Assembly (NCBI RefSeq): GCF_024807655.1
Contig: NZ_JANUCR010000002.1
Location: 124,001 to 188,000, forward strand
Origin: Methanococcus voltae
GTDB lineage: Archaea > AGJL01 > Methanococci > Methanococcales > Methanococcaceae
Direction: 5' to 3'
Length of the DNA: 64,000 nt
Shown: in pieces, positions 1 to 64,000 of the stretch
Layout of the letters: every line of letters begins with the position of its first letter
Numbering within the stretch: the first letter of the stretch is position 1
Translations under genes and position numbers: made by a program
The notes under the pieces: generated by a model
What the model saw: only the letters and a program-made list of their open reading frames with translations
Told to the model about the DNA's origin: nothing
Databases searched by the model: none

Positions 1-367
1 TGATACCAATTAATTTTCCATCATCGTCAACTACTGGAAGCTGGTTTATGATTTCTGAGGCAGTTCCATTTATATCCATTTTTTGTAATGCTTGTTTTAT
101 GGTTTCTGAAGGCTTAACAGATATTACATCTTTGGTCATTACTTCTTCAAGGGTAGTTTCTAATGTATATACATCTTTTATTAAGTTATATCCTACATCG
201 GTTGTTGTAATAATGCCCATCAAAACGTTATCGATATTTACGATAGGTAAACAGCTTACTCTGTTTTTAAGCATATTTTCAAAAGCATCGACTACAGACT
301 CATTAGTTTTTGCAGATATTACATTTTTAATCATTATTTCTTCAATAGTGCTATTCAATTGCTCCAT
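1..367 (-). CDS. CBS-domain pair protein, C-terminus beyond window
   Basis: The minus strand reads open from an ATG at 367 to the window edge, giving about 122 residues. It opens with MEQLNSTIEEIM and contains two CBS-like units: IEEIMIKNVISAKTNES...LPIVNID...GIITTTD, then LEEVMTKDVISVKPSET...LPVVDDDGKLIGI. CBS pairs (Bateman modules) bind adenine nucleotides and usually act as energy or ligand sensors. An AGGGAT ribosome binding site lies a few bases before the ATG. The second CBS unit is cut by the window edge, so a further C-terminal domain cannot be excluded. The plus-strand reading across this interval is a shadow. The cellular role is unknown. Confidence 0.85.
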   Translation of the reverse strand, partial: MEQLNSTIEEIMIKNVISAKTNESVVDAFENMLKNRVSCLPIVNIDNVLMGIITTTDVGYNLIKDVYTLETTLEEVMTKDVISVKPSETIKQALQKMDINGTASEIINQLPVVDDDGKLIGI

Positions 368-947
368 ATTATCCCTATTTTCCGTATTATGGCAAATTTA
401 TAATATTTACCACATATAACTTGACTTTATTCAGATTTATTTAATTTCAATTTCATTTAAAAGTATTTAAACATATTCAAATGTATTTTTGGTAGTTTAA
501 TTAATTAATAATTAAATACGACTTCATATTAAAATAACATTCATCATTATATCAAAATTCAAATTTATATATGAGACTATTGTTATTAAATAGAAAACTA
601 TATATACTATAATTTTGTTTTTCGTGATAAAAATACTTGAATATCAAAGAAAACGGTTTAAATTAGGTATTTTTTAATTATACATTTGCAAATCTATTTT
701 GACCATATATGAAAAAGTATTTAATTAAAAACTTCAAATATATGATAAAATATATGATAAAATAATAATTTAATAGTATATTTTAAAATAATAATAATAA
801 TACTAAAAATAATATTTCAATAATTGACTAATTAACTAATATTTAATATATAATATTTATATTAGTATCTATATTTAGTATCTAATAATTAATAACTATT
901 TAAATGATTAAATAAGCTGTATCTTTGATGCGATAAGAAGGATAAGT
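368..947. other. 580-bp AT-rich divergent intergenic region
   Basis: This lies between the leftward CBS gene and the rightward DUF1611 gene, so it should hold two divergent promoters. It is almost pure A/T with many TATA-like stretches, for example near 580-610 and 840-880, so I cannot single out one promoter. No open frame with a ribosome binding site and no GC-rich island of the kind that marks archaeal structured RNAs in AT-rich genomes was seen. Confidence 0.5.
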
Positions 948-1994
948 ATGATAAATGAGCAAGTAAAATTATCACACAATAACAAAGTGGCAGACGGAAT
1001 AAAATTGTTTGGATTTGTAAATATAGTAGACATAGAATTTGATGATTGTAAGGATTTTAGCAATTATAATTCTATTAACTATAAACATAATGATAATGTT
1101 AAAAACAATGATTACACTTGTTTTATTTGGAATAAGGAGATATTGGACGATAATGAATTAAATATTTGGAAAGAAACTATCTCAAACGAAATTAAGAAAG
1201 GAAAAAAAATTGTAAACATGGCAAGATTGCAAAGGATTGAGACTAATTCGGAATTAGTTGCACTTGCAAAAGAGTGTGATGTATCTATAAGAGATACTTC
1301 TGACCCGGAAATTTATAAAAAAGTTGAAGAATATGCTTACGAAGGTTTGAATGGTATAAAACCTAAAGTTTTAACAATAGTGGGTACTGGAAGGCAATCT
1401 GGAAAATTTACAGCTTGCATGACATTAAAAAAAGAATTAAAAAACAAAGGGATTAATTTGGGAGTTTTGGGTACAGAACCGCAATCAATAATTTGTGGTG
1501 CTGATGAGATGGTTATACCTCAACCTATACCGATATGCAATGTAGCACCTACGATATTAGGCGTTATGAAAAAAATAGAAATTGAAAATAATCTCACTGA
1601 AAACGATTTAATGATAGTTTCAGGTCAAACGGGGATTTTTGCAAATCCTTTGGAAGTAGGGACTGGTAGGGGCGGAAGTGTAATAAGTATTGCGCTCCTT
1701 GTAGGCTCAAATCCTGATTATATTTTATTGGCTTCGGATTTATTGGATTTGGATGATATTAAAAAACATATTTCTGCTACAGAACTATTAACGGATAAAA
1801 AAGTGATTGGTATTACCTTAAACTCTAAAAAATTGTTTTATTCACAATCTGATGAAGAAATATCATTAATTCTAAAAAATATATCCACCGAATTAAATTT
1901 ACCGGTATCGGATGTAATTGGAAGAATTAATTTAGATGAACTGGTTAAAAAAATCATAGAATTAACAAATAATAACGATAACACCAATAATTAA
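948..1994 (+). CDS. DUF1611-family P-loop protein
   Basis: The product is 348 residues. The C-terminal two thirds follow the DUF1611 (COG3367) pattern: PKVLTIVGTGRQSGKFT is a Walker A-like loop around residue 145, followed by LGVLGTEPQSIICG, then a VSGQTGIFANP segment and a GSNPDYILL segment. The N-terminal part (about 1-125) matches the position of the family's Rossmann-like N-terminal domain but is Asn/Lys-rich. Bacterial relatives include DgcN-like proteins linked to D-amino-acid metabolism. The substrate in methanogens is not known to me. The start at 948 has AAGGAT upstream. It stands alone, with a convergent kinase gene downstream. Family call moderately sure; function unknown. Confidence 0.65.
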   Translation: MINEQVKLSHNNKVADGIKLFGFVNIVDIEFDDCKDFSNYNSINYKHNDNVKNNDYTCFIWNKEILDDNELNIWKETISNEIKKGKKIVNMARLQRIETNSELVALAKECDVSIRDTSDPEIYKKVEEYAYEGLNGIKPKVLTIVGTGRQSGKFTACMTLKKELKNKGINLGVLGTEPQSIICGADEMVIPQPIPICNVAPTILGVMKKIEIENNLTENDLMIVSGQTGIFANPLEVGTGRGGSVISIALLVGSNPDYILLASDLLDLDDIKKHISATELLTDKKVIGITLNSKKLFYSQSDEEISLILKNISTELNLPVSDVIGRINLDELVKKIIELTNNNDNTNN

Positions 1995-2046
1995 AAAATA
2001 ATAAAATAATAAAAAATAAATCATAATTTTGTATTTTTAATTTTAA

Positions 2047-2997
2047 TTATAATTTTTCTAAATCATAATTCAATTTTTCAGATAATCTATCAATTATTTT
2101 GTCCCATTTAGGTAAATTAGTTTGACAGCCTACTTTTTCAACAACATACGATGCTACACAAGCCCCGATATGTCCACAGTCTTTTAAAGAATGTCCTTTT
2201 AAGTATGCAGACAAGAAACCTGCCCTATAACTGTCTCCAGCACCTGTGGGGTCCATAGCTTCGACCATAATTGCAGGTACTTTTATCTCTTCTCCATTGT
2301 GGTAGATATAACTACCATCTTTGTTGTATGTTATAATTAAGTAGTTTAGCTTGTTTTTCATATCTTCCGGAGTTTTGTTTATTGTATCCATTATTCTCCC
2401 GTATTCGTGATGATTCATAAATAAGAAATCTACATAATTAATTATTTCTTCTAAATTTTCCGCACTGTATAATGTTAAATCTTGTCCCGGGTCGAAAGAA
2501 ACTAATTTCCCCAATTTTTTAGCTTTTTTAGCACATTTTATATTATATTCGGGGTCGCCTGTTGATAAATGTACAATATCTCCATCAAAATCTGGTACAC
2601 TTACTTCTTTGTAGTGTTTTGCAGCACCCCATAAGAAATAGGTAATTTGATTAGCATCTGGGTCGGTAAATATCCAAGCTTTCGGAGTCTCTTCTTCTGT
2701 GGATGTATATACAAAGTCTAATGAAACGCCTAATTCTTTTAAATATTCTTCATATCCTGAGGTAATAAAATCTGTCCCCACACAAGATATTAATGATGAA
2801 CTAACGCCCATATTAGCAATTTGTGCTGCTACATTACTTGCAGCACCACCATAATATTTTTTAGCACTCGGAATTTGTACTGACGTGTTTAGTTCTGGAA
2901 ATTTTTCTAAATCAAAAATATAGTCAATTGCAGCGTGTCCAACAACATTTATTTTACCTTTTTTAATAATATCCCCATTATTCTCTAAATTTTCCAA
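2047..2997 (-). CDS. PfkB-family nucleoside/sugar kinase (MJ0406-like)
   Basis: The product is 316 residues, the usual ribokinase/PfkB size. The N-terminal glycine motif is YYGGAASNVAAQIANMG (about residues 48-64) and the C-terminal PfkB signature is DPTGAGDSYRAGF, whose Asp is the catalytic base and whose Gly-Ala-Gly forms the anion hole. It is close in pattern to the M. jannaschii MJ0406 nucleoside kinase, which phosphorylates nucleosides with broad specificity. That makes a role in nucleoside salvage likely; a purely sugar substrate is the alternative. The ATG at 2997 is preceded by GGTGATAA, a typical ribosome binding site here. The gene is monocistronic and convergent with the DUF1611 gene. 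Confidence 0.85.
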   Translation of the reverse strand: MENLENNGDIIKKGKINVVGHAAIDYIFDLEKFPELNTSVQIPSAKKYYGGAASNVAAQIANMGVSSSLISCVGTDFITSGYEEYLKELGVSLDFVYTSTEEETPKAWIFTDPDANQITYFLWGAAKHYKEVSVPDFDGDIVHLSTGDPEYNIKCAKKAKKLGKLVSFDPGQDLTLYSAENLEEIINYVDFLFMNHHEYGRIMDTINKTPEDMKNKLNYLIITYNKDGSYIYHNGEEIKVPAIMVEAMDPTGAGDSYRAGFLSAYLKGHSLKDCGHIGACVASYVVEKVGCQTNLPKWDKIIDRLSEKLNYDLEKL

Positions 2998-3325
2998 TTT
3001 ATCACCAATATTTAAAATAAAATGTATTTTTATTAGTAATTAGATATTTCATTGTTTAATTTTTATATTTTTCATCTTATTATGATTATCATTTTAAATA
3101 TATAAATTAATTTAATCAATATTGAAACATTAGTTTAATAAACGACGATAAATATAATAATATCTTTTATATTTTAATATATATTACCTATGAATTTACA
3201 TATGAATTAGCAAATATCAAAATTATAATTCTAAATTATTTTATACTATGTGTTAACAAATATTATCATAAGTTATTCAAAAATGCTTTAAATATATTTT
3301 ATTAGGCTATGGTGATGGTGATTGT
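2998..3325. promoter_or_regulatory. divergent promoter region, kinase / marker 7
   Basis: 328 bp between the leftward kinase and the rightward marker 7 gene. A TATA-like box (TTTAAATATATTTTATT, about 3288-3304) sits just before the GGTGATGGTGATT leader of marker 7, leaving a very short 5' leader if it is used. Other A/T runs could serve the kinase. No coding frame or structured RNA was seen. Confidence 0.4.
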
Positions 3326-4237
3326 ATGTATCAAATTGTTAGGTATGAAGGCGGAGTTTACAAGCATAATGAACTTAAGGAATGGATTGAAGACGTGGGC
3401 GGTTTTATAATTCAAGAACACGTTATGCAGTTAGATGTTTTTATGACTGTAGCATTTCCAGAGGATGAAATAGGGGAATTCAAAGCTTTATCAAAAAATT
3501 ATAAGGGTAAAGTTGTAGAAACACCTTTAGCAGGCATAGAAATTGCAGTGGTAGCGCCAAGTTTATCACGTCATCATTTGCCCCATATAGCTTGCGATGT
3601 TTCCGAATATGTGCGTAAATTTGGGGCTAAACCTAATATGATAGGTTTATCACACGGTGCAGGGAAATCAATAAGTCAAATCAAAGAAAAAGAAAAAAGA
3701 CTAATTGAAGAGCACGACCTTGCCATTTACGTAATGGGAAATTTTAAAAGCTGTATCGAGGATAAAACCCATTTATTTGAGGTAGATATTCCTGTAATCA
3801 TTACAGGGGGTCCGCAAAGTATTGAAGTCGATAAAACATATATTGGAAATTTAGGACGTAGAAGTCAACGTTTAAGGCGAGGTTCCGAAATTAGGGCATT
3901 AGATAGTATGATTGAAAAAATCACTGAAAAAATAGGTGAGAAAAGGCTTGAATTATCCTACGACCCTCCAATAATACCTCCAGTAGTTTTAAAGGACGAA
4001 ATTGAGAAGAACATTGCAGACGTGCACGGAATATTTGCACCTATGCCCATAGTGACTCAATTAGATGGTTTAAGAATAAAATTAGACTATGACAGGTCTC
4101 ATGAAAAAATTGAAAATTTAAAAATAGATAATTATGTTTTAAAAGATATTGCATATATCTCTAAATCATTAATTAAAAATTATATACTCGTTAAATTAAA
4201 ATCAAAGTCTGAAGTAATGGAAGAATCTAATGAATAG
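3326..4237 (+). CDS. methanogenesis marker protein 7
   Basis: The product is 303 residues with no recognised enzyme motif. The sequence (MYQIVRYEGGVYKHNELKEW at the start, SRHHLPHIACDVSEYVRKFG and GLSHGAGKS near 95-120, VDIPVIITGGPQSIEVDKTY near 155) fits the methanogen-restricted family known as methanogenesis marker 7 (DUF2113). The marker proteins occur essentially only in methanogens and several are tied to maturation of methyl-coenzyme M reductase or its F430 cofactor; the role of marker 7 itself is inference. The ATG at 3326 is preceded by GGTGATTGT. It is convergent with prs, with a 16-bp gap. The exact marker number is from memory and is the least certain part. Confidence 0.65.
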   Translation: MYQIVRYEGGVYKHNELKEWIEDVGGFIIQEHVMQLDVFMTVAFPEDEIGEFKALSKNYKGKVVETPLAGIEIAVVAPSLSRHHLPHIACDVSEYVRKFGAKPNMIGLSHGAGKSISQIKEKEKRLIEEHDLAIYVMGNFKSCIEDKTHLFEVDIPVIITGGPQSIEVDKTYIGNLGRRSQRLRRGSEIRALDSMIEKITEKIGEKRLELSYDPPIIPPVVLKDEIEKNIADVHGIFAPMPIVTQLDGLRIKLDYDRSHEKIENLKIDNYVLKDIAYISKSLIKNYILVKLKSKSEVMEESNE

Positions 4238-4253
4238 GTTCTTAAATTATTTT

Positions 4254-5451
<1,198 letters not shown>

Positions 5452-6798
5452 ATGAGCGATAAAGAACTTACCAATATCATTAAAAAAGAGTTTTGTGTAA
5501 ATTGCAAGGATTTAGCTCCAAAATATGACGTTTTGATAGTAGGAGCTGGCGTATCTGGCAGTACCTTATTTAATGAGCTTAAAAAACAATTAAAAAATAA
5601 AAAAGAAAGCTTAAAAATTGCTATCGTGGAAATGGGCGGTTTAAAACCTGAATATATAATTGAAAAACAAGATAATAGTGTGGAAACAATCTATGCAAAA
5701 GGGATTGGGGGTGCAGGTTCTTATTATGTAGGTAATGCTTTAGAAGTCAATATTAAAGGATTAGATTTGGAAAACGAATATGGGGAACTTAAAAAAGAGC
5801 TTAATATATCCGAAATGCCTGAAGAATGTTTATCTCGTTTTGAAATAGAATTATTAAATAAAGGATTTAAAAAGACACCTAAATTAATAAATTTTGAAAA
5901 ATGCACAAATTGTGGACTTTGTGCCCATAAAAGTTGTGAAGCAAGGGCTTACTTTTATGAATTTTTAGATATTTTAAATGAAAATTTAAAAGATTCAGAA
6001 ATTATTTTAAATTCAAAAGTAATCAATATTGTACACAATAATAATACTAATAATAATACTAATAATAATACTAATAATAATACTAATAATAATACCAATA
6101 AAGACAATTATAAATTTGAAATAATTTTAGAAAATGAAAATAACATATATAATATTTATTCCAAAAATGTAGTACTTTGCGCAGGGGGAATTAACAGTCC
6201 CAGAATATTATCTAAAATTTACAAAAATGAAGGAATAATTAATGAAAATTTGGGGAAAAATTTATTTATTGATAGTTTTATTACAGTAGGCGGGGTTTTA
6301 TGTGGTAGCAATATAAATAAAGAAGTTCCAATGGCTATATACAAAGATTACGGAAATTACGTATTAAGTACGCACTACTCTGAGCTACTTTACAATCGAA
6401 TAATGGAAGAAAATAATTATAAACCTAAAAAATCCGACGTATTTAGTTTTATGATAAAAATAAAAGATAGTGAAAATGGTATCGTATTTGAAAACGATAT
6501 ATACAAGCCAATTTCTGAAAAAGATATCCAAATATTTTTGGAGGCAATGGCTACGGCAACGCCTATATTAAGGGATTTGGGGATTAATAAGATATATTCG
6601 ACTATACCGAGAGGTTCACACCCTGGAGGTACTTGTAAACTTGGGGAAGTTGTAAACAATGATTTTGAAACTGATATAACTGGTTTATACGTTTGTGATG
6701 CTTCCATATTACCTTATGCCATAGGAAAACCTCCAATATTATCTTTAATGGCAATTGTAAAGAAATTTTCAAAAATTTTGATTAATAAAATAAATTAA
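5452..6798 (+). CDS. GMC-type FAD oxidoreductase with a ferredoxin-like Cys motif
   Basis: The product is about 448 residues. The N-terminal FAD-binding motif is DVLIVGAGVSGS (about residue 26) and the C-terminal GMC region contains GSHPGGTCKLG and LYVCDASILP, the segment holding the family's catalytic His and FAD contacts. Between the halves is CTNCGLCAHKSC (Cys 151, 154, 157, 162), a CX2CX2CX4C arrangement that looks like an Fe-S ligand set, and an N-terminal CVNC at 15-18 could add ligands. The substrate is unknown; GMC enzymes oxidise alcohols or sugars. Residues 196-215 are an NNNT tract coded by a microsatellite. I chose 5452 over the upstream in-frame ATG at 5437 because only 5452 has a ribosome binding site (CAGGGA). 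Confidence 0.8.
   Translation: MSDKELTNIIKKEFCVNCKDLAPKYDVLIVGAGVSGSTLFNELKKQLKNKKESLKIAIVEMGGLKPEYIIEKQDNSVETIYAKGIGGAGSYYVGNALEVNIKGLDLENEYGELKKELNISEMPEECLSRFEIELLNKGFKKTPKLINFEKCTNCGLCAHKSCEARAYFYEFLDILNENLKDSEIILNSKVINIVHNNNTNNNTNNNTNNNTNNNTNKDNYKFEIILENENNIYNIYSKNVVLCAGGINSPRILSKIYKNEGIINENLGKNLFIDSFITVGGVLCGSNINKEVPMAIYKDYGNYVLSTHYSELLYNRIMEENNYKPKKSDVFSFMIKIKDSENGIVFENDIYKPISEKDIQIFLEAMATATPILRDLGINKIYSTIPRGSHPGGTCKLGEVVNNDFETDITGLYVCDASILPYAIGKPPILSLMAIVKKFSKILINKIN
6037..6099 (+). repeat. in-frame (AATAATAATACT)5 microsatellite
   Basis: Five copies of a 12-bp unit (the last with ACC in place of ACT) followed by AAT, encoding Asn-Asn-Asn-Thr five times within the GMC oxidoreductase gene. 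Because 12 is a multiple of 3, copy-number change would alter protein length without a frameshift. Confidence 0.95.
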
Positions 6799-6831
6799 AA
6801 ATAATAAAAGAATAAAAAATAAAGAAATAAC

Positions 6832-7545
6832 TTAAATAAATTTATTTGCAATAATTATTGCAAATAAACTTCCTGCAAGTGTGGCAATAAAATTAACGTA
6901 CTCATTATTTAAAATACTCCTACGTTCAAGGGTAGCCCCGACAAGGCTGTCTATAAAATTCCCGAAAATTCCCGAAATTGTACAAATTAATAAATATTCT
7001 ATTTTTCCAAATAATAACATCGCAAATAATCCTATGGTAAACGAACCAATTAATCCGAAGAAAGTACCTCCAAAAGTAATGCCACCATCAGTCCCAACTT
7101 CTACTTTTTTGAAAGTTGTGATTAATCGAGGGCTTCCTCCGAATACCATACCTAATTCAGACGAAAAAGTATCTGAATTAGCAGCAGCAATTGCACCCAA
7201 ATATCCCAAAAGTGCAGTTTGATAATCTAATAAATTAAATATGTATAACATTACAAATATTAAAGGCATTAACCCGTTTGCAAGCACATTTTTTAAAGAA
7301 CGAGTTTTTTCACCCATTTTTAATTTATCTTTCTTTTTATACCCTACTTTGCTTATGAGACTACCTAAAATTAGGAAACTAAATAATATCAAAAGCCAGG
7401 TAATACTCGTACCCATTATAATTATAAAAGCCATAGTTGAAGAGCCAATAATTCCATTAGTATCCAAAAACTTCTTTTTATGGCTTATGTATGCGATTAG
7501 GGCAATTACAAATACTGATAAGATAAATTTGTACAATAATATCAT
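6832..7545 (-). CDS. DUF92 family integral membrane protein
   Basis: The product is 237 residues and mostly hydrophobic, with about six predicted membrane segments starting at the N-terminus (MILLYKFILSVFVIALIAYI). The central block LGAIAAANSDTFSSELGMVFGG and the FKKVEVGTDGGIT motif are typical of DUF92 (TMEM19/TIGR00297). A plant member of this family, VTE6, is a phytyl-phosphate kinase, so a role in isoprenoid-phosphate metabolism is possible here but unproven. GGTGTAAAA precedes the ATG. It is convergent with the GMC gene (33-bp gap) and divergent from the HIT gene. Confidence 0.85.
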   Translation of the reverse strand: MILLYKFILSVFVIALIAYISHKKKFLDTNGIIGSSTMAFIIIMGTSITWLLILFSFLILGSLISKVGYKKKDKLKMGEKTRSLKNVLANGLMPLIFVMLYIFNLLDYQTALLGYLGAIAAANSDTFSSELGMVFGGSPRLITTFKKVEVGTDGGITFGGTFFGLIGSFTIGLFAMLLFGKIEYLLICTISGIFGNFIDSLVGATLERRSILNNEYVNFIATLAGSLFAIIIANKFI

Positions 7546-7720
7546 TTTTACACCGAATTGACTAATATAAATTAGATATACTACTATATAAAATTATATT
7601 TAGTCGGACTATGTATTACATAATTAACTATGATAGTATATAAAATTATATAAAATTATATAAATGGTAAGATTAATAATAAAAATGGATAAGAAACGAG
7701 TAGTTAGATAGGGTGAATTT

Positions 7721-8116
7721 ATGTGTATATTTTGCGATATTGTCAATAATAAACTACCTTCAAGAAAATTATATGAAGATGACGATTTTTTAGTAATAAT
7801 GGATGCTTTCCCAAAATCAAGAGGTCATACGTTAATTCTTACAAAAGAACATTATGAAGAATTTGATGAAATGCCCGAAGAATTAGCTTCAAAATTAATA
7901 GTTTTAGCCCATAAAATGGTAAAAAAGCTTAAAGTTTTGGATATGGATGGATATAACATTGTAAATAATAATAAACCTATATCTGGTCAAGAAGTTCCAC
8001 ATGTTCATTTCCACATTGTTCCAAGATATAATAATGAAAAAGAGCCAGTTTTTACGATTTCAGAGCCAATAGAAATGGATTTGGATGAAATATATGAGTT
8101 AATAACTAAAAATTAA
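7721..8116 (+). CDS. HIT family nucleotide hydrolase
   Basis: The product is 131 residues. It begins CIFCDIVNNKLPS, typical of the HINT branch, and carries the histidine triad HVHFHIVP at about 108-115; the middle His is the nucleophile in this family. Members hydrolyse AMP-linked compounds such as adenosine phosphoramidates. The substrate here is unknown. GGTGAATTT precedes the ATG. It is convergent with e-MtaB; the gap contains three copies of an A/T-rich 10-mer (8113-8142). Confidence 0.92.
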   Translation: MCIFCDIVNNKLPSRKLYEDDDFLVIMDAFPKSRGHTLILTKEHYEEFDEMPEELASKLIVLAHKMVKKLKVLDMDGYNIVNNNKPISGQEVPHVHFHIVPRYNNEKEPVFTISEPIEMDLDEIYELITKN

Positions 8117-8210
8117 AATAAATTAAAATAAATTAAAATAAGAATTATATAATTATTTATTTAGTTAAAATATTTAATTTAAAAAATATTTTATTTATTT
8201 TTAGTTATTT

Positions 8211-9683
8211 TTAGTTATTTTTTATTAACCTACCTTTTAATCCGAAAGTGCCTGCTTCAGTTATTTTTAAAGTTTTAAATTCGCCAACAGGGGCATTAAA
8301 TTCATTAAACTCATCAAAACGGTTAAATAATACTTTTTTACAGTTTGAAGTAATAGCTTCGCCTTTTTTAGTTATTAAACATTCAAAAGTTTGACCAACG
8401 TGCCTTTTATTATTTTCGAAACTTATTTCTCTTCTAAGTTTATTTAATATTTCTGAACGTTCTTTCCGTATTTTGGTGTCAATTTGCTTCATACGACCTG
8501 CTAAAGTGTATTTTCTTTGTGAGTACTTAGCACCGTGTGTAAAATCTGGTTTTATCTTTTTCATAACTTCCAACGTATTTTCAAAAGCTTCTTCGCTTTC
8601 TGTAGGGAAGCCTACAATAACGTCCGTTGTAAAGTTTAAATCTTTCACTTTACGTTTAAATTCTCCAAGTACTGATATAAATTCGTCAACAGTATAGCCT
8701 CTATTCATATCTTTTAGTACGTTATCATCACCACTTTGGATTGGTAAATGTAAGAATTTTATAACTTTTTCACTTGAATAACTTTCAATTAATTCATCAA
8801 TAAATGAATTTGCATAATTTGCGTGCATCATTCCAATTCTAATGCCAAAGTCAAATGGTTTAGAATTTGGATTATCTACAATATCATTTATTAAATTTGG
8901 TAATCTATATTTATCCCGTCTATCAAACCCATAACAAGCAGTATCTTGAGCAGTTATTAATAAACACTTTGTACCTGACTTTATTAACTCTTCAGACTTC
9001 TTTATAATGTTTTTAGGTTCGTAAGATATTAAATTGCCTCTTGCTACTTTTACAATACAATAGGTGCAATTTCCGAGACAGCCTTCACAGATGGGTAATG
9101 CCATTACTAAATTAGTATTATTATTCGTATTATTAACAATTTTATTATTATTATTATTATTATTTTCAGTACAGTTATTTTTTAACAAATAGTTTAATTT
9201 ATTATCTATTTTTGAAATTTCGCTATTTTCTACTTCTTTTTTAAATAAATCTATCTTATTATTAATTTCCTCGGGTTTATATCCTTCAACAACCGCTTTT
9301 ACTATTTCACCGGATAAATGCGCTTCTCGAGGCATTATTAACGCATCATATAATCCTTCTACCTTTTTAGATAACGCTTTTGCTAAACAACCCGCTACAA
9401 TGACTTTTTTATTTGATTCTTTGTATTTTTTAATTTTAGAAATCATTTTGTGTTCAGTTTCCTGTCTAACTATACACGTATTTATAACAACTAAATTTAT
9501 GTTTTCGTCTTTTAAATCGTTAAAATTTCCTGTAAATACATTGAATCCTTTTTCAATCAATGAATTTTTTATTATTTCCGTATCAGATGTGTTTAGGGTA
9601 CATCCATAACCTTCAAGATGCACTTTTTGAATAATTTTATCATTATTATTCGTATTTTGGGTATTTTCATTATTTAATTTCAT
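8211..9683 (-). CDS. tRNA-t6A37 methylthiotransferase (e-MtaB type)
   Basis: The product is about 490 residues. It adds a methylthio group to t6A at position 37 of ANN-decoding tRNAs (ms2t6A). The N-terminal MTTase domain has its three cluster Cys in EGYGC, NTCIV and VAGCL. The radical SAM site is CLGNCTYC (CX3CX2C), and a basic TRAM-like tail follows. An Asn/Thr tract (NNNNNNNKIVNNTNNN) coded by ATT/AAT repeats is inserted just before the radical SAM domain. I chose the ATG at 9683 over 9701 because GGTGCT lies just before it, while 9701 has no ribosome binding site. trmO at 57217 would act on the same tRNA base. Confidence 0.88.
   Translation of the reverse strand: MKLNNENTQNTNNNDKIIQKVHLEGYGCTLNTSDTEIIKNSLIEKGFNVFTGNFNDLKDENINLVVINTCIVRQETEHKMISKIKKYKESNKKVIVAGCLAKALSKKVEGLYDALIMPREAHLSGEIVKAVVEGYKPEEINNKIDLFKKEVENSEISKIDNKLNYLLKNNCTENNNNNNNKIVNNTNNNTNLVMALPICEGCLGNCTYCIVKVARGNLISYEPKNIIKKSEELIKSGTKCLLITAQDTACYGFDRRDKYRLPNLINDIVDNPNSKPFDFGIRIGMMHANYANSFIDELIESYSSEKVIKFLHLPIQSGDDNVLKDMNRGYTVDEFISVLGEFKRKVKDLNFTTDVIVGFPTESEEAFENTLEVMKKIKPDFTHGAKYSQRKYTLAGRMKQIDTKIRKERSEILNKLRREISFENNKRHVGQTFECLITKKGEAITSNCKKVLFNRFDEFNEFNAPVGEFKTLKITEAGTFGLKGRLIKNN
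9142..9166. repeat. (ATT)8 microsatellite inside e-MtaB
   Basis: About eight ATT triplets on the plus strand, read as AAT (Asn) codons by the minus-strand e-MtaB gene. The tract lies between the conserved domains, so length change should be tolerated. Confidence 0.9.
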
Positions 9684-9958
9684 ATTAGCACCGTTTTTCA
9701 TTCAAATATTATTTACGCAGGTTTAAAATAAAATTTTTATCTTGTAAGTTTTGTTTTATTTTTTAATTTTATGCGTTTTAATTTTTAAATATATTATTTA
9801 TATTGAGTATCTTAAATATTAAGTAGTACATATTAGATACTATCTTATATTATATAACTTATACGTGATATGTACGTTATAAAACTAAAATACTGGAAAT
9901 ACTATTAAGATTATAAACTAATACAAGAATATCCATAATTTATTTCAAAAGTGATATT

Positions 9959-10537
9959 ATGAATCAAACTGATAAAAATAATTTAAAAGTAAGCAACGCA
10001 GTATTTGAAGCCATTAAAGACTCTAATATCGATTTTATAGTAAGCGTACCTTGTGTAAATTTGAAAAATTTAATCATAATGATTGAAAATGAAATCGAAA
10101 CAAATTTGAATCAAAATAATCCAAAAGTTGATTTTGAAGAACAAAGAAATAAATTAATACATATCCCTATTACGAGAGAAGAGGAAGGTATTGGAATTTG
10201 TGCAGGGGCTCATTTATCCGGTCGTAAAACAGCTCTTTTAATGCAAAATTCTGGTTTGGGTAATTCTATAAATGCGATAGGTTCCCTTTTAAAAGTTTAT
10301 AAAATACCTTTAGTAATGATAATTAGCCATAGGGGCGATTTAAAGGAAAAAATAGCTGCACAAATCCCTATGGGTCAGTGGACTAAAAAACTTTTAGAAG
10401 TTGCAGAAATACCTTATTATTGTCCAGAAACGCCCGAGGAAGCTGAAAAAGTAATAAAATATGCAACAGAAATGTCCGAAACGATGAAATATCCTGTAGC
10501 GGTACTTTTAGATGCTTTATATTGGGAAAATGATTAA
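9959..10537 (+). CDS. comD: sulfopyruvate decarboxylase, alpha subunit
   Basis: The product is 192 residues, the size of the pyrimidine-binding half of a split thiamine diphosphate enzyme. It decarboxylates sulfopyruvate to sulfoacetaldehyde in coenzyme M synthesis. Key segments are PITREEEGIGICAGAHLSG, holding the Glu that activates the thiamine ring, LMQNSGLGNSINAIGSLL, and the C-terminal PVAVLLDALYW. The beta subunit ComE, which carries the diphosphate-binding GDG site, is not in this window, so the two halves are unlinked here. GTGATATT precedes the ATG. Phosphonopyruvate decarboxylase is a related alternative but makes little sense in a methanogen. Confidence 0.88.
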   Translation: MNQTDKNNLKVSNAVFEAIKDSNIDFIVSVPCVNLKNLIIMIENEIETNLNQNNPKVDFEEQRNKLIHIPITREEEGIGICAGAHLSGRKTALLMQNSGLGNSINAIGSLLKVYKIPLVMIISHRGDLKEKIAAQIPMGQWTKKLLEVAEIPYYCPETPEEAEKVIKYATEMSETMKYPVAVLLDALYWEND

Positions 10538-10593
10538 TTTATATTTATCTTACATATTTTATATATATTTTATATTTAATTATTATTTAATTA

Positions 10594-11439
10594 TTATTTT
10601 ATTTTTTTAATCCATTCTATATTATTGGATAATACACATCTCGCAACAGATACAAAATCACAATATTTTAACATTTTTTTTGCATCTTCAACGGATTTAA
10701 CTGAATTATTACCTATAATTATAATATCGGGGAATGCAATTCTTATATCTTTCAAATAATCCAAATCTGCATAATTATGACCTGGATTAAAACAATCAAT
10801 ATGTATACCGTCAATGTAATCCATTATGCTATTTTCCTCAAAATTTTTAATTAATTCTTCCGAAGAAATATAATTTGCCCTTATCTTAATGAAAACAGGG
10901 ATTGAATTGTCTGAATCTGTTATATTTATATTTCTAATTATATTAGTATCTTTGATAAATTTAAGAATATTACATAAATTTTTCATTCCTTTTTTTGTGA
11001 TTAATTCTTGCCCAAGTCCTAAATTAGTAATTTCAGGCTGTCTACAATGGCAATTAAATTCAATTATATCGCAATTTTCAATAATGGTTTTTAAATTATC
11101 TAATAAATATGGATTACTTTTTAAATCTAAATCTTTAAATCTAATATTTGCAGAAATTAAAGAATTTTTACCATATGGGGAATTTTTAATTTCAAAAGTT
11201 TCATTTTTTATATATTCGCTAAATTTATTCAGGGGGATATTGAATTCTTTTCTACCCCTATTTTCGATTTCAAAGCTTGCTTTTAATGTTTCATTATCGA
11301 GGTTGTATGCACCAATACATATAATTCCAAAATTATCAAATTTTTTACAAAATTTTGCATCGGTTATTCCGGCCATAGGTGCAAGAACGATTTTATTTTT
11401 TAATTTTTTTAATTTTTGGTAATGTTTTAAATTTGCCAT
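10594..11439 (-). CDS. Dus-like TIM-barrel flavoprotein (archaeal nifR3-related)
   Basis: The product is 281 residues. The opening NKIVLAPMAGITDAKFC is the FMN-binding start of the dihydrouridine synthase fold, and IEFNCHCRQPEITNLGLGQELI and VFIKIRANY match later barrel strands. It fits the archaeal 'TIM-barrel, nifR3-related' group (TIGR00736) better than genuine tRNA Dus enzymes. The Dus active-site segment (N-x-GCP) appears here as NCHCRQP, so tRNA-dihydrouridine synthase activity is uncertain. GAGGAATAT precedes the ATG. It sits 5' of nothing in the same operon and reads away from arfA with a 200-bp gap. Confidence 0.75.
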   Translation of the reverse strand: MANLKHYQKLKKLKNKIVLAPMAGITDAKFCKKFDNFGIICIGAYNLDNETLKASFEIENRGRKEFNIPLNKFSEYIKNETFEIKNSPYGKNSLISANIRFKDLDLKSNPYLLDNLKTIIENCDIIEFNCHCRQPEITNLGLGQELITKKGMKNLCNILKFIKDTNIIRNINITDSDNSIPVFIKIRANYISSEELIKNFEENSIMDYIDGIHIDCFNPGHNYADLDYLKDIRIAFPDIIIIGNNSVKSVEDAKKMLKYCDFVSVARCVLSNNIEWIKKIK

Positions 11440-11640
11440 ATTATCATATTCCTCAGAATACTCTTAACGTTCTTAAATTTCATAAATTATGGTATAAAAT
11501 ATAATAAAACATAATTATACTATAAGTTATAAAACTAATTATAAAAATTGAAAACTTAAACTTGATTAATTAATTAATTAATTTAAAATAGATATTTGGG
11601 AATATATGAATATTAATATATAACTCATTTAATAAATGGA

Positions 11641-12447
11641 TTAAATTGAGCAAGTATAATTATGTGGTATTTTAAGAGATTCTTCAGAGTTTTGTTTTAA
11701 GGTATATACTGAACCTTCACATTTACCATCCCTTATTATTTCCAAACCAATATCTGCAAGATTTGAAGCATCTTCCGCAGTTTTCCCAATACCTAAACCT
11801 GCTTTTAAACTAATTCCATCTGATTTTAAGATATCTTCAAACATACAACTTAAGTCATTTTCATTCATACCATTACAAGGGCACATAAAATTGTCTCCAC
11901 CTATGAAAAATCCAAGTGCGTTGTATTTTTTCAAAGATTTGAATAATTTTACTTGAGCATCTTTTATTTGTAAATATGTATCGTATGCAGAGTCTTTATC
12001 GGTCATAGTACCTGTAACATCGTCAATATCGATATGTGCCAATTGAACGTATCCTTCATTTTCAGATACTAACTCAGTTGATACATCAAATACTTCTTTC
12101 CTAACTTCATCTTGTGCGCTACCATATTCTTGTAATCTTTTTGTAGCAATTTTTTGAGCTTCGTATGGCGTTTCTGCAGAAGCTATTGACATACTTAATG
12201 TAAAAGGATATCTATTTTTAACACTGTTCTGAATTCTTTTATGTGTTTCTAAATCAATACCATTCGTAACAGCAATTAAATTGTCAAATCTTGTATAAAA
12301 TACGAGTCCTTTATGGACCCCAAATTGTAAACTTAAATCGGTATATAATCTTGATTGAAGAGCTTGTAAATCGCTTTCTCTTCGAGGATTAGGGGTTACT
12401 GTCCACGGTCCGTAATTATCAATTTGCATAACAGTTATTTGTATCAT
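11641..12447 (-). CDS. arfA: GTP cyclohydrolase IIa (GTP cyclohydrolase III)
   Basis: The product is 268 residues. It opens the GTP ring to the formylated pyrimidine that feeds the 5-deazaflavin (F420) and riboflavin branches in archaea. The N-terminus [19 protein letters not shown] is characteristic, and two related domains carry GGDNF-like and HIDIDDVTG metal/nucleotide segments resembling nucleotidyl cyclase and GGDEF folds. Full length compared with the M. jannaschii enzyme (about 268). A strong GGAAGGAGAT precedes the ATG. cofD, another F420 gene, follows upstream on the same strand, but 289 bp separate them, so co-transcription is not obvious. Confidence 0.95.
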
Positions 12448-12736
12448 TTTTATCTCCTTCCTGAGATTATGTATTTATGCTAAACCATATACATTTTAAT
12501 CATTGCACATTTTAATCATATGCTTATTATTACTTACTTTCATATATTTTATTTCCTATTATTTAATACCATAACATATTAATTATTTTTAATATTGTCT
12601 ATTATATTTAATACCATTATTAATTTTATATTCAATATGTATAATATCATTACTTTTGAGGGTTTAAAAATTTAAATTTTCCATTATTATTGTAATATTA
12701 AAGCATTTTTTAATAATATCTTATACTATATATCCA

Positions 12737-13762
12737 TTATTCTTTAAAATTCTTAACATAGTGATTTAAGATATTTTTTGCAAGTTCTTTTTTATTATCT
12801 ATATTTTTCATAATAGTATTACATTTGAATATCTTAATTTTATTATCGATATTGCCTATATTATCAGTTTCATCGGTGTTATCAGTTTCGTCCATTATAA
12901 AAACATCTAATATATCGTTATATATTTCGTAGACACTTTTTGAACTGACATTATAACCTTTAGCTTTCATCAAAGTACCTGCAGGTCCACTAACTGGGTT
13001 ATTACCAATTATTGGCGAAACTGCGTATACAATTTTGTTTTTTAAACATTCTCTAATTTTTGGAACACTTAATATAGGATTTATTGACGTAATGGGATTA
13101 GATGGACCAATGATTACAATATCACTATTTTCAATATCTATAAGGGCGTTTTCAACAGCATCGGCGTAGTTTGAGTTTTCATAGAATACATCTACTACTT
13201 TAGCATTTCCTCGCCTATTTACCCAAAAGTCGTGAAATTTTATTAATATATTTTTTTGATTTTCACATCCCTCATCAACGATTAAAATTTTAGTCTGAAT
13301 TTTATCATTACTCATAGGATATATTTTAGTAGATATGCCGAGTCCTTCCCTAACGTCATCGATTATATCAGAAAGTTTAACGCCTTTTTTTATTAAAGTA
13401 CTCTTGTAGGTTTTCAAAGCCCTGTCTTTGTCTCCAATTTTTAAGACTTCATCAAATCCATATTTTTTTAACTGCTCGTGGCAATAGAATGTATCATTTT
13501 TTACTCCATACCAAGTTTCTTCATTAATAAGATTCGATAGTGAGTACAATACTGTATCTATATCGGGTGTTAAATATATATCACCAATCCAGTTATCTTC
13601 ACCCGTATTTACAATAATGGAAACATTTTCTTTGTTTAAATCTTCAATTTCCATAAATCCTTGAATTAATTTAGGCGTCCCAGTCCCTCCTGATAATATT
13701 GTAATTTTTAAGTTATTATAGTTGTTTTTATCGTTTTCATTTTTATCTGGGGTAATATTCAT
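12737..13762 (-). CDS. cofD: 2-phospho-L-lactate transferase
   Basis: The product is 341 residues. CofD transfers lactyl-2-phospho (or an equivalent) from its GDP- or GPPG-type donor to the deazaflavin Fo, making F420-0. The start ITILSGGTGTPKLIQGF is the family's phosphate-binding loop, IVNTGEDNWIGDIYLTPDIDTVLY is the diagnostic metal/Fo-binding block, and IIGPSNPITSINPILSV is also conserved. The N-terminal 19 residues are Asn/Lys-rich, and TDETDNTDETDN near 293-304 is a small internal duplication. AAGGTGAATTT directly precedes the ATG at 13762, supporting this start. Confidence 0.96.
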   Translation of the reverse strand: MNITPDKNENDKNNYNNLKITILSGGTGTPKLIQGFMEIEDLNKENVSIIVNTGEDNWIGDIYLTPDIDTVLYSLSNLINEETWYGVKNDTFYCHEQLKKYGFDEVLKIGDKDRALKTYKSTLIKKGVKLSDIIDDVREGLGISTKIYPMSNDKIQTKILIVDEGCENQKNILIKFHDFWVNRRGNAKVVDVFYENSNYADAVENALIDIENSDIVIIGPSNPITSINPILSVPKIRECLKNKIVYAVSPIIGNNPVSGPAGTLMKAKGYNVSSKSVYEIYNDILDVFIMDETDNTDETDNIGNIDNKIKIFKCNTIMKNIDNKKELAKNILNHYVKNFKE

Positions 13763-13979
13763 AAATTCACCTTTTTATGATATACATTTAGTAATTATAC
13801 ATTAACATAATAATATATCACATTTATATTTGTTTTATATTTGTTTTGAGTTATTTTTTTATAATCTCTGTAAAATAACTAAAAAAATTAAAATTAAATA
13901 ATCTCTAAATAAATAAAAAAAATAAAAAAATAGATAATTTCTGTAAAAATAATGTATTAAATTATAATATTAAATTTAC

Positions 13980-15071
13980 TTAAAGTATTGAATCTTCTAA
14001 TTCTTCGATTAATTTTTCCTTACCATCGTATTTTAATGCAATTTCTCTAAGTTTTTTCGCATTTTTGGAATAAGTTTTATCATTCTTAAGTTTCATAATT
14101 GAAGGTTCTAATTCTTTTTCGAGAATTTTATAATTAAGAGCAATTCCACATTTTAATTCTTGAATTTTTAATGCGTTGTTTTCCTGTTCAGGATGGTCTA
14201 AATCGGGGATTGTAATAATAGGTTTTCCAAAACTGACTGCTTCCATAAGTGTTGAGTGTCCCCCGTGGCAAACTATCATCGAACATTTTTTGATTAATTT
14301 ATCCATTTCTGTAGAAACTGGGATTATTTCAACATTTTTTCCTTTATTTTTTTCAAGTTTTTTAGCCACTTCATGACTACCACAAACTAATTTTACTTTT
14401 AAACCAGTTTTCTTGGATATTTCGTTTATTAACTCCAATATTTTAAGTCTATATTCAAAACCGCCGATTACACTCAATATATAATCTTCTGAATACTCGT
14501 TTTCATCTTCACCTACGTCATAACGAATTAAAGGACCGCTGAATCGTAAGTTATTAATCATTTTCAAATTGTATTCGCAAATTGTGTATGGTGCAGGCAA
14601 ATCCGGAATTATCAATTTTTCCGCAGATTTATTTACTGCATTTAATACTTTCATAACAGGATAAACGATATATTTTTCCTTTTTTTGTGTTTTTGTAGCA
14701 TTTTGATTCGTTATTATATAATAAGGCTTTTTGGAAATTTTTGATGCTAATATTGTACTGTATTTACAATCCGAAATTACCAAATCCGGGTTATAATCCT
14801 TTATTATTTGTAATTCCCTTTTAACTGCTTTTGTAGGGTGGTACTGTGTGTTAAACATACTTCTTTTAATATCAAATTTACCATTCTTTCCAGATAATTT
14901 TATTTCAGGGTATGTTTCCAATACCTCGTATTTTGATAGTTCAATAAAGTCTTTACTTTTCCCATATGCTACGAATTTAACATCATGTTTCTTAGATAAT
15001 TCTTTTCCAAGGGCAATACACCGAGTGGTATGTCCAAATCCTTCACCGCAAACTGATATCAATACTTTCAT
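13980..15071 (-). CDS. MJ1255-type glycosyltransferase (GT28-like fold)
   Basis: The product is about 363 residues. The opening [21 protein letters not shown] has the Gly-rich loop of MurG-like transferases, and the C-terminal half holds the nucleotide-sugar motif [20 protein letters not shown] followed by DHPEQENNA. The family (TIGR00661, MJ1255) is common in archaea and generally assigned to glycosylation or lipid-linked sugar transfer; donor and acceptor are unknown. No membrane segment is evident. The start chosen (15071) has GGTGGATATT just before it; the upstream in-frame GTG lies within that ribosome binding site. Not one of the known M. voltae agl N-glycosylation genes that I recognise. 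Confidence 0.82.
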
Positions 15072-15352
15072 AATATCCACCTTGGAATATATTATAAATA
15101 AATTAGTTTTAATTTTGATTTTACTTTTGGTTTTTATTATTTTTAAATAATTCCTATCTCATAAATTCATATTTCATGTATTCTATACTTTTTCAAGTTT
15201 TTATACATTAAGTTTTCTTATAAATATCTCTTTGAAGTATATAAAATTTCTGATAATATCACGATAATTTACTAAAACTAATACTTAAAATAATATATTG
15301 ATAAATATAATTATGTAAAAATTATCCCATATTTAAAAGTTAAAAAAAGACA

Positions 15353-16873
15353 TTAATTGATATCAATGTCTTCAGTATCTTCAAATTTTTTTGATAATTT
15401 AATTTTATTTAATCTTCCCAATTTAATTTTTTCGACAATACCACGCTGTTCAAGGTCAGAAATCATTCTCGAAATCTTTGATTTTGTATATTCTGTAATA
15501 TCAACAATTTCTTTTTGAGATATAGTACCGTGTTCCTTTATTATATTAATAATCTCTTTTTCTTCGCTCGTTAATATATTTAATAATGTTTCGGCTTTTC
15601 CAACGCTATATTCATCGATTTTTACTTCCAATGTATCAATATGTTCTTTTTTAGATGTAAGTTCTTTATCTAATTTTTCAATTGTTTTTTTATGCTTTTC
15701 ACACAATTCTTCGTAATTTTCTAATGCTTTGATTTTAGCATCTCGCTCCGTGATTGCATCAGAAAGCTTTTCATTAATTTCTTTTTCAAATTTTAATTTA
15801 TTTTCTAAATTTGTAATTGTATTATTGCATTCCACATTTTTAATTTTATAAGCCTCTAAATCTTCGTGCAATTTTTTAAGTTCTGAATACTGTTCCGAAT
15901 TAAGTTTTTCAAGTTTTTCAATTTCTTTATTACAATTTTTTAAATTAATTTCTGAAATTTCCAAATTTTTCATTAAGTCATTTATTTCGTCTCTTTTTTC
16001 TTCATCTAATTCTTCATCTTCTATTGATTTTTTACGAATTATTTTAAGCCGGTATGCTAAATAAATCAATATTGCAATGAGTAATCCGACAATAGCAGAT
16101 AATGATATTGTATATATATTTATAATTTCATTATTGTTATTATCGTTTATTTCGTCCATTGGTGGATTTACGGGAGTTAATATTGCGTAATTAACTGAGG
16201 ATGTAAAAAATTTTTCATCTGCATCTAAATCCTTAACCCATTTGATGTATATTCTTTTACCATCCGTTTCTATGGTGTAATTTCGAGGTGATATACTTAA
16301 TATACCTTCTGCAGGTGATACAATACTTGCACCTTGTGGTAATGCGATATTCATTGTAAATTTGGAATCATAGGCTGGAACTGTAATCGTTAAAAACTTT
16401 TTACCTTGATAATCGATGTCAATATCCCTTATAAACCCAATAGTGAGTGTAGTTGTAGCTCCTGGCTTCAATGGTTCTTCAAAATCTATATTTAGTGAAG
16501 TAACTCCTTCAGAGGTACTTAAACCATACGATTTAATACCATTTTCTGAGCTTAAAGAAGGATTTGAAAATAATTGGGGAATATCAAACTTAATTTTATC
16601 AATGTTTTCACTTTCGTTATTGTATATTTTTAAAACGATAGTTTCATTTATCACGTTTGAGGTATTTATCTTACAATCAACGTTATAATTTTGTATCCTG
16701 ACACCGTCAACTGTGGAAATTGTACAAAAAGCCATTAACGCCGTCAATATTATTACTTTAAAAAGTAATCTGCTTTTAACGTTTATATTATAATTTTTTA
16801 GGCCTATTTTTACAGTATTCCCTGTTTTTGCTTTTGCTTTTAAATTTTTTTTAAAACTTTTTTTCATAATCAT
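15353..16873 (-). CDS. membrane-anchored winged-helix protein with coiled coil
   Basis: The product is 506 residues. Order: basic N-terminus (1-34), a hydrophobic segment at about 35-52 that could be a signal or anchor, a beta-rich extracytoplasmic domain (about 55-250) with N-glycosylation sequons (NTS, NET, NES, NYT), a transmembrane helix at about 254-276 (SLSAIVGLLIAILIYLAYRL), a long Lys/Glu coiled coil (about 285-425), and a C-terminal winged helix (about 430-495: LTSEEKEIINIIKEHGTISQ then TKSKISRMISDLEQRGIV). That layout suggests a one-component membrane sensor that binds DNA from the membrane. The target and signal are unknown. GGAGATAGT precedes the ATG. The gene is monocistronic. 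Confidence 0.85.
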   Translation of the reverse strand: MIMKKSFKKNLKAKAKTGNTVKIGLKNYNINVKSRLLFKVIILTALMAFCTISTVDGVRIQNYNVDCKINTSNVINETIVLKIYNNESENIDKIKFDIPQLFSNPSLSSENGIKSYGLSTSEGVTSLNIDFEEPLKPGATTTLTIGFIRDIDIDYQGKKFLTITVPAYDSKFTMNIALPQGASIVSPAEGILSISPRNYTIETDGKRIYIKWVKDLDADEKFFTSSVNYAILTPVNPPMDEINDNNNNEIINIYTISLSAIVGLLIAILIYLAYRLKIIRKKSIEDEELDEEKRDEINDLMKNLEISEINLKNCNKEIEKLEKLNSEQYSELKKLHEDLEAYKIKNVECNNTITNLENKLKFEKEINEKLSDAITERDAKIKALENYEELCEKHKKTIEKLDKELTSKKEHIDTLEVKIDEYSVGKAETLLNILTSEEKEIINIIKEHGTISQKEIVDITEYTKSKISRMISDLEQRGIVEKIKLGRLNKIKLSKKFEDTEDIDIN

Positions 16874-17161
16874 ACTATCTCCAGTGTAAATTTGATAGTA
16901 ATTGATTTAATTTTATTAATTAGGGTTAATTAATTTAAATTATTGTATTATTTATGTAATCCATTATATTTATAATGTTTAAGTTTAATTTTTGAATAAC
17001 ATACGTATTTATATAATATTTAGACTTTTCACTTCTCATTTGTAAATTAAAGATTAAGTTAAAAGTTATGGGGTAGATTACGTAAATTCAACATATTCGT
17101 AATCGTATTTTTTAGTTAGTTATACCAATATTAATTTTATCAAAATATTATTATATCATTA

Positions 17162-18106
17162 TTAATTAAACAGCTCCTTTTCAATTTCTTCAGCAGCTAT
17201 TACCATGTTTTTTAATTTACCGAAAGCAACACTCTCGGGTAATAATCTCATACCACAATCAGGGTCAATAATGATATTGTTGTCTAAATCATCGTTTATA
17301 TAATCATTCTGTTTTATAATATCAATACCTTCGTTTAAAAGTTCTTTGATATTATCAATCGTATCAATAGTCTTTAATTTGGTATTAATACATCCAAAAC
17401 CTACTTTTTTCTTGCAAATTTCTAAAATATCTAAATTATCTCGATTTGATGCAAATTCGTGGTCTAATATATCAACGTTAAACTCATTTAGCTCTTCAAA
17501 GATATTCTTAACATTACCGCACACGTGAATCGCAGTAGGTACGTTTAAACCTTTAGTTATCTCGTCAATAGCTTTTTTAGCAACTTTCATATCATATAAT
17601 CCTGTTGATAAGATAGGTTCGTCAATTTGTATAACCTTAACATAATCTTGTATTGACAAAGCTTCCTTATTGAGTGCTCTTGCTAAGTCCATAATTAAAT
17701 TTTCATCTTTATTGTCTGAATAATATCTTTCAACCCTAACAGACGAAGCTATGGTACAAGCACCTGTTAAAAGACCTTTTACGCCGACATTAGGATTTTT
17801 TGATTTAACATATTCGTTTGTATATTTTAAATCTTTAAAAGTAATAGGTTTTAAAAATTCTATTCTATCAACAACTTTTTTGCCCTGGAATCCATACATT
17901 TGGCTTGTAAATATATCTACCATATCCCCACGGACTTGACCATCGCTTATGATATCGATTTTGGCTTCAAGTTGCGCTTCTATGGCTCTATCCATTGATT
18001 TCTTAAATCTATCAAATAATCCTAATTTATCAAGTACTTTTTCTTTAAAATTTTGGGGCTGCTGACGTTTAAGAACGGGATAACTTCCCACAACAGTTTT
18101 TATCAT
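17162..18106 (-). CDS. metE: archaeal short MetE-type methionine synthase
   Basis: The product is 314 residues, corresponding only to the C-terminal catalytic barrel of cobalamin-independent MetE. Visible are TVVGSYP at the start, ISDGQVRGDMVD, VIQIDEPILSTG, and the zinc ligands in IHVCGN (His, Cys) and IDPDCGMRLL (Cys). The archaeal short enzyme from Methanothermobacter takes methyl groups from a methylcobamide rather than folate, and the same is inferred here. GGTGATTAA precedes the ATG. It lies downstream of, and on the same strand as, no close partner; the ACT-domain gene is 194 bp further along. Confidence 0.88.
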   Translation of the reverse strand: MIKTVVGSYPVLKRQQPQNFKEKVLDKLGLFDRFKKSMDRAIEAQLEAKIDIISDGQVRGDMVDIFTSQMYGFQGKKVVDRIEFLKPITFKDLKYTNEYVKSKNPNVGVKGLLTGACTIASSVRVERYYSDNKDENLIMDLARALNKEALSIQDYVKVIQIDEPILSTGLYDMKVAKKAIDEITKGLNVPTAIHVCGNVKNIFEELNEFNVDILDHEFASNRDNLDILEICKKKVGFGCINTKLKTIDTIDNIKELLNEGIDIIKQNDYINDDLDNNIIIDPDCGMRLLPESVAFGKLKNMVIAAEEIEKELFN

Positions 18107-18300
18107 TTAATCACCCACTAATATAATTGACCATTTAAATTTTTTAACACATTATAAAATATAATAAAACATATTTAATATTTACATTTTTTATTAATAT
18201 AAACAATATCTAATATATAAGTTATGGAAAATGACAACGTCAATATATAAAAAAATAAAAATAGAATAAAATAAAAATAAGGCGAAAAAATTTAAAATGA

Positions 18301-18963
18301 TTAAATAACTTTTTTATTGATTCTACTTATGTCAAATTTAGCTGTTGAGGCAATTGTCATTACTGCAAGAACGCCTGCTTGAACTGGGTCGGAAACAACT
18401 AAATCAACGTGATTAACAACGCTACCAAACATATTTAAGGATATAATTGGTAAATCCGTGTTTTCTTTCACTTGCTTAACTGCTTCGGTTATTTTTCCAC
18501 CCATTAACGAACCTGCAAGTACTAATACTCCAGCTCTCGGCAATCTCTGAAATGCTAAAATTGCGTTGTATAGTTCTTCTTCGCCCACAATGGGTATTGT
18601 ATCGATACTTATACGTTCTCCTCGTATATTATGACGGTCTGCTTCACTAATTGCCCCGATTGCGACTTGTGTTACTTGGCTACCACCACCAAATATAATT
18701 ACTCTTTTACCAAATATTTTGTCCATCGTATCGTGAACTTCAACATTACTAACAAATTCCAAGCTGTTTATCTTAGAAACCGTTTTTTCGATATCACTTA
18801 AATTTTCAGCTTCCAAATGAATCAATTCTTTACCATATTCTGTTTTAAATTCGTGAATATATGATATACAACCTTTATCTTCCTTAATTATGTTAAGAAT
18901 CGATTGAATGTTTTTGTTATTCACGTCGGTTTCAATACTAAGTCCAATTTCGTTTTTATACAT
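18301..18963 (-). CDS. ACT-domain regulatory protein (DUF5612-like)
   Basis: The product is 220 residues. The first about 80 residues have an ACT-like pattern (IGLSIETDVNNKNIQSILNIIKEDKGCISYI, then a second alpha-beta unit), and the rest (KRVIIFGGGSQVTQVAIGAISEADRHN, GVLVLAGSLMGGKITEAV, PIISLNMFGS) looks like a small Rossmann-type domain, consistent with the archaeal DUF5612 family. ACT domains bind amino acids, so a metabolic sensor role is likely. It lies beside metE on the same strand, which hints at methionine or homocysteine sensing, but this is inference. AGGGATTAA precedes the ATG. Confidence 0.6.
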   Translation of the reverse strand: MYKNEIGLSIETDVNNKNIQSILNIIKEDKGCISYIHEFKTEYGKELIHLEAENLSDIEKTVSKINSLEFVSNVEVHDTMDKIFGKRVIIFGGGSQVTQVAIGAISEADRHNIRGERISIDTIPIVGEEELYNAILAFQRLPRAGVLVLAGSLMGGKITEAVKQVKENTDLPIISLNMFGSVVNHVDLVVSDPVQAGVLAVMTIASTAKFDISRINKKVI

Positions 18964-19010
18964 TTTAATCCCTATTTAATACCATTTATAATTTAATAAA
19001 TATTGCAACA

Positions 19011-19034
19011 TAATAATAATAATAATAATAATAC
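19011..19034. repeat. (AAT)8 microsatellite, intergenic
   Basis: Eight AAT-type triplets between the ACT-domain and htpX genes, just upstream of the ACT-domain gene's 5' end. Confidence 0.9.
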
Positions 19035-19258
19035 TAATAATAGTATACTAACATTATACTAACATTATAACAAACTGTTTATTTAATTATTTAAATTTAT
19101 ATTTTTAATTAATATATACAAAATTGTAGTACCATTATTTAAAAGTTATTTAATTTTGGATAAATTATACGCACATATCCCATAATTGAGGGGCTAATTA
19201 ATAAATCTAAAAAAGTTAAATAAATTGTAATATATTTTGGAATATCGAAAGTTAGCTT

Positions 19259-20113
19259 TTAACGTAGATATTTGGGATTTCCTGCCATTTCCATAAGTTT
19301 ATTAATCCTATCTGCTGTTGAAGGGTGCGTGGAGAATAAACTTGCAAAATCTTTACCTCTAAATGGATTTACAATAAACATATGCGCTGTAGCTTGATTA
19401 CCATTCTTTAAAGGTACTGCATTCACTCCTTTTTCTAATTTATTAAGTGCATTCGCTAAATAAACTGGATTTGAATATAAAGCACCGGCTTCATCTGCTT
19501 TATACTCATTTTGTCGAGAAATTGCCATTTGTATAATTGATGCGGCAATTGGTGCAACTATTATTGCTAACAATGAGCCCACTAAACCGCCGGGGTTGTC
19601 GTTATCTCGACCGCCACCAAATATTAAACCCCATTGTAATACGTGGGTCATATAAACAATAGCACCGGCTATTGTAGCTACTATTGAGCCTGTAAGTATA
19701 TCCCTATGTTTTACGTGCCCGATTTCGTGAGCGATAACCCCTTCCAGTTCTTGTTCGGTTAATATTTCCATAATTCCTAAAGTGACAGCTACAACGGCCT
19801 TTTTTGGACTTCTACCGGTAGCAAAAGCATTAGGAGTTTCTGTATTTATAAGGGCTACTCTTGGCACGGGTATATTTGCACGTTCTGCAACTCTTGAAAC
19901 TATTCTATAAAGCTCAGGAGCTTCTTCTTCACTTACAATTCTTGCACCATATGATGATAAAACTATTTTATCACTATAAAAGTATGCGATTAAGTTGGGA
20001 ATTAGTGCAAATAATATTGCAAATATTGGGGGTATGTTAAATAAACTGCAGACTGCATATAGTAAACCAGTTAATCCTGCCATTAATAATATTATTTTCG
20101 CTGTATTTAGCAT
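19259..20113 (-). CDS. htpX: M48 membrane metalloprotease HtpX
   Basis: The product is 284 residues. Two N-terminal membrane segments (residues 5-45) are followed by RANIPVPRVALINTETPNAFATG, the zinc site HEIGHVKHRD (HEXXH) near residue 130, two more membrane segments around 143-190, and the third ligand region QNEYKADEAGA. The C-terminus has the conserved FSTHPSTADRI. HtpX removes damaged membrane proteins in bacteria; a similar quality-control role is expected here. GGTGTAATT precedes the ATG. It is a stand-alone gene of full family length. Confidence 0.95.
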   Translation of the reverse strand: MLNTAKIILLMAGLTGLLYAVCSLFNIPPIFAILFALIPNLIAYFYSDKIVLSSYGARIVSEEEAPELYRIVSRVAERANIPVPRVALINTETPNAFATGRSPKKAVVAVTLGIMEILTEQELEGVIAHEIGHVKHRDILTGSIVATIAGAIVYMTHVLQWGLIFGGGRDNDNPGGLVGSLLAIIVAPIAASIIQMAISRQNEYKADEAGALYSNPVYLANALNKLEKGVNAVPLKNGNQATAHMFIVNPFRGKDFASLFSTHPSTADRINKLMEMAGNPKYLR

Positions 20114-20346
20114 AATTACACCTTATACATATTATTTAAATTTTTAGGGTTTTTAAATTAATCTTATTTTTTTTATTTGTAAATTTTAATAATTAATAAT
20201 TAATAATTTAATTAGTCATTATTTTAAGATTAAATAAATGTTATACTAATATATATAATTATTTGAAATTAATGAGAAACTAATAAAATAGGACTATATA
20301 TTAAAATTAACAATTAAAAATAGAATAAAATGAAAATTATCTGTAT

Positions 20347-21171
20347 TTATTCGTATATTTTACAAGTTATTGGATTTTTGAGTATTGATTTAACATCATC
20401 GAGTTCTTTTTCCGTGCAAATACAAAATATTGTGTTTCCTAACATAGCTTGAGAAGCACCGAGTGTAAATTTTAGGTCTTCACAAATTTCAATAATATCA
20501 TCAGTCGCAAGTCCAGTATTTTTTGCAAAGTCGTAAGAAAGTTCCATTAAATATTCTAAAGTTGGTTTTTTTAGCAATTTTTCAAGTTTAGCATCTGCGG
20601 TAATGTTTATTGTTTCTATCCATTTGGGATTATTTATTATGGTATCCGTGTTTTTATTGCCTATAATATCCACTACAACGTAATAATCGTTTATATTATC
20701 TAAATTAAGCTTTTTTACATGTGCCGGTAATCCTGGAGTAGTGGTTATACCAATACCGCCGTATTCCTGGGCAACTACGTCTCCTAAACCCGTATTACAT
20801 TTTACTTCTGCAATATGGGCTATTTCGATAGGTTTTTCATTACATTTAAAGGTATTATTTAATACGTGGGCTAAACCCAGAGAGCAACCTCCGGATGTGC
20901 CCATACCACAGCCAAGGGGAAAATCTGAAGTGTAATGAACGTCAATGTTGAAATTTTCTTCTCCAACAACTTTTTTAAAGTGATTTAACACGTCTTTAGC
21001 AGGACAAAGGTCTATTTCTTCGCCATTAAAATAAACTCTTCCCTTGCCTTCTTTTATTTCCGTATGGGTTCCTTTATCAAGTGAAAAACCAGCACCTGTT
21101 GAACCTGTTTTTAAGTTTTCGTTTTTTCTGACTATTTTAAAAAATCCTGTAATATGTGCGGGTATATACAT
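20347..21171 (-). CDS. pantoate kinase (archaeal CoA pathway)
   Basis: The product is 274 residues and belongs to the GHMP kinase superfamily. The ATP-binding glycine loop is FPLGCGMGTSGGCSLGL (about 87-103), preceded by MYIPAHITGFF and KTGSTGAGFSLDKGT. It matches archaeal pantoate kinase (PoK), which phosphorylates pantoate before condensation with beta-alanine by phosphopantothenate synthetase; that partner gene is not in the window. GGTGTCATT precedes the ATG. Homoserine or mevalonate kinases are distant relatives but differ in the N-terminal motif. Confidence 0.85.
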   Translation of the reverse strand: MYIPAHITGFFKIVRKNENLKTGSTGAGFSLDKGTHTEIKEGKGRVYFNGEEIDLCPAKDVLNHFKKVVGEENFNIDVHYTSDFPLGCGMGTSGGCSLGLAHVLNNTFKCNEKPIEIAHIAEVKCNTGLGDVVAQEYGGIGITTTPGLPAHVKKLNLDNINDYYVVVDIIGNKNTDTIINNPKWIETINITADAKLEKLLKKPTLEYLMELSYDFAKNTGLATDDIIEICEDLKFTLGASQAMLGNTIFCICTEKELDDVKSILKNPITCKIYE

Positions 21172-21544
21172 AATGACACCTAAAAAAGAACTGTCAACTA
21201 TAAATTTTAAATTTATATTTAAATTTATGATAGTATTGTTCGTAAGTTCGTAAGTTCATAATTTATTTTTCAATTTTATTATTTTTTACATTTTATATAT
21301 TATATTTTATAGTTTATATTCCGTATAAAATCGAATATATGATATATCAATTTTATGTTCGCCATATTCATCATTATCATTAATTACAAATGATGTATTT
21401 CTTAGAATAAATACTTCCAAAAAGTATAAAAGTTTTATGCACGTTTTTGAAAATTTAAAGTTAATACTTAATACTTAATACTTAAAAATTAAAAATTAAA
21501 AATTAAAAAAATAATGTATTAATGATATATTATGTAATAAATCA
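21172..21544. other. 373-bp AT-rich intergenic region
   Basis: This lies between the start of the pantoate kinase gene and the end of alaS. It holds overlapping A/T tandem repeats (AAATTTA units about 21203-21232; TTAATAC and AAATTAA units about 21460-21510). The pantoate kinase promoter should lie in the first 150 bp. No coding frame was seen. Confidence 0.4.
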
Positions 21545-24355
21545 TTAAATGATGTAATCGATTGAAGAATTTCCAATAAATTCAATAACTTTATTTTTAA
21601 TTTCTTCAAATTCTTCCGTATATTTACCCTGTGCTAAGTTTTCTTTACCGCCACCTTTCGCAACTTGCCTAATAAGAGTTTTCATGTTGATTTCTACATT
21701 ATCCCCTCTTTTTAGCAAGATATTACCATTATTGTTAAGCAGTACAACGATACTATCATCTTTTACAAGGTTATCGGCAGTATTCATTAATTCTTTAACA
21801 TCAGCATCAATTTTTTCAACCAATACATCGAATTTTCCAACTTTTACAAAGCTGTTATTGAGTTCGTATTTTACAAGTTCTCCGACTCGTTTTTGAAGCT
21901 CTTCTATTTTTTTACGCTGTTCTTTCCATTCTTCGAAGAATCTTTCAGCTGTTTTAGGTAATTGTTCAGCAGGAACCCCAAATACTGATGCAGAATCTAG
22001 TACTAAGTCTTCAATGGTTGCAACTTCTCCAACGGAATTAGCACCACTTGAATATTCGAGTCTTTCCACACCATCTTGTATTCTTTCAGTTTTTAAGATT
22101 TTAATATATCCAACTTCAAGTGTATTCTCGCAGTGTGTACCACCACAAGCTTCAGTGTCAATGTCTGGAATACTAATAATTCTAAGGGTATCGCCCGGAA
22201 CTACACCACCCTGATAAATACTAAAGCCATATCTTTGCTCTGCTTCGTTTCTTTCTAAGAATTCGCAAGTAATTGGGATAGCTCTAAGTACAATATCGTT
22301 TGCAACTTTTTCTATTTCTTTAATCTCGTCTCTGGTAATTCTTTCAAAATGGGTAATATCTAACCTACCTTTTTCAGTATCTACGTTTGAACCAGTTTGC
22401 CATATATGATTACCAAGTACTTGAGTAGCTGCAGCATTTATAATGTGAGTAGCAGTGTGGTTTCTCATCAATTTGATTCTATTTTCCCAGTTGATTTTTC
22501 CATAAATCATATCGCCAACTTTAAAACTTTTAACATCGCTTACTTTATGGTATACAACGTTATTCTGTTTTTGTACGTCAATAACGTCAATACTACTTAA
22601 AGTACCAATATCGTATTTTTGACCTCCACCTTCAGCATAGAATAGTGTTTTATCAAGAATAACATGGTCTTCTACAACAGCAAGAACTTTTGCTTTAAAG
22701 TCAATTTGTTTGCTATTTCTATGGAAAAGGAATTCTGTAGGTTCAACACTTTTCCCGTTGACATTAACCGGAGGAAGTTCTTTTTTACTGTCAATATTCT
22801 CATTTTGAACATCTGACTTTTCTTCTTCGTGTTTTTCAGCAACAATCGTATAGAAATTGTCAGGAACGTTTATTTTAATTTGTTTGCTTTTAATTTCGGC
22901 TATTGCATCATCGCTAACTAATTCGCCTTTTCTTTCTGCAATTCTTTTTAAATTGTTTATTTCATTTTCATTAATTTCAAAAATTATATCCTGTACTAAT
23001 TCAGGAGGTAATCCTTTACTATCATATAAATTGATTAAATCATCGAGTGTTATTTCAGAAACACTGGATTTTTTATTTGATTGCACCATTCTCTGAACAA
23101 TACCTCTACCTTTGTTTACGGTTTGAGCATATTTTCTTTCTTCAGATTCTAATACATCGTGAATATATTTTTTCATTTTCATCAATTCAGGATAGTTTTC
23201 TTTTAATTCTTCAAGCTGTAAGTCTACAATATCGTTTATACTCATTGTAATACCTACTTTTTCCATATATCTAAGAGTTTTCCTCAATACCAATCTTGCT
23301 AAATATCCGTCTTTAACGTTAGAAGGTACGATACCATCACCCAACATAAAAGTAAGGCATCTAGTATGGTCAGTAATCGCATAGATGTATTCTAACGGGG
23401 ATAATACTTTATCAAGTTCATTTACATCCATATTCATTTTTTCAGCAACTTGTTGTCTTAAAACTCTCAAATCGCCTACGTTTTCAATATCCATTAAACC
23501 GGCTAATTTAGCACTTTCATCTAATATTTTTTTGTTAATTTCGCCAATTCCTGCATTTTTCTTTAAAATATTGATTATATTGCTAAATATCGCTTCGTAA
23601 GTGTTTGAAGTACCTTGTGATGCCCATACAAATCTTTCGATACCGTATCCTGTATCTACAATTTTAAGAGGGATTTCTTCGTAAGTGTCTCCAACTTTCT
23701 TAAATTGCATGAAAACCAATGTAGCAAGTTCTACACCGTGGGTTATCACTTCATAGCAAGGTCCAGCGTTTCCTCCACCTTCCCACCAGCTTTCAATAAA
23801 TGTAATTGATTTACCTTCTATTCCGATTTTTGTCATAAATTTATAGCATAATTCAACGGTTCTATCAGTCCAGTATTTAAAATCGTCTTCAGTGTTAAAA
23901 GCGTGGTGTGCACCCATTGTAAAGCAAGTTAAATGACGACCTGTTCTTCCTACGTTGTCGATATCATTTAATCTAATACATGGTTGAGCGATTGTAAGGG
24001 GATTTTCAACAGGTTTTACTAATCCACTTGTTACCCAAGGCTGAAATACTGCAATAGTTGCAATTGTAAGTAAAATATCGTCTCTCCATCTTTTAGCCAC
24101 TACGGGAGACCTTTTAATAGGCGTATGTCCTTCTGAGTGTAAAAATTCCCTATATTCCTTGAGCATTTCGTTGTAGGTATATGGTTTTGAAGTAATGGGA
24201 TTACCTATAAAGCTGTACTGGTCGCAAGGGCTGTCTCCACAGGTAGTTCTTTCTTTATCCAATGTCCAAAAGTATTGACCGCATTCGGTACACTGTTTAC
24301 GCATAAATCCTAAATCTTTAAACAGTTGTACGTTGTAATCGTGATTAATCTCCAT
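21545..24355 (-). CDS. alaS: alanyl-tRNA synthetase (archaeal type)
   Basis: The product is 936 residues. The N-terminus carries the archaeal-specific zinc segment [23 protein letters not shown] (Cys about 22-46). The class II catalytic core includes FQPWVTSG and the GTGYGIER-like [16 protein letters not shown]. The editing domain has [10 protein letters not shown] and the zinc-binding CGGTHC. The C-terminal part supplies the dimerisation and tRNA elbow-binding domain. A hydrophilic stretch near 500-530 ([20 protein letters not shown]) looks like a linker expansion. GGTGAAACT precedes the ATG. Essential, monocistronic. Confidence 0.98.
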
Positions 24356-24630
24356 AGTTTCACCGATTGATAAATAATTTTTATGATATTTTGTATAATA
24401 TTTTAATTATAATATTTTGAAATAGTTTTGAAATATAAATGTAATTATTATCATTATAAATCTATATTATTTATAATTTATTTTTGAATTTCAAGATTGT
24501 GGAAAATAAAATATAAAAAAAGTAAATACAACACCTATGAAATAAACTATAAAAAAAGTAAAATGGAAAATAAATAAAATAAATAAGATAAATAACTAAA
24601 ATAAAAAACTAAAATAAATAATTAAATTAA

Positions 24631-25923
24631 TTAGAATGGAATTTTAAAGTCTTTTCCTGCATATTTTGAGTATTCCAATTCTTCTTCAATTCTAAGCAAT
24701 TGGTTGTATTTAGCCGTTCTTTCGCCTCTTGCAGGGGCTCCAGTTTTAATTTGTCCAGCATTTAAAGCAACTGATAAATCTGCGATGGTCGAATCCTCTG
24801 TTTCTCCACTTCTGTGTGATACAACTACGCTGTAGCCATTTCTAAATGATAAATTAGCTGCATCGATTGATTCAGATAATGTACCGATTTGGTTCACTTT
24901 TAACAATAATGAGTTAGCTGAACCCATTTCAATACCTTTTCTAAGTCTTTCTGTGTTTGTGACAAATAAATCGTCGCCCACGATTTGAATACCTTTTAAT
25001 TCCTTAGTAATCGTTGCAAAACCTTCGAAATCCTCTTCATCTAATGGGTCCTCAATTGAAACGATAGGATATTCATTAACCATATCTTTGTAAAGTTCTA
25101 TTAATTTCTCACTTGATAATTTCTCACCAGCAACTTCGTAAACATTTTCTTTTGCATTGTAGAATTCACTTGCAGCACAATCAAGAGCAAATACGATTTT
25201 ATCTTCATATCCAGCGCTTTTAACACCTTCAGATAATATTGCGAGTGCTTCTTCGATAGTTTTTACATTAGGTGCGAATCCTCCTTCATCACCAATGTTA
25301 ACCGCATCTTTGCCGTATTTATTAGCAATTACTTTTTTAAGACTTTGGTAGGTTTCAGAGCACATTCTTAAAGCTTCTTTAAAACTGTCTGCACCAACTG
25401 GCATAATCATAAATTCTTGGAAATCTAAAGCGTTTCCAGCGTGTTCTCCACCATTTATAATATTCATCATTGGTGTAGGCAATACATAAGCATTACTTCC
25501 TCCGATAAACCTATATAATGGCATTGAAGCAGTATCTGCACCAGCTTTTGCAATAGCCAAGGAAACACCTAAAATAGCGTTAGCTCCTAAGTTTGATTTT
25601 GCTTTTGTACCATCTAATTCCAAGAGTGTTTCATCGATGGTTCTTTGCATTCTTGTATCCATACCTTCTAAACAAGGGGCTATTTTTTCATTCACGTTGT
25701 TAACAGCAGTTAATACACCTTTACCGCCGTATCTGTTGTCCATATCTCTTAATTCCAAAGCTTCGTGTGTACCTGTTGAAGCACCACTCGGTACAATTGC
25801 AGAACCATATCCGCCACCAAAAGTTAACACTTCTACTTCGATTGTAGGGTTTCCCCTTGAATCTAAAACTTCACGAGCTTGTATTCTTTCAACGTCAAAA
25901 TTTGCATTAATATTTTTTAACAT
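24631..25923 (-). CDS. eno: enolase
   Basis: The product is about 430 residues, the family's usual size. It interconverts 2-phosphoglycerate and phosphoenolpyruvate, used mainly for gluconeogenesis in a methanogen. It shows [11 protein letters not shown], the mobile-loop [12 protein letters not shown], metal ligands in [20 protein letters not shown] and VGDDLF, and the signature [15 protein letters not shown]. An in-frame ATG lies upstream at 25977, but AGGTGAACTT directly precedes the ATG at 25923 and the protein then begins in family register, so I use 25923. Confidence 0.97.
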
Positions 25924-26188
25924 AAGTTCACCTATTTTTAAATTTAAATGCGTAAAATATCTAAAATTGTCGAACAAATTTTAAATAATTCAATTTAACA
26001 TAACAATTTAACATAATCAAAGTTTAATAACTAAATCCATAATAAATAATACTAAATAACCACTATTAAATTATATAGTTTTCCATGATTTTAATTTAAA
26101 AATTGCATTTACTCGTATAAATAATCAATAAAAAGTAATATATTCTAATAATTATAATTATTATTTACAAATAAAATAAGGGGATACG

Positions 26189-26587
26189 TTGAAAATCGAT
26201 AAAACAGATAGTCAAAAAATTAATAATACTACTAAAAATGATGTATGCAACAATATATTAGTTGAGGATAATGTAATCATAAATTCTATGAAAAAAGTAT
26301 TTGACGAAGAATTAGCTTCTTTAAACAATAAAATAGCCCTAATAGCAAATAAACATAATATAAAAGATAGTAATGATTTAATGGAAAAATATAACATTAA
26401 TAAAAAAGATATTGACCCGTTAATCAGAAATATATTTGAAATTGAAGAAAATATTGAAAATAATATTGAAAAATTAGATAATATCGACGAAAATTATAAA
26501 GATGTTTTAAAATTGATTAAATATGAGTCTGATGTACGAAAAGTAAACCAATATATGAAAGAATTAAATAAACACACCAAAAATTAA
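26189..26587 (+). CDS. hypothetical coiled-coil protein upstream of hemD
   Basis: The product is 132 residues, highly charged and Asn/Asp/Lys/Glu-rich, predicted to be helical with heptad-like stretches (MKKVFDEELASLNNKIALIANKHNIK; IFEIEENIENNIEKLDNIDE). The start appears to be TTG at 26189, with AAGGGGAT a few bases upstream. I do not recognise a family. It ends 41 bp before the hemD start on the same strand, so the two are probably co-transcribed. There are no Cys residues apart from one near the N-terminus, which argues against a metal site. Confidence 0.6.
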   Translation: MKIDKTDSQKINNTTKNDVCNNILVEDNVIINSMKKVFDEELASLNNKIALIANKHNIKDSNDLMEKYNINKKDIDPLIRNIFEIEENIENNIEKLDNIDENYKDVLKLIKYESDVRKVNQYMKELNKHTKN

Positions 26588-26628
26588 ATATTGTATATTA
26601 AATATCTAAAATGGTGGGAAGGGATACT

Positions 26629-27357
26629 ATGAAAGTATTAATTACACGACCAAAACAAAAAGCCAAAAATTTTTCTGATATGTTGATAGAAAATGGCTTT
26701 GAACCTTTAATATTGCCTACTTTAGAGTTATCTTTTAAAAAAGTAGATGTATCACTCGATAATTACGATTGGATTGTATTTACGAGTCCGAGGGGTATAG
26801 AAGGATTATTTAAAAATTTAACAGAAATTCAAAAAAGTCAAATAAAAGATAAAAAAATTGGAGTAATTGGCATTGAAACAGCTAAAGAATTCAAAAAAAT
26901 CTTTAATTTTGACCCAGATTTAGTACCAAACAGTTATACTGCGGAAAATCTTTTGGAAGCCCTTAAAAAAGTTGTAAAACCTGGCGAAAAAATATTAATT
27001 CCGACTACACCAGCTACAAGAGACGTTTTAGTTAAAAATTTAAACGCAGATTTGTTATTTGTTTATAGTTCGGAAGAACCAAAAGATATATCTGAAAATT
27101 TAGATAATTTAAAAGAACTTTTGAAAAATACAGGTTCTGACAATTTAATACTCACATTTACAAGTGGGTTGACCGCAAAGAATTTTTTTAAGCACGTTGA
27201 TGATGAACTTATGAATTTGTTTAAAAAGTGTAAAGTCGTTTCAATTGGACCCATTACAAAAGAAAATGTTGATAAATTTGGTTTTGACTCATTAATGCCT
27301 GAAAAAACATATACTATTGACGGAATGATGGAATTAATAAAAAATTTAAAGAATTAA
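26629..27357 (+). CDS. hemD: uroporphyrinogen-III synthase
   Basis: The product is about 242 residues. It closes and inverts ring D of hydroxymethylbilane to give uroporphyrinogen III, the precursor of corrinoids, sirohaem and F430. HemD is weakly conserved, but the pattern fits: MKVLITRPKQKAKNFSDMLIENGFEP at the start, WIVFTSPRGIEGLF near 45, KIGVIGIETAKEFKK, and LILTFTSGLTAKNFF near 172 followed by VVSIGPITKENVDKFG. I start at 26629 rather than the in-frame ATG at 26611 because GGGAAGGGAT lies between them, in ribosome-binding position for 26629. Confidence 0.88.
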   Translation: MKVLITRPKQKAKNFSDMLIENGFEPLILPTLELSFKKVDVSLDNYDWIVFTSPRGIEGLFKNLTEIQKSQIKDKKIGVIGIETAKEFKKIFNFDPDLVPNSYTAENLLEALKKVVKPGEKILIPTTPATRDVLVKNLNADLLFVYSSEEPKDISENLDNLKELLKNTGSDNLILTFTSGLTAKNFFKHVDDELMNLFKKCKVVSIGPITKENVDKFGFDSLMPEKTYTIDGMMELIKNLKN

Positions 27358-27700
27358 TAAATCTATTACATTTTATATCATATTTTTATAGATTATATTT
27401 TTTGATGAATATCTCTTTTTTATAACATAATATTCATAAATAGTTATATACTAATATTACATTAGTATATGTGTACATATGTAGAATTATAAATAATCTT
27501 AAATATTAAAATAATCTTAAATATTAACATAATATCTGATTAAATATGCCCTAAAAATTTATTCACTTGTTTTTGGGGAATTTATCGCAATTTTATGGTG
27601 CAAAACATTTTAAGAATATTGTAATATTTACATTAATATTGTAAGATTATATTGTTCTATAAATTTTAACAATGTTTATAATTTTTTTACTGGTGAATTT
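27358..27700. other. 343-bp intergenic region containing a hairpin
   Basis: This lies between hemD and the phosphodiesterase gene, both rightward. Apart from the 9-bp-arm inverted repeat at 27549-27578 (listed separately) it is A/T-rich with no open frame. The promoter of the downstream gene is probably within 27600-27690. Confidence 0.4.
27549..27578. other. inverted repeat CCCTAAAAA / TTTTTGGGG
   Basis: Arms at 27549-27557 and 27570-27578 pair over 9 bp (one T:G) around a 12-base loop. On the plus strand it is followed by AATTTATCG, not a T-run, so it is not a typical terminator for hemD, whose stop is 190 bp upstream. It could be a leader structure of the next gene or part of an unannotated RNA. 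Confidence 0.45.
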
Positions 27701-28231
27701 ATGAAAATAGGTCTAATATCGGATACGCACGACTATTTACCAAATATTCGAAAGGCTGTCCAAGTTTTTAATCGTTTTAATGTTGATTTAGTTATTCATT
27801 GTGGTGATTTTGTTTCTTTGTTTGTAGTAAACGAATTTAAAAATTTAAACGCTAAATTGTATGCTACATACGGAAATAACGACGGTGAAAAAACCCGTTT
27901 AAAAGAGTGGTTCTTAGAAGCAAATCCTGAAAATAAGGTTGAAGATTCGCTATCTTTTGATGTAGAAAACTTAAAATTCTTTGTTTTACACGGACAAGAT
28001 GGAAATATCTTAGATTCGATAATACGCTCAAAAAAATACGACGTTGTAGTACACGGACACACTCACGAACAAAAGTTCGAAGAAGTAGACGGTGTTTTAG
28101 TTATAAATCCAGGGGAAGCTTTTGGGATGTTAACCGGCTTAGCTTCAATAGGTATTCTAAATACCACTACAAAAGAGTACACTGAAATAGATTTGAACAA
28201 TGTAGATATTATTGATAACGAAGAAAACTAA
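27701..28231 (+). CDS. MJ0936-type metallophosphoesterase
   Basis: The product is 176 residues. The metal-binding motifs of the calcineurin-like fold are all present: SDTHDY (GDxH-equivalent), HCGDF, GNND, LHG and HGHTHEQ. This is the small YfcE/MJ0936 group; the M. jannaschii protein is a Mn/Ni-dependent phosphodiesterase acting on model substrates and cyclic nucleotides in vitro. The physiological substrate is unknown. GGTGAATTT precedes the ATG. The length is slightly greater than MJ0936 because of a short acidic tail. Confidence 0.92.
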   Translation: MKIGLISDTHDYLPNIRKAVQVFNRFNVDLVIHCGDFVSLFVVNEFKNLNAKLYATYGNNDGEKTRLKEWFLEANPENKVEDSLSFDVENLKFFVLHGQDGNILDSIIRSKKYDVVVHGHTHEQKFEEVDGVLVINPGEAFGMLTGLASIGILNTTTKEYTEIDLNNVDIIDNEEN

Positions 28232-28441
28232 ATTTTTATCTTCCTTTTTATTTTTTTAATGTAATATCCGTAAATTTAAATATATGATATAGTGGTAAAT
28301 TTAAAATATTATTAGGTAAATGTAATATGTGATAATTACTCAGTATTTATACGAATGAATAATCTGAATTATACTTTTAATCCTATTATATTTTATTATA
28401 ATTTCATAATTTGGCATATTATAAAACTATTTGGTGATAAT

Positions 28442-29779
28442 TTGAAAGTTTTACTCGTAGGTGGCGGTGCAAGGGAGCACGCAATAGCTATGGCTTTAAA
28501 AAGAAACGAAGATGTGCAATTATACACACTTATGAAAATTAAAAATCCTGGCATTATTGAATTATCCGAAGAAGTTTCATTTAACCCCGAAACTGACGTC
28601 GAAGCAGTAATTAATTTTGCAAAGAAAGTAAACCCTGTTTTGGCAGTAATTGGGCCAGAAGCTCCTTTGGGTGTAGGCGTGGCTAATGCATTAAGGGAGT
28701 TGGGTATTCCTACCGCAGGACCTGATAAATTACCTGCTCAAATTGAAACAAGCAAGGAATTTATGAGAAATTTATTTAAAAAATACAGTATAAACGGTTC
28801 TTTAAGCTATGCTGCTTTTAACGAGTACAGTGAAGAAGTATTTGAGTTCATCGACAAAATGACAAGCGAAGGAAAAGAAGTTGTAGTTAAACCAGTTGGT
28901 TTAACTGGCGGTAAAGGCGTTAAAGTAGTTGGTGAACAGTTAAAAGACAACGAAGAAGCAAAAGAATATGCAAAAGAAGTATTTGATAAAAGTATTGGGG
29001 GAGGCAAGTTAATTATCGAGGAAAAACTTGTGGGTGTTGAATTTACTTTGCACGGTTTCGTAGATGGTAAAAACATTGTATTTATGCCTCCTGTACAAGA
29101 CCACCCTCACGCATATGACGACGATGAAGGTGCCATAACTGGTGGTATGGGTTCATACTCTTGTCCTAACCACAAATTGCCATTTTTAAACGAAGAAATG
29201 CACGAAGAAGCAAAAGAAATAATGAAAAACACTATAAAAGCTATTGAAAATGAAGTTGGCGAATACAAAGGCTTTTTATATGGTCAATTTATGTTAACAG
29301 TAAATGGTCCAAAAATCATTGAGTACAATGCAAGATTTGGCGACCCTGAAGCTATGAATTTATTGCCTATTTTGAAAACCGATTTTGTAGAAGTTTGTGA
29401 AGCTATCGCAAATGGAACATTGGACAAAATAACCATCGATTTTGATAATAAAGCAACCGTTTGTAAATATATTGTACCAAATGGCTATCCAATAGAACCT
29501 GTTAAAAATAAAGAGTTAAAAATTGACGTTGACGCAATAAATAACGCTGGTGCCACTTTATTTTATGCTTCAGTAAATGAAGAAGACGGTAAATTATATA
29601 TCACCGGTTCAAGAAGTGCGGCAGTAGTGGGTGTTGCCGATAAAATAGAAGATGCGGAAAAAATTGCTCAAAATGCTATCGAAAACTTCGAAGGGGAAGT
29701 ATTTTACAGAAGAGACATCGGTACAAAAAAATTAATTCAAAAGAGGATTAATAGAATAAATGAATTATTTAATAAATAA
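28442..29779 (+). CDS. purD: phosphoribosylamine--glycine ligase
   Basis: The product is about 445 residues. It joins glycine to phosphoribosylamine with ATP in the second step of purine synthesis. The start [18 protein letters not shown] is the conserved N-terminus, ATP-grasp elements include [13 protein letters not shown], and the active-site segment is [15 protein letters not shown]. An upstream in-frame ATG exists at 28355, but the 29 residues it would add are hydrophobic and unlike the family, while TTG at 28442 has GGTGAT ending three bases before it. I therefore take TTG as the start. Confidence 0.95.
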
Positions 29780-29884
29780 GATTATTCTATTTTTTATTTC
29801 ATTTTATACTTTACATTTATTATTTTACATTTATTTATTTTTATAATATATTTTAAATATTAAATTACGAATTTTAAATGATTT

Positions 29885-31231
29885 TTACCAGTTTTTAGAC
29901 TCTTTTAATACGTTATCAACGATTTCAGGTGCAAGACCAATGTATGTTGTATAATCAAACATTTTATCAAGGTCTTCATTATTAACGTAATTCATAACTT
30001 CTTTATTTTCCATAAGTACGTCTTTTAAGTGTCTATTTTCTTCGTGAGCTTTCATTGCACAGGTTCTAACAACTTCGTGTCCTGTTTGTCTACCCATTCC
30101 TTTTGAAGCTAAATCCATCATTACACGTTCTGCCATAATTAAACCTTTTGTCATTTCGAGGTTTCTTTGAACGTTTGCTTCGTTTACCGTAATTTTTCTG
30201 AATCCTTTAATTGATAAATTCAATATATGGTCTAATAAAACACAGCTCTCGGGGAATAAACATCTTTCAGATGATGAATTTGTTAAATCTCTTTCTTCCC
30301 AAAGTACCATATTATCAAATTCTGCAAGTGCATTAACTTTAATAACTCTTGATAAACCGCATATTTGTTCAAATGTGATTGGATTTCTTTTGTGGGGCAT
30401 AGTTGATGAACCAGTTTGTTTTGAAGCGTCAAACTCTTCCTCAAGTTCTTTAATTTCGCTTCTTTGCATACTTCTGACTGCCACACCTATTTTATTGAGT
30501 GTCTGTGCAATCATTGCAACAACTGCCATAAATTCAGCGTGTCTGTCTCTCTGTACAACTTGGCTGGATATTAAAACAGGCTCAAGACCTAATATTTCGC
30601 CAACTCTGTTGTGTACTGTCATTCCATTTTTACCGATTGCAGCCATTGTACCAACAGCACCCGTAATCATAGACACAGCTAATCTATTTTTAGCAGCTTC
30701 CAATCTTTCAACGTGTCTCTGTAATTCTGTAGCCCATAAAGCAAATTTCATACCGTAAGTTGTAGGGACAGCGTGTTGACCGTGTGTTCTTCCAATACAT
30801 ACCACGTTTTTATGTTCTTCAGCTTTTTGGAGCAATTCATCTCTTAAAGTCATTAATTTTTGTAATAATACGTCGCCTGCATCTTTAAATTGTAATGATT
30901 GAGCAGTATCAATTATATCATTTGAAGTTGAACCAAAATGAATGTATTCTCCTGCATTACCTTCACAAACTTCTGCAAAAGCTTTAACAACTGAAACTAC
31001 ATCGTGTCTTGTAGCCCTTTCGATTTCTTTAACTCTTTCAAGTTTTACAAATTCAATTGATTTTTTTCTGTTAATTTCTTCAGCAGCTTCTTTTGGAATC
31101 ATTCCTATTTCAGCTTCCGCTTGTGCGAGCGCAGCTTCAACTTCCAGCATTTTTTGAAGTTTTGTCTCTTCTTCCCATATGTTTTTCATTTCTGGAGTTC
31201 CATATCTAAAGTCTATTGGATGAATTGGCAT
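29885..31231 (-). CDS. purB: adenylosuccinate lyase
   Basis: The product is 448 residues. It cleaves SAICAR and adenylosuccinate in purine synthesis. It carries the fumarase/lyase superfamily signature TGSSTMPHKRNP near residue 270 containing the mobile catalytic Ser, RATRHDVVSVVKAF near 72, and GRTHGQHAVPTTYG near 147. It is full length. GGTGATTTA precedes the ATG. Convergent with purD across 105 bp, but since the two are on opposite strands they cannot share an operon. Confidence 0.97.
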   Translation of the reverse strand: MPIHPIDFRYGTPEMKNIWEEETKLQKMLEVEAALAQAEAEIGMIPKEAAEEINRKKSIEFVKLERVKEIERATRHDVVSVVKAFAEVCEGNAGEYIHFGSTSNDIIDTAQSLQFKDAGDVLLQKLMTLRDELLQKAEEHKNVVCIGRTHGQHAVPTTYGMKFALWATELQRHVERLEAAKNRLAVSMITGAVGTMAAIGKNGMTVHNRVGEILGLEPVLISSQVVQRDRHAEFMAVVAMIAQTLNKIGVAVRSMQRSEIKELEEEFDASKQTGSSTMPHKRNPITFEQICGLSRVIKVNALAEFDNMVLWEERDLTNSSSERCLFPESCVLLDHILNLSIKGFRKITVNEANVQRNLEMTKGLIMAERVMMDLASKGMGRQTGHEVVRTCAMKAHEENRHLKDVLMENKEVMNYVNNEDLDKMFDYTTYIGLAPEIVDNVLKESKNW

Positions 31232-31495
31232 TAAATCACCTTTTTTAATTCTTAGAATAACTTAACATTATGTAAATTTTAATATCTAATTTTTTAATGT
31301 ATTTGTATTTTAATCTTTTTGATATATACGATATGTCAATTATATTGTTAAATTGTTTAATTTCATATATTTAATTAACATTCATATACTTTTACATACT
31401 TAAATGTAAATACAACTAATTATATTTATTAATATAAATTTTAAAATATTAAACTGTAAATTAAATATTATGAAATATTACGATATGGTGATAAA

Positions 31496-32866
31496 ATGTT
31501 ATTGGTTAATCCTACAAAAAAAATAAATGGAACAGTGTATGCCCCCCCATCTAAATCATACACTCATAGGGCTGTAATCTGTGCAGGTTTAGCGAATGGG
31601 ACTTCTAAGATAATACAACCCTTAAAAAGTCAAGATTGTATATCTTCTTTAAATGCAATGAAAGCACTCGGAAGTACAATAGATATAAAAAAAAGTAATG
31701 ATGATGAGCTTGAAAATGAAGTTTGGACAATAAGTTCGGACGGTAATCTAAAAGTTCCAAAAAATGTTATAGATATCGGTAATAGTGGTACAACCCTGAG
31801 AATATTAACGTCTTTAGTTTCTCAAATCCCCCATAATTCAATTGCAATCTTAAATGGTGATGAATCAATACGAAAAAGACCAATGGGTCCTTTAATAGAA
31901 GCTTTAAGTCAGTTAAATATTGAAGTATTATCAAATGATAATAAAGCTCCTCTGGTTGTTAAAAGTTCTAAAATCGATGGTAATATTGTAAAAATAACAG
32001 GGGATATGAGTTCTCAATTTATAAGTTCATTAATGATGTTATTGCCTTTTAATACTCAAGATAGTAAAATTTTAATTGAAGGCGATTTAAAATCTGAACC
32101 TTATTTAAATATCACAATCGATTTATTGGATAAATTTGGAGTATCCATAAAAAAAGATGAAATAAATAATATAAATAATATAAATAAAAAAAATAAAACA
32201 AATAAAAAAGAAAATGCTTATTTAATAAAAGCTAATCAAACCTACAAGGCTACTGATTATATTGTAGAGGGGGATTACTCATCTGCTTCCTATTTAATAG
32301 CTTTAGGTGTTCTTTTAGATTCGGATATCACCATTAAAAACTTGTTTAAAGATTCAAAACAAGGGGACAAAGAAATTATAAACATAGTAAAACGAATGGG
32401 TGCGGATTTAGAAATAAGGGATGATGAAGTAATAATTAAAAATTCAAAATTTAAATTAAAAGGAATTGACATTGATGTGAAGAATACGCCTGATTTAGTA
32501 CCTACTCTTGCGGTTTTGGGCTGTTTTGCAGAAGGTACTACTACAATTTATAATGGAGAACACGTACGTATTAAGGAATGCGACCGTTTAATGGCGTGCA
32601 CCAAGGAATTAAAAAAAATGGGTGCTAAAATAGAAGAAAAACCAGACGGTTTGATAATACAAGGTTTAGATATCGATAACGGCGAAACTTTAAAGGGTGC
32701 TGAGTTAGAGACATATCACGACCACAGGTTAATAATGGCTTTTACAATGGCGGGAATGCTTGCAAAGGGTCAAACTAAAATTAAAGGTGAAGAAGCAGTT
32801 TCTATTTCATTCCCTAATTTTGTAGATGTTATTAAATCAATTGGTGGTAATATTGCGATTGAATAA
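31496..32866 (+). CDS. aroA: 3-phosphoshikimate 1-carboxyvinyltransferase (EPSP synthase)
   Basis: The product is 456 residues. It transfers enolpyruvate from PEP to shikimate 3-phosphate in aromatic amino acid synthesis. Motifs: PPSKSYTHRAVI near 17-28, IDIGNSGTTLRILTSL near 92, RKRPMGPLI, SSQFISSLMMLLP, and YHDHRLIMAFTMAG near 408. An insertion of Asn/Lys codons (NNINNINKKNKTNKKENA, about residues 221-238) lies at a surface loop between domains; it is coded by AAT/AAA repeats. GGTGATAAA precedes the ATG. Confidence 0.97.
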   Translation: MLLVNPTKKINGTVYAPPSKSYTHRAVICAGLANGTSKIIQPLKSQDCISSLNAMKALGSTIDIKKSNDDELENEVWTISSDGNLKVPKNVIDIGNSGTTLRILTSLVSQIPHNSIAILNGDESIRKRPMGPLIEALSQLNIEVLSNDNKAPLVVKSSKIDGNIVKITGDMSSQFISSLMMLLPFNTQDSKILIEGDLKSEPYLNITIDLLDKFGVSIKKDEINNINNINKKNKTNKKENAYLIKANQTYKATDYIVEGDYSSASYLIALGVLLDSDITIKNLFKDSKQGDKEIINIVKRMGADLEIRDDEVIIKNSKFKLKGIDIDVKNTPDLVPTLAVLGCFAEGTTTIYNGEHVRIKECDRLMACTKELKKMGAKIEEKPDGLIIQGLDIDNGETLKGAELETYHDHRLIMAFTMAGMLAKGQTKIKGEEAVSISFPNFVDVIKSIGGNIAIE

Positions 32867-32875
32867 TAGATAATT

Positions 32876-32901
32876 TAATAATAATAATAATAATAATAAT
32901 T
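32876..32901. repeat. (TAA)8 microsatellite after aroA
   Basis: About eight triplets immediately downstream of the aroA stop codon. Confidence 0.85.
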
Positions 32902-33115
32902 GAATACGTTTGAATATAATTTTTATTTTATTTTATTCTATTTTTATTGTATTTCCAATTTTTTAAGATTTTTATATTTATAGTTAGTATCATATCTAAT
33001 TAGTTAATATTATATCAATTAATCTTTAAAAACAAGTATTATATCTATAAATATAATCAAAATTAAATTTATATCAATTATGATTTATAGCATTGACAAT
33101 CCCCCTGGTGTAAGA

Positions 33116-34156
33116 ATGATTCAAAGAACTAAAAAAGAGAAAATAGCTCATTTTTTAAAATATATGGCCAATAATGAGATAAATAAGACAGTTTTTATAA
33201 AAAAAGAAAATATAAACTATTTTTTGGAAGATTACTCCCCAAATTTTTCAGTTTTAATATTTGATATAAAAGAGAATCAAATAGAATTACAAGTGTCTAA
33301 ACTGGATTATGAATTAGCTAAGATTTATGAATCAAAAGATGTAAAAATAACCCAATTTGAGAGTTGGAGGGAAGCTTTAAAAGGTTGCAACGGAATTGAA
33401 GGAGATTTACCAGTTGGATTTTTAAAATATGTTAGTTTAGGGCATAAAATAATTACTAATGAATTAACAAAGATGAAAATGGTTAAAAATAAAGATGAAA
33501 TAAAAAACCTTTCAAAAGCTGCGGAGATAAGTGATAAAGCAGTCGCATCAATATCTGAATATCTATTGGATAATAGAGATAATCTTAAAGATACTGAAAA
33601 TTCAATTGCGGCCAAATTAGAATATATTATGAAGAAAAGTGGTAGTATAAAACCTTCTTTTGACACAATTGCTATAACTGGTAACAAGACATCGTTGCCA
33701 CACGGCATGCCATCTAACGAACTTGTAAAAGACATATGTTTGATGGATTTGGGGGCGGTATATAAAGGTTATTGTTCAGATATAACACGTACTGTGCTTT
33801 TAAATCCTACAAATGAAATGATTGATATCTATAGGTTGGTTAATGAAGGAAAACATATTGCAGAAGATTTATTAAGAAGTGGGATAACTTCAAAGGAATT
33901 GGAAACAAGTGTTAGAAATCACTTTAAAGATTATGATAAGTATTTTATTCATTCATTGGGGCATGGTGTGGGTGTTGAAGTTCACGAAAACCCTACAATT
34001 TCCCAGAATTCTAAATTTACGCTTGAAGAAAATATGATTATTACTTTAGAACCAGGATTGTACATTGGAAAATTTGGAGTACGTATTGAAGATTTATATC
34101 TTGTTAAAAAAGATGGATTTAAAAAATTAAGTTCTGCAAAAATAATGGACTATTAA
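33116..34156 (+). CDS. pepQ: M24-family Xaa-Pro dipeptidase/aminopeptidase
   Basis: The product is about 346 residues. The C-terminal pita-bread domain has all five metal ligands: two Asp in LMDLGAVYKGYCSDITRT, His in SLGHGVGVEVHENP, Glu in ITLEPGLY, and Glu in GVRIEDLY. The N-terminal domain is the creatinase-like fold. These enzymes cleave Xaa-Pro bonds. I favour the ATG at 33116, preceded by GGTGTAAGA, over 33080, which lacks a ribosome binding site. Whether it acts on dipeptides or longer N-termini cannot be read from the sequence. Confidence 0.9.
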   Translation: MIQRTKKEKIAHFLKYMANNEINKTVFIKKENINYFLEDYSPNFSVLIFDIKENQIELQVSKLDYELAKIYESKDVKITQFESWREALKGCNGIEGDLPVGFLKYVSLGHKIITNELTKMKMVKNKDEIKNLSKAAEISDKAVASISEYLLDNRDNLKDTENSIAAKLEYIMKKSGSIKPSFDTIAITGNKTSLPHGMPSNELVKDICLMDLGAVYKGYCSDITRTVLLNPTNEMIDIYRLVNEGKHIAEDLLRSGITSKELETSVRNHFKDYDKYFIHSLGHGVGVEVHENPTISQNSKFTLEENMIITLEPGLYIGKFGVRIEDLYLVKKDGFKKLSSAKIMDY

Positions 34157-34249
34157 TCAATATTATTAAATATCGATATTATAATTAATAATTAATAATT
34201 AATTTTACTTTTTACTTTTTACTTTTTTTATGTATTCTTTAAATTTTTA

Positions 34250-34477
34250 TTATTTACTATTGATTTGTTCTTTTCTTTTACGTGTTTCAGAAAGTTCTCT
34301 TTTCATACGGTCGTCTTCTTTTTCGAATATTTTAAATCTATTTTTGTATATATAATGTATCGCAAAGAGAACTGCAATTATGATTACTAATGATACGATA
34401 ATACCTATAATATCATAAAGTGTATCGATAAAACTCTGAAAAATTAAATTCATAATTCCTTCAACAAAACTATCCAT
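34250..34477 (-). CDS. small single-pass membrane protein, hypothetical
   Basis: The product is 75 residues: an amphipathic N-terminus (MDSFVEGIMNLIFQSFIDTL), one membrane helix (about 22-42: IIGIIVSLVIIIAVLFAIHYI), and a highly charged cytoplasmic tail (KEDDRMKRELSETRKRKEQ). I recognise no family. The ATG at 34477 has GAGTGAAAAA upstream; a TTG at 34489 lies inside that site and is less likely. It sits between pepQ and the PHP gene; the PHP gene ends 91 bp after it begins further left on the same strand. Confidence 0.6.
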   Translation of the reverse strand: MDSFVEGIMNLIFQSFIDTLYDIIGIIVSLVIIIAVLFAIHYIYKNRFKIFEKEDDRMKRELSETRKRKEQINSK

Positions 34478-34567
34478 TTTTTCACTCAATTAATAATAAT
34501 TTAAAAGTAATGTATAATTTAAAAAAATAATGGTGAATATGCTTAATAAATATAATAATCAATTTTA

Positions 34568-35254
34568 TTAAAAAATGCTCCGGGTGTTATCAAAATATTC
34601 TAAATACCCTGATTTATGTATTTTTTTAGATAATTTACTGAAAAATAGCATATTTAATGGTCTTGAACGTGTACAGTTAAAGACTGTATTCACTGAATTA
34701 TTTGCTTTTGTTAAAACTTTTAAAAACTGCTTAGGATTTTCTAAATCAAAATCTTCGACTTCCATATAAGCATTGCCGAGTTCCCATGAAAAATGACTGT
34801 CGCTACCGACACCAGCTAAAAGGTCGTACTTTTTTGCATACTCCTTGGCTTGTAAATTTGGCGTATTGTCGACACATCTGCTATTGTAAACTTCCACAGC
34901 ATCGACTCTTTTTATAAATTCTTTATCGTCTAAAATATCAAATTTTGCAAGCGTTCTTCTTCTCCTAACGTCGAAAGGATGAGGTAAATATACAAGACCG
35001 CCTTGTTCTTTAACTATATCTAATGCTTCAAATATGTCTTTTGTGTTGACCTGTTCTGTTAAAAATAATCCTATGAACTCCCCTCTTGACGTTGAAATTT
35101 CTTCGCCAGCTACGCCAAATTTAACCTTCGTTAATTGGTCGTGGTCTGCAATAAACGGAGTAATATCTGTTTTTTTGCAAATCTTTTCCAATTTGTCGAT
35201 AGAATTCATAGAACATCTTGAATTTATCGTATGAACGTGCATATCAATTTTCAT
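34568..35254 (-). CDS. PHP-domain metal-dependent phosphoesterase
   Basis: The product is 228 residues. PHP motifs are clear: DMHVHTINSRCS (motif 1, residues 4-15), FIADHDQLT (motif 2), LPHPFDVRRR (motif 3) and GVGSDSHFSWELGNAYMEV (motif 4). The fold hydrolyses phosphoesters with two or three metals; related archaeal proteins (for example MJ0417-like) have unknown substrates. GGTGAATAA precedes the ATG. Histidinol phosphatase is a possible alternative within the superfamily, but the length is that of the general PHP group. Confidence 0.88.
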   Translation of the reverse strand: MKIDMHVHTINSRCSMNSIDKLEKICKKTDITPFIADHDQLTKVKFGVAGEEISTSRGEFIGLFLTEQVNTKDIFEALDIVKEQGGLVYLPHPFDVRRRRTLAKFDILDDKEFIKRVDAVEVYNSRCVDNTPNLQAKEYAKKYDLLAGVGSDSHFSWELGNAYMEVEDFDLENPKQFLKVLTKANNSVNTVFNCTRSRPLNMLFFSKLSKKIHKSGYLEYFDNTRSIF

Positions 35255-35633
35255 TTATTCACCATTGGGACTTTTTAAATCTATTTTTTATCTTAAAATC
35301 GATTTATTGGTTTTAATTTTACAAATGTAATTGAAATAGTTGATTTAAAATTTTTATAGGGTTTGTATAAAATCTTGATATAATTTTAGATATAATTATT
35401 GTTGATAATACTATTGTCTTTTACATTTATATATTTTCCGTCAATTACATAATTTTGTCCCCTCGACAATTGCCACAACCAAATAACTTTATTGTCTTAA
35501 AACTTATTTTTGCCGATTTTTGGGTGGAATATCATTAATTAATTTATTTTTAAATCTAACCCATAGCTTTATATACTATGTTTGCTATTCTTATGTGTTG
35601 ACAAAAGAGTTGTCGAAAATAAAAAAGAAAATT
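35255..35633. other. 379-bp intergenic region before the tRNA pair
   Basis: Divergent space between the PHP gene and the tRNA genes. The right end holds the tRNA promoter (listed separately). A small island of higher G+C (about 35456-35477, CCCCTCGACAATTGCCAC) has no assigned role. No open frame with a ribosome binding site was seen. Confidence 0.4.
35568..35575 (+). promoter_or_regulatory. TATA box (box A) of the tRNA-iMet genes
   Basis: TTTATATA lies about 60 bp before the first mature tRNA 5' end, consistent with archaeal box A plus a transcription start about 25 bp downstream and a leader of about 35 nt. Only 44 nt of A/T-rich spacer with no comparable box separates the two tRNAs, so they are probably one transcript. 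Confidence 0.65.
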
Positions 35634-35712
35634 AGCGAGGTAGGGTAGCCAGGCCTATCCCGTCGGGCTCATAACCCGAAGATCGGACGTTCAAATCGTC
35701 CCCTCGCTACCA
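35634..35712 (+). tRNA. initiator tRNA-Met (CAT), copy 1
   Basis: 79 nt including an encoded CCA. The acceptor stem AGCGAGG/CCTCGCT gives an A1:U72 end pair and the anticodon stem TCGGG/CCCGA supplies three consecutive G:C pairs next to the loop CTCATAA; both are hallmarks of archaeal initiator rather than elongator tRNA-Met. Anticodon at 35670-35672. The T arm GGACG/CGTCC with TTCAAAT loop is intact. Confidence 0.96.
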
Positions 35713-35756
35713 TTTTAAAATTTAGATAAAATAGTGAATTAAAGAATTAGAACATT

Positions 35757-35835
35757 AGCGAGGTAGGGTAGCCAGGCCTATCCCGTCGGGCTCATAACCC
35801 GAAGATCGGACGTTCAAATCGTCCCCTCGCTACCA
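35757..35835 (+). tRNA. initiator tRNA-Met (CAT), copy 2
   Basis: Identical to copy 1 over all 79 nt, 123 bp downstream. The flanking ATT on the left and ATTTT on the right are also shared, so the duplication is slightly larger than the gene. It has no obvious TATA box of its own in the 44-nt spacer, suggesting a tandem transcript. Confidence 0.96.
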
Positions 35836-36036
35836 TTTTTATTTTAGGCAAATTAATTTATATATTTCAATATATGACTATATTGATAGTTAACATTTTT
35901 ACCATTTATTATTTTTAAATTTCAAAATGAAAAAATGAAATCTTTTTTACCATTTTTAATTTTTTAAAACAATTATTTATATGTCCATACATAATATATC
36001 CATATATTTAAATAAAACAATATAAAATAATAAAAT

Positions 36037-36062
36037 AAAAAAAGTGGGAAAATCCCACTTTT
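36037..36062 (-). terminator. S-layer gene terminator hairpin
   Basis: A perfect 10-bp inverted repeat, AAAAGTGGGA at 36040-36049 and TCCCACTTTT at 36053-36062, with a 3-base loop. In the direction of sla transcription the stem is followed by TTTTTTTATTTTATT. It starts 36 bp after the sla stop codon. This is the clearest terminator in the window, as expected for a very highly expressed gene. Confidence 0.8.
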
Positions 36063-36097
36063 AATATATCAAAAATATAATTTAACAATTAGTTAAA

Positions 36098-37867
36098 TTA
36101 TAACATGTTGATTAATGCGTTAGCAGCTTCTGCTGTTGCAGCTCTGTCGCCACCAGCTACTACTAATACATCATTACCGTTTGCAGCACCAGCTACTACA
36201 GCTAATGTTGCAGGTGATTCGTTTGTCATTTCAACTTTTCCAGCGTCAGCTAATTCTTTTGTTAAAGCGTTAGCTACAGGACCACCAACTAAGATTAATT
36301 TCTTGTTAGCAGCAGCTAATGAAACTTCTGAGTCTAATACAGCTAATGGTGCTTTGAAAGCTACAGGTGCTTTAGCATCAGCCATTACTTCTGATAAAGT
36401 GATGTCTGAGTTTAAAACTGTAACTTTTTGACCAGCAGCTAATGTAGCTTCTTTGGTTTCATCCATTGAGAAGAATGCGTTTAATTTTGTTGTTTCTTTG
36501 TCTTCATCATCTAATTCAACTTCAGCGTATTTTGCAATTTTCATTGACTTTCCTGATTTGAAGTTGTCTTCGTCATCGCCAACATATTGTAAACCAATAC
36601 CGTATGTGTTTGCTTTGGTGATTTTATCGTCAGCAAGTTCTAATTTAACTGTACCTATGTCTGAACCATCTGTAAATGCTGTTTTTTCAATCATAACAAC
36701 TTGCCAGTCTGGTATGTATTCTTCACCAACTTCTAAAGCTACTAAGTTGTTTGTGATCAATGTGCTTGCATAACCGTAGTCTCCACCAACGTTTTCCCAC
36801 GCTTGGTTAACTACAATACCGATGTTTCCAGGTGTGTAAACCATTTTTAATGGGCTACCAACTTCTGCAATATCGAATTTTTCAGCAACTACTTTACCAT
36901 CTTTTAATAATTGTAAGCTTACTTTGTATTTTACAGGTGTTGCGCCTGTTGTTAAGATAGCTACAACTTTTAATTCGTATCCGTCGCCAATACTGTAGGT
37001 ATCGCCTTCTTTTAATACACCATCGAATACTTCTTTACCTAAGTATACAATGTCATCGTCGGTGTCTAATTTAACTAAAGCGTATTCTTCACCTAAGAAT
37101 GGTAATCTATTACCTTCTTTTAAAGCCATTGTTGAAGTTCTGAAGTCTTCATTATCGTCGTCGTATGAAATTGAAGCATATAAAACCTGGTCTTCTTTAA
37201 CTGTTACTGAGTCACCGTCACCATTAGATGTAACTGTTGCCATTACCATCTCAACAGCATCACCATCTTGGTCGTAGTAATCTGCTGTGTATCTATCTGC
37301 TGTAGCACTATCACTGTACCAGTCTGATGGGTCGATATCTTTAACTTGTGATAATGTGCTTAAATCACCTAATGATTCAGCAGCAGCTAATTTTGAAGCT
37401 GTGAATAATATTCCATCTTTAAGGTTTGCTTTTGCAGGGTTTGATGTTGAGTCGTTAATTAAACCATCTGCATAGTCGCTATCAGCAGCAGCTACTAAAA
37501 ATGCTTGGTCGTCTACAGTTGTTAAGAAAGCGTTTGCAAGACCTGCTTTGTCAGGTACTTCTTTTAAGTTAGCATCATCTGATTCTGCTGAAGCTTTAAC
37601 TGTTAATTTTGCTGAACCTGAAGCAGCTTCTCCTTCTGTGAACATCATTGAACCGATTTTTGCAGCTACGTTTGCAGCTGAAACAACGTCAGCAGCAGCA
37701 GCTGTTGAACCTACTACGATATCTGCGGTTGGTTCACCGTTTTCTATTACTTTAAATCCTTCTACGTCACCGATTTTTTCTACAGCGAAAACACCTGTAG
37801 CTAATGCTGAAGCTACCATAGCGCTACCTGCAGCAATTGCACCGATCTTTTTTAAGCTCATTGCCAT
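36098..37867 (-). CDS. sla: S-layer protein
   Basis: The product is 589 residues, acidic and Ala/Asp-rich, and forms the cell-surface lattice. The N-terminus is a classical signal peptide: MAMSLKK, a hydrophobic Ala/Gly stretch, and a likely cleavage after GVFA before VEKIGDVEGFKV. The C-terminal 90 residues (LVGGPVANALTKELADAG..., VAGGDRAATAEAANALINML) match the conserved ends of methanococcal S-layer proteins. N-glycosylation sequons are present at about Asn138 (NDS) and Asn549 (NES). Base use is more G+C-rich than in neighbours, typical of high expression. AAGGTGCATTACA precedes the ATG. Opposite-strand Ala/Thr-rich frames here are shadows. Confidence 0.95.
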   Translation of the reverse strand: MAMSLKKIGAIAAGSAMVASALATGVFAVEKIGDVEGFKVIENGEPTADIVVGSTAAAADVVSAANVAAKIGSMMFTEGEAASGSAKLTVKASAESDDANLKEVPDKAGLANAFLTTVDDQAFLVAAADSDYADGLINDSTSNPAKANLKDGILFTASKLAAAESLGDLSTLSQVKDIDPSDWYSDSATADRYTADYYDQDGDAVEMVMATVTSNGDGDSVTVKEDQVLYASISYDDDNEDFRTSTMALKEGNRLPFLGEEYALVKLDTDDDIVYLGKEVFDGVLKEGDTYSIGDGYELKVVAILTTGATPVKYKVSLQLLKDGKVVAEKFDIAEVGSPLKMVYTPGNIGIVVNQAWENVGGDYGYASTLITNNLVALEVGEEYIPDWQVVMIEKTAFTDGSDIGTVKLELADDKITKANTYGIGLQYVGDDEDNFKSGKSMKIAKYAEVELDDEDKETTKLNAFFSMDETKEATLAAGQKVTVLNSDITLSEVMADAKAPVAFKAPLAVLDSEVSLAAANKKLILVGGPVANALTKELADAGKVEMTNESPATLAVVAGAANGNDVLVVAGGDRAATAEAANALINML

Positions 37868-37878
37868 TGTAATGCACC

Positions 37879-37920
37879 TTTTTAGTTTTTTGTATTATTT
37901 TTTAGTTTTTTGTATTTTCC
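37879..37920 (-). repeat. sla: 20-bp tandem repeat in the sla leader
   Basis: TTTTTAGTTTTTTGTATT occurs twice at a 20-bp spacing (plus-strand text). In the mRNA this gives two A-rich units (AATACAAAAAACTAAAAA) ending directly at the ribosome binding site of sla, a leader expected to be unstructured. Confidence 0.8.
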
Positions 37921-38041
37921 AGTAGTAATTAACAAGTTGTTAAACTTTTAAATTGTAATTAGTATTTAATTTAACATTACTACCTTTAATACTAAATTTT
38001 TAGTATATTTCTATATTTATAGTTATTTGTTGCTAACATAC

Positions 38042-38117
38042 TCGAAAGTATATCTTCTTACACGAGTAAGATTATACTCGTATATATAATATGTTATTCT
38101 ATTTTTAATACTTTCGA
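38042..38117 (-). promoter_or_regulatory. sla: nested inverted repeats at the sla promoter
   Basis: Outer arms TCGAAAGTAT (38042-38051) and ATACTTTCGA (38108-38117) are perfect 10-bp complements. Inside lies a second perfect pair, ACGAGTA (38062-38068) and TACTCGT (38075-38081), 6 bases apart. A TATA-like box for the minus strand lies at 38081-38090 between them. The block is about 175-250 bp upstream of the sla start. Operator or cruciform-forming control element; function is inference. Confidence 0.6.
38081..38092 (-). promoter_or_regulatory. sla: candidate TATA box of sla
   Basis: On the minus strand ATTATATATA is followed directly by the ACGAGTA inverted repeat. Use of this box would start transcription near 38055-38060 and leave a leader of about 190 nt. 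Other A/T runs (for example near 38146-38155, TTTATAAAG on the minus strand) are alternatives, so more than one promoter is possible. Confidence 0.45.
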
Positions 38118-38410
38118 AATTGTTCTGCTAATTTACAAATACTTTATAAATATACGAAACAAATTGATAATTAATTTGATAAATTTATTAGTAAATATAA
38201 TTATAATATGTGTCATCAACAATGAATTTCCAAGTGATATGTTAACTCACTTTCAAGTCATTACATCTTTTGACAAATAGTACTATGCCTATCTTAGTAT
38301 ATATACCTTACCAATTAATACGGTCTCTGAAACCGTTTCAAGATATATAAATCTTAAAAGAAGCTATTTTTTAAAAAAGAACCCTAAAAAAAAGATTAGA
38401 ACTATTATAA
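38118..38410. other. distal part of the sla upstream region
   Basis: This stretch lies between the sla promoter elements and the polB terminator. It has a 13-bp near-perfect palindrome (TGAAACCGTTTCA, 38328-38340) and another minus-strand TATA-like box near 38146-38155. No coding frame was seen. Confidence 0.4.
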
Positions 38411-38436
38411 AAAGGTTGCAAATTTTTGCAACTTTT
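38411..38436 (-). terminator. hairpin GTTGCA...TGCAAC downstream of polB
   Basis: GTTGCA (38415-38420) and TGCAAC (38427-38432) pair perfectly, and flanking AAA/TTT with a G:T pair extend the stem to 10 bp. In the direction of polB transcription the stem runs into CTTTTTATAA. It is about 210 bp after the polB stop, so it may instead bound the sla control region. Confidence 0.5.
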
Positions 38437-38649
38437 TTAAACGATTTTAAACATATATTAATTTATCTATATATTTAGTAAATTTAATAGATTATTAAAG
38501 TTAATTTTAATTTAATCATTGTTTTTTTGAATATATTTACAATATATTTTGAATATATGTCGTACATAATTTATTGTAAATATTTTAGTCGTTATTTAAT
38601 TATGTAATTATTTAATCATTTAATCATTTAATTACATAAATTACATAAA

Positions 38650-41289
38650 TTACATAAAATGGTCAAGTTTAAATTGCTTGCCAGAATTCTTTAATTCGTC
38701 TTCAGAGATTCCCAAAGATTCCATAATCCTAATAACTGGCGGTAAAACCTGATTATCAATATAATAATTTACATCATAATCTTTTGCAAAATCTAATAAT
38801 TCCGCTCTTTCACTAATTGAACGGCTACCTTTAACTATAATATAACTAATAACGTCCCCTACTCGAACAGAATCGCCACGTTGTTTTATTTTTTTAGCTA
38901 CCTCGATATGTGGGGCAGTTGATTTGTATTCTTCAATATTTTTGGTTAATTGGGTGTGTATAAGTAAATCATTTTTATCAATATTGCCCTTTTTCAAATC
39001 ATCAATAGTTTTTTTGATAATTTTTTTAGCTAAATTAATATCCCCATCTTCCAATAATGCTTTAATCACTGCTTGCTGTGTATTTTTTGCAATATTAGAC
39101 CAATCCCTCCTTACAACTTCTAAACCTTTTATTACAACGTGCCCGTCTTCTTCAATTAATGCATATTTCTTTTTAGTAATAAATAATCCTCTTTTAAAGT
39201 ATCCTTCGAATTCTAATTCCATACCTTCTGGTAATTCATCATTAATACTTTTTAAGAATTTTTTAGTTGATATTATTAATTCTTCTTTTGATAATTCTAA
39301 AGCATCGCCACTGTCCTCAATTTTAGTTTTCGCTTTTTCATAATCCCATTTAGCATAAAAACCATCTGTATCTGCATAAATTACTTTAAATCCGAATTTT
39401 TCAGCTTTTTCAATGGTTTCCTGAATGTATTTCCTACCAAGCCCTGTTACCATTTCTGCACATTTGTCAGAGTACCATCGAGCCATCGGGAATGCTAAAT
39501 ACCCGTAATGGCTATTTGCAAGCACTTTTATGGATTTTTGCTCGTGTTCTAATCGATTATATTCTTCATCAAATTCATTTTTCTGAATTTTATCTTTTAA
39601 AAGCTTTTTAATACGTTTTCTACGACTCAAAAGTTCATCAAGTGTCTTAGGAATTATTCCCAATTCCATATTTTTCCGTTCTTTTTCATCATAAAGGACA
39701 GTTTCAGGACTAATATTATGACTAATAAGTATGGATGGATATAGGCTCATAAAGTCAAGTGAAACTATATCTTCCTGAATCCCTTTCAACGGCTCCCTAA
39801 CATACCCTCCCGCATATGAGAATTTGGCACGTTCCCTATAGCTCGAACTGGAGGGTCGATTTGGTGATATCATATTTTGTTCAAAAGACCGTTTCATCAA
39901 TAAGAATTCTACCATTTGGCTACTATTCATCCGACTTGTATCGTAAAGAGGCTGATTAATTATTCTTGAGAACATTATTTCAAGGGGTAAAAAATAATTA
40001 CCCATTTTATAGGTATAAAGAGCATCTTCGTACGCATATTTTAATAACGTACTGTCCTCTGTTTCCCACATTTTAGGAATGTCCCCATAATCAACAGCTT
40101 CTTTTTCAATTTTAAATAATTCCTGCACTACATTCTCTAATTTGTATTTTGTAAGATTTAATAGTTTTCTGGCAATTGGATAGAGGTCAATATGCACTAT
40201 TCCCGGTATTTTGCTTTTTCTATTAATCCCGCCCTTTGAAATCTTTATAATTTGAGGTTGAATTAACTTTAAGTTATTATTTGATTCATCATTTGATTCA
40301 TCATTTACTTTGTCCAATTTTTTTGTTTTTTCCGACCTTTGCGAGTTATTTGAGAAGTTCAATTCAATTTCATATATATTAGCTCTCTTTTTTAAATATG
40401 GGAAATCGAAATTATCTCCGTTATATGTGTAAATTACATCGTATTGTTTTAGAATTTCGATAGTTCTATTAATTAGCTCTTTTTCATCTTTTACATAGTC
40501 AATACAACCATTATATTCCGAATTTTCAAATTTTTTATATGTAATTACTTTTTGATAGTCTTTTGAGAATAAATTAACCATAATTATTGGGTCTTTTTTT
40601 GCATTAGGTTCTTTTTTACAGTATATTTCCATATCAAAGGCTATACAATTTAATTCGGGAATTTTATCATCGGTTTGGGCTTTTTCAGAATATTTTGTTA
40701 GTGGTACTATCTCATTGTCAATCATATAACGCCTTAAAAAAGGGATATCAAATTCATAGGATTTACCAAATTCTTTAAAGTATTCTCTTATTATTTTCAC
40801 GTGATTAGGGTATTTTACATATATTTTACATATTTTTCTTTTATTTTTTTCAAATTTTTTAATAGTTTCTTTTTCCTTCCCATTTTCTTTTTCATTTATA
40901 CTTCCATTTTCATTGTTAAATTCCTTGATATTACTATATTCATTACCATTTGGAATATAATCAGAGTAAACAATTTTTTCAACAACTTCAATATTTGTAA
41001 TTAAATCTTGAACTTTTAATGAAGTTTTATCTTCAAATTCTTGCCCTAATTTTTTTAAATCTAATTCCTGGTCTATGGATGCCAAATAATCATAAATTTC
41101 TTGAGGTTCAGCCGTATCTACGTAAAAATATGGCTTAAAATCACATTCTTTTTCTAAATTCATCTGACCTTTAGCATATTCGACGTCATCGCATATGCAA
41201 TATTTGTAATATCTATCAATACATAAATCCTTAGAATTATAATCTAAATCCAATAGTATTTTTTCAATTGACCCAGTTTTTTTCTCCAT
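38650..41289 (-). CDS. polB: family B DNA polymerase
   Basis: The product is 879 residues: an N-terminal domain, 3'-5' exonuclease (Exo [10 protein letters not shown]; Exo [13 protein letters not shown]; Exo III region [11 protein letters not shown]) and polymerase motifs A ([12 protein letters not shown]), B ([11 protein letters not shown]) and C ([11 protein letters not shown]). There is no intein in motifs A-C, unlike several methanogen relatives. It is longer than many archaeal PolB proteins because of hydrophilic insertions, notably Asn/Lys/Glu near residues 125-145 and the [10 protein letters not shown] stretch near 325. GGTGAATTT precedes the ATG. This would be the replicative or repair PolB of the cell. 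Confidence 0.97.
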
Positions 41290-41567
41290 AAATTCACCAA
41301 ATTCTATAACATATGAATAACATTAAAATAAATTTGCTATTTCCAACAATATAAATATTAATTATTAATAGTATGAATTCATATTTAATCCATATTTAAT
41401 ACTAAATATTTTCAATTTGAATACTTAAGTATATAATATTATGATAAATTATATTATTTCTACTTCTTTATTAATTGTTTATATTCAGTTTTGAACAACT
41501 ATCGTTTAAAATACATATATTAATTTAAATATCGTTATTTTAAATATCGGTTATTTTCGGTGATTTT

Positions 41568-42284
<717 letters not shown>

Positions 42285-42394
42285 TATTTAAAAAATACTA
42301 TTTAAAAATATAACTATAAAATATACTAACTATAAAGTATATCTTTAAATTACAACCTCAACTATATTTTTATACTAATTATAATGGTGATTAA

Positions 42395-44167
42395 ATGTCA
42401 AGATTAGCGATATTAGATTACGATAGGTGTCAACCAAGACGGTGCTCTATGGAATGTATGAAATACTGCCCTGGCGTTAGAATGGAAGAAGAAACTATCG
42501 TTATAGATGAAGATACTGGTAAACCTGTAATATCCGAGCAATTGTGTAGTGGTTGCGGTATATGTACAAAAAGGTGCCCATTTGGTTCCATAAAAATAAT
42601 CGGTTTGCCTGAAGAACTTTCAGATGATAAGATTATACATTCCTACGGTCAAAACCGATTTAGATTATATGGCTTAATTTCGCCAAGAAATGGCGTGACT
42701 GGTATATTAGGACCTAACGGTGTTGGTAAATCCACCATTATTAAAATATTGAACGGTGAATTATTGCCAAACTTAAATGATTTGGAAAATCCTTCGAATA
42801 TTGAAAATGTAATAAAGCATTTCTCAGGAACAGAATTGCAAAATTACTTCGAAAAACTAAAAGAAAAAAGTATTAAACCAATTCACAAACCGCAATACGT
42901 TGACGTACTACCAAAAGTAGTTAAGGGCAAAGTAGGAGATATGTTAAAAAAAGTTGATGAAACAGGAAAATTCGACGAATTAACAAAAGAATTGGAACTT
43001 ACCAACCTTTTAAATAGGGAATTCACCCAATTAAGTGGTGGAGAGCTTCAAAGAGTAGCTATTGCAGCCGCCTGTTTAAGGGATGGTAGTATTTATTACT
43101 TTGATGAACCTACTTCTTGGTTAGATGTTAAACAAAGATTTAGTGCTGCAAAGGTTATAAGAAAAGTCAGTGAAGATAAGAAAGTTGTAGCAGTTGAACA
43201 CGATTTAATCGTTTTAGACTATTTATCCGATAATATACACATTATGTATGGTGTACCATCTGCTTACGGGGTTGTTACCCATCCAAGAGGTACGAGAGTT
43301 GGAATTAACGCATATTTGGACGGATTTTTAAAAGAAGAAAATATACGATTTAGGAAAAACTCTATTATCTTTGAAAAAAGACCTCCTGCAGATAATTCAA
43401 ACAGACCTATGCTTTTAGATTACACAGATATTAACGTAAATTTGGGAGATTTCAAATTAAACGTTGAAGGGGGCGAAATATACCAGGGTGAAGTAGTGGG
43501 TATACTCGGACCTAACGGTATCGGAAAAACAACTTTCGTAAAAGCTTTAGCTGGCGTTATAAAACCTAATGCAGGTGAAATTAACGGAGATATTAAAGTA
43601 GCCTACAAACCGCAGTACATTTTAACAGATTTTGATGGAACTGTGGAAGATTTATTAATGGATATTACTGCGATTCACACTTCATTCTATAAGTCGGAGA
43701 TTGTAAAACCTTTAGCACTCGAAAACTTAATGGAATCAAATGTGAAAGACCTTTCAGGCGGGGAACTTCAAAGAGTTTCGATTGCAGCTTGTTTAAGCCA
43801 CGATGCTGATTTATATCTTATTGACGAACCTTCAGCTTTCTTAGATGTAGAGCAGAGATTAAACGCTTCAAGAGTTATAAGACGTATGGCAGATGAAAAA
43901 GATGCGGCAATGTTCGTTGTTGACCACGATATTTTGTTCCAAGATTATATTTCTGATAGATTTATCGTATTTAACGGTGAAGCTGGAATGAATGGTCAAG
44001 GAAGTGCTCCTTTGAAAAAGAGAGATGGTGCAAACAAGTTTTTAAAACAGATGGGTATTACCTTTAGAAGAGACCCGGAAACCGGTAGGCCGAGGGTAAA
44101 TAAAGAAGGAAGTCAAAGAGATTTACACCAAAAAGAGATTGGAGAATATTATTACGTTGATGAATAA
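42395..44167 (+). CDS. ribosome recycling ATPase ABCE1 (RLI)
   Basis: The product is 590 residues. ABCE1 splits 70S ribosomes after termination. Two N-terminal [4Fe-4S] sites (CQPRRCSMECMKYCPG and CSGCGICTKRCPFGS) are followed by twin ABC domains with Walker A GPNGVGKST and GPNGIGKTT, signature LSGGELQRVAIAA and LSGGELQRVSIAA, and Walker B YYFDEPTSWLDV and YLIDEPSAFLDV. Full length and highly conserved. GGTGATTAA precedes the ATG. Gene order next to hacB appears incidental. Confidence 0.98.
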   Translation: MSRLAILDYDRCQPRRCSMECMKYCPGVRMEEETIVIDEDTGKPVISEQLCSGCGICTKRCPFGSIKIIGLPEELSDDKIIHSYGQNRFRLYGLISPRNGVTGILGPNGVGKSTIIKILNGELLPNLNDLENPSNIENVIKHFSGTELQNYFEKLKEKSIKPIHKPQYVDVLPKVVKGKVGDMLKKVDETGKFDELTKELELTNLLNREFTQLSGGELQRVAIAAACLRDGSIYYFDEPTSWLDVKQRFSAAKVIRKVSEDKKVVAVEHDLIVLDYLSDNIHIMYGVPSAYGVVTHPRGTRVGINAYLDGFLKEENIRFRKNSIIFEKRPPADNSNRPMLLDYTDINVNLGDFKLNVEGGEIYQGEVVGILGPNGIGKTTFVKALAGVIKPNAGEINGDIKVAYKPQYILTDFDGTVEDLLMDITAIHTSFYKSEIVKPLALENLMESNVKDLSGGELQRVSIAACLSHDADLYLIDEPSAFLDVEQRLNASRVIRRMADEKDAAMFVVDHDILFQDYISDRFIVFNGEAGMNGQGSAPLKKRDGANKFLKQMGITFRRDPETGRPRVNKEGSQRDLHQKEIGEYYYVDE

Positions 44168-44218
44168 TATATCAATATAATATCTCAATACTTAATTTAT
44201 ATTTTTTAAATTATTTTT

Positions 44219-45430
44219 TCATTTTTTTAAACTTTGAAATTTACCAAGTTTTTCGCCTTTCATACCAATGATATGACAATTAAATTTGATTTTATCCCAT
44301 CTATACTCTGCTCTTTCAACAACTCGCTTGCAAATTTCGTTATATACAGTTTCAAGAATTCCAATATTTTTTAAATATCCATTTATTTCTTCGGTGGTGT
44401 TTGCATACAGCATTTTAGCAATAATCTCTTTATCGTCAATGTATTGAGCAGAATATGCAGTTAAAATTTCATTTCGGGCATCAGAAACTTTTGAATGCGT
44501 ATTGTATATTCCACCCGCTAATTTGACGATTTTACCAGAATGGCCATAAATTGTTATTTCTTTAATACCTTTTTCAAGAGCTTTATCTAACATAAAATCC
44601 CAAAAGTTAGATACTTCGATTACTTTATCTTCATCAAAACCCATTTTAAAGTATTTATCGTTTATATATTCATTTTCATCTTTTTTAGCGTATTTTGTGC
44701 CAATATTGCCTGCAACAAATATTACGTCAGTATAATTTTTAGATAACGCAACATCGATTTGAGGAACAAGTGAGTTTTTATATGCGTCATTTGACATCGG
44801 TCTCACTATTCCAGTAGTTCCGAGAATTGAAATTCCGTCTATAATTCCCAATTTGGGATTAAGTGTTTTTTTAGCCAATTCTAAACCATTGGGGACTGAA
44901 ATGGTTATTTCAACTTTTTCAGTAGGTATATTATTTGTTCCATCTTCTTTTTTATCTAATAATTTTAAACAGTTTTCTATAATCATCTCTCGAGGTTTCG
45001 GGTTTATTGCATAATCTCCTACTTCAATTTGTAGACCTTCTTTTGTTATATAACCTACACCTTTGCCCCCGTTTACAATTACGAATTTATTTTCATACTC
45101 TTTAAGATTTGAATTCTCTAAATTAGTTAACTTATCTAAATTATCATTCGTTAAGAGATTTACCTCAATTTCTATAAATTCACCGTTTGTAATGTCAATA
45201 TCTTCGCCTGAAAATTTTTTTACAACAACTCTTACATAATTAGCGTTTTCAGGGTCAATTATAATTTTTTCAATCGGGATTATTAAAATTTCCCCGTTGG
45301 GATTTTCTATTTCCACAAAATCCAATATTTTTCCTTTTTTTAAATAATAAAGTCCAGAATACGCACCTGCACAAGCACAAGAACCTGTAGTATAACCAAG
45401 ACTTTTCTCATTTCTAAAATCGTATTTCAT
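44219..45430 (-). CDS. cbiD: cobalt-precorrin-5B (C1)-methyltransferase
   Basis: The product is 403 residues. CbiD methylates C-1 during anaerobic cobalamin synthesis. The start LGYTTGSCACAGAYSGLYYL is the family hallmark, followed by VVNGGKGVGYITKEGLQIEVGDYAINPKPR, ILGTTGIVRPMSNDAYKNSL and ITIYGHSGKIVKLAGGIYNTHSKVSDAR. Corrinoids are needed here for the methyltransferase Mtr and, by inference, for the short MetE at 17162. GGTGTATTT precedes the ATG. Other cbi genes are not nearby. Confidence 0.96.
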   Translation of the reverse strand: MKYDFRNEKSLGYTTGSCACAGAYSGLYYLKKGKILDFVEIENPNGEILIIPIEKIIIDPENANYVRVVVKKFSGEDIDITNGEFIEIEVNLLTNDNLDKLTNLENSNLKEYENKFVIVNGGKGVGYITKEGLQIEVGDYAINPKPREMIIENCLKLLDKKEDGTNNIPTEKVEITISVPNGLELAKKTLNPKLGIIDGISILGTTGIVRPMSNDAYKNSLVPQIDVALSKNYTDVIFVAGNIGTKYAKKDENEYINDKYFKMGFDEDKVIEVSNFWDFMLDKALEKGIKEITIYGHSGKIVKLAGGIYNTHSKVSDARNEILTAYSAQYIDDKEIIAKMLYANTTEEINGYLKNIGILETVYNEICKRVVERAEYRWDKIKFNCHIIGMKGEKLGKFQSLKK

Positions 45431-45576
45431 AAATACACCAAAGAATTATTTAGTTTTATATTCATTTTTATATTTCTTATTTTTAATTAGGTTTTAATAT
45501 TGTAAAAGAATTATAAAAAAGTAATTAATTGATATGATTTAAAAATAATAAAAAATAATAAAAACTAAAATTTATT

Positions 45577-46320
45577 TTAAATTAACAAGCAAGCTCCTAC
45601 ACAGCAATTGATTTGAGGTTCTTCTGAAACATGCAACTTTTTGTTTAATTTGGCTTCAAATACTTCTGTAAGAACGGGGTTTTTAGCAACCCCCCCACTA
45701 AATGCAACATCGTTTATTTTTAACCTATGAACCATAGGTACGGTTCTATTTGCAATACTTTCATAAACACCCATTAATATGTCTTCTTTCGGTGTTTTTT
45801 TAGATAATAAAGATATTATTTCTGTTTCTGCAAACACTGCACACATTGATGATATTTTAGCAACATTTTCAGATTTATATTTATTTAAATCTTCGTTTTT
45901 ATCAATTTTTAAAATATCGAGTGATTTTTCTAAAAATTTCCCAGTTCCTGCAGCACATTTGTCGGATAATATAAAGTCTATTACTTTTCCGTCTTTTCCA
46001 AGTTTAATAACTTTACTATCTTGACCACCTATGTCAATAAGACCGTCTACATTCGGGAAAAAGTAGTTAGCACCTTTTCCAAGTGCTATTACTTCGGGAA
46101 CTACCTTATCTACGCAGGATAATTTATGACGTCCGTAGCCCGTAGCAACTATTTTATCGACAGAATAGTCTTTTTCATACTTCTTGACATATTCCATAAT
46201 CATTTCTTCTTCAATTATAACACCAATGTTATCAATACTATACTCGATAATTTTTTTATTAGTTTCGTCCATTAAGACCGTTTTTGTTGTAGTGGAGCCT
46301 ATATCAATTCCTAATATCAT
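45577..46320 (-). CDS. ATP-dependent activator of a 2-hydroxyacyl-CoA dehydratase-type protein
   Basis: The product is 247 residues, ASKHA fold. ATP motifs: GIDIGSTTTKTVLMD at the start and IDIGGQDSKVIKL near 97. The [4Fe-4S] cluster Cys at the dimer interface are in SDKCAAGTGKFLE and SSMCAVFAE. The protein belongs to the HgdC/BadFG-like activators that use ATP to send electrons at very low potential. The likely partner is the double-cubane protein encoded 4 kb away (50251-51372). GGTGCAATT precedes the ATG. It is larger than none of the single-domain activators, that is, a normal single-domain form. Confidence 0.92.
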   Translation of the reverse strand: MILGIDIGSTTTKTVLMDETNKKIIEYSIDNIGVIIEEEMIMEYVKKYEKDYSVDKIVATGYGRHKLSCVDKVVPEVIALGKGANYFFPNVDGLIDIGGQDSKVIKLGKDGKVIDFILSDKCAAGTGKFLEKSLDILKIDKNEDLNKYKSENVAKISSMCAVFAETEIISLLSKKTPKEDILMGVYESIANRTVPMVHRLKINDVAFSGGVAKNPVLTEVFEAKLNKKLHVSEEPQINCCVGACLLI

Positions 46321-46699
46321 AATTGCACCATATTATTGTTTTTTTAATTGTTTGTTAAATTTTTATAGGTTTTATAATTTTTATAAGTTTTATAAATTTT
46401 ACAATTTTTATATTATTTCTTCTTTACTTTATTTTTTCAAATATGTTCGTAAATTATAACAATATAGCTATTGACCACATTAGATAATATAATATCTATT
46501 GTATCATATAATATAAAATAACATCGATATGGTTTTAAAATAGTTAAGTTCTAAATCAGCAAAATTTTTGATTAAATTTTAAAATTTTACATAAATATCT
46601 GTTTAAATAATAAAAAAGGGATAATTGGTATTTATTTAATTAAATTATTAATAAATAATCCTATTATTTAGTATGAAGTATTTATTTAAAATTGTTAAT
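46321..46699. other. 379-bp intergenic region, activator promoter and mtd terminator
   Basis: The left part has repeats of a TTTTATA-type unit (46350-46410) upstream of the activator gene; the right part holds the candidate mtd terminator (listed separately). No open frame was seen. Confidence 0.4.
46612..46661 (-). terminator. candidate mtd terminator
   Basis: Arms GGATAATT (46619-46626) and AATAATCC (46654-46661) pair with one mismatch across an A/T-rich loop that can itself fold; in the mtd direction the stem ends in CCCTTTTTT. It begins about 38 bp after the mtd stop. Confidence 0.45.
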
Positions 46700-47533
46700 T
46701 TATTCTGGTTTTTCCATTAATTTTGATTTGTTTAATATAGCACCTGGACCTGCGTGAGGTTTTCTGCTTACGCCATCGGTTGCTTTTTCTAATTCTCTTG
46801 CTTCATCTACTAATTTAGCAGCGTATCTTATCATTTCGTGTGCTGATGCAACGATAGGGATGTATTTGTCCATTTCTTTAGTCATGAAGCATCCTTTTAC
46901 GTCAATGTCAGCTACTTTTTCAGCCATTACGAAAGCAGCCATAGCTTTTGCTTTTGCGTATGGGTTTGAGAATTCAGCAGCAGCAACTGCTTTTGCATCT
47001 GTAACAATAATTTTTGGAAGTTCAATTTCTTTTCCTTCTTCAACTGCATAAATCATAGCGTCAATAGCGTTTTGAACTACTCTAACAGCACCTGTACCAG
47101 CTAATACTCTAACAACGTCAGCGTTGAACATTGACATTTCAACAGGGTCTAAGAATTGTCTTCTTGCACCAATCATAGGGTCGCATTTAATTAAAATGTA
47201 TCCTAATCCTTGTTCTGCCATAGCGTCTTTGTCTTTGATACCTGGTGCATCACCAATGATTACAGCAGGGATATCCGCAGCGCTTAATAATTCTCTTGCA
47301 ACTTTTGGTCCTGGAGCAGCTGGGTTTGGTCCAATGTATAATACAAAGTCTGGTTTTATATCTTCAATCATTTTTTTAGTAACTTCTTCAACTTGTTCAG
47401 GGCCCATTTTAGCCCCACTACCTACAACTCTTACGTCAATATCGTTTCTGTCAGCTCTTTCATCGAGGCTAAGGTCGACTAAAGGAGACATTCCAATGTT
47501 ACCACATTTTATGATACCTACTTTTACTACCAT
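46700..47533 (-). CDS. mtd: F420-dependent methylene-H4MPT dehydrogenase
   Basis: The product is 277 residues, the canonical Mtd length. It reduces methenyl- to methylene-tetrahydromethanopterin with F420H2 in CO2-reducing methanogenesis. Conserved blocks include VKVGIIKCGNIGMSPLVDLSLDERADR, VVGSGAKMGPEQVEEV, YIGPNPAAPGPKVARELL, and the C-terminal ETDGVSRKPHAGPGAIL-type end (KATDGVSRKPHAGPGAILNKS). GGTGATATT precedes the ATG. G+C is higher than in neighbours, consistent with high expression. Cytoplasmic. Confidence 0.98.
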   Translation of the reverse strand: MVVKVGIIKCGNIGMSPLVDLSLDERADRNDIDVRVVGSGAKMGPEQVEEVTKKMIEDIKPDFVLYIGPNPAAPGPKVARELLSAADIPAVIIGDAPGIKDKDAMAEQGLGYILIKCDPMIGARRQFLDPVEMSMFNADVVRVLAGTGAVRVVQNAIDAMIYAVEEGKEIELPKIIVTDAKAVAAAEFSNPYAKAKAMAAFVMAEKVADIDVKGCFMTKEMDKYIPIVASAHEMIRYAAKLVDEARELEKATDGVSRKPHAGPGAILNKSKLMEKPE

Positions 47534-47610
47534 AATATCACCAGTTTTGTTATTACGTTATTTAATATATTACCAATTTATTATATACTACCGTATTATC
47601 TTTAATGATA

Positions 47611-47622
47611 CTTTATATATAT
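47611..47622 (-). promoter_or_regulatory. mtd: candidate TATA box of mtd
   Basis: On the minus strand ATATATAAAG lies about 80-90 bp before the mtd ATG, placing the start of transcription near 47585-47590 with a leader of about 50 nt. Confidence 0.55.
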
Positions 47623-47649
47623 GAATTCCTATTTTAAAACCTTATTACG

Positions 47650-47670
47650 TGTATTAGATTATCTAATACA
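47650..47670. promoter_or_regulatory. 9-bp-arm palindrome upstream of the mtd TATA box
   Basis: TGTATTAGA (47650-47658), spacer TTA, TCTAATACA (47662-47670): a perfect inverted repeat centred about 44 bp upstream of the mtd TATA box. Its size and symmetry fit a dimeric regulator site. Identity of the regulator is unknown. Confidence 0.6.
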
Positions 47671-47780
47671 TTGTTTAATGAAAATAACCCTGGAATTGAC
47701 AAGTTAGAATATGGGGTTAAAATAAAAATTGAGTGAGGATAATATAAAAGTTAAAATAAAATTTGGTTTTAATAAATTAT

Positions 47781-48446
47781 TTAGTTGATTTTATAGGTTT
47801 CTTTGTCCGATTTTTGCAGATTTTCATCAATATAATAATATTCTACAATATTTGAATTGTCAGGTTTGTAAAATACCACAGTTCCTCTTAATTTTTCCAA
47901 ATCATCTGCTAATTCCACATTATCATAGCTATATTTTTCATTATTGGTAATAAATACTGCAGGATTTTGATAAATTTTAGGCAAATTTCCAACCGAATTC
48001 CAGTTTAAAACCCCCTTATTGTCAGGATATGCTGGATTTGATATACCTAACATATTATCGTAAGGTGGAACGGACGAATTTTCGAAGTAATTTTCCAATA
48101 TTCTACTCCACGATTCATTTGAGCCGGCTTTATTTCTCGAATAAGTGAGTTCTGAACCATTTAAAATATTGCTACTATTTATTTCATCAATAAGTGCATT
48201 TTTATTATTTTCAAGTATCTGTTGTATTTCCGTAAGGTTTGTATCGTTTACGGAATTGTTTGGTATGTATGATGCAGGGTCAAAATTTAAATCATCTAAT
48301 GGTTTTACATAGCTATTACCTGTATCCTTAACGCCCCCAATATAACTAATTCCTACTATGGCGGCTACTACAACTGCTAAAGCGATAAATATACCTATTT
48401 CCATTGATACTTGTCCTTTCCTTTTTTTATATTTTGATTTTAACAT
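47781..48446 (-). CDS. type IV pilin-like protein with class III signal peptide
   Basis: The product is about 221 residues. The short basic leader MLKSKYKKRKG is followed by QVSMEIGIFIALAVVVAAIVGISY, the class III (DUF361) archaeal pilin signature processed by the EppA peptidase between Gly and Gln, with the hydrophobic assembly helix directly after. The mature part has seven N-glycosylation sequons in about 210 residues. It is longer than the small major Epd pilins, so a minor or tip pilin, or an adhesin, is possible. I chose ATG 48446 because AAAGGT is 6 bases upstream of it, whereas ATG 48452 abuts that site. Confidence 0.85.
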   Translation of the reverse strand: MLKSKYKKRKGQVSMEIGIFIALAVVVAAIVGISYIGGVKDTGNSYVKPLDDLNFDPASYIPNNSVNDTNLTEIQQILENNKNALIDEINSSNILNGSELTYSRNKAGSNESWSRILENYFENSSVPPYDNMLGISNPAYPDNKGVLNWNSVGNLPKIYQNPAVFITNNEKYSYDNVELADDLEKLRGTVVFYKPDNSNIVEYYYIDENLQKSDKETYKIN

Positions 48447-48794
48447 AATCATACCTTTTAAACTGTTTTGTATTAAAAGTCCATTTTTGGATTTTTACTT
48501 AGTTTTAGCCCATATCCTTGACAACATAACTAAATGGATGGTTATTAATTGGTAAATTAGTATAAATTATTAGTATAAATTATTACATAAAAGTATTAAA
48601 CTAAATATTTGTGAATAAATAAGTTATATAAAAATGTCTGTTTTATGACAATTATAGCAATTATATTTAATTAATACACATTAAACAGTACTCCCATATA
48701 TATTTTTTTATAAAAATTAATATACTATAAAAGTGATATTTATATTAGTAATTAAATTTAATACATTATTTATTAAAATTAGGAGGGGTTTTAA
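48447..48794. promoter_or_regulatory. divergent region, pilin-like gene / 87-residue gene
   Basis: 348 bp with a 13-14-bp tandem repeat (ATTAGTATAAATT twice, about 48556-48585). A likely TATA box for the rightward gene is near 48718-48730 (TAATATACTATAAAAG). No further coding frame was seen. Confidence 0.4.
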
Positions 48795-49058
48795 ATGGCA
48801 GACGCTGAAAACCTTATAAATGCACTATCTGATAAGGAACTCGTTATCAGAATAGATTTAAAACAAGATATTAGATTAATTAAATTTAAAATAGGTTCTA
48901 TGGATATAAATGGGGAATTAGGAATTAGTTTTAAATCAATTTCAAAAAATGCGGACGCAGAAACTGAACCAGCAATGATTGCTGAAGAATATATTACAGT
49001 TCCTGAAGATGATGAAAAACAACTCTTAGAAGAGCCTATTGAAGAAATTACTGAATAA
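48795..49058 (+). CDS. hypothetical acidic 87-residue protein
   Basis: The product is 87 residues. The first half looks like a small beta-rich unit (LINALSDKELVIRIDLKQDIRLIKFKIGSMDINGELGISFKS), the last 30 residues are strongly acidic (EEYITVPEDDEKQLLEEPIEEITE). I recognise no family. The very strong AGGAGGGG, about 8 bases before the ATG, supports a real and probably well translated gene. It has no co-directional neighbour within 1 kb. Confidence 0.7.
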   Translation: MADAENLINALSDKELVIRIDLKQDIRLIKFKIGSMDINGELGISFKSISKNADAETEPAMIAEEYITVPEDDEKQLLEEPIEEITE

Positions 49059-49224
49059 TTTTTATATAATTAACATCTTAAATATTATATAAAATATATT
49101 ACGACAATTAACTACCATATATCAATAATTTAATAATATATCAATATTTTACTATTTTTACTTTTTAATAATTAAAATCTTATAGTTATGTTTTTATTAT
49201 TTATAAGTTAATTTAACAAATTTT

Positions 49225-49896
49225 TTATTCTTTAGGCACTAATTTAGCTTTTTTAATATGGTATGTACCACTTATGCCGTCCCATTCGATTTCTGATTCG
49301 ATTACTTCGAGTTTTTCCTTAAAGAATGGTGCATCAAAAACAAAAGTTTCTGCTTCTCCCCCTTCAAAAGCCCTATTTATTTCGTATTTTTCCATTATTT
49401 TAAGTAATTCTTCGATATTACTATCATCTATTTTCTTTCCAAGCCATTCTTTACCAAGACCGTATGCATAAACGCCTACTATCCTAACATCAAATAATTT
49501 AGCCGTATCTCTTAAAATAGTCTCCTGTTCAATGTGCCAAAGGGGTGCTAATGATTCGATGCCTAATTCTCTACAAATTCTGTCCACACGTTCCTTTTGA
49601 TATTCGCTTGCAAGAGCACCACATACTACTCCGTCAATATCTAATTTAGAAAGAGCTTCTTTTAAGTCTTCTACTTCTTTCTCTTTTTCGCCTTCTGTAA
49701 ATACTTCTACCAGAGGAATACCTGTAGTTTCAGCTATTAAACTTGTAAGTTCTACATTAGGTATGTGAAACATATAACTTTCTTTGTTTTTTGATTTTAC
49801 GTTTACTAAATATTTAACATCGTGTCCATTTTGCAATGCCCAATATAACGCATATGTTGAGTCTTTTCCACCAGAATATAAAGATGCAAGTTTCAT
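49225..49896 (-). CDS. dph6: diphthine--ammonia ligase
   Basis: The product is about 223 residues. It performs the last step of diphthamide synthesis on elongation factor 2, amidating diphthine with ATP and ammonia. The PP-loop is [13 protein letters not shown] near residue 8, and [31 protein letters not shown] and [16 protein letters not shown] are diagnostic of the Dph6/MJ0570 family. The likely start is ATG 49896; a TTG at 49905 lies too close to the GGAT site. Confidence 0.94.
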
Positions 49897-50250
49897 AATT
49901 TTCAAATCCTACTTTTAAATAATATTTTAAGTTTAATACGGAATATTAAAAATATAAAATACATAGTCGTATTATATTTTAAATTTGCGAGTAATAAAAT
50001 CCTTTTAATTATTTCATTTTTAGGACACATTCTATAAAAAATTAATCCCAATTTTTAAAGCAATTGATTATTAGATGTTATAATATATCACATTGTTGTA
50101 TAGCTTATTAATTTATCTAATAGATATATTTATAAAATATAAATATTAATATACATATTAATTTACTAAATAATAAATCTATTTCCAATCGGAAACTTAA
50201 CTCAAAATAACACTGCCATAAAATTTAACAACAAAACCTTTGGTGACAAG
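49897..50250. promoter_or_regulatory. divergent region, dph6 / double-cubane gene
   Basis: 354 bp. A TATA-like run (50124-50140, ATATATTTATAAAATAT) could drive the rightward gene, leaving a leader of about 90 nt that contains the inverted repeat TTTCC-AATC-GGAAA (50182-50195). No coding frame was seen. Confidence 0.45.
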
Positions 50251-51372
50251 ATGAATGAATTAAAATCCGTTGCAAAATTAAATGAAGCTTTTGCAAATAG
50301 AAAAAACCAATTATATGCAGAAAAAGACGAAGGAAAAAAGGTATTTGGTTTATTCTGTACTTTCGTACCTGTAGAATTAATCCACGCATCAGGTAGTATA
50401 CCTGTAGGTTTATGTGGTGGAAAAGACTCAACAATTCCCTCCGCTGAAGAAGATTTACCAAGAAATTTATGTCCTTTAATCAAATCCTCATATGGTTTTA
50501 AAAAAGATAAAGCTTGTCCATACTTTGAAGCAGCAGATATCGTAATAGGTGAAACAACCTGTGATGGTAAAAAGAAAATGTTCGAAAAAATGGAAGAAAT
50601 GGTAAAAATGCACGTTATGCACTTACCACACTTTAGAGATGAATCTTCCAGAAAATTATGGGTTGAGGAAGTTATTAAATTTAAGGAATTAATTGAAGAA
50701 TTTACTGGAAATAAAATCACTGAAGAAAAATTAACTGAAGCTATTGCTTTAGAAAATAAAGAAAGAGAATTATTCTATAAAATTTATGAATTAAGGGCAA
50801 ACGACCCAACACCTATAACTGGTAAAGATGCTTTATCTTGCTTCCAAAAATCATTTTTATTAAATATACACGATAGAATAGAAATTTTAACCGAATTAGT
50901 AGCAGAATTAGAAGAAAGAGTCGCAAAAGGCGAAGGATACACTGGAAAAAGAATTTTAATCGCTGGATGTCCAATGACTGCAGGAAACACTAAAATGGTG
51001 GATATCGTTGAAGAACTCGGTGCTGTAGTAGTTGGTGAAGAAACTTGTACGGGTACAAGAAAATTCGAAAATTTCGTGGAAGGAAATACAATCGAAGACA
51101 TCGCAAACAGATACTTCAATATAACATGTGCTGTAGCTTATAAAAATGATAGAAGAATCGAAAGAATCAAAGAATTAGTAGAAGAGCAAAAAGTAGATGG
51201 TGTAGTATACTATACATTACAATTCTGCCACGACTTTAACGTTGAAGGTGTTTTAATTGAAGATGCACTTAAAGAAGCAGGAATCCCAATTATTAGGGTA
51301 GAAACTGATTACTCTGAAAGTGATAAGGAACAAATAAAAACCAGATTAGAAGCATTTATCGAAATGATTTAA
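50251..51372 (+). CDS. double-cubane-cluster reductase (2-hydroxyglutaryl-CoA dehydratase D family)
   Basis: The product is 373 residues. It matches HgdB/FldB-type dehydratase subunits in the single-gene form known as double-cubane cluster protein: [25 protein letters not shown] near 30, [39 protein letters not shown] near 90, [14 protein letters not shown], and [13 protein letters not shown]. These Cys are candidates to bind an [8Fe-9S]-type double cubane, as in the Carboxydothermus protein that reduces small molecules such as acetylene or azide. The physiological substrate is unknown. It needs an activator, most likely 45577-46320. GGTGACAAG precedes the ATG. Confidence 0.88.
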
Positions 51373-51373
51373 A

Positions 51374-52000
51374 TTATTTCCAAACAATTTCATTACTATC
51401 TTTTTTATATTTTTTATTTGACTTTCTTTTTTTAACGTTATTTTTGGTATTTTTTTTATCAATTCTTTTTTTAACCATCTTTCTAACGAGCTCCGCCCCA
51501 CATATTTCGCAGGTTTCACTACTATAATTTACATTATAAAGCTTTTTACAGCCCTTACACATCTTACGCCAAATGAATTCTTTTTTAATTCCTTCCATAT
51601 TAATATTTTTAACAATTATTTCGAATTTTTTTGCAACGTTCTGAATTCCATAGTCGTCAGTATATAATATGCCGAAAAGCTGTATTGAAAGAGCTAAAAT
51701 TTCCATATCATTGTCGGAAACAGCATCACCTGTTTTTAAAGCAGTTTCTTTAACCATATTTAATATTTCAGCGCTTGGTTCCATAATTTTAACACGATTT
51801 GATTCAATTGACAAAAAAACAATGTCTTCTTTTGTTTTTACTTCTTCAACTATATTATTGGTTGTAAAGTGTTCCCCTTCTTCTAACATTGGGTTGTATC
51901 CGTGTATAAACGCTGAAGCATCAAGAATTTTTAAATTTTCATTAAAATTTTCCTTGTAATTGTTAATAATTTCTCTCATCTTTAAAGAATAATTGTCCAT
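51374..52000 (-). CDS. nob1: ribosome biogenesis endonuclease Nob1 (PIN + zinc ribbon)
   Basis: The product is 208 residues. The PIN nuclease domain begins at LKILDASAFIHGYNP (catalytic Asp) and continues with SDNDMEILALSIQL and LYTDDYGIQNVA; the zinc ribbon is CKGCKKLYNVNYSSETCEICG. Nob1 cuts the 3' end of 16S pre-rRNA. The C-terminal 40 residues are Lys/Asn-rich and probably bind RNA. It is convergent with the double-cubane gene with one base between stop codons. AGGGATATT precedes the ATG. Confidence 0.9.
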   Translation of the reverse strand: MDNYSLKMREIINNYKENFNENLKILDASAFIHGYNPMLEEGEHFTTNNIVEEVKTKEDIVFLSIESNRVKIMEPSAEILNMVKETALKTGDAVSDNDMEILALSIQLFGILYTDDYGIQNVAKKFEIIVKNINMEGIKKEFIWRKMCKGCKKLYNVNYSSETCEICGAELVRKMVKKRIDKKNTKNNVKKRKSNKKYKKDSNEIVWK

Positions 52001-52142
52001 AATATCCCTAATAAATATCTATAAAATAAATCACTAAATTTTTTGATAATTCGTTCAATATATTTTAATATTAAATAATACTATATCTCATTTAAAACTT
52101 AGTATGATATGGTTAAATACTCTATCGAAATTAGCTATTAAA

Positions 52143-52178
52143 ATTAAATTACATATTAAATTACATATTAAATTACAT
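52143..52178. repeat. 12-bp tandem repeat ATTAAATTACAT x3
   Basis: Three perfect copies, about 30 bp before the radical SAM-TRAM gene, between nob1 and that gene. The minus-strand frame through it (repeated LICN) is an artefact of the repeat. Confidence 0.9.
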
Positions 52179-52207
52179 AATAAATATGGGTTAAAATAAG
52201 GGTTATT

Positions 52208-53749
52208 ATGGCAAAAAATAATAAAAATAGTAAAAAAGGAAAAGAAAAACTTAATAATAAAGTTGTTGATAAAGAAATCAGTAATAATAAGGATAAACAC
52301 GGTTTAATACAGAATATGCCTCACATTTTAGATTTTTCAGAATATAAGATGATTACGAATATTGAAGATATCAATAATACTGAAAATTTGGGTACAAATA
52401 CTACAAAAAATCAAAAAAATAGTAAATTTGAAACCTTAAAAATTGAAATAAACAAGTATTATGAAGTTGAAATACCAAAAAATACCAAAAAATATGGTAA
52501 TATAATATTACCAAAAAATACAGATAAAAATACAGATAATGAGAAATATAAAAACAAAAAAATAATTTTGGAAGATTTTAAGGACGAAACAAGCAAATAC
52601 GCTTTAAAGAATATAAACAATATAAAAAGTGATATATTAACAAATATCTCTATGAATTTAGCAACGGGGCTTAAAAATAAAATCACTGGTCGTAAAACAA
52701 TATATATAACTGATAATGTACCATTAATGGGTCATACGGCTTTTGGCGTAATTGACAGGGGTACAAATATAATACAAGTTCGAGGTCATAGTGGTTGTAA
52801 TATAAGATGCCCATTCTGTTCCGTAGATGAGGGAACACCTTCTAAATCAAGAATAAATGATTATTATGTGGATATAGACCATTTAATGAATACATTTGAG
52901 CAAGTAGTTAATTATAAAGGAAATAATAGGCTCGAAGCACATTTGGACGGTCAGGGTGAACCTACCTTATACCATCCATTACCGGAGTTAGTAGAACGTT
53001 TGAATAACGTTGTAGAAAAAGGAAACGGCATCGTTTCTATTCAAACTAATGGGGTAAATCTTTCTTACAAATTAATAGATGAATTAGAGGAAGCTGGTTT
53101 GCACAGAATAAATATGTCTATAAACGCAATGGATGAAAAATTTGCAAAGGGAATGTCTGGAAAGAAAACATACGATATTGAAAGAATAAAAGAAATGGCT
53201 GAATACGTTAAAAATTCTAAAATCCACTTATTAATTGCACCATTATTATTACCCAATTATAACGACGAAGAATTTAGAAAAGTAATTGATTACGCTGTTG
53301 AATTACAAAGTAGGGTGCCTCAAAATACCATAAATCCAATTACCGATAAATTAAACCCAATTTTAGGTGTCCAGTTGTGTTTAACTTATCAATTCGGTAG
53401 AAAAGTACCAAATATGAAACTTTGGGATTTTAAAAAGTTTTATGAATTTTTAAATAATCTTGAAAATGAATATACTAAGCAAGGATTAAACGTTCATTTG
53501 AAAACGCCTTTAAAATACTATGGTTCAAGACCTGTGAAAAGAATTCCTTGCCCATTTTCATTAAATGAAACTGTTGAGGGTGTAAAAGTAATCGCTGAAG
53601 GTAGAATATATGGTGAAGTTATTGGTATGGCTCGAGACAGAGTAATACAAATAATAAACTGCAAAAACACGGAAAAATTGCTCGGAAACACTGTAAACGT
53701 AAAAATTCATAGAGTAAAGGATAATATAATTGTTGCTACATTATGTTAA
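52208..53749 (+). CDS. radical SAM protein with C-terminal TRAM domain
   Basis: The product is 513 residues. A Lys/Asn-rich extension (about 1-150) precedes the radical SAM barrel with CNIRCPFC (CX3CX2C, Cys about 197, 201, 204), the GQGEPTL motif near 245 and later barrel strands (NMSINAMDEKF, LLIAPLLLPNYND). The last about 65 residues (EGVKVIAEGRIYGEVIGMARDR...) form a TRAM-like RNA-binding domain. That combination suggests an RNA-modifying enzyme, as in methylthiotransferases, but the MTTase domain is absent. The target is unknown. It resembles the archaeal COG2100 group. AAGGGTTATT precedes the ATG. Confidence 0.82.
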   Translation: MAKNNKNSKKGKEKLNNKVVDKEISNNKDKHGLIQNMPHILDFSEYKMITNIEDINNTENLGTNTTKNQKNSKFETLKIEINKYYEVEIPKNTKKYGNIILPKNTDKNTDNEKYKNKKIILEDFKDETSKYALKNINNIKSDILTNISMNLATGLKNKITGRKTIYITDNVPLMGHTAFGVIDRGTNIIQVRGHSGCNIRCPFCSVDEGTPSKSRINDYYVDIDHLMNTFEQVVNYKGNNRLEAHLDGQGEPTLYHPLPELVERLNNVVEKGNGIVSIQTNGVNLSYKLIDELEEAGLHRINMSINAMDEKFAKGMSGKKTYDIERIKEMAEYVKNSKIHLLIAPLLLPNYNDEEFRKVIDYAVELQSRVPQNTINPITDKLNPILGVQLCLTYQFGRKVPNMKLWDFKKFYEFLNNLENEYTKQGLNVHLKTPLKYYGSRPVKRIPCPFSLNETVEGVKVIAEGRIYGEVIGMARDRVIQIINCKNTEKLLGNTVNVKIHRVKDNIIVATLC

Positions 53750-53752
53750 TTA

Positions 53753-53776
53753 TATTATTATTATTATTATTATTAT
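53753..53776. repeat. (TTA)8 microsatellite downstream of the radical SAM gene
   Basis: About eight TTA triplets a few bases after the stop codon, followed by TTTTTAATTTTTTAG, which may also act as a T-rich termination region. Confidence 0.8.
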
Positions 53777-53962
53777 TTTTAATTTTTTAGTTTTATTTTT
53801 AGTTTTATTTTTAATTTTTTTAGTAATTTTATTCGTTTTTAATCTTAAATTCTCAAATATACACATAATAATATATACAAAAACATAATTTATTATGTAT
53901 TAAGATTACCAAATTTAAAATTATATTTAACACATAGTACTGCAAAGGTTAAAGGTGTAAAA

Positions 53963-56185
53963 ATGGTCGATACGAACGATTTAAAGTTTATTGAAGAACA
54001 ATTGGGTAGAAAACCGAATGACGTAGAAATAGCAATGTTTGAAAATTTATGGAGTGAACACTGCGCATATAGAAGCTCCAAAAACCTCTTAAAAATGTTT
54101 GGAAGAACCGTAAAAGAAAATCCAGATATGATTGTAGGTCCAGGCGATGATGCAGCAATTATAAGACTTGACAAAGATATTTGCGTATCAATGGCAATGG
54201 AAAGCCATAACCACCCTTCATATATAGACCCTTACAATGGTTCAGCAACTGGAGTCGGTGGAATAGTTAGAGACATTATTTCAATGAATTCTAAACCAAT
54301 AGCTTTGTTAGACGCACTTAGATTTGGGGATATCCAAGGTAAAGAAAAGGATAAAGTAAAATGGCTCGTAGATGGAGTTATGAGCGGTATTGGGGATTAT
54401 GGAAACAGAATCGGTGTTCCAACCGTTGGCGGCGAATGTGAATTCGATTCATCATACGACTACAATAACCTCGTAAACGTTGTTGCTATTGGTTTAGTAA
54501 ACGAAAACGAGATTGTTCAAGGTAAGGCAAAAGAAGAAGGTTTATCTATTATTTTAGTAGGGGACACGGGTAAAGATGGTATTGGGGGAGCTTCATTTGC
54601 GTCAAAAGATTTGACAAGTGAAAGTGAAGGCGACAGACCGAGCGTACAGATTGGTGATGCCTTTAAGGAAAAAAAATTAATCGATGCAACCTTAGAAGCT
54701 TGCAAAACAGGCAATGTAATGGCAATGAAAGATTTAGGGGCAGCAGGTATTACATCATCTTGCTCAGAAATGTGTTTCAGTGGCGGAGTAGGTGCAGAAT
54801 TACATCTCGAAAACGTATTTTTGAGAGAAGCAGGAATGACACCTTACGAAATAATGATTTCTGAAAGCCAAGAAAGGAATTTATTTGCAGTTAAAGCAGG
54901 CTCTGAAGAAGAATTGCTCGCAATTTTTGAAAAATATGAATTACCTTGTGCAGTAATCGGTAAAACAACAGATACTAAGAGATTAATCGCTTACCACAAT
55001 GAAAAATTAGTGGTTGATTTACCACTTGAGTTATTATGTGAAGCTCCATTATATGATATGCCTGAAAAAGAAGATATCAAGGAAAAGCCAGAAAATAAGG
55101 AAAAAATAGAATCCGATGCAAAAACTCCAAATAATAAGGAAGAGCACAACGAAACACTTAAAAAAATGCTTGAAAGTCCGAATATTTGTTCAAAATCAAA
55201 CATTTACGAAAGATACGACCACGAAGTGCAAGTAAGAACTGTGGTAAAGCCAGGAAAAGACGCAGCAGTTTTAAAAGTACAAGATATTTACCCAATGGGT
55301 GTAGCTTTAACAGCTGATTGTAATTCAACATACTCAAAGTTAAACGCATATGAAGCAGCTAAGACTTTAGTATGTGAAAGCGTGAGAAATTTGGCAACTG
55401 TAGGGGCAAGACCTATCGGTATGTTAGATAATTTAAACTTTGGAAATCCAGAAAAGCCTGAAAGATACTGGCAACTCAAAAAATCAATTGAAGGATTAAC
55501 AGACTCCGCAGAGTTTTTAAATATTCCCGTAGTTGGTGGAAACGTAAGTTTGTACAATGAAACTATCATCGAAGGTAAGGATTACCCAATAAACCCAACA
55601 CCTACAATAAGCATAATCGGAAAAGTTAAAGACGTTGAATTAATACCTAACGTAATGATAAAACCAAAAGAAAACGATGTTTTATTATTAATCGGTGAAA
55701 CCAAGGAAGAAATGGGCGGTAGTGAGTATTACAAAGTAATTCACAATACTGAAGACGGATTTATCCCAAAAGTAGATTTGAAAAAAGAAATGAACACTTA
55801 CAACATATTAGTCGATTTAATAGAAAATGGTTTAATTAACGAAGCTATCGATTTGTCAAGAGGCGGTTTAGCTATAGCATTGAGTAAAATGACAATGAAC
55901 ACTAATTTAGGTGTAGACATCGCATTAAATAGTAATTTGTCAGATTGTGTAAGTTTATACTCAGAATCATCTGGAAGAATTTTAATAGCAGTAAATCCTG
56001 AAATTATGGAGTATGTAATTTCAAAATTCAGCAGTAATGAGATATTTGCAACAAAATTAGGTGTTTTAACAGCTGAAAAACAATTGAAAGTTGAATTAAA
56101 CTCAAAAGAAATTATAAATATTTCATCAGAAGACATAAAAGAGAGTTATTATAATGGATTTCCTAAATTAATGGGAGAATTATAA
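53963..56185 (+). CDS. purL: phosphoribosylformylglycinamidine synthase II
   Basis: The product is 740 residues, the small PurL that works with PurS and PurQ. It makes FGAM from FGAR. Motifs: [12 protein letters not shown] near 30, [24 protein letters not shown] near 74, [26 protein letters not shown], and in the second half [21 protein letters not shown] and [12 protein letters not shown] charged linker near 356-393 (Glu/Lys/Asn-rich) joins the two halves and is longer than usual. GGTGTAAAA precedes the ATG. Confidence 0.97.
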
Positions 56186-56303
56186 TAATACTAATAATAA
56201 AAATAATACTAATAATAAGAATAATAAATAAAAAAATACTAAACTAAAATAAAAATAAAATATATATAAATAATTTTTTTTACCACTTATTTTTGTTTTT
56301 TAA

Positions 56304-57161
56304 TTAAAAGTCAATTTCAACGTTATAACATTTTTCAACATTATATTTATGAATATTATAACACATATCTTCATTCATTAGCTCATTTTCTAAAAGCTTT
56401 CTTGTACGTCTTGGAACAGATTTAATTCCTAATGCAACACCGGGACGTTTTAAATCGTCTATATAGTCTGTTTCCATTAAAAACCGGTCAGATATTTTAA
56501 TAGCTTCATTGCAAGGTGAAGAAGCCACTATCGAAGGCATAATTCCATATTTAATACCTTCTTTAACTCGATTATCACAATGATGTTTAATAACTTTTTC
56601 AGGTTTCAAACCCACGGATTTTGCCATTTCTGAAAATTCCTTAAACTGTGCATCTGAGGCACTTTCAGCATGTACTTGAATGGCACAATCTGCATCTTTT
56701 GCAAGTTCCATACCATATACAAATAGTTGATTTGATATATCCCATAGTATTTCTGCATCATCGCCAGTTAATTCAAAATGTGGTCTACCAATTTCCCCAA
56801 TCCCTACAATATTATCATTTTCCATTACAATCTTTTGACAATATTTTAGGGCTTCAGCTACTCTATTTTTAGCTTTTTCAATATTCATTCCGTTTCTAAC
56901 GAAATTTATAATCTCTACAGGATGTACACCAACCATACCAAAAGCTTGTATATTAGTTTCTTCTTTAATCTTTTGTAATGATTTATGTAATTCATCGATG
57001 GGTTTTTCTAATTCTAAACTAAAAGCAGGTTTATTTGGTATAATCATGGTTTTACCGCCTGCTTTTTCAAATACTTTGGCAACTTTTACAGCACCCATTC
57101 CATTTTTTTCGTCAATATGAATATGGTTGTCCGTAATTGGGAGGTTTTTCAAAATTTCCAT
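56304..57161 (-). CDS. TatD-related metal-dependent hydrolase (COG1099-like)
   Basis: The product is 285 residues. TIM-barrel amidohydrolase features: TDNHIHIDE (HxH metal site), VGIGEIGRPHF (Glu ligand), IQVHAESASD, KVIKHHCDNRV and FLMETDYIDD (Asp ligand). This is the archaeal branch related to TatD nucleases rather than bacterial TatD itself; nuclease activity is plausible but unproven. GTGAAAAC precedes the ATG. It lies 56 bp from trmO on the same strand, so those two may be co-transcribed. Confidence 0.82.
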   Translation of the reverse strand: MEILKNLPITDNHIHIDEKNGMGAVKVAKVFEKAGGKTMIIPNKPAFSLELEKPIDELHKSLQKIKEETNIQAFGMVGVHPVEIINFVRNGMNIEKAKNRVAEALKYCQKIVMENDNIVGIGEIGRPHFELTGDDAEILWDISNQLFVYGMELAKDADCAIQVHAESASDAQFKEFSEMAKSVGLKPEKVIKHHCDNRVKEGIKYGIMPSIVASSPCNEAIKISDRFLMETDYIDDLKRPGVALGIKSVPRRTRKLLENELMNEDMCYNIHKYNVEKCYNVEIDF

Positions 57162-57216
57162 GTTTTCACAAATTAATAAGGGTAATCATATTAATAATAA
57201 TTTTATAAGATATTAT

Positions 57217-57663
57217 TTATTCTTTATTAGTTTCATTTTTTTCATATTTCTTAAAATCTACACAATTTTTGCTTATTTTAATGTCAATCAATGGCGTTTC
57301 GTTAAAAGCGTCAATTTCTTCTTTTAAATAAATTATACCTTTTTCAAAATCGATATTTGCTATATCAATGTCGTATAATGCTATAGGATTAGGTCTCATA
57401 GGTGAACGAGTTGCAAATACTCCTCTTTCAGGTATATTAACATTTCCTCGAGGGTGTACTCTCATAACGCTTCTTTTTTCTTCATTGTCGGATTTATCAA
57501 ACCAGAAAAGGAGTGTAATTTTATCATCAACTTTTAAACCTTCCATACACGTTAAATAATCTTTATTTATTTCAACATAATCTTTATCGTTGTTATTTTC
57601 ATTTCCTTTTAAAAATGTCCCAATTTGGTAGATATTATATTTTTTTAAATTAGTATTACTCAT
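57217..57663 (-). CDS. trmO: tRNA m6t6A37 methyltransferase TrmO
   Basis: The product is 148 residues, single beta-barrel TrmO/TsaA family. It N6-methylates t6A37 using SAM. The diagnostic segment RGVFATRSPMRPNPIALYDIDI is present near 80-101, with KITLLFWFDKSD and MRVHPRGN before it. A small Asn stretch (NENNND) near 21 is again A/T-microsatellite-like. GGGGTATAAACT precedes the ATG. Target base overlaps that of e-MtaB at 8211-9683. Confidence 0.9.
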   Translation of the reverse strand: MSNTNLKKYNIYQIGTFLKGNENNNDKDYVEINKDYLTCMEGLKVDDKITLLFWFDKSDNEEKRSVMRVHPRGNVNIPERGVFATRSPMRPNPIALYDIDIANIDFEKGIIYLKEEIDAFNETPLIDIKISKNCVDFKKYEKNETNKE

Positions 57664-57801
57664 AGTTTATACCCCGTTAATTTCTAAATTAATAATTTTT
57701 TAAGCAATAGTTGTTTTTAATTTATTTATTCAAAATATGTTATGTAAAAAGTAGATATATGTAATGTAAAATTTAATATTTTGATTTATTCATATTGTTA
57801 A

Positions 57802-57987
57802 TTAATTCATATATTTTGAAAGTATTAAAGCACCAAATACGATAACAAATGCACCAAACATTAAAAGCTGGCTTCTTAACATCTTTTTTCTTCTTTTGGC
57901 AAACTCTTCCTTACATTTTGTTGAACAAAAGTCTTCTTCTGGAGGTATTGATATCCCGCAATTTATACAATGTTTATGTTGTTCCAT
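57802..57987 (-). CDS. DUF2116-type zinc-ribbon membrane protein
   Basis: The product is 61 residues: a zinc ribbon CINCGISIPPEEDFCSTKC (CX2C...CX3C), a basic segment (EEFAKRRKKMLRSQ) and one C-terminal membrane helix (LLMFGAFVIVFGALIL). It matches the small archaeal DUF2116 family, tail-anchored with the ribbon in the cytoplasm. Function unknown. GGGTGTAATA precedes the ATG. Confidence 0.85.
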   Translation of the reverse strand: MEQHKHCINCGISIPPEEDFCSTKCKEEFAKRRKKMLRSQLLMFGAFVIVFGALILSKYMN

Positions 57988-58316
57988 TATTACACCCTTG
58001 ATATATCATATATTACCTATTTCATATATTATAATATTTAATGGTATACTGATATCCTAATAATTTAAATTATTTTTATAATTTATATTGATTTGTATCT
58101 ATTTTTGTTTTTACAAAGTATGATATTACAATCTACGGTATTATAGATTTATAGATTTATAGATTTGATATTAACTTTTAATAAAATTGTTATTTTTAAT
58201 CTTTTATAAAATATATATTTAATATAAATTTTTGATAAAATAATATGTGAAAGTAATTGATTATTAATTTATTGTTAACATTTAAAATTATATTATAATT
58301 TATATTATAATTTATA
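57988..58316. other. 329-bp AT-rich intergenic region
   Basis: This lies between the DUF2116 gene start and the pyrH 3' end. Near pyrH there are three copies of a 15-bp unit (AATTTATATTATAAT-type, about 58275-58320). The DUF2116 promoter should be within 58020-58080. No coding frame or structured RNA was seen. Confidence 0.4.
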
Positions 58317-58994
58317 TTATGGTAATATAATAGTACCATCGTGATTGCCGTTGATTGAACCAATAATCTCAGAAGGTGTTCCTTTGACCACAATTGTTTT
58401 TAATTTTGCCCTATCAATTATTTTAGATGCAAGTGGGTCAACAACACTTGAAGAACCTGCAGAAATTGAACAATTACCTGTAATTTCCAATAGTTCTGAA
58501 ATTGTCATTTCTTTTAATTTTTTAGCATCTGAATCAACACGTGGGTCGTTTGTATATACGCCATCCACGTTTGTAGCTATTACTAATAAATCAGCATCTA
58601 AAAACTCAGCCAACGATGCAGAAACCGCATCTGTGGTGTGTGCCGGGTGCGTACCGCCCATTACAACAATTTTATTTAAATTTAAAATAGTTTCAGCTTC
58701 TTTAAAGCTTGTAGGAACGTTTTTAACAGCGTAATTACCTAACGCAGATATTAAAAGCATACTATTTAATCGAGTTGACATAATCCCTATTTCATCACAA
58801 AAAGCATCGTTTGTAAACTCTCTTGCGATGGAAATGTACTGTCTTGCCGTGTTTCCTCCGCCGATAATAACGGAAATTTCATGACCTTCATCTTTTAGCT
58901 TTTTGAAGGTTTCGGCATAAGATGCAATATTTTCTTTTGTAGCCCCTTCTTTGGGCATTAATACAGAACCGCCTAATGCAAATACAACTCTCAT
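58317..58994 (-). CDS. pyrH: UMP kinase
   Basis: The product is 225 residues, amino-acid-kinase fold, archaeal length. It phosphorylates UMP to UDP. Motifs: MRVVFALGGSVLMPKEG at the start, VIIGGGNTARQYI near 46, VMGGTHPAHTTDAVSASLAEF and LVIATNVDGVYTNDPRVDSDAKKL. The unusual tail GNHDGTIILP is short and normal for archaea. AAGAGGTTTTG precedes the ATG. Confidence 0.96.
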   Translation of the reverse strand: MRVVFALGGSVLMPKEGATKENIASYAETFKKLKDEGHEISVIIGGGNTARQYISIAREFTNDAFCDEIGIMSTRLNSMLLISALGNYAVKNVPTSFKEAETILNLNKIVVMGGTHPAHTTDAVSASLAEFLDADLLVIATNVDGVYTNDPRVDSDAKKLKEMTISELLEITGNCSISAGSSSVVDPLASKIIDRAKLKTIVVKGTPSEIIGSINGNHDGTIILP

Positions 58995-59446
58995 TTCAAA
59001 ACCTCTTTTAACGTTATTTATGTATTTTTTAGCATATTATTTTTTTAGCATATTATTAATTCATTAGTTTAGCATTTTGTAAAATTTAACTTAAATATTA
59101 TCTTTAAAATATAAAGTTCGTATTTTGTGAAGAACTTGGTATTAACTTTATGAATAAAAATTCCTAAATATTATATTCATTCACTATATAAAAGTATAGC
59201 CCGAAATTTTACAAATTAAAAAATAGACTAATATAATTATATTAATTAGGAAACTAATTGTTATATAACCTATAAAACAAAACTTCTAAAAAAATCTTTT
59301 ATCAAAAAATGGGCTCATATCTACCCGTAATTAAAAATGTAAAAATATTATAAATTAGAAATATATTGTAAATCAATATAGTATTTTATAATATTTTTAA
59401 AAGTAATTAACAATATTTAAAACGAAAATAAAGAATAACCGTTAAA
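58995..59446. other. 452-bp intergenic region with possible regulatory or RNA elements
   Basis: This lies between the pyrH start and the histone stop. It holds a direct repeat TTTTTTAGCATATTAT (twice, about 59024-59055), AAGTTC...GAACTT (59114-59137), a palindrome CTATATAAAAGTATAG (59184-59199) that overlaps a plus-strand TATA-like box, and a GC patch GGGCTCATATCTACCC (59311-59326). In the histone direction the GC patch can form a 4-bp hairpin followed by ATTTTTT, a possible histone terminator. No open frame was found. Confidence 0.45.
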
Positions 59447-59650
59447 TTATCTTTTTAAAACCATTTTGATGTCTTCTACTTTAACGGTTTTTCTTCCAGC
59501 GTGTCTTGATAATTCTGCTGCTTCTTTTGCAATATCCATTGCGATTGATTCTAATTCTTCTACGAATAATTTTGCTGCACCTTCACTTACTCTTTCAGCG
59601 CCTGCTTTTTTTAATATTCTCACTACTGGAGCTACTGGAATTTCTGCCAT
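59447..59650 (-). CDS. archaeal histone
   Basis: The product is 67 residues, exactly the classic archaeal histone length: [59 protein letters not shown]. The histone fold's RxTV-type end (RKTVKVEDI) and the Lys/Arg dimer-surface residues are present. The upstream in-frame frame to 59692 is leader sequence; AGGTGATTTC directly precedes the ATG at 59650. Which of the several M. voltae histones this is, I cannot say. Confidence 0.97.
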
Positions 59651-59690
59651 GAAATCACCTCTGTCTTTTACATTTTTAACTTTGCAATTC

Positions 59691-59709
59691 AAACTATATA
59701 AATCTTTCG
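59691..59709 (-). promoter_or_regulatory. histone gene promoter (BRE + TATA)
   Basis: On the minus strand CGAAAGATTTATATAG: a purine-rich BRE followed by TATA box TTTATATA, about 45 bp before the ATG. Predicted transcription starts about 25 bp downstream, leaving a leader of about 20-25 nt. This is one of the most canonical promoters in the window. Confidence 0.7.
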
Positions 59710-59846
59710 GAAATATCGCCGTATATGTATGCTATGGGCCATATAAATTATAGATAATTTTAAAATAATGATTAGAAATATATATGAACTATGAATATAA
59801 TATTAAAATGTAAGAAGCAATTATATTAAATATTAGTGGAGATGGT

Positions 59847-60530
59847 ATTATTACTAAAAAATCTACTCCCAATAAAACCAACAATAAAGGTAATAATACA
59901 TTTGAGATATCCGATTCGAATAATAAAGATGATAATAGTACGAAAGCTAATAAAAAAAATAAAGACCTTCGTAAAACCTTATTAGAATTTGGAATTTTTA
60001 TAGTATTATTTATTTTAATTTGGACGCACGTTAACGTAGTAGTTTCAAATAGTATGTATCCCGAAATGGAACGAGGAGATTTCGTTTTAGTTGAAAATGC
60101 AGGTTTGGAATTCCATTTAAACGATTTAAAAACCGGAGACGTCGTTATTTACGATGCACACTGGATACCAGAATTGGGTAATTACCCCAGCCAAGTAATA
60201 ACTTATGAAAATTATAAATACGGTATTTATTCAGATAGCGAAAACATTAAACCTGTAATACACAGGATTATAGGGAATTATACGAGTAATAAGGGAGACA
60301 TATACTATATTATTAAAGGAGATAATAACCAAGATAAAGACCCCGAACTCGTTAAACCTGAACAAATTAAAAAGAGAGTTTTAACTATAAGTGGTAATTT
60401 GTTGGTTCTTCCTAAAGTGGGTTATTTATCCATTTATGTAAAAGAAAACGTGTTATTAGTAGCTTTATTCATAGGGTTAATGTTCCTTTACGAATATAGA
60501 AAAAGTATAATTGGCATATTTAGAAGTTAA
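59847..60530 (+). CDS. archaeal type I signal peptidase, non-standard start
   Basis: The frame is open from 59814 to 60530. It contains one N-terminal membrane helix (LLEFGIFIVLFILIW), the catalytic Ser directly before MYPEMERGDFVLVE (Ser codon 60051-60053), PVIHRIIG (His) and IIKGDNNQDKDPE (Asp pair), and a C-terminal membrane helix. Spacing Ser+70 to His and Ser+90/+96 to Asp agrees with the known M. voltae enzyme (Ser52, His122, Asp142/148, from memory). No ATG, GTG or TTG lies in frame before the Ser. I place the start at ATT 59847 because GGAGAT ends 3 bases before it; an ATG at 59842 is in another frame. The N-terminus is Asn/Lys/Asp-rich. Confidence 0.75.
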   Translation: MITKKSTPNKTNNKGNNTFEISDSNNKDDNSTKANKKNKDLRKTLLEFGIFIVLFILIWTHVNVVVSNSMYPEMERGDFVLVENAGLEFHLNDLKTGDVVIYDAHWIPELGNYPSQVITYENYKYGIYSDSENIKPVIHRIIGNYTSNKGDIYYIIKGDNNQDKDPELVKPEQIKKRVLTISGNLLVLPKVGYLSIYVKENVLLVALFIGLMFLYEYRKSIIGIFRS

Positions 60531-60648
60531 TAAATATTTTACCATTATTCATTTAGTTATCCATTCTATTTTTTTTATTTATTATTTAAAATTTATATAA
60601 ATCCCATATAAAATTTGTTGATAATATATTATATGGCAATTAACAAAA

Positions 60649-60707
60649 TAAAAAATAAATAAATAAAATAAATAAATAAATAAATAAAATAAATAAATAA
60701 ATAAAAA
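60649..60707. repeat. (AAAT)n tetranucleotide microsatellite
   Basis: About 13 AAAT/AAATA units, slightly irregular, in the convergent space between the signal peptidase and geranylgeranyl reductase genes. Confidence 0.9.
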
Positions 60708-60728
60708 ATAGGATAATATTGTAATGTA

Positions 60729-61904
60729 TTATAATAATTCTTTTAAATACTTCAATAATGAAGGGGACTTTTTAACTGCTTTTAATGCTATTTTAGGAAC
60801 ATCTACATCTTCTAAATCGCCATCTATTGAATCACCAATAGCATCTAATTCTTTATCAGTTAATTGTTGAAGAATATTTTTATATTTTAAATCATTTTTA
60901 AGCAAATGTAAATATTTTTCATGCCAATTAGTTTCGTATTCACTAATAGCTTCTTCAGAACAATCATTATGCATTATACATTTTCCCGCAACTTCTCCCG
61001 CAATTAAACCGCAATCCATAGAAAGAGCTATCCCTCCACCGGTTAAAGGACTAATCTGACCAGCAGCATCTCCTACAATCATAAAACCTTCTTTAAATGT
61101 TTTTTCAATAGGTCCGCCTACTGGAGCACCACCACATTTAAATTCAACTGGGGTAGCATTGTCTAACCTACCATTAATCACAGGATTAGATATAAAATCA
61201 TCTAAATATTCTAAAGCACTCTTTTTAGCACCAATTACGCCCAAACCTACGTTTACAGTATCGCCTTTTGGGAATATCCACGCATAACCTTTTGGTGCAA
61301 CACTTCCGAAGTATAATTCAAGCATATTATCATCGATACATTTACCGTTGGTCATTTCGTATTCTGCACAAGAGCACACTTCATTAACATTCTTTTTAGA
61401 TTTTAAACCAACCATTTCCGCCATAGAGCTTTCTACACCATCAGCTGCAATAACTATTTTGGTTTTTATTTTATATTCTTCGCCCATGTGATTAATACTT
61501 ACTAAGTATCCGCTTCCATCTTGTTCAATGTTTACAACCCTGCTTTTTACGGCAATTTTTGTACCTTGTTTTGCACTTCGAATTGCAAGATATTTATCGA
61601 ATATTTTTCTTTCAACGACATATCCGTCGGTTTTTCCGCCTTTTACTGCGATTGTTTTTCCGTTTGGTGCTACGATATATCCACCATCTAATTTAGTACG
61701 TACAAAACTTGGGTCTGCTGGTATTCCATATATTTCATCTATTTTGGGAACTGCTTCCGCACATCTAACTGGTTCCCCAATTTCTTGTGATTTTTCAACC
61801 AATAAAGTTTTTGCCCCCATCTTTGAAGCGTTATATGAAGCCATACTCCCTGCCGGTCCTGCGCCGATAACTACAACGTCATAACTGTTAATTAGTGCCC
61901 TCAT
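60729..61904 (-). CDS. digeranylgeranylglycerophospholipid reductase
   Basis: The product is about 391 residues. It saturates the isoprenoid chains of archaeal membrane lipids. FAD motif [19 protein letters not shown] near the start, [25 protein letters not shown] and [24 protein letters not shown] (second FAD contact) are characteristic of GGR. The start at 61904 follows GGAGGAATAATA; an in-frame ATG at 61934 lies inside the upstream ferredoxin gene. The last codons of that ferredoxin (TTG GAG GAA) form the ribosome binding site, so translation is probably coupled. The ferredoxin is the likely electron donor. Confidence 0.95.
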
Positions 61905-61906
61905 TA

Positions 61907-62071
61907 TTATTCCTCCAAAGCATTTACTGGACATATTTCTTTACAAAGTTTACAGCCTTTACATTTTTCTGTATCTATTTCAATTTTATTCTCGATAAGT
62001 TCAATTGCATTCCTCGGACATATGCCAACGCATGCCCCACAGTAGCCACATTTTAAAGTATTTACTTTCAC
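61907..62071 (-). CDS. 2[4Fe-4S] ferredoxin, partner of GGR
   Basis: The product is 54 residues with a GTG start at 62071. Two cluster motifs: [12 protein letters not shown] and [12 protein letters not shown] (CX2CX2CX3CP twice). The stop is 2 bases from the GGR start codon. In Methanosarcina a ferredoxin gene next to the GGR gene supports reduction of archaeal lipids, which fits this arrangement. GGGAGAGGAT lies just before the GTG. This gene is too short for most automatic open-frame lists. Confidence 0.92.
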
Positions 62072-62718
62072 AATATCCTCTCCCAATGTGAAAACAAAAA
62101 TAACACATTATATATTAAATTAGATTATTATCGATATTTAAGCTTATTCATATGATTTTAGTTTATTTTTATTATAGAGTAATGTATTTTACTATATCTT
62201 CCTATTTATTGCCATTATTTCAAATTTCAATTTTTTTTTGAACTAATGTGATATTATATTAAATGCGCCATTTAACTATAATTTAATAAAATTTGAAGAT
62301 TTGAATAATTGCATTATGCAAAATAATTATAATAACTATAAGTGATACTATTTTGCTTAAATATAAAATTGTTAAATAATAATCTATTATTTACGATGCT
62401 ATATAATGTTTTATTTTTAATTTAGGTATTATTAATTTATGTACTTGCAATGTTCTTTAAATACTTTTAACTATTTATCCAACCTATGTTTTTATGCTTT
62501 TCTATTTTATTTGATGATTTATTTTATAAACTGTTATAATTTAAAGTTATCACCTTATTTAATTAAGTTAAATATCCAAAATAGTTTATTTAATCTAAGC
62601 AATATTTAAAATAACGAAGTAAAAATAAAATAAGAATAAAATAAAATAATAATTTTAATTTCAATATTTAAAAATAGATTATAAGTTATAATTATAATTA
62701 TAATTATATACCTATATT
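62072..62718. other. 647-bp intergenic region, largest empty stretch apart from the sla leader
   Basis: This lies between the ferredoxin start and the DUF84 stop, both leftward. Only A/T runs and scattered short repeats were seen. A small patch ATGCGCCATTT (62261-62271) and ATTGCATTATGCAAAATAA (62309-62327, containing TTGCATTATGCAA, an imperfect palindrome) are the only structured-looking parts. No open frame with a ribosome binding site. Confidence 0.4.
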
Positions 62719-63438
62719 TTAGAATTTAGTAGTCATATTTTGAGCTAATCGGGGAATTAACGCCATAGTAATTGCTTGCTTGCATAAATCTTTTCTAACA
62801 ATATTTTCATCAGTTAATTGCCCTATTAACCCCACATTTTTGCCTATTTCAGGATTTCCATATAATTTTCCAGCGATTTCACCACATTCAACGCCTTGCT
62901 CAATTCCTGAAAGTATTTCCAAAGGTATTTGAAAGCCTGAAGACGTTCCAACCGTATGCCTGAAGCTATCGTATATCACACAAATATGAATGTCTAACCG
63001 TTTCTCTCCAATTTTTACAATACCTGCTTCTAAACCAATACCATACATCGAAGAAGCTTTATCATAAGCTTCTTTTGCCCTATTGTATGCACCTTGAAAT
63101 GTTTCATCAAATCCAATGGGTTGGTCAGATACTTTACTATCTGCATCTATTGAATTTATTAAAACACTACCTACCGCACGCTCTAAAGCTTCCTGAGCTG
63201 CACTAATTTTAACGGGATTAAGTGTTCCAATAGAAGCGACTCTTAACTTATGTCCGGCAGGACCGCCACGTTGATTCATAGCTTTACTAAGACATTCTTC
63301 ACTTTCGCATAGGATGGTTCCAAATCGATAGGTTTTTGCAGGTTTTCCACATATTTCGCAAATTTTATTTTCAAATGGACTTTTAAAATTATTTTTATTA
63401 TTTTCATTTTTATTATTTTCAATTTTTTTACTACTCAT
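62719..63438 (-). CDS. DUF84 (YjjX-like) non-canonical NTP phosphatase with N-terminal zinc ribbon
   Basis: The product is 239 residues. Residues about 66-239 match inosine/xanthosine triphosphatase DUF84: RVASIGTLNPVKISAAQEAL at the start, DQPIGFDETFQGAYNRAKEA and GIGLEAGIV. It would hydrolyse ITP/XTP-like oxidised nucleotides. The N-terminal 65 residues add an Asn/Lys stretch and a Cys motif, CEICGKPAKTYRFGTILCESEEC (CX2C...CX4C), that looks like a zinc ribbon. GGGGAATACT precedes the ATG. Confidence 0.82.
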   Translation of the reverse strand: MSSKKIENNKNENNKNNFKSPFENKICEICGKPAKTYRFGTILCESEECLSKAMNQRGGPAGHKLRVASIGTLNPVKISAAQEALERAVGSVLINSIDADSKVSDQPIGFDETFQGAYNRAKEAYDKASSMYGIGLEAGIVKIGEKRLDIHICVIYDSFRHTVGTSSGFQIPLEILSGIEQGVECGEIAGKLYGNPEIGKNVGLIGQLTDENIVRKDLCKQAITMALIPRLAQNMTTKF

Positions 63439-63729
63439 ACAGTATTCCCCTATTTTATTTTATAATTTATTCGATAATTTGATTTACGATACTTATCATT
63501 ATATAATATTAATTAAAAAGGATATCGATATGAATATATCATAATTTTATTGCCACATACATATTTAATTAAAAGAATCCTTAATATAGTATTAAATAAA
63601 TTAATAAATAAATTAACTATTTATACTATTAAACAATGTAAAAATACATATAATAAATATATCTTAACATATGATATTAACATAAAATCATAAAACAACA
63701 ATAAAACAACAATATCCTCGAGGGATTTG

Positions 63730-64000
63730 ATGAAATTGAATACCGAAAAGTTATTAATGATACCTGGACCTACAATGGTTCCAAATGAAGTTTTAAACAC
63801 AATGGCTTTACCCATCATTGGGCACAGAACCGCAGATTATGGTGCACTTTTGGAAGACACAGTGGACAAAATGAAAAAAGTTTTCCAAACAAAATACGAT
63901 GCACACTTAATAACAGGTTCAGGAACTGCAGCAATGGATATGGCAATTTCAAACACCGTGGACAAAGGGGATAAAGTACTAAATATAGTAAATGGAAACT
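63730..64000 (+). CDS. class V aminotransferase, broad aspartate/phosphoserine type (N-terminal part)
   Basis: 90 residues are visible: MKLNTEKLLMIPGPTMVPNEV, then IGHRTADYGALLEDTVDKMKKVF and AHLITGSGTAAMDMAISNTV. This is the serine-pyruvate/alanine-glyoxylate aminotransferase family; in M. jannaschii the relative MJ0959 acts as a broad aspartate aminotransferase that supplies phosphoserine. The PLP lysine lies beyond the window. Codon use is typical of a well expressed gene. GAGGGATTTG precedes the ATG. Confidence 0.85.
   Translation, partial: MKLNTEKLLMIPGPTMVPNEVLNTMALPIIGHRTADYGALLEDTVDKMKKVFQTKYDAHLITGSGTAAMDMAISNTVDKGDKVLNIVNGN

Follow-up and report, generated by a model that had tools for sequence, protein, structure and literature searches.

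The sla locus and its upstream region

The window analyzed here, a 64,000-nucleotide stretch of DNA from Methanococcus voltae, carries sla, the gene of an S-layer protein, which is usually one of the most abundant proteins in such cells. The gene and its flanking elements are as follows.

36098–37867, minus strand: sla, S-layer protein gene, 589 amino acids, with Pfam S_layer_N and S_layer_C and orthologues in the family
36037–36062, minus strand: hairpin plus T run 3′ of sla (AAAAGTGGGATTTTCCCACTTTTTTT), likely terminator
37868–38274, minus strand: predicted sla 5′ leader RNA, about 407 nt, its start placed from the TATA position
38313–38306 and 38305–38298, minus strand: sla core promoter, BRE TGGTAAGG and TATA box TATATATA, kept in sla orthologues family-wide
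38316–38340, minus strand: promoter-proximal element TGAAAC...ACCGT
38415–38432, minus strand: palindrome GTTGCAAAAATTTGCAAC, putative operator or upstream activating site at fixed spacing from the TATA box

The hairpin at 36037–36062 is likely the sla terminator, and similar GTGGG...CCCAC hairpins with a T run lie 3′ of sla in all seven Methanococcus genomes. Upstream regions of sla were compared among these seven genomes and then across the family, where they were read in three of the four genera. The TGGTAAGG-TATATATA block or a close variant was found upstream of sla orthologues in all three. Its distance to the ATG is about 60 to 145 bp in genomes outside the clade of the window; within this clade, it is 440 bp in the window (G000) and 491 and 484 bp in two sister species (G006 and G005, respectively). 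Transcription of sla is predicted from the TATA position to start near 38274, which would give leaders of 407, 459, and 452 nt in the three species, and the predicted long leader is restricted to this clade. A study of M. voltae sla transcripts was reportedly conducted by Kansy et al. in 1994 (Gene 148:131), on a gene that we take to be, very likely, the same sla in the same or a sister species. Given that study, and since the 5′ region of M. voltae sla serves as an expression promoter, the long leader in this species may already be known. In M. maripaludis, 54% of genes with mapped starts have a 5′ untranslated region (5′UTR) of 20 to 60 nt, and one of 223 nt was termed much longer (PMC6705878); a leader of ~407 nt would therefore be exceptional for the genus. 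A de novo promoter model built on 262 upstream regions converged on A/T noise, missed even the conserved sla promoter, and was discarded.

Two further elements lie upstream of the core promoter. The BRE/TATA block is usually preceded in sla orthologues by TGAAAC...AC(C)GT, which takes the form TGAAAC-N12/13-GTTTC in most other species and TGAAACGGTTTCAGAGACCGT in the clade of the window, a rearranged half-site of unchanged total length. Farther upstream is a palindrome with the consensus GTTGCAAAwATTTGCAAC (38432–38415), present at one site per genome, upstream of sla, when searched with strict patterns. Measured from its end to where the NGTATATATA block begins, the spacing is 107 bp in 14 of 14 genomes, from three genera, in which the palindrome was recognized; automated values of 105 or 106 reflect a match begun 1 to 2 bases earlier, and gapless alignment shows the same register. 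The palindrome is lost or degenerate in three further genomes (loci L055, L060, and L061). Mean pairwise identity over the first 75 bp of the spacer is 51%, compared to 38% expected from composition, so that at a constant 107 bp the length of the spacer is kept and its sequence is not. The palindrome could instead be a terminator of the upstream gene, as A and T runs flank it, but this would leave the fixed spacing unexplained. It is likely the true operator or activating site of sla, and a better operator candidate than the nested repeats described below; the fixed 107-bp spacing is the architecture that would be expected of a dedicated sla regulator bound in fixed helical phase. We know of no regulator for the elements upstream of sla. 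The rigid spacing in three genera points to a regulator of the S-layer gene for whose isolation palindrome DNA could be used.

A long hairpin in the predicted leader

The initial annotation called attention to nested inverted repeats at 38042 to 38117. Both pairs are perfect, the outer one of 10 bp at 38042–38051/38108–38117 and the inner one of 7 bp at 38062–38068/38075–38081, and a TATA-like run, TATATATA (38081–38088), adjoins the inner arm. The repeats had been described as wrapped around the S-layer promoter; however, the family-wide sla promoter at 38313–38298 (minus strand) lies about 180 bp upstream of them. Because this promoter is 440 to 491 bp from the ATG in the three species, the repeats fall within the predicted leader RNA. 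The internal run reads TTATTTATA in the sister species and is without a GGTAAGG-type BRE; it was rejected as the main sla promoter.

Whether the repeats are unlikely by chance, as had also been claimed, depends on the feature that is counted. By length alone they are not: when the intergenic region (782 bp) was shuffled 300 times with dinucleotides preserved, 173 shuffles contained a 10-bp inverted repeat whose spacer was no longer than 80. Repeats whose arm holds three or more G/C are rare (2 of 300 shuffles), and a nested pair with such arms did not occur (0 of 300). The G/C-arm criterion was chosen after the sequence had been seen, and conservation is thus a better test than the shuffles.

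The nested pairs are only part of a larger hairpin, of which they form the upper half. Its helices, and a short upstream open reading frame (uORF), are located as follows.

38012–38154, minus strand: long imperfect hairpin in the leader, helices P1 to P5, supported by folding z-scores in three species
38145–38154, minus strand: P1 (basal) 5′ arm, TATATTTATA, pairing with 38012–38021
38135–38141, minus strand: P2 5′ arm, TATTTGT, pairing with 38024–38030
38108–38117, minus strand: P4 5′ arm, the outer repeat, pairing probability of >0.97 in the full leader
38042–38051, minus strand: P4 3′ arm, the outer repeat
38075–38081, minus strand: P5 5′ arm, the inner repeat
38062–38068, minus strand: P5 3′ arm, the inner repeat
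37992–38039, minus strand: 15-codon uORF, MLATNNYKYRNILKI, start at −172, doubtful

Folding of the sla-sense RNA gave P1 as UAUAUUUAUA/UAUAAAUAUA and P2 as UAUUUGU/ACAAAUA, followed by a variable P3, a P4 of 10 to 11 bp (outer pair), and a P5 of 7 to 10 bp (inner pair). The hairpin folds better than its composition predicts: its z-score is −5.95 for the window, and those of the two sister species are −4.45 and −4.25. In the window, the antisense strand of the hairpin (z = −4.47) folds more weakly than the sense strand. Against a background of about 3,600 segments of similar G+C from one 371-kb contig, it ranked in the top 2, and the sole better-folding segment on the contig covers the 3′ end of sla itself. 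P4 and P5 formed with a pairing probability of >0.96 in complete-leader folds of all three species. The hairpin does not resemble an intrinsic terminator or attenuator, as it has no U run; AGUAUGUUAGCAACAAAUAAC comes after the outer arm.

The uORF has the same start (−172) and length in all three species and directly follows the outer repeat; no Shine-Dalgarno sequence was found for it. Its constant position leaves room for translation-coupled control, albeit without a Shine-Dalgarno sequence. Masking of the sla ribosome-binding site by the hairpin was considered; after in silico deletion of the hairpin, the site was as accessible as before, and this speaks against simple masking. The consensus fold includes a long-range pairing that is bulged, with one pair broken in the window, and that was not adopted.

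Conservation and distribution of the leader elements

In the Methanococcus sla upstream regions, whose alignment was the check proposed with the initial annotation, the repeats are kept in the two sister species, and the exact arms are absent from the other four species. The sister species retain 9 of 10 bp of the outer arms and 7 of 7 bp of the inner arms, while linkers and loop vary. Changed positions number 1 of 34 in stem arms versus 10 of 42 outside stems (Fisher P = 0.018). In the P5 loop, UAAUCU is replaced by UUGAC without any loss of the stem; differences in the P1-P2 spacer are confined to the 5′ side, and P2 of G005 contains a G-U pair. No compensatory double changes were seen, with 23 of 24 counted pairs invariant, a comparison of three sequences, two of them nearly identical here, that has no power to reveal them; support for the structure therefore comes from folding energy and the pattern of change.

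Between the window and G006, identity is 57% in the 5′ part of the leader, 86% in the repeat element, and 94% in the next 122 nt, with 83% at the 4-fold degenerate sites of sla; among the species of the clade, identity over the 5′ half of the leader is down to 57 to 60%. The outer arm lies 250, 249, and 249 nt from the ATG in the three species despite predicted leaders of 407, 459, and 452 nt, which ties the element to the start codon and not to the promoter. Together, the upstream position of the promoter, the very stable fold, stronger on the sense strand, its retention in three species, and the fixed distance to the ATG support one of the two roles first suggested for the repeats, a fold in a long leader RNA.

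The leader stretch below the hairpin (37920–38041, minus strand) is 94% identical to that of the sister species, above the 4-fold degenerate sites of sla, and contains two more predicted helices, ATACTAAA/TTTAGTAT and GTAGTAAT/ATTACTAC. As this part of the leader is equally conserved, the hairpin may not be its main functional part.

Searches with the outer and inner arms recovered a single locus in each of the three sister species and none in other genomes, and a covariance model of P2 to P5 found the same three loci and nothing else among 36 genomes of the order. A DNA search with the leader returned, beyond the three true loci, only weak A/T-rich matches. Rfam gave no match to the leader, its only hit falling below threshold and lying elsewhere, on the opposite strand. 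Scans of wider genome and viral contigs with the outer-arm pattern returned only unrelated bacterial and viral records; a search of the wider genome contigs with the sla protein gave no match in a collection from which near relatives may be missing. The genome of the window and those of its sisters also contain a second full-length S-layer-type gene, 51% identical (L008, L009, and L010; C2:340915–342549 in G000 and equivalents), with no match to the exact repeat arms or to the hairpin model.

Interpretation and comparison with known systems

We consider it reasonably probable that the repeats form helices P4 and P5 within a ~143-nt hairpin of the ~407-nt sla leader, confined to this clade and acting on the mRNA. 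Such a hairpin would most likely prolong the life or steady the translation of the very abundant sla mRNA. An RNA-binding protein may take part, and a TRAM chaperone is known to open 5′UTR hairpins in Methanococcus (PMC6705878). The element occurs at a single gene in one clade, keeps its distance to the start codon, and lies in the predicted leader of a gene for a very abundant protein, all of which suggests a post-transcriptional role. Against this role, other species make an S-layer without the hairpin.

The other role first suggested for the repeats, an operator near the TATA box at which a dimeric regulator binds them in double-stranded DNA and controls sla transcription, did not hold up well, and we regard it as improbable. 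The arms are perfect, contain CG steps, and are kept in three species, and binding of repressors downstream of the start is known in archaea (PMC5512572). However, the predicted start is about 160 bp upstream of the element, whose distance to the promoter is not fixed, varying by some 50 bp (in the window it is about 180 bp downstream of the TATA box, in the sisters about 50 bp more) while the distance to the ATG is constant. Moreover, the arms occur once per genome, with no second copy in any, the 56-bp gap between the outer arms is unusual for one dimer, and the exact arms are absent from the other four Methanococcus species despite the shared sla promoter. There is similarly little to be said for a second, internal promoter, overlapped by the repeats, at which the TATA-like runs at 38081–38088 or 38012–38021 start a shorter sla transcript. 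Such sequences exist, the run at 38012–38021 is invariant in the three species, and the title of the 1994 M. voltae paper has "transcripts" in the plural; yet neither run has a BRE resembling that of the sla promoter, the run at 38081–38088 is altered in the sister species, such runs abound in A/T-rich DNA, and helix P1 accounts for the TATATTTATA/TATAAATATA pair.

A small chance is given to a regulatory switch, in which the leader senses a ligand, the S-layer protein, or translation of the uORF and alters sla translation. The identical start position and length of the uORF in three species would fit, as would the conserved 122-nt stretch around and below it; against this, the uORF is without a Shine-Dalgarno sequence, Rfam gave no match, no alternative fold involving the ribosome-binding site holds across all species, and that site is left as before when the hairpin is removed in silico. 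Just as doubtful is a reading without function, in which the long leader arose as a neutral insertion and the repeats are an accidental fold that persists because the species share a recent ancestor. The remaining Methanococcus species and the rest of the family do lack the long leader, and conservation rests on two close relatives, but the hairpin arms have not diverged while the 5′ half of the leader has fallen to 57 to 60% identity, and the folding energy is extreme for the contig. Finally, and equally tentatively, the hairpin, uORF, and conserved stretch could make up a dedicated feedback RNA that senses S-layer supply and sets sla translation, acquired once in this clade atop an ancient, rigidly spaced sla promoter that has a regulator to itself.

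Should mRNA life or translation be set by the leader, expression vectors with and without it ought to differ, and the clade, which combines a long leader with an otherwise conserved promoter, offers a natural test. In a limited literature search, no description was found of the hairpin, its clade restriction, or the rigidly placed upstream palindrome.

Bacterial S-layer mRNAs carry structured slpA-type 5′ leaders, reported to stabilize the mRNA. Like these, the predicted sla leader is long, untranslated, and stably folded, and it belongs to the mRNA of a surface protein made in very large amounts; it differs in being archaeal and limited to one clade.

Within the genus, 5′UTR hairpins of M. 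maripaludis are opened by the RNA chaperone TRAM0076 and affect expression (PMC6705878). The sla hairpin would likewise be a 5′UTR hairpin of Methanococcus, but the TRAM0076-target UTRs are mostly 20 to 60 nt with hairpins of 9 to 13 bp (PMC6705878), compared to about 407 nt and a ~143-nt hairpin for sla. At the DNA level, the regulator EarA of M. maripaludis has its sites directly upstream of the BRE at the fla promoter (PMC5512572), and the sla elements are analogous in also lying upstream of the promoter of a surface structure. EarA uses four 6-bp sites (PMC5512572), whereas the sla upstream region combines TGAAAC...ACCGT with an 18-bp palindrome farther out, at 107 bp.
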